Positions 1 to 64,000 of a DNA stretch of 64,000 nucleotides are shown here, piece by piece (the first letter of the stretch is position 1; each line of letters starts with the position of its first letter). The notes under the pieces are model-generated. The model ran no database searches. It was not told the origin of the DNA and saw only the letters and a list, made by a program, of their open reading frames with translations. The translations under genes and the position numbers were made by a program. This stretch comes from Arhodomonas aquaeolei DSM 8974 (GTDB lineage: Bacteria > Pseudomonadota > Gammaproteobacteria > Nitrococcales > Nitrococcaceae): NCBI RefSeq assembly GCF_000374645.1, contig NZ_KB894801.1:124001-188000 (forward strand), in the 5' to 3' direction.

Positions 1-941
1 AGGTCGGCCACGACCGCGGACGCGGTTGGCTCGGCGCCCGCGCCCGGACCGTAGTAAAGGGTCGGCCCGAGGGCGTCTCCGTGGATCATGATGGCGTTCA
101 TCACGCCATCGACGCTCGCGAGCAGCTGGCGCTTGGGCAGCAGGGTCGGGTGCACCCGCAGCGCGATGCCGGTCTCGGTGCGGCTCGCGATGCCCAGGTG
201 CTTGATGCGGAACCCGAGCTCGTCGGCGTAGGCGACGTCCTCCTGGCCCACGTGCGAGATGCCCTCGACGTGCACCTTCTCGTACTGCAGCGGGATACCG
301 AAGGCGATGGACGCCAGGATCGTGAGCTTGTGCGCCGCGTCCACGCCCTCGACGTCGAAGGTCGGGTCCGCCTCCGCGTAACCCAGGCGCTGGGCTTCGG
401 CGAGCACATCGCCGAATTCGCGATCGGCGTAGAACATCTCCGAGAGGATGAAGTTCGCGGTGCCGTTGATGATGCCGGCGAGCCACTCGATATGGTTGCC
501 GACCAGACCCTCGCGGATCGCCTTGATCACCGGGATGCCGCCGGCCACCGCCGCCTCGAAGGCAATGGACACGCCCTGCTCCCGCGCCCGCTCGAAGATC
601 TCGTTGCCGCTTGCCGCGATCAGCGCCTTGTTGGCGGTGACCACGTGCTTGCCGAGTTCGATGGCGCGGAGGGTGAGGTCCTTGGCCAGGGTCTCGCCGC
701 CGATGAGCTCGACGATAATGTCGGTCTCCGGATCCTCCACCACCTCGAACGGGTCGGTGGTCAGACGGATGCCCTCGGTGGAGCAGGTGCGCGGGCGGTC
801 GAGATGCCGCGCGGCAGCGTGCACGATCTCGATGTCGCGCCCCGCCCGGCGGCTGATCTCGTCGCGATTGCGCTGCAGCAGGTTAATCGTGCCGCCGCCG
901 ACCGTGCCCAGGCCCAGAAGGCCGACCTTCACCGGTTTCAA
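1..941 (-). CDS. hom: Homoserine dehydrogenase (3' part beyond window)
   Basis: This enzyme reduces aspartate semialdehyde to homoserine with NAD(P)H, the branch point to threonine and methionine. The reading frame opens with a TTG codon at 941-939 and begins [14 protein letters not shown], the glycine-rich Rossmann motif at the extreme N-terminus that is typical of the monofunctional enzyme; there is no aspartokinase domain in front. About 313 codons are visible and the C-terminus runs off the left edge. The TTG start overlaps the alaC stop in the tetranucleotide TTGA, so the two genes are almost certainly translationally coupled. The TTG is chosen because of that overlap, a GGAGGC-like Shine-Dalgarno sequence just upstream, and the immediate start of the nucleotide fold. 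The expected next gene, thrC, would lie outside the window. Confidence 0.93.
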
Positions 942-2140
942 GAGCTCGCCTCCTTCAGGTAACCGTCTCTGCGAAACATCTGTTTGATCCCGCGAATCGC
1001 CTGCCGCGTGCGGTGTTCGTTCTCGATCAGGCCGAAGCGCACGTGGTCGTCGCCATAGTCACCGAAGCCGATGCCCGGCGACACCGCCACCTTTGCGTCG
1101 GCGAGGAGCTTTTTGGAGAATTCCAGCGAGCCCATGTCGCGGTAGGGCTCCGGGATGGGCGCCCACACGAACATGGTCGCCTTCGGCCGCTCCACCGCCC
1201 AGCCTGCCTGGTTGAGCCCGTCACAGAGGGCGTTGCGACGCCGCCGGTAGGTCTCGCGGATCTCCTCGACACAGTCCTGCGGGCCGTCCAGGGCGCTGAT
1301 CGCGGCGACCTGGATGGGCGTGAACATGCCGTAGTCGAGATAGGACTTCATGCGCGCGAGCGCGGCGATCAGCTTGTCGTTGCCGCAGACGAAGCCGACG
1401 CGCCAGCCCGGCATGTTGTAGCTCTTCGACAGCGAGAAGCACTCGACCGCCACCTCCTTCGCCCCGGGCACCTGGAGGATCGAGGGGGCCTGGTAGCCAT
1501 CAAAGACGATGTCCGCGTACGCGAGGTCGTGGACGACCCAGATGCCGTGCTCACGGCAGATGTCGACCACGCGCTCGAAGAACTCCAGGTCCGCGCAGTT
1601 GCCCGTCGGGTTGGAGGGGAAGTTGAGGATGAGCATCTTCGGCTTGGGCCAGGTGTCCTTGATCCCCTTCTCCAGCTCCTCGAAGAAGTCGACCCCGGGC
1701 ACCAGCGGCACGTGGCGGAGGTCCGCGCCGGCGATGACCACGCCGTAGGGGTGGATCGGGTAGCTCGGGTTCGGTACCAGCACGTTGTCGCCCGGCCCAA
1801 GCGTGGCCAGGGCGAGGTGTGCCAGCCCCTCCTTGGACCCGATGGTGACGATGGCCTCGGACTCGCGGTCGAGCGTCACGTCATAACGCCGCGCGTACCA
1901 GTCGCAGATGGCCTTGCGCAGGCGCGGGATGCCGCGGGACATGGAGTAGCGATGGGTGTCCGGGCGCTGGGCGGCCTCGACCAGCTTGTCCACGATATGT
2001 CTCGGCGTGGGGCGGTCCGGATTGCCCATGCCGAAATCCACGATATCCTCGCCGCGGGCCCGTGCGGCGGCCTTGAGCTCGTTGACGATATTGAAGACGT
2101 AAGGCGGCAGCCGGCGTATGCGCTGGAATTCCTCGTTCAC
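938..2140 (-). CDS. alaC: Alanine/glutamate-pyruvate aminotransferase AlaC
   Basis: PLP-dependent class I/II aminotransferase of the AlaC (YfdZ) type, which interconverts pyruvate plus glutamate with alanine plus 2-oxoglutarate. It opens with the family N-terminus [10 protein letters not shown], has the N-F-P-S-N-P-T-G substrate-loop motif near residue 180, and the PLP-lysine motif [12 protein letters not shown] near 245. Length is about 400 residues, normal for the family. The GTG at 2140 is preferred over an in-frame TTG at 2167: it is preceded by AGGGG at a workable distance and matches the usual N-terminal length. The gene is transcribed into hom with a 4-base overlap. An LL-diaminopimelate aminotransferase is the main alternative, but AlaC next to hom is a common proteobacterial arrangement. 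Confidence 0.9.
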
Positions 2141-2232
2141 CTCAGGGCCCCTGCGTGATGGTTGCAATGTATCGAGCCCCGATTCGGCGCGCGGATCGGG
2201 GGGTATCGGTCACGAGCTCAGATAGAGGCCAA

Positions 2233-2261
2233 AAGCTACTCACGGTACGGAAGGCTGTCAA
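2233..2261 (-). promoter_or_regulatory. Probable sigma70 promoter of alaC-hom
   Basis: On the minus strand a perfect TTGACA (-35, 2261-2256) is followed after 17 bases by TAGCTT (-10, 2238-2233). Transcription would begin near 2226, about 85 bases before the alaC GTG. The -35 lies in the 10-base palindrome GTCAATTGAC at 2257-2266, which also presents TTGACC to the plus strand, but no convincing plus-strand -10 follows it. Confidence 0.5.
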
Positions 2262-2316
2262 TTGACCGACGGCGCGCCCTTGCCGCCGCGGCGCGCGCTT
2301 CGCTATCGTGACCGGT

Positions 2317-2688
2317 ATGAAGCTGAGTGAAGAAAAGGGCGACGGCAGCTTCCGCATTCGAGGTTACGATGCGGGCCGGATCGTTGTAAACGAGACCGGT
2401 TACGAGCACAGCCTCGTGCTGGCACCCGAGCACCTGGACACGGACTGGCCGCCGCAGCGCTTCGACGACCTTCGTCGTGAGCACCTGGACGTCGTCCTTG
2501 AACTCGACCCGGAGGTTATCCTGCTCGGCACCGGCGGGCACCAGCGTTTCCCGGGCCGCGATCTCATGCTCTGCGTTCTCGAGCGCGGCATCGGTTTCGA
2601 GGTGATGGACACCGCCGCGGCCTGCCGCACCTACAACATCCTCATGGCCGAAGGGCGGCCGGTCGCCGCCGCCCTCCTCATCGACTGA
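2317..2688 (+). CDS. Mth938-like domain protein (DUF498)
   Basis: Small protein of about 123 residues of the DUF498/Mth938 family (bacterial Xcc1710-like, related to mitochondrial NDUFAF3). The visible hallmarks are an N-terminal beta-rich half, the L-L-G-T-G motif near residue 73 followed by a Q-R-F-P stretch, and a C-terminal half containing the M-D-T-x-x-A-C-R-T-Y-N-I-L motif common to the family. Bacterial members have no established enzymatic function. The ATG at 2317 is chosen over the GTG at 2308 because the family begins close to this point; neither has a strong Shine-Dalgarno sequence. It converges on rpoS with an 18-base gap that holds a small hairpin. Confidence 0.82.
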   Translation: MKLSEEKGDGSFRIRGYDAGRIVVNETGYEHSLVLAPEHLDTDWPPQRFDDLRREHLDVVLELDPEVILLGTGGHQRFPGRDLMLCVLERGIGFEVMDTAAACRTYNILMAEGRPVAAALLID

Positions 2689-2690
2689 CT

Positions 2691-2706
2691 CCGGGGCCGC
2701 CCCCGG
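2691..2706. terminator. Short GC hairpin between convergent genes
   Basis: CCGGGG-CCGC-CCCCGG forms a perfect 6-bp stem exactly between the stop codons of the Mth938-like gene and rpoS. Neither strand has a T-run after it, so it is at best a weak bidirectional terminator. Confidence 0.3.
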
Positions 2707-3729
2707 CTATCCGAATACCGTGTCCTGGGAAAAGCCGGCGCGTTCCATGACGTCCCGCAGCTTGCGCAGGGCGTCGATCTGGATCTGCCGGACCCGCTCA
2801 CGGGTGACGCCGATCTCGTTACCCACCTCTTCCAGCGTGGCCTTCTCGTGGCCGCGCAGCCCGAAGCGCCGCATCACCACCGCCCGCTGCTTCTCCGAGA
2901 GCTGCTCCAGCCAGGCGTCAAGATGTGCCAGCACGTCGCTGTCCTCCAGCGCGGAGAACGGATCCGGGTTGGTATCGTCCGGGATCGCGTCGAGCAGCAC
3001 CCTGTCCGCCTCCCGGCCGATGGGCACGTCCACGGAGGTCACACCCTCGTTGAGCCCCATCATGCGGCGAACGTCCTCCACCGGCCGGTCCATCGCCTCG
3101 GCGATCTCCTCGATGGTGGGCTCGTGGTCGAGCTTGTGGACGAGCTGGCGGGCAGTGCGGAGGTACTGGTTGATTTCCTTGATGACATGGATCGGCAGGC
3201 GGATCGTGCGGGTCTGGTTCATGATCGCCCGTTCGATGGTCTGGCGTATCCACCACGTGGCGTAGGTGGAGAAGCGGAACCCCCGTTCCGGGTCGAATTT
3301 CTCCACGGCACGGATCAGCCCGAGGTTGCCCTCCTCGATCAGGTCGAGGAAGGCGAGGCCGCGGTTCATGTAGCGCCGGGCGATCTTCACCACCAGGCGC
3401 AGGTTGCTCTCGATCATGCGCCGCCGCGACGCCTCGCAGCCGCGCTGGGCGCGACGCGCGTAATAGACCTCCTCGTCAGCGGTGAGCAGCGGCGAGAATC
3501 CGATCTCGTTGAGGTAGAGCTGGGTAGCGTCGACGGTGTGCTCGTGCCCCTCTCCGCGCCGGCTGCGCGATGGGGCGGGTTCTTCGGTAGCGCTCTCCCC
3601 GTCGTCGGCGATGCCTCCGGCAGCAGCCGGGGCAGCGGCGGGTTCCTCGAGCAGCAGCTCGTCCTCCTCAATACCGCCTACCGGGACTACGGCCTCGGGT
3701 TCAACCCTAAGAGCCTGCTTACTGGCCAT
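2707..3729 (-). CDS. rpoS: RNA polymerase sigma factor RpoS
   Basis: Stationary-phase/general-stress sigma factor of the sigma70 family (340 aa). After a variable acidic, alanine-rich N-terminal segment it shows region 1.2 (D[10 protein letters not shown]), region 2 with the core-binding and -10 recognition helices ([27 protein letters not shown]), region 3, and region 4 with the helix-turn-helix T-R-E-R-V-R-Q-I-Q near the C-terminus. It is far shorter than RpoD and lacks region 1.1 and the non-conserved insertion, and its position after nlpD is diagnostic for RpoS. ATG at 3729 follows GGAGGAG by 4 bases. The upstream leader has its own promoter and hairpins, described separately. Confidence 0.95.
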
Positions 3730-3821
3730 GTTGCTCCTCCATGCCCGCCGGTACCGACACGCCGGCACCGGACATCTAGGGAACCGGTCGTTCCACGGGA
3801 AAACGGGCTTATCGTTATATG
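3730..3821 (-). promoter_or_regulatory. Structured rpoS 5' leader
   Basis: The predicted rpoS leader (about 92 bases) contains two inverted repeats. One is GGAAC-CGGTC-GTTCC (plus-strand 3780-3794). The other is CCGGTACC / GGCACCGG (3748-3771), an 8-bp stem with one G-T wobble and an 8-base loop, ending about 7 bases before the Shine-Dalgarno GGAGGAG (3734-3740). In enterobacteria rpoS translation is controlled by a folded leader and small RNAs; a similar role here is an inference from position only. Confidence 0.4.
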
Positions 3822-3827
3822 GGTCCC

Positions 3828-3856
3828 AATATATGCCTGCTCGGGAGGCGAAGCAA
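3828..3856 (-). promoter_or_regulatory. Probable rpoS promoter
   Basis: Minus strand TTGCTT (3856-3851), 17-base spacer, TATATT (3833-3828; five of six matches to TATAAT). It lies in the nlpD-rpoS gap just after the nlpD stop at 3885. This would let rpoS be transcribed independently of the surE-pcm-yqaA-nlpD unit, as happens in E. coli from a promoter inside nlpD. Confidence 0.55.
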
Positions 3857-3884
3857 CGGGGCGTGGGCGGGATTCGGAGCCGCC

Positions 3885-4628
3885 TTAGCGGGACGGGAGA
3901 TATTTCAACGGATTCACCGGGTTACCGTTTCTCCTCAACTCGAAATGTATCCCGGTATGACCTTTCGGCGTCCGGCCGGCGTGCGCGAGTGGCGTCCCTG
4001 CGTCGACACGCGTGCCCTCGGTGACGAGCAGCTCCCGGTTGTAGGCGTAGGCAGTGAGGTAGGATTCATTGTGCTTGACGATGACGAGCCGTCCGTAACC
4101 ACGCAGGCCGCTGCCACTGTAGACCACACGCCCCGAGGCGGCGGCACGGACGGTATCGTCGCCGCCGGTGCCGATCGTGATCCCGTGCTTGCCGCTGCCG
4201 CCCGCGCTGTAGCCCTCCAGCACCTTTCCTTTCAGCGGCCAGCGCCAGTCGCCCGGTGGCTTCGTTTCCGGCGCGGGGCTGCTGCTGCGGGTACCCGCAC
4301 TGCGTGTGCTCCGGGAGGAGCTGCCGGAACCCGTCGAGGTGGCCGCCGAACGGCTGCCTCCGGACGACGGACGCAACGTCAGGCGCTGCCCCGGGTAGAT
4401 GGTGTACGGCGCCCCGATGTGGTTCCAGCGGGCCACCTTCTTGTAGCTGAGCCCGTAACGCCAGGCGATGCGGTAAAGGGTGTCGCCGCGCTGGACGCGG
4501 TAGGTCGCCGGTGGATCGCCGGCGGAGCCGGCCGGCGGCAGCCGTGAGCGGCCGTAATCGAACTCGGCGCAGCCCGCGAGCACGAGTGCAAGCATCATCA
4601 CCAGAGCCGGCGCGGCCAGCCGGATCAC
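3885..4628 (-). CDS. nlpD: Cell-division amidase activator NlpD (LysM + LytM/M23)
   Basis: Lipoprotein activator of periplasmic amidases during septal peptidoglycan splitting (247 aa). It has an N-terminal hydrophobic signal ending in L-V-L-A-G-C, a lipobox with the lipidated cysteine near residue 15. A LysM domain follows ([13 protein letters not shown], about 40-85), then a Ser/Thr/Gly-rich linker, and a C-terminal LytM (peptidase M23) domain from about 125. The LytM zinc ligands are degenerate: the usual HxxxD reads H-G-I-T-I and the final HxH reads I-H-F. This matches NlpD/EnvC proteins, which activate amidases rather than cut peptidoglycan themselves. The GTG start at 4628 overlaps the preceding gene's stop (GTGA). 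Confidence 0.9.
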
Positions 4629-5206
4629 AGCCGGACGACGACCACCGCCAGGACGATCAGCGCCACGCTCGCCCAGCCGATCCGGTCGACATAGCGGCGC
4701 AGCCAGGGCTCCACGCGGGGACCGCCCCAGGCAACCACCGCCGCCACCAGCACGAAGCGCGCGCCACGCCCCACCGCGGAGGCGAGCACGAAGGGCGCGA
4801 GGGCCAGTGACATGGCACCCGCGGCGATGGTGAACACCTTGTAGGGGATGGGCGAGAAGCCTGCGGCGAGCACCACCCAGAACCCCCATGCCGCGAACCA
4901 CGTCCGTGCGGTCTGGTAGGCGGACCAGTAGCCGAGGTCGTGGATCAACGGCTCGACGACCTGCAGTGCAAACGCACCGATGGCGTAACCGGCGAGCCCG
5001 CCCACCACCGAAGCGAGCGTGGTCACAACGGCAAGCCGCCACCACCGCTGCGGGCGCGCCAGCACCATCGGTGCCAGCATCACATCCGGCGGGATCGGAA
5101 AGAAGGACGACTCGGCAAAGCTCAGCGCCGCCAGCAGCCAGGCGGCGTGGCGGTGGGCGGCCCAGGCGAGCGTCCGGTCGTACAGCCACGAGAACACCCG
5201 CGTCAC
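4625..5206 (-). CDS. DedA/YqaA-family membrane protein
   Basis: Integral membrane protein of 193 residues in the SNARE-associated/DedA superfamily, YqaA branch. It has several hydrophobic segments, the signature F-x-E-S-S-F-F-P-I-P-P-D near residues 30-41, and a second family motif G-F-S-P-I-P-Y-K-V-F-T-I-x-A-G near 113-127. DedA-superfamily proteins are linked to membrane lipid handling and proton-motive-force homeostasis; the substrate of the YqaA branch is not settled. It overlaps pcm upstream and nlpD downstream by 4 bases each, so it belongs to the surE-pcm-nlpD-rpoS block. Confidence 0.85.
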   Translation of the reverse strand: MTRVFSWLYDRTLAWAAHRHAAWLLAALSFAESSFFPIPPDVMLAPMVLARPQRWWRLAVVTTLASVVGGLAGYAIGAFALQVVEPLIHDLGYWSAYQTARTWFAAWGFWVVLAAGFSPIPYKVFTIAAGAMSLALAPFVLASAVGRGARFVLVAAVVAWGGPRVEPWLRRYVDRIGWASVALIVLAVVVVRL

Positions 5207-5871
5207 GCCAGGCCTGCCTGCATCGGCACGAAGCTCACGTCCGAGAGCCGCCGCACGGACACGCCCTCCCCGTCACGCTCGTAGACACACAACGATTGCC
5301 CGCCGGATTCGCCGATTGGCGCGACCAGGCGCCCGCCGGGGGCGAGCTGTTCGAGCAGGGTCTCCGGCAGATGGGATGGCGCCGCGGTCAGGAGGATGGC
5401 ATCGAACGGCGCCTCACTGGGCCAGCCGGCGTAGCCGTCGCCGAGGCGCTGACGGACGTTGTGCACGCTGAGCTCGCGCAGATGGGCGTTGGCCTTGCCG
5501 TAGAGTGCCCGGATCCGTTCGATGGTGAACACCCGCGGCACCAGCGCGGCCAGGACGGCGGTCTGGTAGCCGCAGCCCGTGCCGATCTCGAGCACCGAGC
5601 GCGGCTGGGCACCGCTCGCGATCAGGGCCTCGGTCATGCGGGCCACGACGAACGGCTGGGAGATGGTCTGGCCGTGGCCGATGGGCAGCGCGGTGTCCTC
5701 GTAGGCTCGGCTGGCCAGGGCTTCGTCGACGAACAGGTGGCGCGGGATGTGACGCATGACGTTGAGTACCCGGGGGTCGCCGATACCGGCGTCGCCGAGG
5801 CGGCGCACCAACCGCTCGCGGGTACGTTGGGAGGTCATGCCGATGCCGCGGCGAAGCTGATCCGGGGTCAT
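5203..5871 (-). CDS. pcm: Protein-L-isoaspartate O-methyltransferase
   Basis: SAM-dependent methyltransferase that methylates abnormal L-isoaspartyl residues so that aged proteins can be repaired. The 222-residue protein has the family's N-terminal segment [13 protein letters not shown], the pre-motif H-G-Q-T-I-S-Q-P, and the SAM-binding motif [13 protein letters not shown] near residue 92. Length and order of motifs are normal. Its ATG overlaps the surE stop by 4 bases and its stop overlaps the next gene. Pairing with surE is a classic stress-survival arrangement. Confidence 0.95.
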
Positions 5872-6617
5872 GACAGCCCCCCGAGCCAGCCGGCGATCTG
5901 TTCCAGTGCCGAGTATCGCGTGAGGTCGACCTGCAGCGGTGTGATCGACACGTAGCCACGGCGGACGGCGTCGAAGTCGGTTCCCGCGCCCACGTCCTCG
6001 GCATCCCCCGGCGGGCCGATCCAGTAGATGGGCCGGCCGCGGGGGTCGGTATCGCGGACCACGGGCTCGGCGCGGTGACGTTGGCCGAGCCGCGTCGCCT
6101 CGAAACCGGCGATGCGCTCCAGCGGCAGGTCGGGTACGTTGACGTTCAGGATCGTGTCCGCCGGCAGCGGGTCGCGGCGCAGCTGCTCGAGCAGTCTCTC
6201 GGCCACGGCAGCCGCCGTGTCGTAGTGGGTCGGCTCGTTGCCGGCGAGGGAGACGGCCACCGCGGGCAGCCCGAGGTGCCGGCCCTCCATCGCCGCCGCC
6301 ACGGTGCCGCTGTAGAGGACGTCATCGCCGAGGTTCGCACCGGCGTTGATCCCGGAGACCACCATGTCCGGCTCCGGGTCGATCAACCCGGTCACCGCGA
6401 GGTGAACGCAGTCCGTCGGGGTCCCCTCGACCCGGAACACCCCCTCGCGGACCGGCCAGACCCGTACCGGCGTATCCAGTGTCAGGGAGTTCGAAGCGCC
6501 GCTGCGGTCGCGCTCGGGGGCGACGACCACCACTTCCGCATGCCGATCGAGCGCCGCGGCAAGGGCCCTCAGTCCCGGTGCGCGGTAGCCGTCGTCGTTG
6601 CTGACCAGAATGCGCAT
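5868..6617 (-). CDS. surE: 5'/3'-nucleotidase SurE
   Basis: Metal-dependent nucleoside monophosphatase, active on 5'- and 3'-nucleotides and often on short polyphosphate. The N-terminus [11 protein letters not shown]-x-A-P-G is the metal-binding signature with the Asp-Asp pair. The S-G-I-N-x-G-x-N-L-G-D-D-V-x-Y-S-G-T-V-A-A motif follows near residue 93. At 249 residues it has normal length. It is first in the surE-pcm-yqaA-nlpD-rpoS unit and has its own candidate -10 (TATACT) about 33 bases before the start. Confidence 0.95.
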
Positions 6618-6632
6618 GCGCCTCCCCAGTGC

Positions 6633-6655
6633 CCGTCACAATGACGGCCAGTATA
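6633..6655 (-). promoter_or_regulatory. Candidate surE -10 with adjacent inverted repeat
   Basis: Minus-strand TATACT (6655-6650) would place the start of transcription near 6643. It abuts the inverted repeat CCGTCA-CAA-TGACGG (6633-6647), which would sit at the transcript start as an operator or a small 5' hairpin. No good -35 is visible. Confidence 0.3.
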
Positions 6656-6760
6656 CCGTGACTGCGAGCCGCATCCAGCAGTAGCGGTGCGTGTGCGCAG
6701 ACAGGTAGCATGTCGTCGAGGCCGCCACCGGCGCACACCGGCGTCAGCCCAGAGGGAACG

Positions 6761-7303
6761 ATGAGCGAGCATGATCGGGACAGCGACCCCACCCTCTTTC
6801 GCGAGGCCATGCGTGACGTCCGCCCCCTGAAGGACGACGGCCGGCACGACGCCGCGGCACCGCGTCCGCGGCCGGTCCCCCGCCAGCGCCTCGCGGACAA
6901 CAGCCGGGTGATGGCGGAGCTGCTGCGCCCGCCGCAGGACGACACCGACCTCGGTCCGGAGCGCGGTGAGGCGCTGAGCTACCTCCGCGACGACATCGAC
7001 CGCCGGGTGCTGCGCCGCCTGCGACGCGGACGCTTCGTGATTCAGGCCGAGCTCGACCTCCACGGGATGGTCGCCGCGGACGCCGTCGGCGCGCTGCGGG
7101 ATTTCCTCCAGGAATGCCGGGAGCGGGACGTGCGCTGCGTGCGCATCATCCACGGCAAGGGCCGGCGCTCCGGCAACGACGGCCCGGTGCTCAAGGGCAA
7201 GGTCGACCGCTGGCTGCGCCAGCGTGACGACGTCCTCGCCTTCTGCTCGGCGCGCCGCGTGGACGGCGGCACCGGCGCGGTCTACGCGCTGCTCGGCGAC
7301 TGA
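6761..7303 (+). CDS. Smr-domain protein (putative endonuclease)
   Basis: 180-residue protein with an N-terminal low-complexity, basic segment and a C-terminal Smr domain. The diagnostic motifs are L-D-L-H-G (about residue 106) and I-I-H-G-K-G (about 130). Smr domains of the MutS2/SmrA/SmrB type nick DNA or cleave RNA; SmrB acts at collided ribosomes. Family membership is clear but I cannot decide between SmrA and SmrB. The ATG at 6761 follows GAGGGA and is preferred over a start at 6710, which would add an unconserved extension. It ends one base before the convergent serS stop. Confidence 0.88.
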   Translation: MSEHDRDSDPTLFREAMRDVRPLKDDGRHDAAAPRPRPVPRQRLADNSRVMAELLRPPQDDTDLGPERGEALSYLRDDIDRRVLRRLRRGRFVIQAELDLHGMVAADAVGALRDFLQECRERDVRCVRIIHGKGRRSGNDGPVLKGKVDRWLRQRDDVLAFCSARRVDGGTGAVYALLGD

Positions 7304-7304
7304 C

Positions 7305-8872
<1,568 letters not shown>

Positions 8873-10210
8873 ATGGATCTTTTCGAGAGCAGCGCCGGCG
8901 GCGAGCACGAGCCGCTGGCCCACCGCATGCGGCCGCGGGATCTGACGGATTTCGCCGGGCAGCCCCATCTCGTCGCCGAGGGCAAGCCCCTGCGGCGCAT
9001 GGTCGACTCGGGCGTGATCCGCTCGATGATCCTCTGGGGGCCGCCCGGCACCGGCAAGACCACCCTCGCCGAGGTCCTCGCGACCGCCTCCGGGGCGCGC
9101 TTCGAACGACTCTCCGCGGTGATGGCCGGCGTCCGCGAGCTCCGGGCGGCGGTGGACCGTGCCCGTGCCGCCACGGGCGAGGCCACGGTGCTGTTTCTCG
9201 ACGAGATCCACCGCCTGAACAAGAGCCAGCAGGACGCGCTGCTCCCTCACGTCGAGTCCGGCCTGCTGACCCTGATCGGCGCCACCACGGAGAACCCGTC
9301 CTTCGAGGTCAACTCCGCCCTGCTCTCCCGGGCCCGCGTCTACGTCCTCAAGGCCTTGGACGAGGACGCGCTGGTCACGGTCATGGAGCGTGCCCTCGGC
9401 GACGCGGAACGGGGCCTGGGAAGGCGCGGCATCCGTGCCGACAGCGACGCCCTGAAGACCATCGCCCGCGCCGCCGGCGGCGACGCGCGCCGCGCCCTGG
9501 GGCTGCTGGAGACCGCGACCGACTTCACCACCCGGGACGGGACCGGCGAGCGCCTGACCATGGATGCCCTGGAGGACGTCCTCGGCCATCAGGGCACGGC
9601 CATGGACCGCCAGGGCGATGCCTATTACGACCTGCTCTCGGCGGTACACAAATCCATCCGTTCGTCGCGTCCGGATGCCGCCCTGCTCTACATCGCACGC
9701 TTCATCGACGGCGGCGGCGACCCCCTGGACGTCGCCCGGCGGCTCGCCGCCATCGCCTCCGAGGACGTCGGCAATACCGATCCCCGTGCCCTGCCCCTGG
9801 TCATCAGCGCCTGGGATGCCTACCTGCGCCTCGGGGACTACGAAGGGCAGCGCGCTCTGGCCCACGCGGCGATCCATCTCGCGGTCGCGCCCAAGAGCAA
9901 CGCCATCGACCGGGCCTGGAAGACGGCGCAGGCGTATGTCCGCGCCCATCCGGACCTGGAGGTGCCGATGTACCTGCGCAACGCGCCGACAAAGCTCATG
10001 GAGGGGCTCGGCTACGGCAAGGGATACCGTTACGCGCACAACGAGCCGAACGGCTACCCGGCCGGCGGGAATCACGACTGCTGGCCGGAAACCCTGACCC
10101 CCGAGCCGTTCTTCCGGCCCACGGAGAACGGCCAGGAACGGCGCTTCCGCGAGCTCATGGAATGGCGCCGCCAGCTTGACGAGCAGGCCGACAGCGGCGG
10201 GCACGCCTAG
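8873..10210 (+). CDS. rarA: Replication-associated AAA+ ATPase RarA (MgsA)
   Basis: Clamp-loader-like AAA+ ATPase acting at stalled replication forks (445 aa). It begins M-D-L-F with the conserved early motif L-A-x-R-M-R-P. Walker A is G-P-P-G-T-G-K-T near residue 60, Walker B L-F-L-D-E-I-H-R near 108, and sensor 1 G-A-T-T-E-N-P-S near 137. The C-terminal MgsA domain ends with the Y-x-Y-x-H-x-x-P-x-G-Y motif region. ATG at 8873 has GAGG 6 bases upstream and matches the family N-terminus. Confidence 0.95.
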
Positions 10211-10270
10211 TCCCGCGGAGAGGGGGAGGCGGCCCCGGCTCGCCGTGAAACGACGCGGACGGCCGGACGC

Positions 10271-10906
10271 TCAGCCGCCCTGCCCCGCCTCGTACTCCGG
10301 CGGCGCGATCAGGTCCGAGCCCTCGGGCACCTCCGTGGCGAAGACGTCGGCCGACAGGCTGACGTTGCGCTCCAGTGCCGACAGCTCCAGGCGGACCGTC
10401 TGGCCCAGCCCGTCCTCCAGCCGCAGGACATTGGGCACACCGTCGTTCATGTGCAGGCGCACACGCTGCACGCTCCAGTCGTCGCTGCGCGGCTGCAGAT
10501 GGATCCAGCCGTCGTCGCCGACGCTCATGTCGAACTGCTCGCGCAGGTCGTCGTAGCTGCCGCTCAGCAGCAGCGCCGGCCCCACGCCGAGGACGTCGCC
10601 CACCGGGCGCACCGTTACCTGGCGCAGATCACGATCGTTCACCCACAGCCACTCGCCGGTGGCCACGATGCGCTGGGCGTACGGCGTCTCGTAGACCCAG
10701 TCGAACTCCCCGGGCCGGCGCAGGGCGAAGTGCCCGGTAGCGCGCTCGACCACGGCGCCGGATTCGTCCCGGGTGGTCTGCACGAACGCGCCGCGCAGGG
10801 TGTTCACGGACTCGAAATAGGACTGCAGCGCGTCCAGCGGTGCCGCGGCGGCGGTACCGGTGACGGCGGCCAGCGCGAGCACGAGGGTGTGGATGCATCG
10901 CTTCAC
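10271..10906 (-). CDS. lolA: Outer-membrane lipoprotein carrier LolA
   Basis: Periplasmic chaperone that carries lipoproteins from LolCDE to LolB. The protein of 211 residues has a Sec signal peptide (M-K-R-C-I-H-T-L-V-L-A-L-A-A-V ending at A-A-A/A-P), then the LolA beta-barrel fold, with G-x-F-x-Q-T near residue 38 and the R-P-G-E-F-D-W-V-Y family motif near 65. GTG at 10906 is chosen over GTG at 10915 because GGGGAG lies 8 bases before it. It follows ftsK by 27 bases as an ftsK-lolA operon. Confidence 0.93.
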   Translation of the reverse strand: MKRCIHTLVLALAAVTGTAAAAPLDALQSYFESVNTLRGAFVQTTRDESGAVVERATGHFALRRPGEFDWVYETPYAQRIVATGEWLWVNDRDLRQVTVRPVGDVLGVGPALLLSGSYDDLREQFDMSVGDDGWIHLQPRSDDWSVQRVRLHMNDGVPNVLRLEDGLGQTVRLELSALERNVSLSADVFATEVPEGSDLIAPPEYEAGQGG

Positions 10907-10933
10907 GGGTAGCACTCCCCTGGGTCGGTGCGT

Positions 10934-13312
10934 TCAGTCGGCGGGCGGCGGCGGCGAGGCGAGGACCTCGCGGCCGCCGTTGGACTGCAGCGGCCCCACG
11001 ATACCGGCACTCTCCATCTCCTCGACCAGCCGGGCCGCACGGTTGTAGCCGATCTTCAACCGGCGCTGCACGCCGGAGATGGAGGCCTTGCGGGTCTCCG
11101 TGACCACGCGCACGGCCTCGTCGTAGAGCGGATCGCTGTCCTCGCCGCCGCCGTCGGACGACAGGCCCGGGATGCTCGCGGCATCACTGCCCGGCTCCTC
11201 CAGGATCTCCTCGACGTAGTCCGGGCTGCCGCTGCGCTTGAGGTGTTCGGCGACCCGGTGGACCTCCGCGTCGGAGACGAAGGCGCCGTGCACGCGCTCC
11301 GGCATGCCGCGGCTGCTCGGGCCGAGATAGAGCATGTCGCCCTGACCGAGCAGCGACTCCGCACCCATCTGGTCGAGGATGGTACGGGAATCCACCCGTG
11401 AGGAGACCTGGAAGGCCATGCGCGTGGGGATGTTCGCCTTGATCAGGCCGGTGATGACGTCCACGGACGGCCGCTGGGTGGCGAGGATGAGGTGGATGCC
11501 GGCGGCGCGCGCCTTCTGCGCCAGCCGGGCGATGAGCTCCTCCACCTTTTTGCCCACCATCATCATCATGTCGGCGAACTCGTCCACCACCACCACGACG
11601 TAGGGCATGGGCTCGAGCCGCGGTGCCTCGGGCACAGCGTCCGGGTCGCCGGCGGACGAGGCGGGCATCTCCGGCGGCGTCCACAGCGGATCGGCAAGGG
11701 GCTCGCCGCGATCGGCGGCCTCGCGGATCTTGCGGTTGCAGCCGGAGATGTTGCGCACCCCGAGGGCGGCCATGAGCCGGTAGCGGCGCTCCATCTCGCC
11801 GACGCACCAGCGCAGGGCGTTAGCGGCCTCCTTCATGTCCGTGACCACCGGCGAGAGCAGGTGCGGGATGTCGTCGTAGACCGAGAGCTCCAGCATCTTC
11901 GGGTCGATCATGATCAGGCGCACGGCCTCCGGGGTATTCCGGTAGACCAGGCTGAGGATCATCGCGTTCACGCCGACCGACTTGCCGGAGCCGGTGGTGC
12001 CCGCCACCAGCAGGTGCGGCATCTTGCCGAGATCCACGGTCACCGGGGCACCGCCGATGTCCTTGCCGATCGCCAGCGTCAGGGGCGCATGGGCACGGGA
12101 GAAGGTATCCGACTGGATGATCTCGGAGAACGCGATCACCTGGCGGTGCTCGTTGGGGATCTCCAGCCCCACCACGGACTTGCCGGGGATCACCTCGACG
12201 ACGCGCACGGAGGTTACCGACAGCGCCCGTGCCAGGTCCTTGGACAGGTTGGAGATCTGGCTGACCTTCACGCCCGCCGCCGGCTGGAGCTCGAAGCGCG
12301 TGATCACCGGGCCCGGGTGGACCGCGACCACCTCGACCTTCACGCCGAAGTCCGCGAGCTTCGTCTCGACCAGCTCGGACATCGTCCTGAGCGCCTCCTC
12401 GCCGTAACCGGCCTGCTCCGCCGGCGGCGGGTCGAGGAGATCGGTGCCCGGCAGCTCGCCCGGACCCACGTCCTCGAGCAGCCGCAGCTGGTCCCGGGTG
12501 CTCGCCGGCCGCTGTGAGGACGCCGGCGCCGGCTCGACCTGCGGCTCCTTTGCCACCTTCTTCGGCTTGTCCCTGCCACGGCTCTTCGGCCTCGCCTTCT
12601 CCGCCGGCGGCGGCGCGGGCGATTCCACCACCTTGGGCCGGCGGGCCCGTTCGGCACGCCGCTGACGCGCCGACTCGGCCCCCCGGTTGATCGCCTGGCG
12701 CACCGCCCGGGTCAGCGCAAACACGAACCGGCCAATCCGCTCGGCAAGCCGTATCCAGGACACACCCGTGCAGACGGTGAACCCGGCGGCGAAGGCGGCC
12801 ATTGCCAGCAGGGTGGCACCGGTGAAACTGAACGCCTGCTCCAGCGCCCGCGCCGTGACCACGCCGAGGATGCCGCCGGAGCTGAGCGGCACGGTCCCCG
12901 GAACCGGCGCCACGTGGAGCGTCGCCACTGCGGTGCCGGCGACGAGGGTGACGACGAAGCCGGCAAGCCGCAGCCCGAAGACACCCCAGTGCATCGCACC
13001 GTGGAGACGCTGCCACTGCCAGACCAGCGCCGCGCCGAAGGCGATCATCGCCGGGATGAGGTAGGCCAGGTAGCCGAGCAGGAACAGGCTCAGGTCGGCA
13101 AAGAACGCCCCCACGCGGCCGCCGGCGTTATGGACGTCGGCGACCAGGGTGGTATAGCTCCAGCCTGGGTCCCTCGGGTCATAGGTGACCAGCGAGAGCA
13201 GCAGGAAGCCGGCGACGGCGAGCAGCAGCAGCAGGGCTGCCTCCCGCAGGCCGCGGCTGATATGTTGCCCCCATGGCAGGGCGGCGTTTTCGGTGGACTG
13301 TGCCTTGGCCAC
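10934..13312 (-). CDS. ftsK: DNA translocase FtsK
   Basis: Septal DNA pump that clears and positions chromosome termini and activates XerCD recombination. The protein (792 aa) has four or so N-terminal membrane segments (about 25-190), a basic and proline-rich linker (about 210-310), and the alpha-beta motor domain with Walker A G-T-T-G-S-G-K-S near residue 440 and Walker [10 protein letters not shown]. The C-terminal gamma winged-helix domain ([16 protein letters not shown]) reads the polar KOPS sequences. The linker is short compared with E. coli FtsK but ordinary for this family. Confidence 0.96.
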
Positions 13313-13365
13313 TACGTCGGCCCCATGCGTTCACAAACAGTCAGAAGTTTAGCGCGTAAGCGCCT

Positions 13366-13384
13366 ATCATTGCGAGAAAATGAT
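13366..13384. promoter_or_regulatory. Inverted repeat before the FemAB-like gene
   Basis: ATCATT-N7-AATGAT in the 74-base divergent gap between ftsK and the gene at 13387, ending 2 bases before that gene's ATG. It could be an operator or could sequester the start codon; nothing else supports a function. Confidence 0.25.
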
Positions 13385-13386
13385 CA

Positions 13387-14568
13387 ATGGATGAAGCGGT
13401 GCCAGAAGGCCCCGGCCCGGATACGTCCCTGACCCTGGAGCTCGTCGACGACATTCGCCGTGTCCCCGCGGCGGCGTGGAACGCCCTCGAGGGTAGCGGC
13501 AATCCGTTTCTCCGCCACGAGTTCCTCGCGACACTGGAGGCATACGACGCCGTCGGCGAGACGGTCGGCTGGCTGCCCCACCACCTCGTCCTCCGCGACC
13601 ACCACGGGGATATCGTCGCCGCCGCGCCGGCCTATCTCAAGACCCATTCCTGGGGCGAGTTCGTGTTCGACTTCGCCTGGGCCGACGCCTACGCCCGGCA
13701 CGGGCTCGATTACTATCCGAAACTGGTGGTTGCAGTGCCGTGGACGCCCGCCACCGGACCGCGGCTGCTGCTGTCGCCCGGCGGGGACGCCGAGCGCCTG
13801 TCGCGGGCACTGTTCGACGGCGCCCGGGAGTGGGCCGGCCGCAGCGGTGTGTCCTCCGTGCACTGGCTCTTCCTCACCGCCGTGGAGGCCGACCGTGCCG
13901 AGGCGGCGGGGTATGCGCACCGGCTGGGCTGTCAGTTCCACTGGCACAACAACGGTTACGGGGATTTCGACGACTTCCTGGCCGCGCTGACGTCCAAGCG
14001 GCGCAAGAACATCCGCCGCGAGCGACGGCTCGTGGCAGACGCAGGGCTGCGGATGCGCACCGTCCACGGCGACGAGGCGGACGCCGATCTCTGGCGTGCG
14101 ATGCACCGGTTTTACTGTAACACCTTTCATGAACGCGGAAACGTGCCGGTACTCAGCGAGGCCTGCATGGCGGCGCTCGGGCGATCACTGGGGCGGCGGG
14201 TGGTGCTGTTCGTCGCCGAGCGCAACGACCGTCCGATCGCGGCGGCGATGTGCCTGCGTGACGGCGAGACCCTGTACGGCCGCTACTGGGGGTGCGACGA
14301 GGTGGTCGATGCCCTGCACTTCGAGACCTGCTATTACCAGGGTATCGACTACTGCATACGCGAGGGGCTGCGGTGTTTCGAGCCGGGCGCGCAGGGCGAG
14401 CACAAGGTGCCGCGCGGGTTCATGCCGACGCTGACCCACTCTGTACATCACCTGCATGAACCCGCATTCCGGCGGGCGGTCTCGGAATTCCTCGGCCGTG
14501 AGCGGCCCGCCGTGAAGGCCTACGCCGAGGAGCTTACACTGTCGGGACCGTATAGGCAGAGCGACTGA
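13387..14568 (+). CDS. FemAB/GNAT-like protein of the PF04339 (DUF482) family
   Basis: Protein of 393 residues in the PF04339 family, annotated in many genomes as a GNAT-family or peptidoglycan-related N-acetyltransferase. Visible conserved stretches are H-E-F-L near residue 40, the W-x-E-F-V-F-D-F-x-W-A-D-A-Y motif near 90-105, K-R-R-K-N-I-R-R-E-R near 205, and E-P-G-A-Q-G-E-H-K near 340. The substrate is unknown. Position directly before aat and bpt is notable, because all three resemble GNAT-fold acyl or aminoacyl transferases, but a functional link is only inferred. The start codon lacks a strong Shine-Dalgarno sequence. Confidence 0.85.
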   Translation: MDEAVPEGPGPDTSLTLELVDDIRRVPAAAWNALEGSGNPFLRHEFLATLEAYDAVGETVGWLPHHLVLRDHHGDIVAAAPAYLKTHSWGEFVFDFAWADAYARHGLDYYPKLVVAVPWTPATGPRLLLSPGGDAERLSRALFDGAREWAGRSGVSSVHWLFLTAVEADRAEAAGYAHRLGCQFHWHNNGYGDFDDFLAALTSKRRKNIRRERRLVADAGLRMRTVHGDEADADLWRAMHRFYCNTFHERGNVPVLSEACMAALGRSLGRRVVLFVAERNDRPIAAAMCLRDGETLYGRYWGCDEVVDALHFETCYYQGIDYCIREGLRCFEPGAQGEHKVPRGFMPTLTHSVHHLHEPAFRRAVSEFLGRERPAVKAYAEELTLSGPYRQSD

Positions 14569-14577
14569 ACGACGACG

Positions 14578-15312
14578 ATGACGCAGGTTCCATGGATCGC
14601 ACCCGGTGACAACGAGACACCGTTCCCGGACCCGGAGACGTTTGCGCTCGAAGAGCCGAACGGACTGCTCGCGATCGGTGGCTCGCTGACGCCGTCACGG
14701 CTGATCGAGGCCTACGCAGCGGGGATATTCCCGTGGTTCTCCGAGGACCAGCCGGTGCTGTGGTGGAGCCCCGACCCCCGCGCGGTCATTCCGCCGCACG
14801 CCATCCACGTCGGGCGCAGCCTGCGCAAGCGCCTGCGCCATTCCGGTCTGTCCGTGACCCTGGACCGGGCGTTCGAGGCCGTGATCCGGGCCTGCGCGGC
14901 ACCGCGTGCCGATGAGGCCGGCACCTGGATCACACCGGCGATGGCCGATGCCTACACGGCCCTGCACCGGATGGGCATCGCCCACTCCGCGGAGGTCTGG
15001 GACGATGGGCGCCTCGTCGGCGGGCTCTATGGCGTCTCCCTGGGCGCGGCCTTCTTCGGCGAGTCCATGTTCAGCCTGGTCGCCGACGCGAGCAAGATCG
15101 CCCTTGCCCGGCTGGCCGGGCAGCTTGACGAGTGGGGTTTCGGGCTGATCGACTGCCAGCTCCCGACCCCACACCTGGAGCGCCTCGGTGCCCAGGCCTG
15201 GCCGCGGCCGCGCTTCCTGCGTGCGCTGCGCGAGACCCAGCAACGCGCACAGCGGCACGGTCCATGGGCCTTCGGGACAATTTCACCGCTGGAGGGGGCA
15301 TCGCAGCCATGA
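14578..15312 (+). CDS. aat: Leucyl/phenylalanyl-tRNA-protein transferase
   Basis: Aat transfers leucine or phenylalanine from tRNA to proteins with N-terminal Arg or Lys, creating a primary N-degron for ClpS-ClpAP. The 244-residue protein has the family opening F-P-x-P-E, G-L-L-A-I-G-G-x-L near residue 30, P-W-F near 51, W-W-S-P-D-P-R near 60, and G-L-Y-G-V-S-L-G-A-A-F-F-G-E-S-M-F near 147-165. It starts 10 bases after the previous gene and overlaps bpt in ATGA, so the two transferases are coupled. Confidence 0.96.
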   Translation: MTQVPWIAPGDNETPFPDPETFALEEPNGLLAIGGSLTPSRLIEAYAAGIFPWFSEDQPVLWWSPDPRAVIPPHAIHVGRSLRKRLRHSGLSVTLDRAFEAVIRACAAPRADEAGTWITPAMADAYTALHRMGIAHSAEVWDDGRLVGGLYGVSLGAAFFGESMFSLVADASKIALARLAGQLDEWGFGLIDCQLPTPHLERLGAQAWPRPRFLRALRETQQRAQRHGPWAFGTISPLEGASQP

Positions 15313-16070
15313 CCGAGGGTGCGCCCCGCCGTCTGGCCGCGTACCTCACCGGCGAGGAGCCGTGTCCCTACCTCCCGGACCGGCAGGCCCGGACGGCCTT
15401 CCTCGACCCGGAGGCAGCAATGTCCCCGGCGCTCTACGGACAGCTCCTCGCCATGGGGCTGCGCCGCAGCGGCGCCTACGTCTATCGGCCGCTGTGCCCC
15501 GGCTGCAGCGCCTGCGAGAGCCTGCGCATCCCCGTGGCGGCGTTCCGGCCGCGCCGACGCCAGCGACGCGCGCGCCGGGCTGCCGCCGGCTGGCGTGTCG
15601 AGGTCTCGCCGGCGCATTACGACCCCGCGCACTACGCCCTCTTCCGGCGCTACATCGACAGCCGCCACCCGGAGGGCGGGATGGCCGACACCGACGAGGC
15701 GGCCTACCGGCGTTTCCTGTTCGCGGACTGGTGTGACACGGAGCTGATCGAGCTCCACGATGGCGATCACCGCGTGGCCGTGGCCGTCACCGACCGGGTG
15801 CCGGACGCACTGTCCGCGGTGTATACCTTCTTCAATCCCGCCTACTCGTTTGCGAGCCCTGGCACGGTGGCGATCCTGCTCCAGCTCGAGCGGGCCGCCG
15901 CCCTCGGGCTGGATTGGCTGTACCTCGGCTACTGGATCGCGCAGGCACCGACCATGCGTTACAAGAGCGAGTTTACGCCCCATGAGCGTTTCGAGCCGGA
16001 TGGGCAGTGGTACCGTATCGAGGCCAATGGCCGCCGCCGACTCGCGCCGAGTGAGCCGGTAACGCGATAA
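15309..16070 (+). CDS. bpt: Aspartate/glutamate leucyltransferase Bpt
   Basis: Bpt transfers leucine from tRNA to N-terminal Asp or Glu, making secondary destabilising residues into ClpS targets. The protein (253 aa) has the N-terminal C-P-Y-L-P-x-R-x-A-R-T motif, the C-P-G-C-S-A-C cysteine cluster near residue 64, and the C-terminal transferase domain with Y-L-G-Y-W-I near 207 and the Y-K-x-x-F-x-P-H-E motif. The ATG at 15309 overlaps the aat stop. It is homologous to eukaryotic arginyl transferase ATE1 but in this context is the bacterial leucyl enzyme. Confidence 0.94.
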   Translation: MTEGAPRRLAAYLTGEEPCPYLPDRQARTAFLDPEAAMSPALYGQLLAMGLRRSGAYVYRPLCPGCSACESLRIPVAAFRPRRRQRRARRAAAGWRVEVSPAHYDPAHYALFRRYIDSRHPEGGMADTDEAAYRRFLFADWCDTELIELHDGDHRVAVAVTDRVPDALSAVYTFFNPAYSFASPGTVAILLQLERAAALGLDWLYLGYWIAQAPTMRYKSEFTPHERFEPDGQWYRIEANGRRRLAPSEPVTR

Positions 16071-16074
16071 ACAC

Positions 16075-16104
16075 TTGGAGGGTAGGCCCCGGATTCGCTA
16101 GCAT
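16075..16104 (+). promoter_or_regulatory. Candidate infA promoter
   Basis: TTGGAG (16075-16080), 18-base spacer, TAGCAT (16099-16104), about 65 bases before the infA start. Matches are moderate. It would give infA expression independent of aat-bpt. Confidence 0.35.
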
Positions 16105-16175
16105 TAGGGGTTTAGATCAGCTCCGATGGCGCACGTCCGCCCGGGGCGTTGTCGGGCAACAAGAGTAGAGGCTGA

Positions 16176-16394
16176 ATGGCGAAAGAAGACAACATCCGGA
16201 TGAACGGCACGGTAATCGACGTGCTCCCGAACACCATGTTCCGCGTCGAACTGGAGAACGGTCATCAGGTTACCGCGCATATCTCCGGTAAGATGCGAAA
16301 ACACTACATCCGGATCCTGCGCGGCGACAAGGTAACGGTGGAACTCACCCCCTACGACCTCAACAAGGGACGTATCGTCTACCGCGCCCGCTGA
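16176..16394 (+). CDS. infA: Translation initiation factor IF-1
   Basis: Essential 72-residue OB-fold protein that occupies the ribosomal A site during initiation. It begins M-A-K-E-D and carries [16 protein letters not shown]-x-L-E-N-G-H, H-I-S-G-K-M-R-K and the C-terminal D-L-x-K-G-R-I-V-Y-R motif. GAGG lies 4 bases before the ATG. Neighbours match the aat-infA-clpA order known from E. coli. Confidence 0.98.
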
Positions 16395-16418
16395 CCCGCC
16401 ATCTCGCCGATCACCGCG

Positions 16419-16474
16419 GTCGCCGCCGGACAGGCTCCGGCGGCGACACCCTGTAAGGCGACTCCCCGTCGCCT
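16419..16474. terminator. Tandem hairpins between convergent infA and clpA
   Basis: Two perfect hairpins fill the gap. The first is an 11-bp stem GTCGCCGCCGG with a 7-base loop (16419-16447). The second is a 7-bp stem AGGCGAC/GTCGCCT with a 5-base loop (16456-16474), lying 2 bases past the clpA stop. Neither has a long T-run, but their placement suggests back-to-back terminators for both strands. Confidence 0.6.
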
Positions 16475-16476
16475 GA

Positions 16477-18750
<2,274 letters not shown>

Positions 18751-18851
18751 GCGCCCTCACCCGATTGCCCTCGTGCCAGGGCCTGGCTTTGCCGTGGCGA
18801 AAAAGCCGGTACTCGATCGGTTGGACCGGGCACTCGGCACGCGGTTCCCAT

Positions 18852-19172
18852 TCAGGCCGGTTCCATGGTGCACATCAATGGGTGTTCGTGGGTCCGGGCA
18901 TAGTCCATTACCTGCTCGACCTTGGTCTCCGCGATATCCCGACTGTACACCCCACAGATGCCTTTGCCCCGTGTATGTACGTGTAGCATGACCTGCGTGG
19001 CCTGACTGCGATCCATGCGGAAGAACGTCTGCAGCACCTCGACCACGAAGTCCATGGGGGTGTAGTCGTCGTTGAGGAGCACGACCCGGTAGAGGGGCGG
19101 CCGCTTGAGCTTCGGGCGCGCCTCCTCGACCGAGACGTCTCCTTCCTTGCGCGGATCGTTCGGCTCACTCAT
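18852..19172 (-). CDS. clpS: ClpS adaptor protein
   Basis: N-degron recognition adaptor (106 aa) that delivers substrates with Leu, Phe, Tyr or Trp N-termini to ClpA. After a flexible N-terminal tail it has [16 protein letters not shown], which carries the Asn-Asp-Asp residues that hold the substrate alpha-amino group. [10 protein letters not shown] follows with the conserved pocket histidine. It precedes clpA and shares a locus with both aminoacyl-protein transferases. Confidence 0.97.
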
Positions 19173-19222
19173 CGATATTCATGCCTGCCTTTCTGGTCGA
19201 GTGATATGGGCCCTGAGGGTCG

Positions 19223-19251
19223 ATTTTAAAAGGTCCCGGCGGGGTAACCAA
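19223..19251 (-). promoter_or_regulatory. Probable clpS-clpA promoter
   Basis: Minus-strand TTGGTT (19251-19246), 17-base spacer, TAAAAT (19228-19223; five of six matches). Transcription would begin about 45 bases before the clpS start. Confidence 0.5.
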
Positions 19252-19374
19252 CGCCGACGCAAGCCGCAGGTAGGCGCTGAGCCTATATTAACGCGATCAA
19301 TGGGCGCGGCTGTCCCCGGCCGCCATGCACCTCGCAATGGCGCGACGGGCATTGGTCATACGATAACAGGGACG

Positions 19375-19406
19375 AAAAAAAGCCCGGTGCCTGACCGGCA
19401 CCGGGC
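19375..19406 (-). terminator. Rho-independent terminator of aceA
   Basis: Perfect 10-bp stem GCCCGGTGCC / GGCACCGGGC with loop TGACC (19382-19406). On the minus strand it is followed at once by a run of seven T (19381-19375). It lies about 28 bases past the aceA stop and is one of the two textbook intrinsic terminators in the window. Confidence 0.93.
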
Positions 19407-19433
19407 CCCGTTCGGGCAGCTCGCCGCCGCGGT

Positions 19434-20729
<1,296 letters not shown>

Positions 20730-21087
20730 CTGTCTTCGCCTCCCGTTGACGGGGCCTTCGCAGGCCCCTGCAAGTACAGGTCGTCAGCTTCGTGTCTCCG
20801 GGGGATACGGCGTCCTGACCGGCGTCTGGCCGGTACGATCTGGCCATGGGACGCTTTAGACTGTGCGCCTCTCATCGATCGACACGGACGCCTCCCGAAG
20901 ACGGACGGCCCTGCCGCCCGCGCCGGATCCCGGCCCGGGCGACTCTCCACCTGGGGCCATGTCGGCACGCCACCGTGTGGTCGTGCCTCAAGCCCGTCGG
21001 CCCCTGGTGGCACCGGCATCCCGCGCCTCAATCTTTAGCCCCACGGCCCGGGATGCTGATCTGGAGCATAATGCCGCGACGCAACAT

Positions 21088-21116
21088 TTGACAACCCTAT
21101 TTCAACAATATTCAAT
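21088..21116 (+). promoter_or_regulatory. Promoter of the lysR-nudJ-mnmA-hflD unit
   Basis: A perfect TTGACA (21088-21093) is followed after 17 bases by TTCAAT (21111-21116), about 39 bases before the GTG start. The surrounding 60 bases are markedly AT-rich in an otherwise GC-rich window, as expected of a real promoter. Confidence 0.6.
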
Positions 21117-21130
21117 ATTGGAAATTCCAA
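21106..21130. promoter_or_regulatory. Two overlapping palindromes, candidate LysR operator
   Basis: CAATATT-C-AATATTG (21106-21120, 7-base arms) overlaps TTGGAA-A-TTCCAA (21118-21130, 6-base arms). They cover the predicted -10 and transcription start of the LysR gene, the usual position for a repressing or autoregulatory site. That the LysR protein itself binds here is an inference. Confidence 0.5.
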
Positions 21131-21154
21131 TCATTATGCTCGCGAGGTATCAAC

Positions 21155-22174
21155 GTGGCGGATGAGCCGGACAGCATCGGGCGCATCTATTACAAGCACA
21201 ACCGCATCAAGCAGCTACGCGCGTTCTGCTTTGCCGCCCAGTCCGGCAGTATCTCCAAGGCGGCGGAACGGCTGTTTCTCAGCCAGCCCTCGGTATCGCT
21301 GCAGATCCAGGCGCTGGAGCGGGAGCTCGCGATAACCCTGTTCGAGCGCCGTGGCCCACGGATACGGCTGACGCCGGACGGAGAGACGCTCTACGAGCTC
21401 GCACAGCCGCTGGTGGAGGGCGTCGACGCCCTGCCCGAGCGTTTCGCCGCACGCAGCCAGAGCCTGCACGCCGGACGGCTCGACATCGCCGCCGGCGAGA
21501 GCACCACGCTCTATATCCTCCCGGACCTGATCCGGCGGTTCATGGCGCAGTACCCCGAGGTCCACGTCAAGCTCCACAACCTCCAGGGCCGGGAGCTCTG
21601 CCAGGCCATCCGCCAGGACGAGGTGGACTTCGCCGTGGGCTCCATGCTCGACCTCCCGGACGACATCAATTACCGCGCGGTCTACTCCTACGGCCTGTCG
21701 CTGATCACGCCGCTGGATCACCCCCTCGCCCAGAAGTCGGTCATCAGCCTCGAGGACTTGGCGGACGGCGAGCTGATCGTCCCCCCCAGGCAGCTGACGA
21801 CCTGGCGACTGATCAACCTGGTGTTCCAACAGCACAGCGTGCCCTATCACGTCCGCCTGGAGGTCGGCGGCTGGGAGATCATCAAGCGCTACGTGGAGCT
21901 CGGCTTCGGTATCGCCATCGCGAGCAATATCTGCCTCACCGGCGAGGAGGCCATCGCCGTACGCCCGCTGCCGGACATCTTTCCCCGCCGCACCTACGGC
22001 GTGATGACGCGCCGGGGCAAGTTCCTCTCGGCCCAGGCGCGGCGCTTCATCGAGCTGATGAAACCGGACTTCTTCGCCGGCGAGAGCGCGCTGCGCGCGA
22101 ACCCCGCCCCCGCGGTCAGCGAGAACGTTTTCGTCTCCGCGGACGACCTGGAGGCGCCGCCCCACAATGACTGA
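21155..22174 (+). CDS. LysR-family transcriptional regulator
   Basis: 339-residue LysR-type regulator. The winged helix-turn-helix is at about 17-76 (A-A-Q-S-G-S-I-S-K-A-A-E-R-L-F-L-S-Q-P-S then L-E-R-E-L), followed by a periplasmic-binding-protein-like effector domain to about 310. The effector half resembles the CysB/Cbl-like branch, but the ligand cannot be named. The GTG at 21155 has GAGG 7 bases upstream. Its stop overlaps the nudJ start by 8 bases, so it leads the nudJ-mnmA-hflD unit. Divergent placement from aceA makes isocitrate lyase the first target to suspect. Confidence 0.88.
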   Translation: MADEPDSIGRIYYKHNRIKQLRAFCFAAQSGSISKAAERLFLSQPSVSLQIQALERELAITLFERRGPRIRLTPDGETLYELAQPLVEGVDALPERFAARSQSLHAGRLDIAAGESTTLYILPDLIRRFMAQYPEVHVKLHNLQGRELCQAIRQDEVDFAVGSMLDLPDDINYRAVYSYGLSLITPLDHPLAQKSVISLEDLADGELIVPPRQLTTWRLINLVFQQHSVPYHVRLEVGGWEIIKRYVELGFGIAIASNICLTGEEAIAVRPLPDIFPRRTYGVMTRRGKFLSAQARRFIELMKPDFFAGESALRANPAPAVSENVFVSADDLEAPPHND

Positions 22175-22619
22175 ACGCTGGCATCCCCACGTCACCGTGG
22201 CCGCCGTCATCGCCGACGGCGACCGTTTCCTGTTCGTCGAGGAGTCCGTGGACGGCAGCATGCGGCTGAACCAGCCCGCCGGCCACCTCGAGCCCGGAGA
22301 AGGTCTGGTCGATGCCGTGCGCCGTGAGACCCTGGAGGAGACCGCGCGGGTCATCGAGCCTACGGGCATCGTCGGCATCTACCGCTGGCGCCACCCGGAG
22401 CGGGACCGGACCTTTCTGCGCACGACGTTCGCCGCCCGGGTCGTCAGTCACGATCGCGATCGGGCCCTCGACCCAGACATCCACCGCACGGTGTGGCTCA
22501 CCGCCGGCGAGGTTACCGCGGCACGTGAGCGCTGGCGCAGCCCCATGGTCGGCCGCTGTGTCGAGGATTACCTGCGCGGCGCGCTCCACCCCCTGGAACT
22601 CCTCAGCGACCTGGCATAG
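22167..22619 (+). CDS. nudJ: NUDIX phosphohydrolase NudJ
   Basis: 150-residue Nudix hydrolase of the NudJ (YmfB) group, which removes phosphate from nucleoside di- and triphosphates and HMP-pyrophosphate. The Nudix box is intact: G-H-L-E-P-G-E at about residue 37, then R-R-E-T-L-E-E-T near 50-57. The family N-terminus W-x-P-H-V-T-V-A-A-V is present. Placement immediately before mnmA matches the E. coli nudJ-mnmA-hflD order. Confidence 0.92.
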   Translation: MTERWHPHVTVAAVIADGDRFLFVEESVDGSMRLNQPAGHLEPGEGLVDAVRRETLEETARVIEPTGIVGIYRWRHPERDRTFLRTTFAARVVSHDRDRALDPDIHRTVWLTAGEVTAARERWRSPMVGRCVEDYLRGALHPLELLSDLA

Positions 22620-22678
22620 GTGCCGGCCGGCGCCCGGGGCGGTGGTCAGCGGCAGTGCCGGGTTAGTAAGATCCCCAG

Positions 22679-23797
22679 ATGACTTCCGAGCGCATCATCG
22701 TCGGCCTCTCCGGGGGCGTGGACTCCGCGGTCGCGGCACTGACCCTGCTCGAGCAGGGGCACCGCGTCGAGGGACTGTTCATGAAGAACTGGGAGGACGA
22801 CGACACCGATACCCACTGCACCGCCGCCGAGGACCTCGCCGATGCCGCGCAGGTCTGCGACGAGCTCGGCATCCCGCTGCATCAGGCCAACTTCGCCGCC
22901 GCCTACCGCGAAGAGGTCTTCGCCCACTGCCTGCGCGAGTACCGCGCCGGGCGCACCCCTAACCCGGACATCCTGTGCAACCAGCGGATCAAGTTCCGGG
23001 CGTTCCTCGATCACGCACGCCGGCTCGGTGCCGACCGCGTCGCCACCGGGCACTACGCCGGCATCGGCGAGGCGAACGGACGCCATACGCTCCTGCGCGC
23101 GGCCGACCGCAACAAGGATCAGAGCTACTTCCTGTACACGCTGGATCAGGAACGCCTCGCCGCCGCCGTCTTTCCCCTAGCGGGGATGACCAAGCCGGAC
23201 GTTCGCGAGCGCGCCGAGGCCGCCGGTTTCGACAACTTCGACAAGAAGGACAGCACCGGGATCTGCTTCATCGGCGAGCGCGATTTCCGCGCCTTCCTGG
23301 CCCGTTACATCGCCACCGACCCCGGCGACATCGTCACGCCGGACGGCGAGGTCGTCGGCCGCCACCAGGGCCTGGCCTTCTACACGCTTGGCCAGCGCCG
23401 CGGCCTCGCCCTTGGCGGGCGCGCCGGGCACGGCGACGGGGCCTGGTACGTGGTCGACAAGGACATGACCGGCAACCGGCTGATCGTCGGCCAGGGCCAC
23501 GACCACCCGCTGCTGCTCAGCACCGGCCTGCGTGCCGGCGAGCTCTGCTGGGTGGACGGGGAAGGCCCGGCGGGACCGCTGCGGTGCACCGCCAGGACCC
23601 GCTACCGCCAGCCCGACCAGCCCTGTCGCCTGACCCCGGAAGGCGACACCGTCCGTGTCACCTTCGAGACACCGCAGCGCGCGGTGGTGCCCGGGCAGTC
23701 CGCGGTCTTCTACGACGGTGAGCGCTGCCTGGGCGGCGGCATCATCCAGGAACGCCTCGCCGGCAACACCCCGGAGGTCGTGCGTGGCGTCGCGTGA
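22679..23797 (+). CDS. mnmA: tRNA-specific 2-thiouridylase MnmA
   Basis: Adds sulfur to U34 of tRNA-Lys, -Glu and -Gln with sulfur relayed from TusE. The 372-residue enzyme has the PP-loop S-G-G-V-D-S near residue 10, the first catalytic cysteine in N-P-D-I-L-C-N near 100, and the second in S-T-G-I-C-F-I-G-E-R near 200. The central tRNA-binding domain and C-terminal beta-barrel follow. Its start is only 8 bases after a TTAGTAAG sequence (22663-22670) that recurs before two other genes. It overlaps hflD by 14 bases. Confidence 0.96.
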   Translation: MTSERIIVGLSGGVDSAVAALTLLEQGHRVEGLFMKNWEDDDTDTHCTAAEDLADAAQVCDELGIPLHQANFAAAYREEVFAHCLREYRAGRTPNPDILCNQRIKFRAFLDHARRLGADRVATGHYAGIGEANGRHTLLRAADRNKDQSYFLYTLDQERLAAAVFPLAGMTKPDVRERAEAAGFDNFDKKDSTGICFIGERDFRAFLARYIATDPGDIVTPDGEVVGRHQGLAFYTLGQRRGLALGGRAGHGDGAWYVVDKDMTGNRLIVGQGHDHPLLLSTGLRAGELCWVDGEGPAGPLRCTARTRYRQPDQPCRLTPEGDTVRVTFETPQRAVVPGQSAVFYDGERCLGGGIIQERLAGNTPEVVRGVA

Positions 23798-24401
23798 AAT
23801 GGATCAGGTGCTGGCCCTTGCCGGGATTCTCCAGGCCCTGGAGCAGGTACGCGCCATAGCCGCCCACGGCCACGCTGACCCCAGGCGGATGGAGCCCTGC
23901 CTGCGGGGCCTGCTCGGCACGATGGATGGGGGCGTGGCGGATCTCTACGGCGGCCGCGAGGCCCTCTATCCGGGCCTGCGCCTGCTCGTCGAACAGCTCA
24001 GCGCACCCCGCGAGGCCCAGCTCACCCGCTATCTCGTCACCGTCCTGCATCTCGAGCGCCGGCTCTCCAGCGACCGCCGGCGCTTCCCCCGGGTCGTCTC
24101 CGGACTGCGCACCGCGGCGGAACAGGCGAGCTATTTCGGCTCGGTGCGCCACGACAACGTCCTCCACAATCTGGGCGATCTATACTCCGAGACGGTGAGC
24201 ACGCTGCGGCCCCGGATCATGGTCCAGGGCGAGCGCGCGCACCTGGAGGACGGCCGCAACGCCGCGGCGATACGCGCCCTGCTGCTCAGTGCGTTACGCG
24301 CCGCCGCATTGTGGCGTCAGACCGGCGGCAGCCGCTGGCGGCTGGTCTGCTCCCGTCACCGCCTCATTGAGCGCGCGCGCGAGGCCCTGGCGACCACCTG
24401 A
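23784..24401 (+). CDS. hflD: High-frequency lysogenization protein HflD homologue
   Basis: Membrane-associated helical protein of about 205 residues that in E. coli binds phage CII; its own cellular role is uncertain. The family pattern is clear: V-L-A-L-A-G-I-x-Q-A near the N-terminus, L-T-R-Y near 80, L-E-R-R-L-S near 90, G-P/R-R-I-x-V-Q-G near 145, and A-L-R-A-A-A-L-W-R-Q-x-G-G-x-R toward the end. GTG at 23784 lies inside the end of mnmA with GGAGG 7 bases upstream; an ATG at 23799 is the alternative. The purB gene that follows in E. coli is replaced here by acnA. Confidence 0.87.
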   Translation: MASREMDQVLALAGILQALEQVRAIAAHGHADPRRMEPCLRGLLGTMDGGVADLYGGREALYPGLRLLVEQLSAPREAQLTRYLVTVLHLERRLSSDRRRFPRVVSGLRTAAEQASYFGSVRHDNVLHNLGDLYSETVSTLRPRIMVQGERAHLEDGRNAAAIRALLLSALRAAALWRQTGGSRWRLVCSRHRLIERAREALATT

Positions 24402-24585
24402 GCGCGCACGGGTGTGTCGCCGATGGCGCTACCGCACTGCCACATCAATACTTTCCTCGTGTATCATAGCCTGCGCTTTGAGCTAGCACATCCAATGGAC
24501 ACGCAGTGCATCACCGCCCGGCAACGGCAGGGAGACAAGGCCGAAGCCGCGGGGCTGACTGCCCGCACTCGCACTGGGAGGTAAA
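24402..24585 (+). promoter_or_regulatory. acnA upstream region
   Basis: A TATCAT hexamer at 24462-24467 in the only AT-leaning patch is a candidate -10, with a poor -35 (GCCACA at 24439). The acnA ribosome site GGGAGG lies 4 bases before the ATG and is among the best in the window. No hairpin terminator follows hflD. Confidence 0.35.
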
Positions 24586-27339
<2,754 letters not shown>

Positions 27340-27369
27340 CCCGGCCGGGTAAGGCATGACGTGACGACC

Positions 27370-27406
27370 AGGCCCGGCCCTCCGCGGAGGTCCGGGCCTT
27401 TTCCTT
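27370..27406 (+). terminator. Rho-independent terminator of acnA
   Basis: AGGCCCGG-C-CCTCC-GC-GGAGG-T-CCGGGCCT forms a long stem with one internal mismatch (27370-27399), followed by TTTTCC. It lies about 30 bases past the acnA stop and ends just before the next start codon. Confidence 0.9.
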
Positions 27407-27409
27407 GTC

Positions 27410-28375
27410 ATGAAGACAGCGAACGCTCGCGCCCTGCCCATGGCCTCGCTGGAACGCCGCCTGCTCGCCGGCGAATTCCTGGGGCATGTCCTGCTCGTGG
27501 TGCTGCTGCTTGGCGCCGGCGTCCACTGGCCGGTGGCCATCGCCGTGGCGATCTCTCTGGCGCTCGCCGGTCGCGCGGGCTATGTCGCTTTCTCCCGCAC
27601 CCTCGCCCGCACGCTGGATGACCGTCCCGCGCCGCGCACCGGGCTCGCCGCCGGGCTTCGCGCCGGCGTTGGCGAGTGGCTCGCGCTCACGTTCACCCAC
27701 AGCGTCCTCCAGCCGTTCTGCGCCGGATTGCTCCTCAGGTGCCGCTGGCCGTCACCCGGCGACCGCGACGAGCCGGCCGTGGTCCTCGTGCACGGCTACT
27801 GCGCCACGGCCACCTACTGGCTACCCATGTTCCTGCGCCTGCGCCGCCGGGGCCTGGCGGTGGTGCCGCCGCCGACCCTGGAGCCGGCGTTCGGAGGCAT
27901 CGACGAACAGGCCGACGCCCTCGGCGCGCACCTGCGCGACGTCCGGGCCCGGTATCCCGGGAGGCCCGTCGTGCTTGTTGGTCACAGCATGGGCGGACTG
28001 ACCGCCCGCGCCTGTCTCGCCGCCGGCGGCGGCGACGCCGTTATCGGCATGGTGACGCTGGGCACGCCCCACGGGGGCACCCGTCTGGCCCGGTTCGGCC
28101 CCGGGAAGAACGCCCGCCAGATGCGCCCCGGTAGCGCCTGGCTGGCGGAACTGGAGCGCGTGGCACCGCCGGGCGCCCTGCCCCTGACCGCGGTCGCGGC
28201 GAGCCACGACGAGCTCGTCAGCCCCTGGCGTAGCGCACTGCCCGCAGGCGCGTGCGCCCACCGGATCGTGCCGAGCGGTCACCTCGCACTCGGCTGGCAA
28301 CGCGCGAGCGCGGACGCGGTCTCGGAGGCAGTGTCCGCCGCTCGTCGGCGGCCGGAGTCACCGTCGCCAAGGTGA
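27410..28375 (+). CDS. Membrane-anchored alpha/beta hydrolase (lipase-like)
   Basis: 321-residue protein with two hydrophobic segments near the N-terminus (about 25-60) and a C-terminal alpha/beta hydrolase of the triacylglycerol-lipase/PGAP1-like type. The oxyanion-hole motif L-V-H-G-Y is near residue 127. The nucleophile elbow G-H-S-M-G-G is near 190, with the catalytic acid likely in S-H-D-E and the histidine in S-G-H. A G-T-P-H-x-G-T motif typical of lipases follows the elbow. The substrate is unknown. No Shine-Dalgarno sequence precedes the ATG at 27410, and the acnA terminator tail is immediately upstream, so the in-frame ATG at 27443 is possible. Confidence 0.8.
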   Translation: MKTANARALPMASLERRLLAGEFLGHVLLVVLLLGAGVHWPVAIAVAISLALAGRAGYVAFSRTLARTLDDRPAPRTGLAAGLRAGVGEWLALTFTHSVLQPFCAGLLLRCRWPSPGDRDEPAVVLVHGYCATATYWLPMFLRLRRRGLAVVPPPTLEPAFGGIDEQADALGAHLRDVRARYPGRPVVLVGHSMGGLTARACLAAGGGDAVIGMVTLGTPHGGTRLARFGPGKNARQMRPGSAWLAELERVAPPGALPLTAVAASHDELVSPWRSALPAGACAHRIVPSGHLALGWQRASADAVSEAVSAARRRPESPSPR

Positions 28376-28465
28376 TCACAGAACACGAATCCGTAGGCCG
28401 CGGTCGCCGGCCGGGACGCTAGACTTCAGGACCCGGGCCACGCCATGCAGTGACGGAGGCGGACT

Positions 28466-28945
28466 ATGGGATTCCTGCATCAGCTTCGCGAGGAGCAGGC
28501 GGCTATCCGCGAGCGGCTCGACGCCCTGGAGCGCGGCCTCGCGGCCTTTCACGCCGCCGACCATCCGGACGCCCGCGCCCTGCACGATGACACCCTTGCG
28601 CTGGTTCAGGCGCTACTCCCGCATCACGTGCACGAGACCCAGGCCCTTGCCCGCTGTCTGGCCGCCCATGAAGGGAACGGCCGTGCCGAGGCCCTCCGGC
28701 GCGCGGCGGAGCGGGTCCTGGAGTGCGGTCAGGCGCTGCTCGAGCAGCTCGAGGATATCGAGGAGGACATCGTCATCCCCCGCGACCGGCTCCCGACTCT
28801 CGGCGAGCGATTCATCACCGTGACCCGGGAGCAGCTACGCCGGGAGGAGCAGGAACTGCTGGACGCGGCGGAGGACACCCTGAGCGCCGGCGAGTGGCGG
28901 CGCCTGGCGAAGAGCCATACCGGCGCCACCGCGGACCGTGGCTGA
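28466..28945 (+). CDS. Hemerythrin-like (HHE) four-helix protein, degenerate
   Basis: 159-residue all-helical protein whose pattern follows hemerythrin/HHE cation-binding proteins: L-R-E-E-Q near the start where L-R-E-D-H is usual, H-H-V-H-E-T near residue 52, and R-E-Q-L-R-R-E-E-Q-E-L-L near 120 where R-x-H-x-x-x-E-E is usual. Several histidines that would bind the di-iron centre are replaced by Gln, Arg or Ala, so oxygen or iron binding is doubtful. GGAGG lies 6 bases before the ATG. It converges on the diguanylate cyclase gene with an 8-base gap. The fold call rests on pattern memory rather than a search. Confidence 0.6.
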   Translation: MGFLHQLREEQAAIRERLDALERGLAAFHAADHPDARALHDDTLALVQALLPHHVHETQALARCLAAHEGNGRAEALRRAAERVLECGQALLEQLEDIEEDIVIPRDRLPTLGERFITVTREQLRREEQELLDAAEDTLSAGEWRRLAKSHTGATADRG

Positions 28946-28953
28946 ACGCCCGG

Positions 28954-30054
28954 TCAGGCGCCGCCGGGGGTAACGACCCGGTCGCCGCCCGCCTCGTGGG
29001 CAGCGTCCGCGGCAGCGCGGGCCCGTCCGATGAGCGTCCACGTGTCGTCGTCGTCCTTCAGCGAGGCGACGCCGACGGACGCAGACAGCCGGATCGTGGG
29101 CGCGAGGTCCTGGAAACGGCAGCCGCTAACGCGCTGGCACAGCGTCTCCGCCCACTCCAGCGCCTCCGATTCGGCGACGTCCGGGAGCGCGACGAGAAAC
29201 TCCTCACCGCCGTACCGGCCGACGGTGTCGATCGCACGCAGCTTGTCGCGCAGCGCGTCCGCGACACGCCGGAGCACCACGTCGCCGGTATCGTGCCCGT
29301 ACTCCCGGTTGATCGCCTTGAAGCCGTCCAGATCCACCATTACCACGGACAGCGGTTGTCCCAGGCGCAGCCCCCGGCGGACCTCCTCGGCGACCGCGTT
29401 GATGACCGTAGGGCGGTTGCTCAGTCCCGTGAGCGGGTCGAGGACACTCAGGTCATGGGCCCGTTCGCGGGCGCGCTGAAGCTCGATCTGCTGGCGCTTG
29501 AGCTGCCGCCTCAGCCCGTCCACGTAGCCGGCAAAAAAGCCGCCGCAGGGCACCATCACGGCCAGTGCGATCAGCTGCAGGACCTCTTCGCGGGGATCGA
29601 TCGCCCATGGCCGGGTGTGCATGAGCAGCGCCACCACCGCGCCGTAACACCCCATCGCCAGCACGCCCACGGTCGTGAACTGCCAGTTGCGCAGGCGGAA
29701 GACCCCGAACATCAGCAGGATCAGGTAAAGCAGCAGCAGCGCTCCGCGCGCCCCAGACACATAGTAGAGGCTGAGGGTCATGAACACGCAGGCCGCCACC
29801 ATCTGCACGCCGGTGATACTCGGATCGCGCAGACGTTCGTTACGGCCGCTGCGCAGTATCGCGTAGATCACCGCGTTAAAGACCAGGATCCCGGCGGAGA
29901 TGCCCAGCCACGGACGCCAGTCGAGCAGCCCCTGATGGACGTACAGCCCCTTGACCCCGATGGCGGTGGCGTAGACCAGACCGGCCATCAGGAAGCGCTT
30001 CACGCGAAGGCGCTGGAAAGGATCGTGATCGGGGATCACACCAAGCGTCGTCAT
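28954..30054 (-). CDS. Membrane diguanylate cyclase (GGDEF)
   Basis: Makes cyclic di-GMP from two GTP. About six hydrophobic helices span residues 20-185, then a short helical linker, then a GGDEF domain (about 205-360) with active-site motif G-G-E-E-F. An RxxD inhibitory site (R-A-I-D) lies five residues before it, so both catalysis and product feedback should be intact. No EAL domain is present. The ATG at 30054 is preferred over the GTG at 30063 because GAGGTG sits 6 bases before it. The membrane half is not a sensor family I can name. Confidence 0.9.
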   Translation of the reverse strand: MTTLGVIPDHDPFQRLRVKRFLMAGLVYATAIGVKGLYVHQGLLDWRPWLGISAGILVFNAVIYAILRSGRNERLRDPSITGVQMVAACVFMTLSLYYVSGARGALLLLYLILLMFGVFRLRNWQFTTVGVLAMGCYGAVVALLMHTRPWAIDPREEVLQLIALAVMVPCGGFFAGYVDGLRRQLKRQQIELQRARERAHDLSVLDPLTGLSNRPTVINAVAEEVRRGLRLGQPLSVVMVDLDGFKAINREYGHDTGDVVLRRVADALRDKLRAIDTVGRYGGEEFLVALPDVAESEALEWAETLCQRVSGCRFQDLAPTIRLSASVGVASLKDDDDTWTLIGRARAAADAAHEAGGDRVVTPGGA

Positions 30055-30075
30055 CACCGCCACCTCTAGGGCCCG

Positions 30076-30492
30076 TCAGCCGTCATCCGACCGTACGGGC
30101 TCATCCGATTCCAGGTCCCCGAGCTGGACGTTAAGCGCGTCTATGGAGATCCAGATCTCGCGTAGCGACAGCCCCAGCGAGACCATCATCGCGCACAGGC
30201 TCACCCCGAACGCGATCTTTGCAGGTCCCGGCTGTGCGGCGAAGATCAGAAACATGCACAGCACGCACAGGAACAGGCTCGTCACCCCCGCGACCTGCAT
30301 GTGCCGGATCAGCATCACCCGCCGCCGCAGGTTATCGATCTGCCGGCGTACGCTGTGGCTCTGCTCGCTGCGATAACGTGCCTGCAGCTCCCGAATGAGG
30401 GCCGCAAGGCCGAGGAACCGGTTCGTATAAGCGAGCAGAAGCAGCGAAATGGCGGGAAACAGGAGGGATGGCGTGGCCAGGGAGAGTTCCAT
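30076..30492 (-). CDS. DUF2721 membrane protein
   Basis: 138-residue integral membrane protein of the DUF2721 type. There is a hydrophobic segment at the N-terminus (about 8-35), a charged helical stretch rich in R/Q/E (about 38-65), and two further membrane segments (about 68-112). Family members have no assigned function. It lies 21 bases upstream of the diguanylate cyclase on the same strand, so the two are probably cotranscribed; a role in cyclic di-GMP signalling is a guess only. Confidence 0.75.
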   Translation of the reverse strand: MELSLATPSLLFPAISLLLLAYTNRFLGLAALIRELQARYRSEQSHSVRRQIDNLRRRVMLIRHMQVAGVTSLFLCVLCMFLIFAAQPGPAKIAFGVSLCAMMVSLGLSLREIWISIDALNVQLGDLESDEPVRSDDG

Positions 30493-30549
30493 GGGGCCAA
30501 CTATACCCCCGGCCGCCGCCCGCGGACAGCGGCCGGGAAACGCCGGTGG

Positions 30550-31206
30550 CTACTGGCCGCCGCCCTGGGGCTGGCCGCTGCCACCCCCCTTCTTCTGGGC
30601 CGCCGCCGCATCACGCATGCGCTTACGCAGATCACGCTGGGCCGCGTTGTACTGCTTGATGAGGTCCTCGGTGTTCGGGTCCTCTTTCTTCATGGCCGCC
30701 AGGAGTTCATCGCGGAACTTTTTCTGGGACGCCTGGATATCCTCGTTCGACAGCGCCTTGCGCCGGGCCTCGAGGAGCGCCTCGCGCTTCTTGCGGTACT
30801 CCTTGGTCAGGGCCTTCTGCTCCTCGCCCTTGACGTCGCCGGCGCGCAGCTTCTTCGCGATCTCGCGCAGCCGCGCGACATCCTTCTTGGGATCGACGCC
30901 GCTGGAGCGAATGGAGTCGTTGACCGACTGCCGGAGCGCATCCCGCTGCTTGGCGAGGTCCGGATTGTTCTTGATCGCGGACTGGCGGATCTTGGAGAGC
31001 TTCTGGCTGAGCTTGCGGACCTTGAGCCGCGACTCGACCAGCTTGCCGCCCTGCTGGGCCGCCTTCTGCTGGGCCGCCTGGCCGCCCCCGTTACCCTCGC
31101 CATTGCCGTTCTGCTGGGCCATGGCCGGGGCGGTCACCGCCAGTGCGCCGGCGAGCAGACCGACGATCAGGCCCTGGCGGGTGGTGAAGCGCTTCGATTT
31201 CAGCAT
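30550..31206 (-). CDS. Secreted coiled-coil protein, unknown
   Basis: I do not recognise this 218-residue protein. It has a Sec signal peptide (basic start M-L-K-S-K-R, hydrophobic core, cleavage after A-P-A-M-A). A Gly/Asn/Gln-rich spacer (about 31-50) follows, then about 140 residues of highly charged Lys/Arg/Glu-rich helix with heptad-like spacing, and a Gly/Gln-rich tail. Cysteine is absent. The composition suggests a periplasmic coiled-coil or scaffolding protein. ATG at 31206 fits the signal peptide; upstream in-frame extension to 31359 is unlikely. It is followed by the DUF2721 gene. Confidence 0.7.
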   Translation of the reverse strand: MLKSKRFTTRQGLIVGLLAGALAVTAPAMAQQNGNGEGNGGGQAAQQKAAQQGGKLVESRLKVRKLSQKLSKIRQSAIKNNPDLAKQRDALRQSVNDSIRSSGVDPKKDVARLREIAKKLRAGDVKGEEQKALTKEYRKKREALLEARRKALSNEDIQASQKKFRDELLAAMKKEDPNTEDLIKQYNAAQRDLRKRMRDAAAAQKKGGGSGQPQGGGQ

Positions 31207-31324
31207 AGTGCTCTTAGCCTCGTTTGCGGATGTCCGGTAAGGCACCGTCCGCGTGCATCTGTGAAACCCGATCACGGCGCCGCGCGCCGAGGCAGAGACA
31301 CTAGCAATGCCCCGCACCTTCCTG

Positions 31325-31729
31325 TCAATCGCCGCCGTCTCCGGGGGTATGCCGCGCACGTGCCATGTGCTCGGCGAGGCGCGACTGGTAAGCGGGGTCC
31401 GCCCACAGGGGCGCGGTACCTCCGCGTTGCGCCTCGACCTGCTGGCGCAGGGCCGTCAGCCGCCGCCTCGCCTCGCGCGCCGTCGGCGTGTGGGCATCGT
31501 CGACGTGTGCGAGCAGCTCCTCGAGCTGGTTGATCTCGCGACGTCGCTCGAGCTCCGGCGGCAGGCAGTTCGCGTTGCGCAGCACGCGGTAGGCCATACG
31601 CAGGTGCTCCGGCATCAGCGGGTCGTCGTCCAGCGGCAACGCCCCGCCGGCGCCGGGCAGTCCCTCGAACTCGCCACGGGCCTGCGCCTCGCGCATGCGC
31701 TGCTCGGCAAGCTGTTCCATCGGGTCCAT
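31325..31729 (-). CDS. DUF1992 (DnaJ-C28-like) protein
   Basis: 134-residue protein of the DUF1992 family, the domain shared with eukaryotic DNAJC28 but without a J domain. The pattern is A-E-x-R-M-R-E-A near the start, G-E-F-E-G-L-P-G-A-G near 20, L-P-L-D-D-D-P near 31, and R-x-L-R-N-A-N-C-L-P-P-E-L-E-x-R-R-E-I near 50. The function is unknown. ATG at 31729 has GAGGA 6 bases upstream. Next upstream on the same strand is the radical SAM gene. Confidence 0.85.
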   Translation of the reverse strand: MDPMEQLAEQRMREAQARGEFEGLPGAGGALPLDDDPLMPEHLRMAYRVLRNANCLPPELERRREINQLEELLAHVDDAHTPTAREARRRLTALRQQVEAQRGGTAPLWADPAYQSRLAEHMARARHTPGDGGD

Positions 31730-31802
31730 GCGTGTTCCTCCCGCATCGCGACGATGCCCGGCGACCACCTTAGCGGAGTTGCAGCCCACCGGCGACCCCG
31801 CT

Positions 31803-32882
31803 TCAGCCAAACAGGTCGAACTGCCCGTCCTCACGCGGCGGGCGAAAGGCGGCACAATCGAGCACCGGGCCGCCGCCGTCGAGGCCCAGGCGTCGCGCGG
31901 CGACACGGAAACGCGCAGCGATGACGTCGGCATGCGCCCCAGTCCCGCGCATCCGCGAGCCGAAGCGCGAATCGTTGCTGGACCCGCCGCGCATCTGCTG
32001 CACGAGGCTGAGCACATGTGCCGCGCGGTCCGGATAGTGGGCCTCGAGCCATTCCGTGAACAGCCCTTCCACCTCCCGGGGCAGGCGCAGCAGCACGTAG
32101 GCCGCCGATACCGCGCCGGCGTCGCTGCTCTGCGCGAGCACCGATTCCATCTCGGCGTCGTTCAGCGCCGGGATCACCGGCGCGAAGAGCACTCCTGCCG
32201 GGATCCCCGCCTCGGTGAGCGCCGTCAGGGTCCGGAGGCGGCGTTGTGGTGCCGCCGCCCGTGGCTCCATCCGCCGCCCGAGGTCGCGGTCCAGTGTCGT
32301 GATGGACAGATGCACGGACACGAGGTTCCGTCCCGCCATCTCCGCGAGGATGTCCAGATCGCGCTCAACCAGGGCCGACTTGGTCACGATCACCACCGGG
32401 TGGCGGGCCTCGGCCAGCACCTCCAGGACGCCCCGGGTGATCCCCAGCCGACGTTCCGCCGGCTGGTACGGGTCCGTGTTGGCGCCGAGGGCCATGGGCG
32501 CGGGAGTGTAGCCCCGCTGCGCCAGCGTCCGCCGCAGCAGCGCGGGCGCGTCCCGCTTGGCCAGGACCCGCGTTTCGAAGTCCAGTCCCGGCGACATGTC
32601 CAGGTAGGCGTGGGTGGGGCGCGCATAGCAGTACGGACAGCCATGCTCGCAGCCCTTGTAGGGATTCACGGAACGATCGAAGGGGATGTCCGGCGATGTG
32701 TTCCAGCTCACCACCGAGCGGCTGGGATCGTCGAGGATCCGGGTCGGAAGCCGCTGCGGCGGCGGTTCGGCGCTGTCCCACCCGTCGTCGAACACCTCGC
32801 TCTGCCAGGCACTGAAGCGGGAAGCGCGGTTGGTGAAGCTCCCCCGTCCCTTGAGCGGTCCATCCGTGCGGTGCGCCGGCAT
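31803..32882 (-). CDS. PA0069-family radical SAM protein
   Basis: 359-residue radical SAM enzyme of the PA0069/SplB-like group. The iron-sulfur motif is C-E-H-G-C-P-Y-C-Y near residue 80, preceded by N-P-Y-K-G. It begins K-G-R-G-S, typical of this family, and contains the T-K-S-A-L-V-x-R-D strand and the P-V-I-P-A-L-N-D motif. The substrate is unknown; spore photoproduct lyase is the nearest characterised relative but this organism is not a spore former. ATG at 32882 has GGAGG 6 bases upstream, better than the ATG at 32894. Confidence 0.88.
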   Translation of the reverse strand: MPAHRTDGPLKGRGSFTNRASRFSAWQSEVFDDGWDSAEPPPQRLPTRILDDPSRSVVSWNTSPDIPFDRSVNPYKGCEHGCPYCYARPTHAYLDMSPGLDFETRVLAKRDAPALLRRTLAQRGYTPAPMALGANTDPYQPAERRLGITRGVLEVLAEARHPVVIVTKSALVERDLDILAEMAGRNLVSVHLSITTLDRDLGRRMEPRAAAPQRRLRTLTALTEAGIPAGVLFAPVIPALNDAEMESVLAQSSDAGAVSAAYVLLRLPREVEGLFTEWLEAHYPDRAAHVLSLVQQMRGGSSNDSRFGSRMRGTGAHADVIAARFRVAARRLGLDGGGPVLDCAAFRPPREDGQFDLFG

Positions 32883-33043
32883 GATCGCCTCCATTCGGTT
32901 CCGGCCCGTAGCTGGCCATACGTTCACGGTGACCCTAAACTCCGCGTCGTCGCCCGACTGGCGCGGCGCCGACAACTGTTCTCCATAGGTTCTCATACCC
33001 GGGGGCTCCGCACCACGGGTCCGGCTGACGAGACGACTCGACC

Positions 33044-33652
33044 ATGTCCGACACCTTTCACCGCCGCTTCGACCCGGCCAACGGGCGCTTCACCTCCCGC
33101 GTGCACTGCCTGGAAATGCGCTCGCCGCCGCAACGCGGGCCGGGACCGGTGCCGGTCGGGACGAGCATCGCGGAATGGCCGGCCCCGGCCCTTGTCGATT
33201 ACCTGGCGCTGTTCCACCGCGTCGGCGATCCCTGGCTCTGGTACGGCCGGCTGGAGGCGACGGCGGCGGAGATCGGGGCCTACCTGCAGGCACCGAGCAC
33301 CACCATCCTGCGCCTGACCGTGGACGGCGAGGCCGCCGGGCTGGTGGAGCTCGACGCCCGCGATAGGGAGGCCGGGAGCGTGGAGATTGCCTACTGTGGT
33401 CTCGCGCCCGGTCAGACCGGTCGGGGGCTGGGCGGGCTGCTCCTGCGCACCGCCGTCGCGCGTGCCTGGTCGGAGCCCTGGGTCCGGCGGGTATGGCTGC
33501 ACACCTGCAGCGAGGATCACCCGGACGCGCTGGCGGTCTACCAGCGCGTCGGCTTCCGGGTCTTCGACACCTATGACGAATGGGTCGCCGACCCCCGGCT
33601 GCGGGGACTCGTACCCCGTGAGGCGGGTCCCCACGTGCCGATCCCGGCATGA
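33044..33652 (+). CDS. GNAT-family N-acetyltransferase
   Basis: 202-residue acetyltransferase. The acetyl-CoA loop Q-T-G-R-G-L-G-G-L-L lies near residue 125, following a beta strand E-I-A-Y-C-G-L. The C-terminal A-L-A-V-Y-Q-R-V-G-F motif is characteristic of the fold. The N-terminal third is variable and gives no hint of substrate. Divergent from the radical SAM gene and convergent with the amino-acid permease genes. Confidence 0.85.
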   Translation: MSDTFHRRFDPANGRFTSRVHCLEMRSPPQRGPGPVPVGTSIAEWPAPALVDYLALFHRVGDPWLWYGRLEATAAEIGAYLQAPSTTILRLTVDGEAAGLVELDARDREAGSVEIAYCGLAPGQTGRGLGGLLLRTAVARAWSEPWVRRVWLHTCSEDHPDALAVYQRVGFRVFDTYDEWVADPRLRGLVPREAGPHVPIPA

Positions 33653-33725
33653 GCAGCCCTCGGCCGGCGGCCGCGCCGGTGCGACCGTGCAGGCGCCCTC
33701 ACAATCGATAGTACCGCTGAGAAGA

Positions 33726-34421
33726 CTAATGACCGGTGCGGGGCCGGAGGTGGCGGTTGAGGCGCCGCTCGACGAGGCGGAAGCCGCCGAGGATGAGGAA
33801 GGTGATCAGCACGTAGAGCACGCCCGCGGCCAGGAAGATCTCCAGTGGCGTATACGTCCGCGCGATGATGGTGCGGGCCATGCCGGTCAGATCAAGCAGC
33901 GTGATCGTGCTCGCCAGCGCACTGCCCTTGAGCATCAGGATGACCTCGTTGCTGTAGGCCGGCAGCGCGATCCGGAAGGCCCGTGGCAATACGATCCGCC
34001 GCCAGGTCACGACCCGGCCCATACCCAGCGCGCGTGCCGCCTCGACCTCGCCTTCCGGCACCGCCTGGATCGCCCCGCGCAGGATCTCCGCGGTATAGGC
34101 GGACGTGTTGAAGGTGAACGCGATGATCGCGCACCAGTAGGCCTGGCTGAGCACCGGCCAGAGCAGCGAATCCCGGACCCATGGCGACTGCCCGAGCCCG
34201 TAGTAGACCAGGAAGATCTGCACCAGCAGCGGCGTGCCGCGGAAGAAATAGATATACACCCACGGGAAGGCGCGCACGGAGGCAAAGCGTGAGCACCGTA
34301 CGATCGCCATGGGCACCGCGATGGCGAGCCCCAGAACGCCGGAGACGAGCACGAGCTCGAGTGTCAGCCAGGCCCCGTGCAGAAGCTGCGGCAGGTTTTC
34401 CAGAATGACCGACCATCTCAT
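33726..34421 (-). CDS. Polar amino-acid ABC transporter permease (HisM/ArtM-like)
   Basis: 231-residue inner-membrane permease with about five membrane helices and the E-A-A loop (E-V-E-A-A-R-A-L-G-M) that docks to the ATPase. It belongs to the HisMQ/GlnP-type family for basic or polar amino acids. Its start overlaps the other permease by 4 bases. It is the last gene of the four-gene importer, so the pair makes a heteromeric channel. Confidence 0.92.
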   Translation of the reverse strand: MRWSVILENLPQLLHGAWLTLELVLVSGVLGLAIAVPMAIVRCSRFASVRAFPWVYIYFFRGTPLLVQIFLVYYGLGQSPWVRDSLLWPVLSQAYWCAIIAFTFNTSAYTAEILRGAIQAVPEGEVEAARALGMGRVVTWRRIVLPRAFRIALPAYSNEVILMLKGSALASTITLLDLTGMARTIIARTYTPLEIFLAAGVLYVLITFLILGGFRLVERRLNRHLRPRTGH

Positions 34422-35116
34422 GACGACAGCGTCCGCATTCCGTGGCTAGTGTGGCGTTCGAGCGTGTGTATCACCAGCGTCGCCACCGCCGTAAGGCCCA
34501 GGTAGATCAGTGCCGCGGCGAGGTAGAACGTGAACGGTTCCTTGGTGTAACCGACCGCCAGGGCCGTCTCGCGCATGAGGTCCTCGATCCCGATCACCGA
34601 CACCAGCGCCGTGTCCTTGAGCAGTGACATGAATATATTGCCCACCGCCGGCAGGGCCACGCGCCAGACCTGGGGCAGGACGATGCGCCGGAATATACGG
34701 CGGCGTCCGAGCCCGAGGGCGAGCCCGGCCTCGACGTGGCCGCGGGGAATGGTGTGCAGCGCGCCGCGGAACACCTCGGTCAGGTAGGCACCGTAGTTGA
34801 AGGCGAGCGCGACCACGCCGGCCGCGAAGGCCGAGAGCTCGACATAGCCGTTGTGGCCGAACCATCCGGCCGCGGTGGTGAGCAGGCGTGCCGAGCCGAA
34901 ATAGACCAGCAGGATGACCAGCAGCTCCGGCAGGCCGCGGACCATGCCGGTGTAGAGGTTAGCCAGCCATCTCAGCGGCGCGACCGGTGCCTCCTTGGCG
35001 AGGGCGCCGAGCAGGCCCAGCACGACGGCCACCGCCATCGCGTACACGGCCACCTGGGTGGTTACCCACGCGCCGGCGGCAAGCTGGGCGCCGAATCCCT
35101 GCAGTTCAGGCATCAA
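34418..35116 (-). CDS. Polar amino-acid ABC transporter permease (HisQ/ArtQ-like)
   Basis: 232-residue permease, partner of the one downstream. Several hydrophobic helices and an E-A-G-L-A-L-G-L version of the cytoplasmic coupling loop near residue 140 are visible. Similarity of layout to hisQ-hisM and artQ-artM suggests arginine, lysine, ornithine or histidine as substrate. A GC-rich hairpin separates it from the binding-protein gene. Confidence 0.92.
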   Translation of the reverse strand: MMPELQGFGAQLAAGAWVTTQVAVYAMAVAVVLGLLGALAKEAPVAPLRWLANLYTGMVRGLPELLVILLVYFGSARLLTTAAGWFGHNGYVELSAFAAGVVALAFNYGAYLTEVFRGALHTIPRGHVEAGLALGLGRRRIFRRIVLPQVWRVALPAVGNIFMSLLKDTALVSVIGIEDLMRETALAVGYTKEPFTFYLAAALIYLGLTAVATLVIHTLERHTSHGMRTLSS

Positions 35117-35134
35117 GGGGGTCCCAAGCAGCTG

Positions 35135-35159
35135 CCCGGGCCGCCGCCGGCGGCCCGGG
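35135..35159 (-). terminator. Intercistronic stem-loop after the binding-protein gene
   Basis: CCCGGGCCGC-N5-GCGGCCCGGG, a perfect 10-bp stem between the periplasmic binding protein and the first permease. There is no T-run. Such stem-loops commonly protect the upstream message or attenuate the downstream genes, so that binding protein is made in excess over permease. Confidence 0.65.
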
Positions 35160-35167
35160 GCGTCGGA

Positions 35168-35920
35168 TCAGTAGATATCGAACGGGAAGTACTTCTCGTT
35201 GATACGCTGGTACGTCCCGTCCTCACGGATGGCCTTGATGGCGTCGCTGAAGCGATCCGCGAGCTCGGTGTTCCCCTTCTGCACCGCGATCGCGATCTTG
35301 TCGTCGTCGTAGACCGGATCGCCCTTGAACTCGTAGGCCGAACCATCCTTCGAGTTCAACCACTCCCAGCTCACGTACTTGTCCGCGAGGATCGCATCGA
35401 GGCGCCCGGAGGCGAGGTCCAGGAACGCGTTCTCCTGGGTGTCGTAGCGCTTGATATCGACACTGTCGCCGAGATTGTCGGCGAGCCACTGGGCAGCGAT
35501 GGTCGCACGCTGGGCGCCGATGGTCATGCCTTCCAGGTCCGCCGTCGGGTCGAAGTCGCTGTCCTTCGGCGCGATGAACTGGAGCTTGTTGGAGTAGTAC
35601 GGCGCACTGAAGGTGACCGCTTCCTGGCGCTCCGGGGTGATGGACATGGACGCGATGATGGCGTCGTACTTACCGTTGATCAGGCCCGGGATGATGCCGT
35701 CCCAGTCCTGGGTGACGAGCTTGCAGTCTGCCTCCATCTCCTCGCAGAGCGCGCGGGCGATATCGACGTCGAAGCCCTTCACCTCACCGGACTCGTCGAT
35801 GAAGTTGAAGGGGGGGTATGCGCCCTCGGTGGCGATGCGGATGGTATCCCCCGCGTGGGCGGCGGTACCGGCGAGGCCCGCCGCGAGGGCGGCAGTAACG
35901 ATCAGCTGTTTGATTCTCAT
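35168..35920 (-). CDS. Amino-acid ABC transporter substrate-binding protein
   Basis: Periplasmic solute-binding protein of family 3 (250 aa). The signal peptide M-R-I-K-Q-L-I-V-T-A-A ends near A-A-H-A/G. The mature protein begins with the typical R-I-A-T-E-G-A-Y-P-P-F-N motif; the ligand-contact region G-F-D-V-D-I-A-R-A-L and D-W-D-G-I-I-P-G-L are present. It resembles HisJ/ArgT/ArtJ-type lysine-arginine-ornithine-histidine binders; the exact ligand cannot be fixed by eye. Confidence 0.92.
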   Translation of the reverse strand: MRIKQLIVTAALAAGLAGTAAHAGDTIRIATEGAYPPFNFIDESGEVKGFDVDIARALCEEMEADCKLVTQDWDGIIPGLINGKYDAIIASMSITPERQEAVTFSAPYYSNKLQFIAPKDSDFDPTADLEGMTIGAQRATIAAQWLADNLGDSVDIKRYDTQENAFLDLASGRLDAILADKYVSWEWLNSKDGSAYEFKGDPVYDDDKIAIAVQKGNTELADRFSDAIKAIREDGTYQRINEKYFPFDIY

Positions 35921-35960
35921 AGTGCTGGCTCCTTGTGCTGCGGCCCGCGCGGGGCGTCCG

Positions 35961-36734
35961 CTAGAGATGACTCGCCAGAAACTCCCGGCAGCGCGGGGAT
36001 TCCGGCGACTCGAAGACCTTCGACGGCGGGCCCTGCTCCTCGATGCGGCCCTCGTGGAGGAAGACCACCTGGGTGGAGACATCCCGTGCAAAACGCATCT
36101 CGTGGGTAACGATGAGCATGGTCCGCCCCTCCTCCGCCAGATCGCGGATCACGGCGAGCACCTCCGTAACCAGTTCGGGGTCCAGCGCCGAGGTGGGCTC
36201 GTCGAAGAGGATCACCCGGGGGTGCATGGCCAGGGTCCGGGCGATGGCGGCACGTTGCTGCTGGCCACCGGAGAGGAACGCCGGATAGCCGTCGCGCTTG
36301 TCGGCCAGGCCGACCTTTTCCAGCAGCGACTCGGCGTCCGCGATCGCGCGGTCCCGGGAGTACCCCAGGACCTGGCGAGGGGCCTCGATGACGTTCTCCA
36401 GGATCGTCATGTGGGGCCAGAGGTTGAAGTTCTGGAACACGAAGCCCACGCCGGCGCGCAGCCGGGTGATCTGCTGCTGGTCGGCGGCGACGAGGGTGCC
36501 GTCCCGTGCCCGTCGCAACGCGAGGGACTCGCCGTCGAAGATGATCTCGCCCTCGTTGGGCGGCTCGAGCAGGTTGATGCAACGCAGCAGCGTGCTCTTG
36601 CCGGAGCCGCTGGAGCCGATCAGCGTGATGACGTCGCCGGAGCCGGCGCGCAGATCGATACCGCGCAGCACCTCGAGCCCGCCGAAGCGTTTGTGGATGT
36701 TGCGCACCTCCAGCGCCGCGCTGGTCTCGTTCAT
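35961..36734 (-). CDS. Amino-acid ABC transporter ATP-binding protein (HisP-like)
   Basis: 257-residue ATPase. Walker A is G-S-S-G-S-G-K-S near residue 40, the signature is L-S-G-G-Q-Q-Q-R near 160, and Walker B is V-I-L-F-D-E-P-T near 182. The H-loop H-E-M follows. It contains the long insertion after strand 3 (A-R-R-D-G-T/Q-Q-Q-I-T region) that is characteristic of HisP rather than GlnQ. It is first in the operon, in order ATPase, binding protein, permease, permease. Confidence 0.94.
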   Translation of the reverse strand: MNETSAALEVRNIHKRFGGLEVLRGIDLRAGSGDVITLIGSSGSGKSTLLRCINLLEPPNEGEIIFDGESLALRRARDGTLVAADQQQITRLRAGVGFVFQNFNLWPHMTILENVIEAPRQVLGYSRDRAIADAESLLEKVGLADKRDGYPAFLSGGQQQRAAIARTLAMHPRVILFDEPTSALDPELVTEVLAVIRDLAEEGRTMLIVTHEMRFARDVSTQVVFLHEGRIEEQGPPSKVFESPESPRCREFLASHL

Positions 36735-36801
36735 ATTCGCGTCATGCCCCCCGATTTGCGGTGAAAGAGTACCAATGCCTCCGCGGTCTGACCATGGGGA
36801 A

Positions 36802-38400
36802 TCAGCGCGGCGGGAACAGATCCACCAGCAGCGGGTCGTGGTCGCTGCTTCGCCATGGGCCCCGCCCCGCGGCCACCGGCGGCTCATCGGCGTTGATGTG
36901 CCACAGGCGCACGCCGCGTACCGACTCTGCCAACCCCGGGGTCGCCAGGGCATGATCCAGCAGGCCGGCACGACCACGATAGACATAGCTATAGCGTTGC
37001 CCCGGCGGGATGTGGCGCACCGCGAGCGCCTGCAGCCGGCGTCCGCCGGCGAGGACGCGTAGCGGCGGCTCGCCCGGATAGGTATTGAAATCACCGAGGA
37101 CGAGAGCGCGGTCGCCCCCCGCCAGGCCGTGCAGCCAGACGCTCAGCGCCCTCGCCTGGCGTGTGCGTCGCCGCGCCCAGCAGCCCGCCCCCCGATCCAC
37201 GTCCCCTTCGGCCGGACAGCCGCCGCGGGACTTGAAATGCACGCTGACCACCCACGCCCGCCGGCCTCGAGCGTCGCGCAGGCGCGCCGCCACGGGGGCA
37301 CGGTTGTGGGTACGGTCCTGGTCGAGGACCACGCGCTCGACGGAGAACCGCGAGGGCCGGTAAAGCAGCGCGTTGCGCAGTACCGCGCCGCCCCGGTCGC
37401 GCCCGGCAGCCGCGGACCGGTAATGGCGTGCCCCGGGCAGGCTGCGGTTGAGCGCCGCGACCAGCCGACGGACCGCCGCCGGGCGGTTCTCGATCTCCTG
37501 CAGGGCGAGCACATCGGCGTCGAGCGCGGTCAGCGCGGCGACCAGCCGTCGTTGCTGGGCTCGGAAGGACGCCGCCGTCGGCGCCCCCCGGCCGCCCCGG
37601 GTAATGAAATAGTTTTCCAGGTTCAGGCTCGCGACGCGCCATGCCCCCCGCCGCCCCGGTGCGCGGGCGCGCGGGTTACCGGCGGCGAAGCGCGGCGGCT
37701 CCACCGGATGAATGCGCCAGGCGCCGAACGCCCGATCGAGTATCCCCGTGACCGCATACACCCGGTCGCCGGCGCGCCGGGTGCCGTTGCCGTCCAGATA
37801 CGGGACGGGACGCGGATCCCGGGTATAGCGCCCGTCATCGAGCAGCACCCCGGCGGGCAGCCCCCGCTTGCCGCCCGACGAATGGAGACGCCTCCCCACG
37901 GCCAGGCGGAGGCTGCCGTAACGCCCGAGATCATGGTTGCCCGTGACCACGAGCGGGCCGTCCAGGCGCACCAGGGTATCTTCCAGCATGGTCAGCCGCC
38001 CGGTGGCCGCGGGTAGCTCGAGCGCAACCGGTGCAAGCGTTGCACGCCCGCAGCGCTCGATGCGCTGGACCCATTCCAGCTGGAAACGCCCGTGGTAACG
38101 CCCGCTCCGCGCACTCACACGCACCCGCGTCCCCGCCGGCGGCAGCTCTGCTGCGGTCCGGTCCGGGGCATAGACGAAAACGCCCGCCGGCTCGGACCCT
38201 GTGGCCTGGACGTACAGACCGCCAAGGGCGTTGTCACCGCCGAAGTTCGCCGCCACGACCCCGTGGACGGCGACGGCGTCGCCCTCCGGCGGCGGTGCCT
38301 CCCTCAGGGCGGCCGGCGAGACGGCGGCGTCACTGCAGTCGGCGCCGGCCACCGCCGGGAGCAGCAGCGCGAGGACGGCGGCGAACGCGGCCGCCCTCAT
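36802..38400 (-). CDS. Secreted endonuclease/exonuclease/phosphatase-family nuclease (ExeM-like)
   Basis: 532-residue protein with a signal peptide (ends near V-A-G-A/D), an N-terminal OB-like segment (about 25-245), and a C-terminal endonuclease/exonuclease/phosphatase domain from about 255. The nuclease motifs are S-L-N-L-E-N-Y, L-Q-E-I-E-N near 302, G-D-F-N-T near 440, and S-D-H-D-P near the end, with metal and catalytic residues intact. It resembles extracellular DNases such as ExeM and NucH that release nutrients from external DNA. It overlaps the antiporter upstream by 4 bases. Confidence 0.87.
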   Translation of the reverse strand: MRAAAFAAVLALLLPAVAGADCSDAAVSPAALREAPPPEGDAVAVHGVVAANFGGDNALGGLYVQATGSEPAGVFVYAPDRTAAELPPAGTRVRVSARSGRYHGRFQLEWVQRIERCGRATLAPVALELPAATGRLTMLEDTLVRLDGPLVVTGNHDLGRYGSLRLAVGRRLHSSGGKRGLPAGVLLDDGRYTRDPRPVPYLDGNGTRRAGDRVYAVTGILDRAFGAWRIHPVEPPRFAAGNPRARAPGRRGAWRVASLNLENYFITRGGRGAPTAASFRAQQRRLVAALTALDADVLALQEIENRPAAVRRLVAALNRSLPGARHYRSAAAGRDRGGAVLRNALLYRPSRFSVERVVLDQDRTHNRAPVAARLRDARGRRAWVVSVHFKSRGGCPAEGDVDRGAGCWARRRTRQARALSVWLHGLAGGDRALVLGDFNTYPGEPPLRVLAGGRRLQALAVRHIPPGQRYSYVYRGRAGLLDHALATPGLAESVRGVRLWHINADEPPVAAGRGPWRSSDHDPLLVDLFPPR

Positions 38401-40304
38401 CCCTCGTCCCCGTCCGTGCCGGCATCCCGCGGCAGGCTGCCGGCCGGCGCCTGATTCCGCCGGGTCATGGCTTCGTCCTCGGTATGCCGCCCCCGGGCCG
38501 GACGGCGAGCCTGCTGGGCCCGAGGGGACATGAATGCCAGCACCACGTCACCGCGTTCCGGAGCGAGCGCCCGACCGGCCTCGCGCAGACGCAGGCCGCC
38601 ATCGGCGCGTACCGCGATCATCGGCATGGTGTCGTCGCCGAGACCCGCGAAATACTCGCCCGCGCGGTAGTTGCGGGTGATCCGGGTACGCTGCAGGCGC
38701 CAGCCCTGGTAGTAACGCTGCTGAAGGACCTCGTAGCGGGCCTCGCGCCCGTAGAGCGGGCGCCCCGTGAGCGGACGCTGGATCTGGCGCGGGTGGTCCT
38801 CGGCGTCCGTGGGCAACTGGAAAACGTGCTCACGCCCGAGATCGCGGGTGTAGCGGCTGCATACCAGGGCGTTATAGGCGTCATTGTCCGTTGCCGCGAC
38901 GAGATAGCCGATATCCGCCAGGTCGAGACTCTGCTCCGCCGTCTCGGAGAGGACCTCGCCGTAGAAATACGGGATGGACGCCAGGCGCACCGCCCGCAGG
39001 CGGTGCCAGGACTGGTCGCAGATGATCACGTAGACACCGAGCTCACGGAGCCGGATCGCCAGCGCGACGCTCCACGGCGAGGCCCCGACGATCATCAACC
39101 CGTGGCGGTCCCGGGACGCGAGTCCCAGACGCAGGGCCACCGTGCGGATGGAAAAACCATGGAGGATCACGGTCACCAGCACCAGCAGGAAAACCAGTGG
39201 TGTAAGCGCCCGCGCCTCCGGATAGCCCGCAGCGGCCATCTCCGGGGCGAACACGCCGGCCACCGCGGCGGCGACGATCCCGCGGGGAGCGATCCACGCC
39301 ACCAAGGCGCGTTCACCACGGGTCATCGGGGTACCCTGGGTTGCAAGCCAGATCGCCACCGGGCGCACCACGAATACGACCGCGAGAAGCAGCGCCACCG
39401 CCCGCCCGTCGATCATCGCGAGCATGGCGGTATCCACGTCCGCGGACAGCAGGATGAATACCGTGGAAACCAGCAGGACAGCGAGGTACTCCTTGAAACG
39501 GCGGACCTCCTGGATGTCCGCGAGCCCGGAGTTGCCCAGGACCATGCCCATGACCGTGGCGGCCAGCAGCCCGGCCTCCGCCTGCACCGCGTTGGCGCCG
39601 GCGTATACCACGAGCACGCTCACCAGCAGCACCGGCGGTTTCAGGAACTCCGCCACCTGCCCGCGCAGGAACAGCGCCACCATGCCGCGGGCGGCCAGAT
39701 AGCCACCGCCGGCCCCGACCAGCGCACCGCCAATGAGGCGCCAGACGATCTCCAGCGTGGCGCTCGGGGCCTGGACAGTGACGAAGAACTGGAAGACCAG
39801 CACCGCAAGCATCGCGCCCAGCGGGTCGTTGATGATGCCCTCCCACTTCAGATAGGAGGCCGGGCGGCGGCGCAGCGCCGCGTGGCGCAGCAGCGGCATG
39901 ATCACGGTTGGCCCGGTGACCACGATGATCGCACCGAATACCAGCGCGACCGGCCATGGCAGCCCGCCGATGTAGTGGGCGGCCAGACTGCCGAGCAGCC
40001 AGTTCAGGGGCAGTGCCGGGAACAGCAGCCGGCGGACGCCGCTGCGTGCCTCACGGAACTCGTGCCAGCGCAGGCTAAGTCCGCCCTCGAAGAGAATTAC
40101 CGCGACGCACAGCCGGATCACCGGGTGCACGAGCTCCCCGAGATCGCGGCTGGGCACCAGCCAGCCGGTCACCGGTCCGGCGACCACGCCGAAGATACAG
40201 AGCACCACGATGGCCGGCCACTGGAGCCGCCACGCGAGCCACTGGGCCCCCACGCCCAGTACGGCGATGACCACGAGCACGTCGGTGAGATGGGATTCGG
40301 GCAT
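38397..40304 (-). CDS. CPA1-family cation/proton antiporter with RCK-like tail (copy 1)
   Basis: 635-residue membrane protein. About twelve hydrophobic helices occupy residues 5-395, with the V-I-L-F-E-G-G-L motif near 75, the ion-path N-D-P-L/G-A near 165, and W-I-A-P-R-G-I-V near 345. These are typical of NhaP-like sodium-proton antiporters. The C-terminal 220 residues contain a Rossmann-type RCK/TrkA-N-like segment (L-M-I-V-G-A-S) and a TrkA-C-like part. ATG at 40304 is preferred, since the longer frame would have a non-hydrophobic extension. A paralogue lies at 44772-46580. Confidence 0.87.
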   Translation of the reverse strand: MPESHLTDVLVVIAVLGVGAQWLAWRLQWPAIVVLCIFGVVAGPVTGWLVPSRDLGELVHPVIRLCVAVILFEGGLSLRWHEFREARSGVRRLLFPALPLNWLLGSLAAHYIGGLPWPVALVFGAIIVVTGPTVIMPLLRHAALRRRPASYLKWEGIINDPLGAMLAVLVFQFFVTVQAPSATLEIVWRLIGGALVGAGGGYLAARGMVALFLRGQVAEFLKPPVLLVSVLVVYAGANAVQAEAGLLAATVMGMVLGNSGLADIQEVRRFKEYLAVLLVSTVFILLSADVDTAMLAMIDGRAVALLLAVVFVVRPVAIWLATQGTPMTRGERALVAWIAPRGIVAAAVAGVFAPEMAAAGYPEARALTPLVFLLVLVTVILHGFSIRTVALRLGLASRDRHGLMIVGASPWSVALAIRLRELGVYVIICDQSWHRLRAVRLASIPYFYGEVLSETAEQSLDLADIGYLVAATDNDAYNALVCSRYTRDLGREHVFQLPTDAEDHPRQIQRPLTGRPLYGREARYEVLQQRYYQGWRLQRTRITRNYRAGEYFAGLGDDTMPMIAVRADGGLRLREAGRALAPERGDVVLAFMSPRAQQARRPARGRHTEDEAMTRRNQAPAGSLPRDAGTDGDEG

Positions 40305-40397
40305 ACACGTCCCCGCACCGGCTGGCAAAATGGCCGCGGAGCATAGCAGAGGGTCCACACCGCGGCGACCCTCGATGTCACCGTCCCGGAGGTGCTC

Positions 40398-40970
40398 ATG
40401 GCCCGCACCGAGATCTACTGCTCGACGGACATCGAGACCGACGGCCCCGCTCCGGGGGTGCACAGCATGCTCTCCTTCGGTACCGCCGCCTACACCGCGG
40501 ACGGGACGCTCCTGGCGACCTACTCGGCGAACCTCGTGCGGCTAGCGGACGCCGTCGAGCACCCGGACACGATGGCCTGGTGGCGGACGCAGCCGGAGGC
40601 CTGGGCCGCATGCCGGGCCGAACCGCAACCGCCGGAGACGGTGATGCCCGGCTACGCCGCGTGGCTGAAGGCGCTTCCCGGGCGGCCCGTTTTCGTGGGC
40701 TACCCGGCGAGCTTCGATTTCGCCTTCGTCAATCACTACCTGCACCGCTTCCACGGCAGCAACCCATTCGGTTTCGCCGCGCTCGACATCAAGAGCTACG
40801 CGATGGCGGTGCTCGGCGAGACCTTCACGCGCACCACTCGCGCGCGCATGCCGGCGCACTGGTTCGCGGACCTGCCCCACACCCACGTGGCGCTGGACGA
40901 CGCCATCGAGCAGGGGACGCTGTTCTGCAACCTGCTCGCCGCCGGTGACCCCGCCTCGCCCCGTGAGTGA
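40398..40970 (+). CDS. DnaQ-superfamily 3'-5' exonuclease
   Basis: 190-residue protein with an RNase T/DnaQ fold. Motif ExoI reads S-T-D-I-E-T-D-G near residue 10; ExoII is in the [10 protein letters not shown] segment near 105. ExoIII is H-V-A-L-D-D-A near 165. All acidic residues and the histidine are retained. It is short, with no extra domain, so it could be an RNase or a DNA repair exonuclease. GGAGG lies 6 bases before ATG 40398. The substrate is unknown. Confidence 0.83.
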
Positions 40971-41017
40971 CGATCGCCCCGCTCCCGTGGCGCCCGGCGT
41001 GCCGCCGCGGGACCGCC

Positions 41018-41743
41018 TCACCGGGCATCGCTGCCGGACTGCAGCAGGGCCGCAAGCTCGTCCGGGGAGCGGTAGCCGGTGACCAGCCGCCCGGTATCGG
41101 TCACGAACGTCGGCGTCCCCTGGACGTCGAAGGCCCGCGCCAGGCGCAGGTCGGCGTCCACGGGGTTGTCGCACTGGCGCTCCGGGACGTGCCTGCCCTG
41201 CTTGGCGCGGGTCAGTGCCCGGTGCCGGTCGTCGGCGCACCAGACGCTCACCGCCTTGTCGTAGGACGCACCATTGCGGCCCGCCCGGGGCATGAACACG
41301 TAGCGTACTCGGATCCCGCGGGCGAGGTAGTCGCGGATATGGCGGTGGAAACGCCGGCAGTAGGGACAATCGATGTCGGTGAATACCGTGACCTCGTGAC
41401 GCACCTCTCCCCGGGGCTCGTAGACGATCATGCGCGATTCGCCCAGGTCGTTGAGCCGCTGCAGACGCAGCTCCCGGCGGATGTCCTCGGTGAGCGAATG
41501 CCCGCTGTTCACGTCCACGAGCTCCCCGTCCAGGAGGTAGCCGCCGTCGGCGGTCACGTAGACGACGCGGCCGCCGAGCACGGCGGCGTAGAGGCCGTCG
41601 ACCGGTGTCTCCTCGACCCGGGTGACGGTGGCGTCCGGCGCCAGCGCCCGCACGGCGTCGCGCACCTGCTGCTCCGGCGTTTCCGCCGTGGCCGTGGACA
41701 CGGCCAGCAGGCCGCAGAGGATCAGTGCGATGGAACGGGGCAT
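41018..41743 (-). CDS. dsbC: Periplasmic disulfide isomerase DsbC
   Basis: 241-residue thiol-disulfide isomerase. It has a signal peptide, an N-terminal dimerisation domain (about 22-85) and a thioredoxin-fold catalytic domain with the C-P-Y-C active site near residue 130. The cis-proline T-P-T-F is near 208. It corrects wrong disulfides with electrons from DsbD. It lies downstream of xerD, as in E. coli. Confidence 0.95.
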   Translation of the reverse strand: MPRSIALILCGLLAVSTATAETPEQQVRDAVRALAPDATVTRVEETPVDGLYAAVLGGRVVYVTADGGYLLDGELVDVNSGHSLTEDIRRELRLQRLNDLGESRMIVYEPRGEVRHEVTVFTDIDCPYCRRFHRHIRDYLARGIRVRYVFMPRAGRNGASYDKAVSVWCADDRHRALTRAKQGRHVPERQCDNPVDADLRLARAFDVQGTPTFVTDTGRLVTGYRSPDELAALLQSGSDAR

Positions 41744-41793
41744 GGTGCCATCCGGGTCGATGAGGTCCGGGCCGAGTCTACCACCGCCGCCGG

Positions 41794-42726
41794 TCAGGCC
41801 CGGGGATGATGCACGGCGTAAAGGTCCTGGAGGCGCTGGCGCGCCACGTGGGTGTAGATCTGCGTGGTCGACAGGTCGGAGTGACCGAGCAGCATCTGCA
41901 CCACGCGCAGGTCGGCGCCGTGGTTGACCAGGTGGGTCGCGAATGAGTGGCGCAGGGTGTGCGGCGACAGCGGCCCGTGGATCCCGGCCTCGACGGCGTA
42001 GTGGCGCACCCGGTACCAGAACGCCTGGCGCGTCATCGCCGCACCGCGGGCGGTCACGAAGGCGTGCCGGGAGCCACGTTCGCCGAGCAGCGCCGTCCGC
42101 GCCCCGCGCAGGTAACGCGCGAGCCAGTCCCGGGCCGCGTCCCCGAGGGGCACCAGACGCTCGCGACCGCCCTTGCCTGTCACCCGGACCACCCCTTCGG
42201 TAAGCCCGAGTGCCGCGACCGGCAGCCCAACCAGCTCGCTCACCCGCAGCCCCGTGGCATAGAGCACCTCGAGCATCGTGCGGTCCCGCTCGCCGATGGC
42301 GGTTTCGGTGTCCGGCGCCGCGATCAGCGCCTCCACCTCTCCTTCGGTAAGCACCGCCGGCAGCGCCCGTCCTCGTTTCGGCGGGGAGACATCGGCGGTG
42401 GGATCGTCGCCGCGCAGCCCCTCGCGCACGGCGTGACGATAGAAGCGCCGCAGGCTCGAGAGCAGCCTCGCGACACTGCGCGGTCTTGCCCCGCCGCGCA
42501 TGCGCTCGCCGAGCAGACCGAGCACGTCCGGCGCCTCCGCGGTGATCAGGCCGCGACCGTTTGCGTTCAGCCAGCGGGAGAACGCCGCCAGATCGCTGCG
42601 GTAGGCCGCCAGCGTGGCATCGCTGAGGCCGCGCTCCATCCAGATGGCGTCGAGGAACGCCTCGATCCGTGTGGCGTCCCCGCCGCCTTCGCCCGCCGTG
42701 TCCGACGCCGGTGCCGGTGCCATCAC
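41794..42726 (-). CDS. xerD: Site-specific tyrosine recombinase XerD
   Basis: 310-residue recombinase that with XerC resolves chromosome dimers at dif under FtsK control; ftsK is in this same window. The catalytic set is present: Arg in A-T-G-L-R-V-S-E-L near 163, Lys in G-K-G-G-R-E-R near 187, H-T-L-R-H near 258, and the nucleophile in Y-T-H-V near 293. The N-terminal SAM-like domain begins I-E-A-F-L-D-x-x-W. XerC is the alternative, but neighbouring dsbC favours XerD. Confidence 0.92.
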
Positions 42727-43496
42727 GACGCGCTATCGTTTCCCGGCGGCTTGAACGGCACCCCGCCGAAGACGCTGCGGAGTCCGTCCAGGGGGAGCGG
42801 GATCACCGTGCTCTGGCTCTGCGCCGAGATGTCCGAGAGCGTCTGGAGGTAGCGCAGCTGCAGGGCCTCCGGCTGGGTGGCGATGCGCGCCGCGGCGGCG
42901 ACCAGCTGCTCGGCGGCCTGGTTCTCGCCCTCGGCGTTGATGATCTTCGCTCGCCGGTTGCGCTCCGCCTCGGCCTGCCGGGCGATGGCACGGATCATGG
43001 ATTCGTCGATGTCCACGTGCTTGATCTCGACATTGGCAACCTTGATGCCCCAGGCGTCCGTCTGCTCGTCGAGGATCTCCTGGATGTCCGCGTTGAGCTT
43101 CTCGCGTTCGGCGAGCATCTCGTCGAGCTCGTGCTGGCCGAGTACCGAGCGCAGCGTGGTCTGGGCGAGCTGGCTGGTCGCGGCGAAGAAGTCCTCGACG
43201 TAGATCACCGCACGCTCCGGGTCGACCACCCGGAAGTAGAGTACGGCGTTGACCTTCACGGAGACGTTGTCCCGGGAGATGACGTCCTGGCTGGGTACGT
43301 CCATGGTGATCAGGCGCAGATCCACCTTCACCGCCTGCTGGATGACCGGGAAGACGAGCCGCAGACCGGGGCCCTTGACCTTCCAGAAACGGCCGAGCAT
43401 GAACACGACGCCGCGCTCATACTCCCTGAACACGCGGAACGCGGAGATCACCACCGCGAGCACGATGGCGATTGCAATCAGCACGGGGATACCCAT
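42723..43496 (-). CDS. Slipin/stomatin-family SPFH membrane protein
   Basis: 257-residue protein with one N-terminal membrane anchor (about 3-22) and an SPFH/band-7 domain: [13 protein letters not shown] near 20-33, G-L-R-L-V-F-P near 48, and the helical A-E-A-E-R[11 protein letters not shown] motif near 180. The C-terminal Q-S-T-V-I-P-L-P-L motif is typical. Such proteins form oligomeric membrane microdomains. The usual partner NfeD is not adjacent. It overlaps xerD by 4 bases. Confidence 0.9.
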
Positions 43497-43712
43497 CGAG
43501 GCCTCCTTGACGGCATGGGCGTCGCTAGTGGTTCCGGCGGTCGTCTCCCTCCCGAGCGATTCGGATGCCGGACCGCACTGCTCACCGCACAGATAGCGCT
43601 GCTACACTGCGCGACTCGCATGCGGCCCTGAGGCACACGGTACGCTCGCCGCGGGACGCCGCCTCTGGGAAGATTAGTTCCTTCGCCGGCCGAAGCATAG
43701 CCACTGCACCCG

Positions 43713-44780
43713 ATGACGGATACCACCTTTCTGCTCTACGTCCGCCCCGGTTTCGAGGGCGATCTCGCCGCGGAGCTCACCGATATGAGCGCCCGGATCG
43801 AGGCACCGGGCTACTGCGAGGCGCGGCCGGACACCGGCTTCGTGCTGTTTCACGCCGTGGACGCCGACGCGGCAGAGCGACTGTGGACCGCCCTGGACTG
43901 GCGCCGGCTGATCTTCGCGCGGCAGTGGCTGCGCCTTCATGCCACCATAACCGGCCTGCCCGGGAACGACCGTGCCGGTCCCATCGCCGAGGCGGCTGAG
44001 GATCTCCAGGCCGTCGGCGAGGTCTGGCTGGAATACCCGGACACCAACGCCGGCAAGGCGCTCTCCCGCCTGTGCCGCGGCCTGCGCGGGCCGCTTCAGC
44101 GTGCGCTGCGGGCACAGGGGGTGCGTACGGGCGTCGAGGGTGCGCCGCGGCTGCATGTCTTCCTCACCGAGGACCCGGCCCTGAGCGCCCGCGTCGCGCT
44201 CTCCCGGCCCGGGGACAGTGCGCCTTGGCCCCTGGGTATCCCCCGTCTGAGAATGCCCCGGGACGCGCCGTCGCGTTCCACCCTCAAGCTCGACGAGGCG
44301 ATCCAGTCCCTGATGCGAGACGATGAGCGGGCCCGCTGGCTGCGCTCCGGCGCGCGCGCCGTCGATCTGGGTGCCGCCCCCGGCGGCTGGAGCTGGCAGC
44401 TCGCCCGCCGCGGGCTGCACGTGACCGCCGTGGACAACGGGCCAATGGCGCCGTCGCTGCTCGCCGACGGCATGGTCGAGCACGTTCGTGCCGACGGCTT
44501 CCGCTACCGCCCGGAGCGGGCCGTGGACTGGGTCGTCTGCGACATCGTCGAGCAGCCCCACCGCGTCGCCGCGCTGATGGCGGCGTGGCTGGACCGGGGC
44601 GACGCGCAGGCCGCGATCTTCAACCTCAAACTGCCGATGAAACGCCGCTATCAGGCGGTCACCGAGGCCCTCGCCACGCTGCGCGGCGGCGCCGGCCGCG
44701 AGCGGGACATCGCGGTGAAGCACCTCTATCACGACCGCGAGGAGGTCACCGTGCGCGTGCTCCCGGCACGCTCAATCTGA
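43713..44780 (+). CDS. rlmM: 23S rRNA 2'-O-methyltransferase RlmM
   Basis: 355-residue SAM-dependent enzyme that methylates the ribose of C2498 in 23S rRNA. An N-terminal THUMP-like RNA-binding half is followed by the RrmJ-fold domain with S-A-M motif V-D-L-G-A-A-P-G-G-W near 215. The catalytic residues lie in L-K-L-D-E-A near 190 and in N-L-K-L-P-M-K-R near 305. Its 3' end overlaps the convergent antiporter gene by 9 bases. Confidence 0.93.
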   Translation: MTDTTFLLYVRPGFEGDLAAELTDMSARIEAPGYCEARPDTGFVLFHAVDADAAERLWTALDWRRLIFARQWLRLHATITGLPGNDRAGPIAEAAEDLQAVGEVWLEYPDTNAGKALSRLCRGLRGPLQRALRAQGVRTGVEGAPRLHVFLTEDPALSARVALSRPGDSAPWPLGIPRLRMPRDAPSRSTLKLDEAIQSLMRDDERARWLRSGARAVDLGAAPGGWSWQLARRGLHVTAVDNGPMAPSLLADGMVEHVRADGFRYRPERAVDWVVCDIVEQPHRVAALMAAWLDRGDAQAAIFNLKLPMKRRYQAVTEALATLRGGAGRERDIAVKHLYHDREEVTVRVLPARSI

Positions 44781-46580
44781 TGCCTCGCCGTCCTCGACCA
44801 GCGAGAGCACCGACCACTCCGGTCGGGGCTCGGGATCGTCATCGCCGGTGAACACGTGGAGCGTGCCCGCCGGGTCCAGGACGCACAGGGGTGTCGCCCC
44901 GCCACCGTGGTGTTCGCGGTACGCCGCCCAGTCGAACTGCTCCGTGAGCCCGGTCACGTGCACACTCGCCCCGTGGCCGATCAGGCTGGCCAGGCGCCCG
45001 TAGGTGGCGTCCGCGCCGAACAGCGTGTTGTCGTGACGGTGCCGCTGACGCAGCGGCCCCGGCAGGCGCACGTCGCGCTCCCCCGGCGGCAGGCGGAATA
45101 CCCGGTGGTGCCCCAGCTCCTTGGCAAAGTGCAGGCTCGCCAGGGTGTTGAGATCGCTGCGCGGGGACAGACCGAACAGGAAGCCGATCCCGGTCATGCT
45201 CAGATGCCGTTCCGCGTGCTCCGAGGTGGGGTTGCCATAGTACACGTCGAGCCCCTGCATGCGCGCGTCCTGGACGTTGTCCCAGTTGGCGTCCGCCAGG
45301 CGCACGGGCACATCCGCCGCGGCAAGCCCTGCGGCCACCATCCGGGCGACCCGGTTCGCGCCAACGATGAGCACACCCCGCGGCGCGGGCTCGCGGAGGT
45401 CCAGCCAGCCGGCGAGCGGCCGGGCCGTCGTGCTCTGGAGCACGACGGTGAACACGATCACCAGGAAGGTGAGGGGCACCAGCAGCTCAGCCCCCGCCAC
45501 ACCGGCGGCCTGCAGCCGCAGGGCGAACACCGCCGAGACCGCCGCGGCGACGATCCCGCGCGGCGCGATCCACGCGAGCAGCGCCCGCTCCCGCCAGTCC
45601 AGCGGCGTGCCGGCCGTGCTCACGAGCACGTTCAGCGGCCGCCCGATGAGCTGCATTACCAGCAGGACGCCCGCCGCGCCCCAGCCAAGGGCCGCCAGTG
45701 CCGACGGGTCCAGGCGGGCGGCAAGGAGGATGAACAGGCCCGAGATCAGGAGCACGCTCAGCGACTCCTTGAAGTTCAGGATATCGTCCAGCGGGACGCG
45801 GGGCATGTTCGCGAGCCAGATCCCCATCACCGTCACCGATAGCAGACCCGCCTCGTGGTGGATGCGGTTGCTGACGAAGTACACCGCGAACACCGCAACC
45901 AGCACGCCGACATTGTGGAGATAATCCGGCAGCCAGTACTCGCGAAGCGCGATCCCCAGGGCATGGCCGGCGAGCGCACCCGCAACGGTGCCGACCACGA
46001 GGACCGCCGCGAAGGTGAGCACCGTGGCCCCGAGGCTGCGCTCGCCGGCGCTCGCGAGGATGAACTCGAAGGCGAGTACCGCTATCAGCGCACCGATGGG
46101 ATCGATCACGATCCCCTCCCAGCGCAGCACGTTGCCCACCCGCTCCCTGGGGCGGACGCTGCGCAGCAGGGGCACGATCACCGTCGGCCCGGTCACGACG
46201 GTGATGGCCCCGAAGAGCACCGCCATGGACCACGGCAGGGCCGTCAGCCACCACGCCGCGAGTGCCGTGCTCGCCCAGGTGATCGCCACCCCGACCGTGA
46301 GCAGCCGGTTGACCGGCCCTCCGAGACCGCGGATCTCGTGCCGGCGCAGGGTCAGGCCGCCCTCGAAGAGGATCACGGCCACCGCCAGGGAGATGATCGG
46401 GAAGAGCAGCTCACCGAACAGCGCATCGGGATCGATCCAGCCCAGCGCTCCCGGGCCGGCCAGCAGTCCGGCCGCGAGCAGGAAGAGGATCGCCGGCAGC
46501 TGCATGCGCCACGCCAGCCACTGGGCCAGGACCCCAAGCACCCCGATTCCCACCAGGGCCGCCGTGATGGTCTCGCTCAT
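44772..46580 (-). CDS. CPA1-family cation/proton antiporter with RCK-like tail (copy 2)
   Basis: 602-residue paralogue of the protein at 38397-40304, with the same opening V-L-G-V-x-A-Q-W-L-A-W-R-x-Q-x-P-A-I, V-I-L-F-E-G-G-L-T-L, D-P-I-G-A and W-I-A-P-R-G-I-V-A-A-A-V-S motifs. The C-terminal region starts V-L-I-V-G-A-N and looks like a degenerate RCK/TrkA-N fold. A sodium or potassium/proton exchange role fits pH or salt adaptation; ion specificity is not readable. Confidence 0.87.
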   Translation of the reverse strand: MSETITAALVGIGVLGVLAQWLAWRMQLPAILFLLAAGLLAGPGALGWIDPDALFGELLFPIISLAVAVILFEGGLTLRRHEIRGLGGPVNRLLTVGVAITWASTALAAWWLTALPWSMAVLFGAITVVTGPTVIVPLLRSVRPRERVGNVLRWEGIVIDPIGALIAVLAFEFILASAGERSLGATVLTFAAVLVVGTVAGALAGHALGIALREYWLPDYLHNVGVLVAVFAVYFVSNRIHHEAGLLSVTVMGIWLANMPRVPLDDILNFKESLSVLLISGLFILLAARLDPSALAALGWGAAGVLLVMQLIGRPLNVLVSTAGTPLDWRERALLAWIAPRGIVAAAVSAVFALRLQAAGVAGAELLVPLTFLVIVFTVVLQSTTARPLAGWLDLREPAPRGVLIVGANRVARMVAAGLAAADVPVRLADANWDNVQDARMQGLDVYYGNPTSEHAERHLSMTGIGFLFGLSPRSDLNTLASLHFAKELGHHRVFRLPPGERDVRLPGPLRQRHRHDNTLFGADATYGRLASLIGHGASVHVTGLTEQFDWAAYREHHGGGATPLCVLDPAGTLHVFTGDDDPEPRPEWSVLSLVEDGEASD

Positions 46581-46896
46581 GCCGCATCTCCCCCGTGTCC
46601 GGCAACCGTTCGTGGCGCCGTTCCCCCGGATTAATGGTGGCCGGTCACCATGAGGGCGCAGGATGTATCCCCTCCTGCCCGGCCCCGGTAGGCGACAGTC
46701 CCATGTCCTTGGAGCTGTCGTGGGCGTGTCCCCCGATGCAGTGTACCGGAGCGCCGGCCATGGAGGTGACCCCGGGGCGGTGCCGCCGCGCCCTCACCGC
46801 GGACACCGCGTCCCTGAGCGGGCGCTCCCCCGCCCTGTCCTGGCCGTGCGGCGATCTAGTAAGCTGAACACCTGACCATCAGACAGTGCAGGGACG
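46581..46896. other. Divergent antiporter-hisC intergenic region
   Basis: 316 bases without a credible gene. An inverted repeat ATGGTG-N6-CACCAT lies at 46634-46651, 54 bases before the antiporter start on its upstream side. CTAGTAAG at 46856-46863 lies 33 bases before the hisC start and may be part of its promoter. A small plus-strand frame around 46703-46867 lacks coding character. Confidence 0.45.
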
Positions 46897-47976
46897 ATGA
46901 GCTACGAACGCGACAACATCCGCCGGATGGCGGGCTACACGCCGGGGGAACAGCCGCAGAACCCCGACGCGGTGAAGCTCAACACCAACGAGAACCCTTA
47001 CCCGCCGAGCCCGGCGGTGATGCGCGCACTCGCGGAAACGCCGGCGGACGCACTGCGGCGTTACCCCTCGCCCACGAGCGCGGCGTTCCGCCGTGCTGCC
47101 GCACGACAGCACGGCGTGGAACCGGAGCAGATCGTCGCGACCAATGGCGGTGACGAGCTGCTTCGGCTGGCGATCACGACGTTCGTCAATCCGGGCAGCC
47201 CGGTGGGTGTCGCCGAGCCGAGCTACTCCCTGTATCCCGTGCTTGCGGGGATTCACGGCTCGCCGGTGGTCCGCGTGGCCCTCGGCGAGGACTGGCGCCC
47301 GACGCCGGACTTCGCCGAGCGTATGAACCGCGAGCGCGTGCCACTGACCTTCCTGGTCAACCCGCATGCCCCGTCCGGCACGCTGCTGGACCCGGACGCC
47401 ATCGCCACGCTGGCACGCAGCCTCGCCGGCGTGCTGGTGATCGATGAGGCCTACGTCGACTTCGTCGATCCCTCGCACGGGCACGACGTGATCGCGCTGA
47501 CCCGCAGGCACGATAACCTCCTGATCCTGCGCACCCTGAGCAAGGGCTACTCGCTGGCCGGAATCCGGTTCGGCTACGGGATCGGCGCGCCCGGGCTGAT
47601 CGAGCCCATCGCCGCCAAGACCCGGGACAGCTACAGTGTGGACGCCGTGGCGGAGCGCCTCGCGGTCGCGGCCCTGGAGGACCAGGCATATGCCACCTCC
47701 ACCTGGGAGGCGGTCCGCGGCGAACGCGCGCGCCTCGCCTTACGGCTGGAGGGGCTGGGACTGAGCTGCGCGGCGAGCGAGTCGAACTTCGTCCTGGCAC
47801 GGGTGCCCGAGGGGTTCGCCGGCGGTGCCTCGGCCGTGTACCGCTATCTGCGCGACCAGGGGATCTTCGTGCGCTACTTCGACCAGCCACGGCTGCGCGA
47901 GAGCCTGCGTATCACCGTCGGCACGCCGGAGCAGAATGACACCCTGCTGCGCGCCCTCGCCCGTATGAATCGCTGA
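46897..47976 (+). CDS. hisC: Histidinol-phosphate aminotransferase
   Basis: PLP enzyme (359 aa) converting imidazole-acetol phosphate to histidinol phosphate, and in many bacteria also acting on aromatic keto acids. It has the opening P-G-E-Q and L-N-T-N-E-N-P-Y-P-P-S-P, the P-L-P-phosphate motif N-G-G-D-E near 85, N-P-H-A-P-S-G near 155 and the lysine motif T-L-S-K-G-Y-S-L-A-G near 212. It is away from any his operon here. A tight hairpin follows the stop. Confidence 0.93.
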   Translation: MSYERDNIRRMAGYTPGEQPQNPDAVKLNTNENPYPPSPAVMRALAETPADALRRYPSPTSAAFRRAAARQHGVEPEQIVATNGGDELLRLAITTFVNPGSPVGVAEPSYSLYPVLAGIHGSPVVRVALGEDWRPTPDFAERMNRERVPLTFLVNPHAPSGTLLDPDAIATLARSLAGVLVIDEAYVDFVDPSHGHDVIALTRRHDNLLILRTLSKGYSLAGIRFGYGIGAPGLIEPIAAKTRDSYSVDAVAERLAVAALEDQAYATSTWEAVRGERARLALRLEGLGLSCAASESNFVLARVPEGFAGGASAVYRYLRDQGIFVRYFDQPRLRESLRITVGTPEQNDTLLRALARMNR

Positions 47977-47987
47977 GCGCCCCGGGG

Positions 47988-48008
47988 CCGGACTGGACAC
48001 CGGTCCGG
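47988..48008 (+). terminator. Hairpin after hisC
   Basis: CCGGACTGG-ACA-CCGGTCCGG gives a 9-bp stem with one T-G wobble and a 3-base loop, 11 bases past the hisC stop. There is no T-run, so it may slow rather than fully stop transcription. Confidence 0.4.
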
Positions 48009-48068
48009 AGGCGCGCTAGACAGGGTGGCGACAGTTACCGGTATCGCATCACGCGAGGGAACCGCCGC

Positions 48069-50507
48069 ATGACCATAACTCCACTCACCGCCGACCAGGT
48101 GTACCAGCGCTGCGACCCCGCGGCGCTGGATTTCGACACCACCGACGAGCTCCGGGGCGCAGGCACCATCATCGGCCAGGAGCGGGCCATCGAGGCGCTC
48201 AGGCTCGGCACCGGCGTGCGCAACAACGGCTTCAACCTGTTCGTACTCGGTCCCGGCGGCGTCGGCAAGCACGAGGTCGTCTCGCAGTTCCTGCACGAGC
48301 GGGCCTCCGGCGAGGCCACGCCGCCCGACTGGTGCCTCGTCCACGACTTCAATACCGGCAACCGGCCGCGTCTGATCCGACTGCCCCCCGGCGACGGCCG
48401 CCGCCTGTGCAAGGTCATCGAGGACCTGGTCCAGGAACTGCGCACCGCGTTGCCGGCCGCGTTCGAGAGCGACGAGTTCCAGCGCCGCATGCGCGAGCTG
48501 CAGCAGGAGATGGGTCAGCGCCACCAGCAGGCCTTTCGCGAGATCCAGGAGGCGGCGGACCAGCAGGGTATCGCCCTGCTCCAGACCCAGAACGGCTTTA
48601 CCTTCGCGCCCAAGGACGAGAATGGCGAGGTCATGGATCCGGAGCGTTTCCGGGAGCTGCCGGAGGAGCGGCGCGAGGCCATCGAGAAGGCCGTGGGCGA
48701 GCTCCAGGAACGGCTCCAGGCCGTCATCCAGCAGATGCCGCGCTGGCGCAAGGAGGCCCAGGAGAAGATCCGCTCGCTCCACGAGGAGATGGCGGTATTC
48801 GCCGTCGGCCACCTGCTGGAGGACCTGCACGGGAAATGGGCGGACTATCCCGGTGTGATCGGGCACCTCGACGCGATCCGCGAGGACGTCACCGCCAACG
48901 TCGAGGCCCTGATCGGCCAGGGCGGTGAACAGGGCCAGTCGCTGCAGGCGTTCTTCCGGCGCTATGAGGTGAACCTGCTCGTCGACAACGCGGAGCAGCA
49001 GGGCGCGCGGGTTGTCTACGAGGACATGCCGAGCCACCAGCGGCTCGTCGGCCGCGTCGAGCACCAGGTCCACCAGGGCGCGCTGGTCACCGACCACCAC
49101 CTCGTGCGCGCCGGCGCGCTGCACCGCGCCAACGGCGGCTACCTGATCCTCGACGCACGCAAGGTCCTGACCCAGCCGCTGGCCTGGGAAAGCCTCAAAC
49201 GGGCACTGTTTTCCCGGCGGGTGCATACGGAGCCGCCGGAGCAGTACTTCAGCCTGATCAGCACGGTCACGCTGGAGCCCGAACCGATGCCGCTGGACGT
49301 CAAGGTGATCCTGCTCGGTGAGCGCAGCCTCTACTACCTGCTCACTGCCTACGATCCGGACTTCGCCGAGCTGTTCAAGATCGAGGCGGATTTCGAGGAG
49401 GACCTCGCACGCACCGACGAGAGCATCCACGACTACGCGAGGCTCGTCGCTACCCTGGCGGGCGAGCGCGAGGTCCGCCCTCTGGACCGCCAGGCCGTGG
49501 CCCGGGTTATCGAACACGCCAGCCGGATGGCCGACGACAGCGAGCGCCTGTCGATCCACAACCGCGCGATCGGCGACCTGCTCGTCGAGGCAAACCAGTG
49601 GGCGATCCGCGACGACAGTCGGAATATCCGTGCGGACGACATCCAGCAGGCCATCGACCACCAGGTCTACCGGGCCTCCCGGGTGCGCGAGAATATCGAC
49701 CGCGCCATCCAGCGCGAGACACTGCTCATCGACACGGCCGGTTCCGCGGTGGGTCAGGTCAACGGCCTGTCGGTCATGCAGCTCGGCGGCCAGGCCTTCG
49801 GGCGGCCCGCGCGGATCACCGCCACCGCCCGGCTCGGGCGTGGTCACATGGTGGACATCGAGCGCGAGGCGAAGCTCGGCGGCAATATCCACTCCAAGGG
49901 GATGATGATCCTCTCCAACCTCCTCGCCTCGCGTTTCGCCGGAGAAGCGCCGCTGTCGCTGGCGGCGAGCATCGCCTTCGAGCAGTCGTACGGCGGCATC
50001 GACGGCGACAGCGCCTCAGTGGCCGAATACTGCGTCCTCTGCTCGGTGCTCTCCGGCCACGGCCTCGCCCAGGGCATCGCCGTTACCGGCTCGGTGAACC
50101 AGCACGGTCAGGTGCAGGCGGTAGGGGGCGTCAACGAGAAGATCGAGGGTTTCTTCGACGTCTGCAGCCAGCGCGGCCTGGACGGCAGACAGGGCGTCGC
50201 CCTGCCCCGGGCCAACATCGCCAACCTCATGCTCCATCCCCGTGTCGTCGACGCGGTCGCCGCCGGCCGCTTCCACATCTGGCCCCTTTCCCACGTGGAC
50301 GATGCGCTGACCCTGCTGACCGGAACCGAGGCCGGTGTGGTCGATGCTGACGGCCACTTCCCGGACGGCACCGTCAATCGTGCAGTTGCGGACCGGCTCC
50401 GGCATTTCGCCAAGCTGGCCGAGCGGCGCAGTGGCGGCGACGGCGCCGCTGTAAAGAGCGATAATGGCGATAACGTCGGTGACGGGGAAGACGGCCGTGA
50501 AGAGTGA
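48069..50507 (+). CDS. Lon-family ATP-dependent protease (COG1067 type)
   Basis: 812-residue protein of the Lon-like group seen beside classical Lon in many proteobacteria. Residues 1-60 contain the family opening Y-x-R-C-D-P-A-A-L, G-Q-x-R-A-x-E-A-L. The P-loop reads G-P-G-G-V-G-K-H, with His where Ser/Thr usually follows the Lys. A long helical insert (about 130-330) follows. The C-terminal protease domain carries the Ser in D-G-D-S-A-S near 647 and the Lys in N-E-K-I-E-G near 690, so peptidase activity should be intact. Its ATPase competence is less certain. It overlaps the next gene. Confidence 0.9.
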   Translation: MTITPLTADQVYQRCDPAALDFDTTDELRGAGTIIGQERAIEALRLGTGVRNNGFNLFVLGPGGVGKHEVVSQFLHERASGEATPPDWCLVHDFNTGNRPRLIRLPPGDGRRLCKVIEDLVQELRTALPAAFESDEFQRRMRELQQEMGQRHQQAFREIQEAADQQGIALLQTQNGFTFAPKDENGEVMDPERFRELPEERREAIEKAVGELQERLQAVIQQMPRWRKEAQEKIRSLHEEMAVFAVGHLLEDLHGKWADYPGVIGHLDAIREDVTANVEALIGQGGEQGQSLQAFFRRYEVNLLVDNAEQQGARVVYEDMPSHQRLVGRVEHQVHQGALVTDHHLVRAGALHRANGGYLILDARKVLTQPLAWESLKRALFSRRVHTEPPEQYFSLISTVTLEPEPMPLDVKVILLGERSLYYLLTAYDPDFAELFKIEADFEEDLARTDESIHDYARLVATLAGEREVRPLDRQAVARVIEHASRMADDSERLSIHNRAIGDLLVEANQWAIRDDSRNIRADDIQQAIDHQVYRASRVRENIDRAIQRETLLIDTAGSAVGQVNGLSVMQLGGQAFGRPARITATARLGRGHMVDIEREAKLGGNIHSKGMMILSNLLASRFAGEAPLSLAASIAFEQSYGGIDGDSASVAEYCVLCSVLSGHGLAQGIAVTGSVNQHGQVQAVGGVNEKIEGFFDVCSQRGLDGRQGVALPRANIANLMLHPRVVDAVAAGRFHIWPLSHVDDALTLLTGTEAGVVDADGHFPDGTVNRAVADRLRHFAKLAERRSGGDGAAVKSDNGDNVGDGEDGREE

Positions 50508-51336
50508 ACCGGCGGTGACGCGTATCCTGGTCCTGCTCGACGATACCCGCGGCGCCCGGGCTGCGCTGGAGACCGCGGCCGACCTCGCCGCGCATCAGCA
50601 CGCCGAGCTGGTCGGTCTGTTCGTCGAGGACACCGACCTGCTGCGCTCCGCCGGCCTGCCGTTCAGCCACGAGATCAGCATGACCTCCGGCCAGACGCGC
50701 CCGCTGGAGGCGGCTCTGGTCGAGCGCGAGCTGCGGGAACGGGCCCGCCTCCTGGAGCAGGCACTGGCCAGTGCGGGCACACGGCGGGCGCTGCGGTGGC
50801 GCTTCGAGGTCGGTCGGGACCGGCTTGAGCGCGCTGCCGACACGGCCGCCGAGCCCCGGGACACACTGGTCGTGGGCCGCAACGGCTGGCGCCGGCACTA
50901 CGGCCCGGCGATGGGGAGCGTCGCCTCGCGCCTCGCCCGTGCCACCCGTTGCAGTGTGCTGGTGGTGGGTGAGGAACGCCCGCGCCATGACCGCCCGGTG
51001 GTGGTCCTCCAGCCCGGCGGCGACGATCCGAGCCCTACCCTGGACACGGCGATTCGTCTGGCGCGGGACCGCAGCCGGCCGCTCTGTATCCTGTTGCGGC
51101 CGGGCAGCGGCCCGTCGGCGGAGCTGGAGAGGCTGGCGGGCGAGTGGTCCCGACGGGTTGGGACGCCGATCCGCTTCGAGCATATCGCCGATACCCGCGC
51201 GCCCACGCTGGTCGAGGCCCTGCACCGGGCCGAAGGCCAGGCATTGGTGATATCACGGGCGAGCGAGCCGCTCGCCACCGCAGAGGGCTACCGGCTGCTC
51301 GACGAGCTCGACGTGCCCGTACTCGTCATCGACTGA
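50464..51336 (+). CDS. Tandem universal stress protein
   Basis: 290-residue protein with two UspA-like halves. The first (about 18-165) begins R-I-L-V-L-L-D-D and ends with the nucleotide-binding motif G-x-x-G-x-x-x-x-Y-G-P-A-M-G-S-V-A. The second half (about 170-290) keeps the fold pattern but lacks the glycine motif. Start is uncertain: ATG 50464 is inside the protease gene by 44 bases, and GTG 50497 would give 279 residues and an 11-base overlap. Coupling to the Lon-like protease suggests a shared stress role. Confidence 0.8.
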   Translation: MAITSVTGKTAVKSEPAVTRILVLLDDTRGARAALETAADLAAHQHAELVGLFVEDTDLLRSAGLPFSHEISMTSGQTRPLEAALVERELRERARLLEQALASAGTRRALRWRFEVGRDRLERAADTAAEPRDTLVVGRNGWRRHYGPAMGSVASRLARATRCSVLVVGEERPRHDRPVVVLQPGGDDPSPTLDTAIRLARDRSRPLCILLRPGSGPSAELERLAGEWSRRVGTPIRFEHIADTRAPTLVEALHRAEGQALVISRASEPLATAEGYRLLDELDVPVLVID

Positions 51337-52050
51337 TCACACCGGGGCGCAGTAGAGGGCGTTCAGCCCGGAGTAGATCGGGACCGACGCCGTCCACACG
51401 CCCATCACCAGGATCGTCATGCCGAGCGCGAGCCGCACCCGCCCCCGGGCGAGCAGGCGGCCCGTCACCGCCGCCGCCGTACCGGTCAGGACCATCGCCG
51501 GCATCGTTCCCAGACCGAAGGCCACCATCACCGCTGCCCCGTCCCCGGCGCCGCCCGCCAGCGCCGCGGCCACGAGCATGCCGTAGACCAGGCCGCAGGG
51601 CAGCCAGCCCCACAGCCCGCCGAGCAGCAACGCCTTGCCGGGGCTGCGTACCGGCATGAGCCCGCGGGCCAGCGGCGCGATACGGGCCCACACCCGCATG
51701 CCGCTGCGCTCCAGGGGGGCAAGCAGCCGCCAGTTGAAGGCGACCTGAACGCCGATTGCGGCCATGACCAGCCCCATCGCGACTCGCAGGCCGCTGGTCC
51801 ATGCGCCGAGGCTGATCAGGCTCGCCAGCCACAGGCCAACACCGCCGGCAACGGCACCGGCCACGGCATAGCTGGTCACACGACCGGCGTTGTAGGCAAG
51901 CGCATACCCGAACAGCCGCCACGGTGTCCGCCGCTCCGGCGCCACCCCCATGCCGAGCGCGGAGGCGATGCCGCCGCACATGCCCAGGCAGTGGGTGCTG
52001 CCCACCAGGCCGGCGAGCAACGCCCCGATAAGGGTGATGTCCCCCATCAT
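51337..52050 (-). CDS. SafE/TauE-like membrane protein of the cco locus (COG2836)
   Basis: 237-residue membrane protein with about six helices and a conserved T-H-C-L-G-M-C-G-G motif near residue 20 whose two cysteines and histidine may bind copper. Proteins of this family commonly end ccoGHIS clusters and are annotated sulfite-exporter TauE/SafE, though a part in copper transfer for the oxidase is more likely. It overlaps ccoS by 4 bases. Its stop codon abuts that of the convergent stress gene in TGATCA. Confidence 0.87.
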   Translation of the reverse strand: MMGDITLIGALLAGLVGSTHCLGMCGGIASALGMGVAPERRTPWRLFGYALAYNAGRVTSYAVAGAVAGGVGLWLASLISLGAWTSGLRVAMGLVMAAIGVQVAFNWRLLAPLERSGMRVWARIAPLARGLMPVRSPGKALLLGGLWGWLPCGLVYGMLVAAALAGGAGDGAAVMVAFGLGTMPAMVLTGTAAAVTGRLLARGRVRLALGMTILVMGVWTASVPIYSGLNALYCAPV

Positions 52051-52298
52051 TGGCCGCGGTCCTCATCGTCGGCGTCTTCATCTGCCCCCGGATCCGCGTT
52101 GGTACGCTCCTGACCGGTCGTTGCCTCGCCTCCCTCCTCCGGCGGTGTCTTCGACGGGCCTTCGTCGTCCATGAGGATCCGATAGGCCGGGCTGTCCAGG
52201 TCGTCGAACTGACCGTTGCCCACGGCCCAGAAGAACGCTCCGACAAAGACCACCAGGAGCATGAGGGCCAGCGGGATGAGGACGTAAAGAATCGTCAT
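52047..52298 (-). CDS. ccoS: Cytochrome cbb3 oxidase assembly protein CcoS
   Basis: 83-residue protein with one N-terminal membrane helix (M-T-I-L-Y-V-L-I-P-L-A-L, about 1-25), the family motif F-F-W-A-V-x-N-G-Q-F-D-D-L-D-S-P-A-Y-R-I-L near 26-46 and an acidic tail. CcoS is needed for cofactor insertion into cbb3 oxidase. ATG at 52298 has GGAGG 5 bases upstream. Confidence 0.93.
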   Translation of the reverse strand: MTILYVLIPLALMLLVVFVGAFFWAVGNGQFDDLDSPAYRILMDDEGPSKTPPEEGGEATTGQERTNADPGADEDADDEDRGQ

Positions 52299-52317
52299 GG
52301 CAGCCTCCGGAAAACGA

Positions 52318-54747
52318 TCAGGGCGTCGCGGTGGGTATCGCCGCCGGGTCATGCCCGTCGGGCCCGAACCGGGGGGCGCGCCAGCGGTTCGCGCGCAGGG
52401 CGTTGCCCACCACCACCAGCGAACTCAGCGACATGCCGACGGCGGCCATCCACGGCGTGAGCATGCCCGTCGCCGCCAGCGGGAGCGCGGTGAGGTTGTA
52501 CAGTGCCGCCCAGATCAGATTCTCCCGGATGATCCGGACCGCACGTCGGGCGCCGTCGGCGGCTTCCACCAGCGCGGAGAGATCATCCCGCATCAGGACC
52601 ATGTCCGCGCTGTTGCGCGCTAGCGCGCTGCCCCGGCCCATCGCAACGGAGACATCCGCCCCGGCAAGGACCGGGGCGTCATTGATGCCGTCGCCCACCA
52701 TCACAACGCGTTCCCCCGCGCTCTGGGCCTCGCACATGCGCGCGAGCTTATCCTCCGGACGCATGCGCGCCCGCCAGTCGCCGACACCGACCGCGGCGGC
52801 CACCTCGGCCACGGCCGCGGGATCATCGCCGCTGGCGATCTCCACCGTCAGCCCCCGTGCCTGCAGTGCCTGTATAGCGGGGACCGCCTCGGGGCGGAGC
52901 TGGTCGGCCAGCTCGAAGGTCGCCAGCCAGCCGTCGCCGTCGGCGAGGACAATCCCGCCCGCCGGCGCCGTCGTGCCCTCCGGCAGCGCCCACCCCGGCC
53001 GGCCGAGACGCACCGCCCGGCCATCGACGTTGCCCGCAAGCCCTGCGCCCGGCTCTACCGTGACCTCCCCCGCCCGGGGCAGATGTTCGCCGGGCGGGAA
53101 CGCCCCGGCGATCGGGTGCTCGGAGTGTGCCTCGAGCGCGGCCGCCAAGGCATAGGCCTCGTCCCGGCCGATACGCCCTGCGACCCGGATGCGCCGGATA
53201 CCCGGGGTGCCGGTGGTCAGCGTGCCGGTCTTGTCGAGGATCAGCCGCGAGGCACGGGCCAGCCCTTCGACCGCGTCCGTGCGGGTCACGAGTAGTCCTC
53301 GCCGCGCGAGCGCGCTGGTCGACGCAACCAGCGCCGTGGGCGTCGCCAGCGACAGCGCGCAGGGACAGGTCGCGACCAGCACTGCCAGCGTGATCTCAAA
53401 GGCCGCGCCCGGCTCCAGCCACCACCATACGCCGGCGATGACCGCCGTGCCGGCCAGCACGGCCGAGACGAACCACCCCGCGACCCGGTCGGCCACCCTC
53501 GCCAGTCTCGGGCGCCGGGTCTGTGCGCGCTCGAGCAGGCCCACGATGGCGGAAACGAGGGTTTGGCGCCCGATCCGCTCGACACGGATGTCGAGCACGC
53601 CGCCGGTATTGCCGCTACCGGCGAGGACCGCGTCGCCCTCGCCCCGCGGCACCGGCTCGAATTCGCCGGTGATGAGGGACTCGTCCACCGCACTGCGCCC
53701 GGCGACGACCGTGCCGTCCGCGGGGACGGTATCCCCGGGCCGGATCCGGACTCGGTCCCCGGGCTGGAGCTCGCGCAGGGCCACGCGCTCCGGGCGCTCC
53801 CCGGCCAGGCGCAACGCCGTGGTCGGCAGGGTCTGGGCCAGGGACTCGGTGGTCTGGCCGGCCCGGTGGCGCGCCACCATCTCCAGCGCCCGGGCGACCG
53901 TGAGGAAGAACACGAACATGGTCGCGGAGTCGAAGTAGACCTCGCCACCGGCGACCAGGGTGTTCCACACGCTGGCGGCGAAGGCGCCGCCCACGGCCAG
54001 CGCCACCGGCACGTCCATGCCGGGACGCCCGCTGCGCACGTCGCGCCAGGCACCGCGGAAGAACGGCGCGCCGGCGTAGATGACCACGGGGGTCGCCACG
54101 AGGAGGCTGACGAGGCGCAGAAAGGTCGCGATCTGGGGATCCATGTCGTTGTGGATCGCCCCGGCGTACAGGCCCACCGCGTACATCATGACCTGCATCA
54201 TGCCGAGCCCGGCAACCGCGAGCCGCCGCAACATCGCCCGGCGCTCGCGGATGATGCCGGGAACGGCCTCGCCCGCCTCCAGCGGGTGTGCCCGATAGCC
54301 AATACCGGCGAGCCGCCGCAGCAGCGTGCTCAGGGGCGTCGTCGCGGTATCCCAGCCCAGCAGCAGGCGGCCGGTGGCGGGATTGACCTGCACGGTCTCC
54401 ACGCCGGGCTCGCGTTCCAGCACCCGCTCGATGAGCCAGGCACAGGCCGCGCAGGTGATCCCCTCCAGCACGAACACCGCCTCACGGGCGTGTTCGCCGA
54501 CGGACCGGCTGACCTCGTCGAGCAGTGCCTGGCGGTCGTAGGCGGTCCACTCGTCCGCCTCCGGCTCCGGTCGGCTGGACGGTGCCGTGCGATAGCGGTA
54601 GAAATCGCTCAGGCCGCTACCGGCGATCAGGCTGGCGACGGCCTCGCAGCCGGCACAGCAGACCGGGCGGTCCTCGCCGTCGACCCGGACCACACGGCGT
54701 TCCCCGGGCGGTACCGGGTCGCCGCAGTGGAAGCAACGTTCCGCCAT
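52318..54747 (-). CDS. ccoI: Copper-exporting P-type ATPase CcoI (FixI)
   Basis: 809-residue P1B-type ATPase that delivers copper to the periplasm for the oxidase. The N-terminus has a Cys-rich ATPase metal-binding piece (C-F-H-C and C-C-A-G-C). A heavy-metal-associated domain with C-A-A-C lies near 104. The translocation motif C-P-C is near 461, the phosphorylation motif D-K-T-G-T near 505, and G-D-G-I-N-D near 690. ATG at 54747 is chosen for fit to the family. It follows ccoH and precedes ccoS by 19 bases. Confidence 0.95.
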   Translation of the reverse strand: MAERCFHCGDPVPPGERRVVRVDGEDRPVCCAGCEAVASLIAGSGLSDFYRYRTAPSSRPEPEADEWTAYDRQALLDEVSRSVGEHAREAVFVLEGITCAACAWLIERVLEREPGVETVQVNPATGRLLLGWDTATTPLSTLLRRLAGIGYRAHPLEAGEAVPGIIRERRAMLRRLAVAGLGMMQVMMYAVGLYAGAIHNDMDPQIATFLRLVSLLVATPVVIYAGAPFFRGAWRDVRSGRPGMDVPVALAVGGAFAASVWNTLVAGGEVYFDSATMFVFFLTVARALEMVARHRAGQTTESLAQTLPTTALRLAGERPERVALRELQPGDRVRIRPGDTVPADGTVVAGRSAVDESLITGEFEPVPRGEGDAVLAGSGNTGGVLDIRVERIGRQTLVSAIVGLLERAQTRRPRLARVADRVAGWFVSAVLAGTAVIAGVWWWLEPGAAFEITLAVLVATCPCALSLATPTALVASTSALARRGLLVTRTDAVEGLARASRLILDKTGTLTTGTPGIRRIRVAGRIGRDEAYALAAALEAHSEHPIAGAFPPGEHLPRAGEVTVEPGAGLAGNVDGRAVRLGRPGWALPEGTTAPAGGIVLADGDGWLATFELADQLRPEAVPAIQALQARGLTVEIASGDDPAAVAEVAAAVGVGDWRARMRPEDKLARMCEAQSAGERVVMVGDGINDAPVLAGADVSVAMGRGSALARNSADMVLMRDDLSALVEAADGARRAVRIIRENLIWAALYNLTALPLAATGMLTPWMAAVGMSLSSLVVVGNALRANRWRAPRFGPDGHDPAAIPTATP

Positions 54748-54757
54748 CGCCGGCCGG

Positions 54758-55285
54758 TCAGGCCCCGCTGTCGTCGCCCGATCCCCCGAGCCGCAGGTCC
54801 CCGGCCTGCGCCTTGAGCTCGCCGCGCAGGAGCCACGAGCCGTCCCCCGGTTCCACCAGCACGTATCGGCGACTGTCGATCGCCACGCCGGTGCCGCCAC
54901 GGTACAGCCCGGTGCCATCACGCTTGAGCTCGACCCCGAGGTCCTGCTTGGCGGCAGTCGGGTGCACCAGCTTCATCCTGAGGATATCCGGCGGGTTGTC
55001 GATGCCGTCGAGCGCGAGCGTGACGCGGCCGCTGTCACGCTGGACGTGCACCCGCACGCCCACACCGAGCTCGTCCGCCCGGTCGTAGGCGGCACGCTCC
55101 TGGATGTAGGTCTTGCCCAGCTGGGAGTAGTCGTCCACGACCAGATCGACCATGTTGTCATTGAGCACCACGACGGTGCCGATCATGGCGATCACCCATA
55201 TGCCCAGCGGGGCGAAAACGAACCAGCACCAGAACTGCCGGTACCAGGGCTTTTGATCTTCAGTGCTCATTACACTCGCGCTCAT
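54758..55285 (-). CDS. ccoH: Cytochrome oxidase maturation protein CcoH (FixH)
   Basis: 175-residue protein with a short cytoplasmic N-terminus containing P-W-Y-R-Q-F-W-x-W-F-V, one membrane helix (about 20-42) and a periplasmic beta-rich domain. The family pattern V-D-D-Y-x-x-x-G-K-x-Y near 50 is clear. CcoH interacts with CcoN during assembly. The ATG at 55285 is followed by another ATG at 55270; both fit. Confidence 0.88.
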   Translation of the reverse strand: MSASVMSTEDQKPWYRQFWCWFVFAPLGIWVIAMIGTVVVLNDNMVDLVVDDYSQLGKTYIQERAAYDRADELGVGVRVHVQRDSGRVTLALDGIDNPPDILRMKLVHPTAAKQDLGVELKRDGTGLYRGGTGVAIDSRRYVLVEPGDGSWLLRGELKAQAGDLRLGGSGDDSGA

Positions 55286-55288
55286 CGC

Positions 55289-56719
55289 TCATTCACCACG
55301 GTTGTAGGGACCGTGGAAACGGGTGGTCTCCGTGACAGACAGGGTGCCGTCCTCGGAAGTGACCGTCAGCTCCACGTCGGTACCCGGCGTACTCATTACC
55401 GACGCATCCACTCTCAGACGCACCGGCACGTTCCGTTGTTCCCCGGCGGCGATCTCGATACGGTCCGGATCGGTATCGGCCGTGATCCCGGGCAGCCCCG
55501 AGGCGGACACCGTATAGGTGTGCGCCTGCTGGGACATGTTCAGCACCTTGACGTCGTAGACGTTCTCGATGCGGCCGCCGTCGAGCTCGCGGTACAGGGC
55601 GTTACGGTCGGGCAGGATATCCACGCGCATGGGCGTGCGCATCGCCACGGCCGTGAGCGTGCCCGCGATCAGCGCGAGCAGCAGCACCGAGTAGACGATC
55701 ACCCGGGGACGGAAGATACGCGTCGGCTTGCCCTCGAGCGTGTTCTCGGTCGTATACCGGATCAATCCGCGAGGATAACCCATCTTGTCCATGACCTGAT
55801 CGCAGGCGTCGATGCAGGCCCCACAGGCGATGCACTCGTACTGCAGGCCGTCACGGATGTCGATCCCGGTGGGACAGACCTGCACGCACATCGTGCAGTC
55901 GATGCAGTCACCGAGGCCGAGCTCGGCCGGATCGGCGCCGCGCTTGCGGGGGCCGCGCGGCTCGCCCCGCGCCTCGTCGTAGGAGATGATGAGCGTGTCC
56001 CGGTCGAACATCGCGCTCTGGAAGCGCGCGTACGGACACATGTACAGGCAGACGTTCTCCCGCATGAACCCGGCGTTGCCCCAGGTGGCGAAGCCGTAGA
56101 AGATCAGCCAGAACGTCTCCCACGGACCGAGATCCAGGGTGAAGACGCGCACACCGAGCTCGCGTATCGGCGTGAAGAAGCCCACGAAGGTGAACCCGGT
56201 CCACGCGGCGAGCAGGATCCAGATGCCGTGTTTGGAGAACTTGCGGACGATCTTCTCGCGGTTCCACGGTCCGCGGTCGAGCTTCATCCGCCTCGGGCGG
56301 TCGCCCTCCGTCCAGTGCTCGATCCAGAGGAATACCTCCGTCCACACCGTCTGGGGACAGGCGTAGCCGCACCAGACACGTCCGGCGAGGGCGGTGACGA
56401 AGAACAGGCTGAGCGCGCAGATAATCAGCAGCAGCGCCAGGAAAAAGAAGTCCTGGGGCCAGAAGGTCAGTCCGAAGATGTGGAACTCGCGGGCGGGGAG
56501 ATCCAGCAGGATCGCCTGCCGCCCGTTCCAGGTCACCCAGGGGAGGAGGTAGTACAGGCCCAGCAGGGCGAACACCGCGAACTTGCGCAGGCTCTGGAAA
56601 CGCCCCTTGATCCCGCGGGGATAGACCTTCTCCCGCGACTGGTACATCGAGACTGCCTCGGATGCCGCGGCATCCTCCTGCTTAGCGCCGCGTCCCCGGC
56701 GGTTGCGCGCCTCACTCAT
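55289..56719 (-). CDS. ccoG: Polyferredoxin CcoG (FixG/RdxA)
   Basis: 476-residue membrane protein with several helices and two 4Fe-4S centres: C-I-D-C-T-M-C-V-Q-V-C-P (about 270) and C-I-A-C-G-A-C-I-D-A-C-D (about 295). A conserved C-G-Y-A-C-P-Q-T motif lies in the membrane part near 118 and may bind copper; CcoG is a copper reductase for oxidase assembly. The C-terminal portion is periplasmic and beta-rich. It is preceded by the 96-aa protein. Confidence 0.95.
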   Translation of the reverse strand: MSEARNRRGRGAKQEDAAASEAVSMYQSREKVYPRGIKGRFQSLRKFAVFALLGLYYLLPWVTWNGRQAILLDLPAREFHIFGLTFWPQDFFFLALLLIICALSLFFVTALAGRVWCGYACPQTVWTEVFLWIEHWTEGDRPRRMKLDRGPWNREKIVRKFSKHGIWILLAAWTGFTFVGFFTPIRELGVRVFTLDLGPWETFWLIFYGFATWGNAGFMRENVCLYMCPYARFQSAMFDRDTLIISYDEARGEPRGPRKRGADPAELGLGDCIDCTMCVQVCPTGIDIRDGLQYECIACGACIDACDQVMDKMGYPRGLIRYTTENTLEGKPTRIFRPRVIVYSVLLLALIAGTLTAVAMRTPMRVDILPDRNALYRELDGGRIENVYDVKVLNMSQQAHTYTVSASGLPGITADTDPDRIEIAAGEQRNVPVRLRVDASVMSTPGTDVELTVTSEDGTLSVTETTRFHGPYNRGE

Positions 56720-56731
56720 TCATCTGCCTCT

Positions 56732-57022
56732 CTAACTCTCCTTTCGACCCGCTTTCGCGGCCCTACGGGCGGGACTGAACAGCCATACGCTCAGCGCGCT
56801 CGAGGCGGCACACACCGCCCAGAACATGAAAAAGCCGAGCGTGTAGCCCAGCTTCCGGCCGATCTCCCAGTCCGGCAGGGTCTCGTAGCGCAGCGTCTCC
56901 GGATCGACGTTGGCGAAAAAGACCATCGTGGCGACTCCGGCCGTCAGGAACGACGGCCAGAGTATGGCCCCGAGCCAGCGCAGGCGGCTGCTCGCCGCCT
57001 GCGTCGCCGACGCATCACTCAC
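56732..57022 (-). CDS. Uncharacterised two-helix membrane protein in the cco operon
   Basis: I do not recognise this 96-residue protein. It has a short Ser/Ala-rich N-terminus, a first hydrophobic helix (about 18-36), a polar loop with N-V-D-P-E-T-L-R-Y-E-T-L-P-D-W-E, a second hydrophobic stretch (about 55-82) and a basic C-terminus. The GTG start overlaps the ccoP stop by 8 bases, and ccoG starts 12 bases after its stop, so it is translated within the operon. It is not CcoH, CcoQ or CcoS, all of which are present. A helper in oxidase assembly is the simplest idea but is inference. Confidence 0.72.
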   Translation of the reverse strand: MSDASATQAASSRLRWLGAILWPSFLTAGVATMVFFANVDPETLRYETLPDWEIGRKLGYTLGFFMFWAVCAASSALSVWLFSPARRAAKAGRKES

Positions 57023-57932
57023 TGCTCGCGCTCCGCTGCCCGGCCTGGCCGGAGAGCTGGTAGACGTAGGCCGCCAGCACGTGGATCTGCTCGGGGGTGA
57101 GCAGCTCCTTCTGAGCCGGCATCTGGCCATTACGCCCGTTAAGGATGGTCTCCTTGATGGTCTCCAGCGAGCCACCGTAGCGCCAGGTGTCGTCCGTCAG
57201 GTTGAGCGCACCGATCTGGGGGTTGCCCTTGGCATCGGCCCCGTGGCAGGCAACGCACTGGGTCATGAACACGTCCTTGCCGCGATCGACGAGCTCCTGC
57301 GGCGCATTGCGGCCATTGAGGCTGTAGACGTACGCGGCCACGGCCTCGAGCTTGGACTGACCCAGGCTCGCACCGAGCGCCGGCATCACGCCGTTACGGC
57401 CGTTGGTGATCGTCTGCTTGAGCGTCTCGGGCTCACCGCCGTACTGCCAGGAAGCGTCCGCCAGGTTCGGGAAGCCCTTGGCGCCGCGTCCGTCCGAACC
57501 GTGGCACACGGAGCAGTTGTTGGCGAACAGCCGCCGACCCGTGTCCATGGCCTCCGGGTCATTGGCCAGCACCGGCACGGGCTTGGCCGCATAGGACTCG
57601 TACAGCGACGCGGTACGCTCGTGCATCTGCTTGACCTCCTGCTGGTAGGCCGAGTACTGGCTCCAGTTCAGGACGCCGTCGAACCGGCCCAGCCCCGGGT
57701 AAAGCACCAGGTAGATCAGGCCGAACACGATGGTGATGTAGAACAGCCACAGCCACCACCGCGGCATGGGCTGGTTGTACTCGCTCAGGTCACCGTCCCA
57801 GACGTGACCGGTGGTCTCGGTGGCACTCGCCTCGCCGGGGCGCGGCTTCGCCGTCCAGCGGATGAGCCAGTAGCACGCTGCGATGTTGCCCAGCGTCAAG
57901 ACGATGATGTACCAGTGCCAGAAGCTACTCAT
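57015..57932 (-). CDS. ccoP: cbb3 oxidase subunit III CcoP
   Basis: 305-residue diheme c-type cytochrome subunit of cbb3 oxidase. It has N-terminal membrane helices (about 7-25 and 58-78) and two c-heme sites, C-S-V-C-H near 140 and C-V-A-C-H near 226. Methionines in N-G-V-M-P and N-G-Q-M-P motifs lie downstream as axial ligands. The ccoP start overlaps the ccoQ stop by 4 bases. Confidence 0.96.
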   Translation of the reverse strand: MSSFWHWYIIVLTLGNIAACYWLIRWTAKPRPGEASATETTGHVWDGDLSEYNQPMPRWWLWLFYITIVFGLIYLVLYPGLGRFDGVLNWSQYSAYQQEVKQMHERTASLYESYAAKPVPVLANDPEAMDTGRRLFANNCSVCHGSDGRGAKGFPNLADASWQYGGEPETLKQTITNGRNGVMPALGASLGQSKLEAVAAYVYSLNGRNAPQELVDRGKDVFMTQCVACHGADAKGNPQIGALNLTDDTWRYGGSLETIKETILNGRNGQMPAQKELLTPEQIHVLAAYVYQLSGQAGQRSASSE

Positions 57933-58099
57933 TGCCCGTTCCTTCCCTTTTCCGCATCCCGCCGTTCGGCATCCAGGGGCAGCTGCGCGGCTTGATCGAA
58001 GTCTTTCTTGCGCCGCTTGCTGTAGGCCCAGATGACGATCCCGATGAACGCCGCCATCGACAGGGCGGTGATGATTCCACTCAGGGTTCCACTATCCAT
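57929..58099 (-). CDS. ccoQ: cbb3 oxidase subunit CcoQ
   Basis: 56-residue single-pass membrane protein between ccoO and ccoP. It has one helix (about 6-26: G-I-I-T-A-L-S-M-A-A-F-I-G-I-V-I-W-A-Y) followed by a basic stretch S-K-R-R-K-K-D-F-D-Q-A, which is the family pattern. It stabilises the complex. Confidence 0.92.
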   Translation of the reverse strand: MDSGTLSGIITALSMAAFIGIVIWAYSKRRKKDFDQAAQLPLDAERRDAEKGRNGQ

Positions 58100-58112
58100 T
58101 GCCGGCTCCCGA

Positions 58113-58718
58113 TCAGCGGCCGATCTCTGTCCCCATTCCCTGGAGGTAGGCGATGACTGCATCCATTTCCGTCTTGCCCTTCAGCTTGTCGGCCGCGTTG
58201 TCGAGCTGCGTCTCGGTGTAAGGCACCCCGAGGAGATTCTTCTGCTCGCGCATGCGGTGCACCACCGACTGCGGGTCCAGCTCGTTTTCGGCGAGCCACG
58301 GGAAGCCCGGCATGTTCGACTGCGGAACCACGTCACGCGGATTCATCAGGTGACGGTAATGCCACTCGTCGGAGTACTTGCCGCCGACGCGGGCAAGGTC
58401 CGGGCCGGTACGCTTGGAGCCCCACTGGAACGGGCGGTCATAGACGTACTCCCCCGCCACCGAGTAGTGACCGTAGCGCTCCGTCTCCGCACGGAAGGGC
58501 CGGATCTGCTGCGAGTGGCAGTTGTAGCAGCCCTCGCGGACATAGACGTCCCGCCCGGCGAACTCCAGAGCGGGATAGGGCTCGACGCCCTCGGCCGGCT
58601 CCGTGGTCTTCGCCTGGAACATCAGCGGGACGATCTCCACCAGGCCACCGATGCTGACCACCAGCAGGATCAGCATGGCCATCAGCCCGACGTTCTTCTC
58701 TACGACCTCATGTGACAT
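58113..58718 (-). CDS. ccoO: cbb3 oxidase subunit II CcoO
   Basis: 201-residue monoheme cytochrome c subunit. One N-terminal membrane helix (about 10-33) is followed by the heme motif [11 protein letters not shown] near 64 and later the conserved W-x-Y-R-H-L-M-N-P-R region with the ligand methionine. AAGGAG lies upstream of the ATG. Electrons pass from CcoP through CcoO to CcoN. Confidence 0.97.
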
Positions 58719-58730
58719 TCGCTGATCTCC

Positions 58731-60152
58731 TTAAGCGGTCGCTTCCGGGGCGGATTCGGTCGCCACGCGCTCCTGCGGGCGAATGGTCATCCACACGTTC
58801 CAGGCCATGATCAGCATGCCTGCGAGGAACAGGAAGCCGCCGAACATGCGCACCGCGTAGTACGGATAGGTAGCCTGCAGGGACTGCACGAAGCTGTAGG
58901 TCAGCGTGCCGTCCGGGTTGGTGGCCCGCCACATGAGGCCCTGCATCACGCCCGCGATCCACATCGAGGCGATGTAGAGGACCACGCCGATGGTCGCCAC
59001 CCAGAAGTGGGCACCGATGGCCTTGACACTGTACATCTGCTCCCGGCCCCACAGCTTGGGGATCAGCGCGTACATGGAACCGATGGTGATGAACGCCACC
59101 CACCCGAGCGCACCCGAGTGCACGTGACCGATGGTCCAGTCCGTGTAGTGGGACAGGGCGTTGACGGTCTTGATGGACATCATCGGGCCCTCGAACGTGG
59201 ACATACCGTAGAACGACAGGCTCACGATGAGGAAGCGGATGATCGGGTCGTCGCGCAGCTTATGCCAGGCACCGGAGAGCGTCATGATGCCGTTGATCAT
59301 GCCGCCCCACGAGGGCGCCAGCAGGATCAGCGAGAACACCATGCCCAGCGACTGCACCCACTCCGGCAGCGACGTCCAGTGGAGATGGTGGGGACCCGCC
59401 CACATGTACACCGAGATCAGTGCCCAGAAGTGCACCACGGAAAGGCGGTAGGAGTAGATCGGACGCCCGGCCTGCTTGGGGACGAAGTAGTACATCATCC
59501 CGAGGAAGCCGGCGGTGAGGAAGAAGCCGACCGCGTTATGGCCGTACCACCACTGCACCATCGCGTCGACGGCGCCGGAGTAGACCGGGTAGGACTTGGT
59601 CAGCGACACCGGGATCGCGAGGTTGTTCACCACGTGCAGCAGCGCGATGGTGATGATAAACGCACCGTAGAACCAGTTCGCCACGTAGATGTGCTTTTCG
59701 CGACGCTTCATGATCGTCCCGAAGAACACAACCGCGTAGCTGACCCACACCAGGGTGATCAGGATGTCGATGGGCCACTCGAGCTCGGCGTACTCCTTGC
59801 TCTGGGTGATGCCCAGCGGCAGCGTGATCGCCGCGGCGACGATGACCACCTGCCAGCCCCAGAACGTAAACGCCGTGAGCTTGTCAGAGAGCAGGCGGGT
59901 GCCGCAGGTTCGCTGGACCACGTAGTAGGAGGTCCCGATGAGGGCGCTGCCGCCGAAGGCGAAGATAACGGCGTTGGTATGCAGCGGGCGGAGGCGGCTG
60001 AATGTCAGCCACGGCACGTCGAAGTTGAGAGCGGGCCAGAGCAGCTGGGCGGCGATAAACACCCCCACCGCCATGCCCACGATCCCCCAGATGACAGTCG
60101 CCAGGGCGAACTGGCGCACTACCTTGTCGTTGTAGGCGGGTGTCGCGTCCAT
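58731..60152 (-). CDS. ccoN: cbb3 oxidase catalytic subunit I CcoN
   Basis: 473-residue heme-copper oxidase subunit with about twelve membrane helices. It contains L-R-P-L-H-T-N-A near 55 with a heme histidine, the A-G-P-H-H-L-H copper-site region near 255, the cross-linked-tyrosine region P-S-W-G-G near 280, and the W-T-I-G-H-V-H-S-G motif near 342 with the high- and low-spin heme histidines. cbb3 enzymes have high oxygen affinity. It is the first gene of the cco unit. Its Shine-Dalgarno sequence is weak. Confidence 0.97.
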
Positions 60153-60521
60153 AGGTCGGTTTCCATCTCAGATATGGATTGCGGGTTAACCGAGTGCAGC
60201 ACCGGCGGATACCGGCGACGGCGATTCTCCTTTTCGGTCCACTCGCCATTGCCCGACGAGCAAACCTGACCGCGGGGTCATTATCCTTGAGGCGGTATTG
60301 AAGGTCTTGACCTGCATCAATTCAGTGCGGCCATGCCGGACACCGACCCCCGCCACCCGGGCGTGCCGCTCGCGATTCTACTGTGCCCAATCCATATATG
60401 GACAATATCGCGGCGTCATGCCGCCCGCGATGGCGTGCTCATCCGGTACAATCGGATGTCGGGCGCACGGCGGCGCCGATACGGCCGGCGCGCCCGCCGC
60501 GCACTGAATTATGGAGGATCC
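60153..60521. other. Divergent ccoN-LOG intergenic region
   Basis: 369 bases. It holds the Fnr/Anr-type promoter for ccoN. On the LOG side there is a palindrome CCATATATGG at about 60392-60401 and TACAAT at 60447-60452, a possible -10 without a good -35. No RNA gene or small protein was recognised. Confidence 0.5.
60280..60320 (-). promoter_or_regulatory. Fnr/Anr-dependent class II promoter of the cco operon
   Basis: TTGACCTGCATCAA (60307-60320) matches the Fnr consensus TTGAT-N4-ATCAA in nine of ten positions. On the minus strand a -10 GATAAT (60285-60280) follows, placing transcription near 60273 and the box centre about 41 bases upstream, the textbook class II spacing. The transcript would have a leader of about 120 bases before ccoN. 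This predicts induction at low oxygen, as expected of cbb3 oxidase. Confidence 0.85.
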
Positions 60522-61103
60522 ATGCAACGCATTTGCATCTATTGCGGCTCCGCCGCCGGGCGCGACCCGCGCTACCGTGAGGCCGCGAGCGCCTTCGGCG
60601 CCGCCGTGGCCGCCCGGGGGCTCGGCGTCGTCTACGGCGGCGGCGCGACAGGGATGATGGGCGCCGTCGCCGACGCCGCTCTCGCCGAGGGCGGCGAAGT
60701 CGTCGGCGTCATTCCCGAAACCCTGCTCGCCCGCGAAGTCGGCCACCGGGAGGTCACGCGGCTGGAGGTCGTGACCTCCATGCACGAGCGCAAGGCGCGC
60801 ATGGCCGAGCTCGCCGACGGATTCATCGCCCTGCCCGGGGGGCTGGGTACCTTCGAGGAGATCTTCGAGATCCTCACCTGGGCGCAGCTCGGCTTCCATC
60901 GCAAGCCCTGCGGACTGATCAACATGGCAGGCTACTACGACCATCTGGTGACCTTCCTGGACCATGCCGTGGACACCGGCTTCCTGCGCCGGAGCAACCG
61001 GGACATGCTGCTCGTGGACGACGACGGCGAGCGGCTGCTCGAGCGTTTCGCCGAATACCGCGCGCCCCGCGTGACCCAGTGGATCGACAAGAGCAGTACA
61101 TAG
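60522..61103 (+). CDS. LOG-family protein (nucleoside 5'-monophosphate phosphoribohydrolase)
   Basis: 193-residue Rossmann-fold protein. It begins I-C-I-Y-C-G-S-A-A-G, has G-G-G-A-T-G-M-M-G near 40, and the signature L-P-G-G-L-G-T-F-E-E near 105. LOG-family proteins cleave cytokinin-type or ordinary nucleoside monophosphates to base and ribose phosphate; bacterial members such as PpnN-like or YgdH-like proteins act in nucleotide metabolism. GGAGG lies 5 bases before ATG 60522. It overlaps tmcA by 25 bases. Confidence 0.9.
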   Translation: MQRICIYCGSAAGRDPRYREAASAFGAAVAARGLGVVYGGGATGMMGAVADAALAEGGEVVGVIPETLLAREVGHREVTRLEVVTSMHERKARMAELADGFIALPGGLGTFEEIFEILTWAQLGFHRKPCGLINMAGYYDHLVTFLDHAVDTGFLRRSNRDMLLVDDDGERLLERFAEYRAPRVTQWIDKSST

Positions 61104-63178
61104 ACGGCGGCGTCGACGCCCTGCGGCGCTATCTCGCGGGTGTCCGGGATCCGGCGGGGCGTTATCGCCGGCTCGTAGTGTTACCGCCGCCCACGGACGC
61201 GGCCACGGCGATGGCGGCGGTAACCGCCCCGGCGGTACTGGTCAGCGATGCGCCGCCCGACGGCGAGGACGCGGTCCCGCTGCGCCGGGCCGCAACACTG
61301 CTCGGCAGCGAATACCGGGACGTCGTCGTCGATGTCCGTGCCGGTCTCGACGTCGACGCCCTGGCCGCCGTCGCCGGCGCCGTGATCGCCGGTGGCGTCA
61401 TGGTCGTAATCACCCCGGCGCTCGAGGACTGGCCGGGCTCTGCAGACCCGGCACTTGCAGGCCGCCTGTCCTGGCCGGCCGAACCCGCCGACGCCGCCGG
61501 TCATTTCCGCGACCGCCTGGTCCGCTGCCTGCGCGAAGACCCCCAGGTCGCGATATATCCCGCCGCCCCCGGGGCAGCATTGCCCCGGCCGGCCGCCGGC
61601 ACGGCGGGCGACGACCCCGCCTGTCTCACCAGCGATCAGGCCGCAGCGGTGGCCGCCGTCATTGCCGGCGCCGGTGGGGCGCCCCACCGTCCGTGCGTGC
61701 TCATCGCTGACCGGGGGCGGGGCAAGAGCACCGCACTCGGGATCGCGGCCCGTCGCCTGCTGGAGGCCGGTTCCGGGCCGGTGCTCGTAACCGCGCCGCG
61801 CCGGCGTGCCGCCGAGGCGCTGATCGCCGCCGCCACGGTGGACGGCTGCCCGGGGCCGCGTTACCTCCCGCCGGACCAGCTCATCCGCGAGCCCCGCCCC
61901 GCCGGGATGCTCCTCGTCGACGAGGCCGCGGGCCTGCCGGCCCCCATGCTCGATGGGCTGTTGGCGCGTTATCCGCGCATCGCATTCGCGACCACCGTGC
62001 ACGGCTACGAGGGTACCGGTGCAGGCTTTCGCGTGCGCTTTCTCGCCTCCCTCGACCGGCGTACACCGCAATGGCAGGAACACCGCCTGACCCAGCCCGT
62101 GCGCTGGGCGGACGGCGACCCCCTGGAGGCACTGCTCTTCCGCGCCCTGCTCCTGGACGCCGAGCCCGCTGATCTCGCCGCCATGCCCGCGACCGGCCAG
62201 ATCACCACCGGTCGTGAGCCGGCGGCCGCCCTGGCCCGGGATGAGAGCGCCCTGCGCGAGTTCTACGGACTACTGGTCGATGCCCACTACCAGACCCGCC
62301 CGGACGATCTGCGGCGCAGCCTCGAGGCCCCGGGTGCGGGGCTGTGGGCCGCGCGGGACGACGACGGCCACATCGTCGCCGCCGCGGTAACCCTGGACGA
62401 GGGCGAGCTCCCGCAGGCACTTCATACCGATATCCTCGCCGGGCGACGACGCCTGCAGGGTCACCTCCTGCCCCAGTCCCTCGCCGGCCACGGCGGCCTG
62501 GGCCAGGCACTCGCCCTGCGTCACCGGCGCGTGCACCGTATCGCCGTCCACCCGGCACTGCGCGGGCATGGCACTGGGCAGCGGCTGATGGCGACCATGG
62601 CGCGCGCTGCCCGGGAGGACGGGCTGGACACCCTGGGCACTGTCTTCGGCGCCACGCCCGCCCTGTTGCGCTTCTACCGGCGCTGCGGCCTGGCTGCCGT
62701 ACAGCTCGGTCATCGCCGGGACGCGGCCAGTGCCAGCCACGCGGCGTTCATGCTCCGCCCTCTCTCCGGCGACGGCGCCACCCTGACCGAGACCGCCCGC
62801 GCCCGCTTCGCCCGGGACATACCCTGGCGTCTTGCCGGGCCGCTCACGGCCCTCGATCCCGGCGTTGTGGCCGCCCTGATGCCGGGCCTCGACTTCGGCG
62901 CAGCGGACGATGCCGACGGCACCACGATCGCCGCGTTCTCCCACGGCCACCGCGGCCCGGACGACGCCGGTCCAGCGGTACAGCGCAAGCTGCTGCACCA
63001 TCTCGCCGCGTCCTCCGGCAATGCCGACGACGATGACGGCGCACAGCTGCTGGTGGCGCGTTTCCTCCAGCATCGGCCGTGGGACGAGCTGGCGGCCCGG
63101 GCCGGCGTGAGCGGCCGACGCGCCGTCATCGGGGCACTGCGCGCCGCCGCGGCGGTGCTGATCGCCGCGGATACCTGA
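61079..63178 (+). CDS. tmcA: tRNA(Met) cytidine acetyltransferase TmcA
   Basis: 699-residue enzyme that makes N4-acetylcytidine at the wobble base of elongator tRNA-Met, using ATP and acetyl-CoA. An N-terminal domain (about 1-190) is followed by a RecD-like ATPase with Walker A D-R-G-R-G-K-S near 210 and D-E-A-A-G near 280. A GNAT domain with R-G-H-G-T-G-Q-R near 497 and a C-terminal tail follow. The GTG at 61079 is the only reasonable start and lies within the end of the LOG gene. Length is normal. Confidence 0.92.
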   Translation: MDRQEQYIDGGVDALRRYLAGVRDPAGRYRRLVVLPPPTDAATAMAAVTAPAVLVSDAPPDGEDAVPLRRAATLLGSEYRDVVVDVRAGLDVDALAAVAGAVIAGGVMVVITPALEDWPGSADPALAGRLSWPAEPADAAGHFRDRLVRCLREDPQVAIYPAAPGAALPRPAAGTAGDDPACLTSDQAAAVAAVIAGAGGAPHRPCVLIADRGRGKSTALGIAARRLLEAGSGPVLVTAPRRRAAEALIAAATVDGCPGPRYLPPDQLIREPRPAGMLLVDEAAGLPAPMLDGLLARYPRIAFATTVHGYEGTGAGFRVRFLASLDRRTPQWQEHRLTQPVRWADGDPLEALLFRALLLDAEPADLAAMPATGQITTGREPAAALARDESALREFYGLLVDAHYQTRPDDLRRSLEAPGAGLWAARDDDGHIVAAAVTLDEGELPQALHTDILAGRRRLQGHLLPQSLAGHGGLGQALALRHRRVHRIAVHPALRGHGTGQRLMATMARAAREDGLDTLGTVFGATPALLRFYRRCGLAAVQLGHRRDAASASHAAFMLRPLSGDGATLTETARARFARDIPWRLAGPLTALDPGVVAALMPGLDFGAADDADGTTIAAFSHGHRGPDDAGPAVQRKLLHHLAASSGNADDDDGAQLLVARFLQHRPWDELAARAGVSGRRAVIGALRAAAAVLIAADT

Positions 63179-63287
63179 ACGCGGCCGGACACTCGGCGCC
63201 CTCACCCGGCGCCCCGCGGGCCGAGGGTGGCGTTACCGGTCATCCGGTTAGTAAGCTCCCGCCACCCGGACCGGAGGAGACCGTCCC

Positions 63288-64000
63288 ATGAATGCCCGCC
63301 CCACCCTGTTCCGTATGCCGTCGCGCTACAACGCCTATGCGGCGAGTATCGCCGGGCTCGCGGTATCCCTGACCGGTCTGGTATTCAACCCGCTGTGGGG
63401 ATGGCCGGCCGCGGTGTTTGCCGCGCTCACGGCGCTCGGCACCTGGGATCTGCTGCAGCGCCGGCATACCGTGAGCCGCAACTACCCGGTCCTCGCCCAC
63501 CTGCGCTACTGCCTGGAGTCCATCGGCCCGGAGATCCGCCAGTACTTCATCCAGGCCGACACCGAGGAGCGGCCGTTCTCCCGCGAGCAGCGCGCGGTCG
63601 TCTACCAGCGCGCCAAGAACGTCCATGACAAGAAACCCTTCGGCTCCCTGCTCGACATGTACACCGAGGGCTATGAGTGGATCAGCCCCTCCCTCGCGCC
63701 TGCCCCGGTGGCGGACGGCGACTTCCGTATCACCGTCGGCGAGGACCGCGCGCAGCCTTACTCCGCGAGTGTCCTGAATATATCGGCGATGAGCTTCGGT
63801 GCGCTGTCCGCCAACGCCATCACCGCACTGAACGCCGGTGCCAGGGAGGGCGGCTTTTACCACGACACCGGCGAGGGCTCGATATCCCGCTACCACCTCA
63901 GCCACGGCGCGGACCTGGTCTGGGAAATCGGTTCCGGTTACTTCGGCTGCCGGACGGACGACGGCCGGTTCAACCCGGAGCGCTTCCGCGAGAACGCCCG
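63288..64000 (+). CDS. FMN-binding glutamate-synthase-like protein, N-terminal part
   Basis: First 237 codons of a protein in the GltB FMN-domain family (COG0069). Two hydrophobic helices (about 16-55) are followed by R-R-H-T-V-x-R-N-Y-P-V-L-A-H-L-R-Y and E-x-I-x-P-E-I-R-Q-Y-F near 65-90. The FMN-barrel motif M-S-F-G-A-L-S-A-N-A follows near 168, then H-D-T-G-E-G-S-I-S near 190. Stand-alone membrane-anchored members of this family lack the glutaminase domain, and their physiological reaction is unclear. ATG at 63288 has GGAGGAG upstream. The gene runs off the right edge. Confidence 0.87.
   Translation, partial: MNARPTLFRMPSRYNAYAASIAGLAVSLTGLVFNPLWGWPAAVFAALTALGTWDLLQRRHTVSRNYPVLAHLRYCLESIGPEIRQYFIQADTEERPFSREQRAVVYQRAKNVHDKKPFGSLLDMYTEGYEWISPSLAPAPVADGDFRITVGEDRAQPYSASVLNISAMSFGALSANAITALNAGAREGGFYHDTGEGSISRYHLSHGADLVWEIGSGYFGCRTDDGRFNPERFRENA

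Follow-up and report, generated by a model that had tools for sequence, protein, structure and literature searches.

The cco cluster and the small gene of the window

The window, the whole stretch of 64,000 nucleotides analysed here, contains a cco cluster with the gene order ccoN, ccoO, ccoQ, ccoP, a small gene, ccoG, ccoH, a copper P-type ATPase gene in the place of ccoI, and ccoS (Table 1). Because each neighbour of the small gene matches its own family model, the standard cco genes are all present and separate, as a preliminary description of this DNA had stated. Read on the minus strand, the small gene extends from a GTG at 57022 to a stop at 56732 and encodes 96 aa. It overlaps ccoP by 8 bases (57015-57022), and a gap of 12 bases lies between its stop (56732) and the start of ccoG (56719), in agreement with the frame and the two junctions described earlier. 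The window holds two FNR-like matches, compared with 0.28 expected, and as many were found in 4 of 100 shuffles; the one upstream of ccoN is a possible promoter element of the operon, weak when taken alone.

Table 1. Features of the cco cluster in the window, with the evidence used to assign each of them.
Feature	Position	Strand	Evidence
ccoS	52047..52352	-	TIGR00847 E 3.6e-15; PF03597 (FixS)
CcoI-type copper P-type ATPase (start at 54747 chosen by us; full open frame begins at 54921)	52318..54747	-	TIGR01511 E 6.1e-146
ccoH (FixH)	54758..55285	-	PF05751 E 6.5e-26
ccoG (cupric reductase family; 476 aa), proposed partner	55289..56719	-	TIGR02745 E 2.6e-166; PF13746, PF11614
Small gene (96 aa, GTG start, stop included)	56732..57022	-	open frame, homologues, codon-position bias
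ccoP	57015..57932	-	TIGR00782 E 4.3e-84
ccoQ (FixQ)	57929..58162	-	PF05545 E 6.9e-10
ccoO	58113..58718	-	TIGR00781 E 1.7e-88
ccoN	58731..60152	-	TIGR00780 E 1.8e-235
FNR-like palindrome, 1 mismatch, upstream of ccoN	60307..60320		motif scan; weak

Two further genes were noted near the cluster. A DsbD_2-type membrane protein is encoded directly after ccoS (51340-52050); in Shewanella, a dsbD-annotated gene, SO2357, occupies the same spot, and Vibrio cholerae VC1435, which is similar to SO2357, is needed for cbb3 assembly (both from the available part of PMC3899249). A TmcA-like tRNA(Met) cytidine acetyltransferase, whose match falls below the model cut-off, is encoded at 61079-63175.

Among homologues of the small gene, codon position 3 holds 57% of the differences (2073 pairs, which are related rather than independent, with some loci held twice), and this concentration indicates that the frame is under purifying selection. 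A chance open frame is ruled out by the strong homologues, the constant placement between ccoP and ccoG, and the codon position 3 bias. In searches of Pfam, NCBIfam and PDB sequences, the small protein of the window gave no significant match (no Pfam match even at E ≤ 1), the best PDB sequence match being a designed chlorophyll protein at E 0.057, and a known family under another name was rejected on this basis. When all 28 homologues of alignment A2 were scanned against Pfam-A and NCBIfam, only scattered weak matches appeared, each common to at most two members and none reaching a curated cut-off. Both annotated copies that we met, in Variovorax and Xanthomonas sacchari records, are named 'hypothetical protein', and no name was found in the literature searched. 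The small protein is thus confirmed as real, conserved and without a name in the searches made.

The known small membrane proteins of the cco cluster, CcoH (FixH, PF05751), CcoS (PF03597) and CcoQ (PF05545), resemble it in kind, but each is separately present in the window and none matches it; specifically, the small protein has no PF05545 and no PF05751 match, and FixQ and FixH are encoded by genes of their own. CcoM, a one-helix protein of the Pseudomonas stutzeri cbb3 oxidase, is another small membrane protein linked to cbb3 that is easily overlooked. Identity with CcoM is ruled out by size and helix number, since CcoM is a 36-aa subunit (from the available part of PMC10433244) and the small protein has 96 aa and two predicted helices.

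The AlphaFold model, built from 46 sequences, predicts two long helices at residues 11-38 and 56-93 and a short intervening one at 41-48, at a mean pLDDT of 81.7. The loop has a mean net charge of -1.8 in alignment A2 (28 sequences) and -1.7 in alignment A3 (46 sequences), the flanks on either side being basic on average. Compared with the N-flank, the loop carries the more negative charge in 28/28 sequences of A2 and 46/46 of A3, and compared with the C-flank in 23/28 and 43/46, respectively; this pattern suggests that both termini are cytoplasmic. Conserved positions form two faces, W-P-x-F and G-Y-x-x-G-F-x-x-F-W. No Cys column exceeds 40% in the small protein, and the sole His column above that level reaches 43%; a metal-binding role was ruled out because conserved Cys or His is absent. 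Fold comparison (Foldseek best E 5.6; VIA-align best Z 5.2, both below a meaningful level for helical models) neither indicates nor rules out a shared fold with known structures. Taken together, the homologues, the codon bias, the two predicted helices and the acidic loop bear out the earlier description of a real two-helix membrane protein with no existing name.

Distribution of the small gene and its place relative to ccoG

Among 59 near genomes, the source genome included, 28 have a match to the small protein at E ≤ 7.6e-22 (two weak matches, L029 at E 0.005 and L030 at E 0.03, were left out), and in all 28 the small gene lies between ccoP and ccoG. In a class sample of 370 genomes, 99 gave a profile match at E ≤ 0.01 and 98 were accepted, the match in G125 (E 0.0073 over 35 residues) being counted as chance. 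Conservation therefore extends beyond close relatives, with 98 of 370 class genomes carrying the small protein; ccoG was found at E ≤ 1e-50 in 197 of the 370. All 32 matches in a phylum sample of 397 genomes, for which the out-of-class share is not shown, belong to the same class. The class Gammaproteobacteria as defined in GTDB takes in Burkholderiales, and in the Variovorax record the small gene lies between the FixH gene and hemN. A scan of the whole collection placed the small gene in the order ccoP-small gene-ccoG in 75 of 80 named loci (tblastn map), these being the best 80 of 576 confirmed places. The other five comprise three Stenotrophomonas loci without ccoNOP (L109, L117, L119), one locus that ends after the small gene (L105), and one in which the small gene was hidden by an overlap filter and later located (L069).

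The position of the small gene relative to ccoG was compared for 100 class matches, using the best 150 ccoG matches. On the same strand, 73 of the 100 lie directly before one of these ccoG genes, and 16 lie 359-769 bases after one, with ccoH intervening in the four of the 16 that were read. On inspection, five of the other 11 (G064, G371, G242, G319, G092) proved to lie between ccoP and ccoG, and the copies of G295 and G200 adjoin a detached CcoG. The copies of G192, G159 and G258 are not beside ccoG. That of G192 adjoins a Crp/Fnr-type regulator; the assemblies of G159 and G258 consist of about 500 contigs, and in G258 the small gene lies on the opposite strand from ccoNOP, where ccoP is followed by FixH without ccoG. 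The preliminary description had asked whether homologues always occur between ccoP and ccoG. This holds for the near genomes and for most of the class, but the copies after ccoG and the few elsewhere show that the placement is not universal. Within N-O-Q-P, the small gene was not seen in any of the loci mapped, and no fusion with ccoG occurs among the open frames searched. Additionally, the best 150 ccoG matches show a sharp break when ranked by score: the small gene is linked to 89 of the top 120 and to none of the next 30.

Two single loci were also noted. In L181 (3532-3948), an orphan small gene directly follows the gene of a Crp/Fnr-type regulator, and the 8 kb of this locus contain no cco match. 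In L184 (G092), ccoG is matched in two parts and ccoN is fragmented as well, with the small gene still between ccoP and ccoG; this would be either a decaying cluster or the result of assembly errors.

Co-occurrence with CcoG and the detached gene pairs

In the class sample, ccoG accompanies the small protein in all 98 convincing carriers, 97 at E ≤ 1e-50 and G200 at 1.5e-48. In family f16 (109 sampled genomes), the small protein and ccoG are found in one identical set of 79 genomes (ccoG threshold E ≤ 1e-10; 70/79 above the family cut-off), whereas ccoN occurs in 73, of which 70 are shared with the small protein, giving 12 mismatches. The nine of 79 carriers without a ccoN match are four genomes of genus g164, four of genus g499 (perhaps Xanthomonas, as a guess) and G941, whose ccoN may simply be absent from the assembly because its contig starts at ccoP. 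Conversely, three f16 genomes of two genera carry ccoN and lack both ccoG and the small protein; since the two genes are neighbours, a single deletion could account for the joint loss in each. Three clusters (L209-L211) contain N, O, Q, P and I and neither ccoG nor the small protein, and a short one-helix protein, judged by eye, lies between their ccoP and ccoI.

In genus g164 (Stenotrophomonas-like, probably Stenotrophomonas itself), all 61 species have the small protein and a ccoG or ccoG-like gene (4/61 over the family cut-off), and ccoN was found in only 4. Each of the 65 small-gene copies in the genus directly precedes a ccoG-like gene of the same strand, and every one of the four ccoN-bearing species has two such pairs, the first within the cco cluster and the second with a detached CcoG. 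S. rhizophila has the same detached arrangement. In Xanthomonas sacchari, the pair stands beside globin and hemN genes, and its CcoG-like gene is annotated '4Fe-4S dicluster domain-containing protein'. Thus the small protein was never found in a genome without ccoG, whether among the convincing carriers of the class sample, in f16 or in g164 (where most ccoG genes are below the cut-off), and it is kept with CcoG in the absence of a ccoN match in 57 of 61 g164 species and four g499 genomes.

These data bear on the proposal, made in the preliminary description, that the small protein is a factor of the cbb3 oxidase. As a subunit or assembly factor acting on CcoN, CcoO or CcoP, it would stand beside detached CcoG for some other reason. 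Most copies do lie in cco clusters, and 77 of the 79 convincing carriers checked also have ccoN at E ≤ 1e-30. The ccoN check covered 80 of the 99 listed genomes, G125 among them, and left out 19; 78 of the 80 were positive, G125 included, the exceptions being G200 and G295 of the same genus, and 73 of the 80 were over the cut-off. Against this stand the 57 species of g164 and the four genomes of another genus that keep the small protein with no ccoN match. The nine f16 carriers without a ccoN match (eight of them from these two genera, and G941 possibly reflecting a contig end) likewise show that its presence is not confined to genomes with ccoN; distance correlations with ccoN, ccoO and ccoP are also below that with ccoG. 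The proposal is partly supported: an accessory factor of the cco locus is still the best guess, but one that goes with CcoG rather than with the oxidase, since the small protein tracks CcoG and not ccoN. We consider an oxidase factor unlikely.

At 336-375 aa in the loci measured, detached CcoG is shorter than usual; two CxxxCP and two CxxCxxCxxxC motifs are kept in all five proteins checked, and the one scanned for it, from L061, has no FixG_C match. Species that lack cbb3 include some with smaller CcoG homologues in which the Ig domain is missing (from the available part of PMC7558416). The detached CcoG of L061 is alike to such YccM-type homologues in the missing FixG_C match, and differs from them in that its gene and the small gene stand in tandem. 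Separately, the TIGR02745 match of f16 CcoG (e.g. G448 C55 10107-11537) falls into two segments with a break near position 221, which points to an insert in the protein.

Each of the 17 detached loci examined (L061, L062, L194, L196, L198, L200, L202-L208, L212-L215) has a perfect FNR palindrome that separates the small gene from a divergent globin or hemN gene. A globin match was obtained in 15 of the 17 (none in L206; L062 outside the test) and a hemN match in 15 (none in L196 and L198). Such palindromes would also fit a small protein that is a free-standing member of a low-oxygen, FNR-type regulon, serving for example haem synthesis and sharing only its regulation with ccoG; hemN after the small gene in Variovorax and the Crp/Fnr gene adjoining the copy in G192 fit this as well. 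However, hemN was recognised in just 8 of the 80 named loci (within at most 6 kb on each side), three of them detached Stenotrophomonas loci, and the presence of the small protein is identical to that of ccoG across the 109 f16 genomes. We regard shared regulation alone as very improbable.

The CcoG tree groups the 17 detached copies used into a single clade (100/100), as does the small-protein tree (95/78), the latter having few columns and many open forks. Both trees were built from the same 68 loci, hand-picked out of 173 pairs. The detached branch of the CcoG tree is a long one (2.13), with nine rows of unusual letter composition. The most economical history would be that the pair was duplicated or transferred once as a unit and that the cco cluster was then lost in most species; retention without ccoN may reflect one duplication and long keeping rather than many events. 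In the 47 clusters complete for all seven genes, small-protein distances correlate best with those of ccoG (r 0.86; partial 0.49, next ccoI 0.22). When the partners are trimmed to 120 columns, ccoI ties with ccoG (0.828 and 0.826), and the rates therefore favour the ccoG-ccoI side of the operon rather than ccoG alone; as proof of a link to CcoG, the rate comparison is weakened by this length-matched control.

A putative membrane partner of CcoG

The small gene is real and conserved, belongs to the ccoG side of the operon and has been passed on together with CcoG also in genomes where ccoN is missing. On this comparative evidence, the small protein appears better placed with CcoG than with the cbb3 oxidase, and we propose, with a probability of roughly 0.6, that it serves CcoG as a non-catalytic membrane subunit or as an assembly partner. 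CcoG (RdxA, FixG; TIGR02745), for which reduction of Cu(II) to Cu(I) has been reported, is its neighbour and constant companion, a membrane protein from the same side of the operon, yet in the window CcoG is a 476-aa polyferredoxin, and the small protein is a 96-aa hairpin without Fe-S motifs. Since it has two helices and no conserved Cys or His and follows CcoG, we infer that a structural or assembly role is the simplest one. In such an arrangement, the small protein would be an inner-membrane hairpin of two helices, its termini on the cytoplasmic side and its short acidic loop facing the periplasm, and may pack on the membrane helices of CcoG through its W-P-x-F and G-Y-x-x-G-F-x-x-F-W faces. 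Such contact might stabilise CcoG, or position it to receive electrons or to pass on Cu(I), with a possible effect on copper reduction.

Counter to a CcoG partner, 100 of the 197 ccoG-bearing class genomes have no convincing match to the small protein, and the copies of G192, G159 and G258 lie away from ccoG. Three of the 100 (G065, G077, G374) do have a weakly matching copy between ccoP and ccoG. A comparison of 31 carriers with 23 non-carriers revealed no clear CcoG column or helix count separating the two groups. No replacement hairpin was seen by eye in 15 ccoP-ccoG gaps of non-carriers and 10 further stretches around ccoH-ccoI, L171 and one L178 stretch being partly masked; weakly matching copies of the small gene did emerge in L186, L189 and L190, and the poor match of L065 was confirmed.

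The available part of a review (PMC7558416) describes Rhodobacter capsulatus CcoG as a cupric reductase that contains two Fe-S clusters, and gives its physiological electron donor as unknown. The small protein might couple CcoG to a donor such as the quinone pool, as part of an electron path and not as a structural partner, and its second helix does contain conserved aromatic and Gly positions. Such a role is hard to reconcile with the absence of conserved Cys or His and with the roughly half of CcoG genomes that have no convincing copy, and we regard it as decidedly unlikely.

What appears to be new here, then, is an accessory protein to a known reductase family, CcoG. More tentatively, and with the odds somewhat against it, the CcoG of many Gammaproteobacteria could be a two-protein membrane complex with an unrecognised small subunit, which in Stenotrophomonas, and probably Xanthomonas, would have split from cbb3 and, under FNR-type regulation, would provide other haem-copper oxidases with copper when oxygen is low. 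In Bordetella pertussis, whose ccoN is a pseudogene, growth at low aeration is mildly impaired in a ccoG mutant and fails in a ccoG crpH double mutant (from the available part of PMC13038864).

If the small protein is a conserved partner of CcoG, this would change how CcoG is purified and assayed, and would account for one part of the path by which copper reaches the respiratory oxidases of Gammaproteobacteria. The small protein may be a missing part of the preparation of copper for respiration, and the oxidase-free pair of Stenotrophomonas offers a clean setting for what CcoG does alone.
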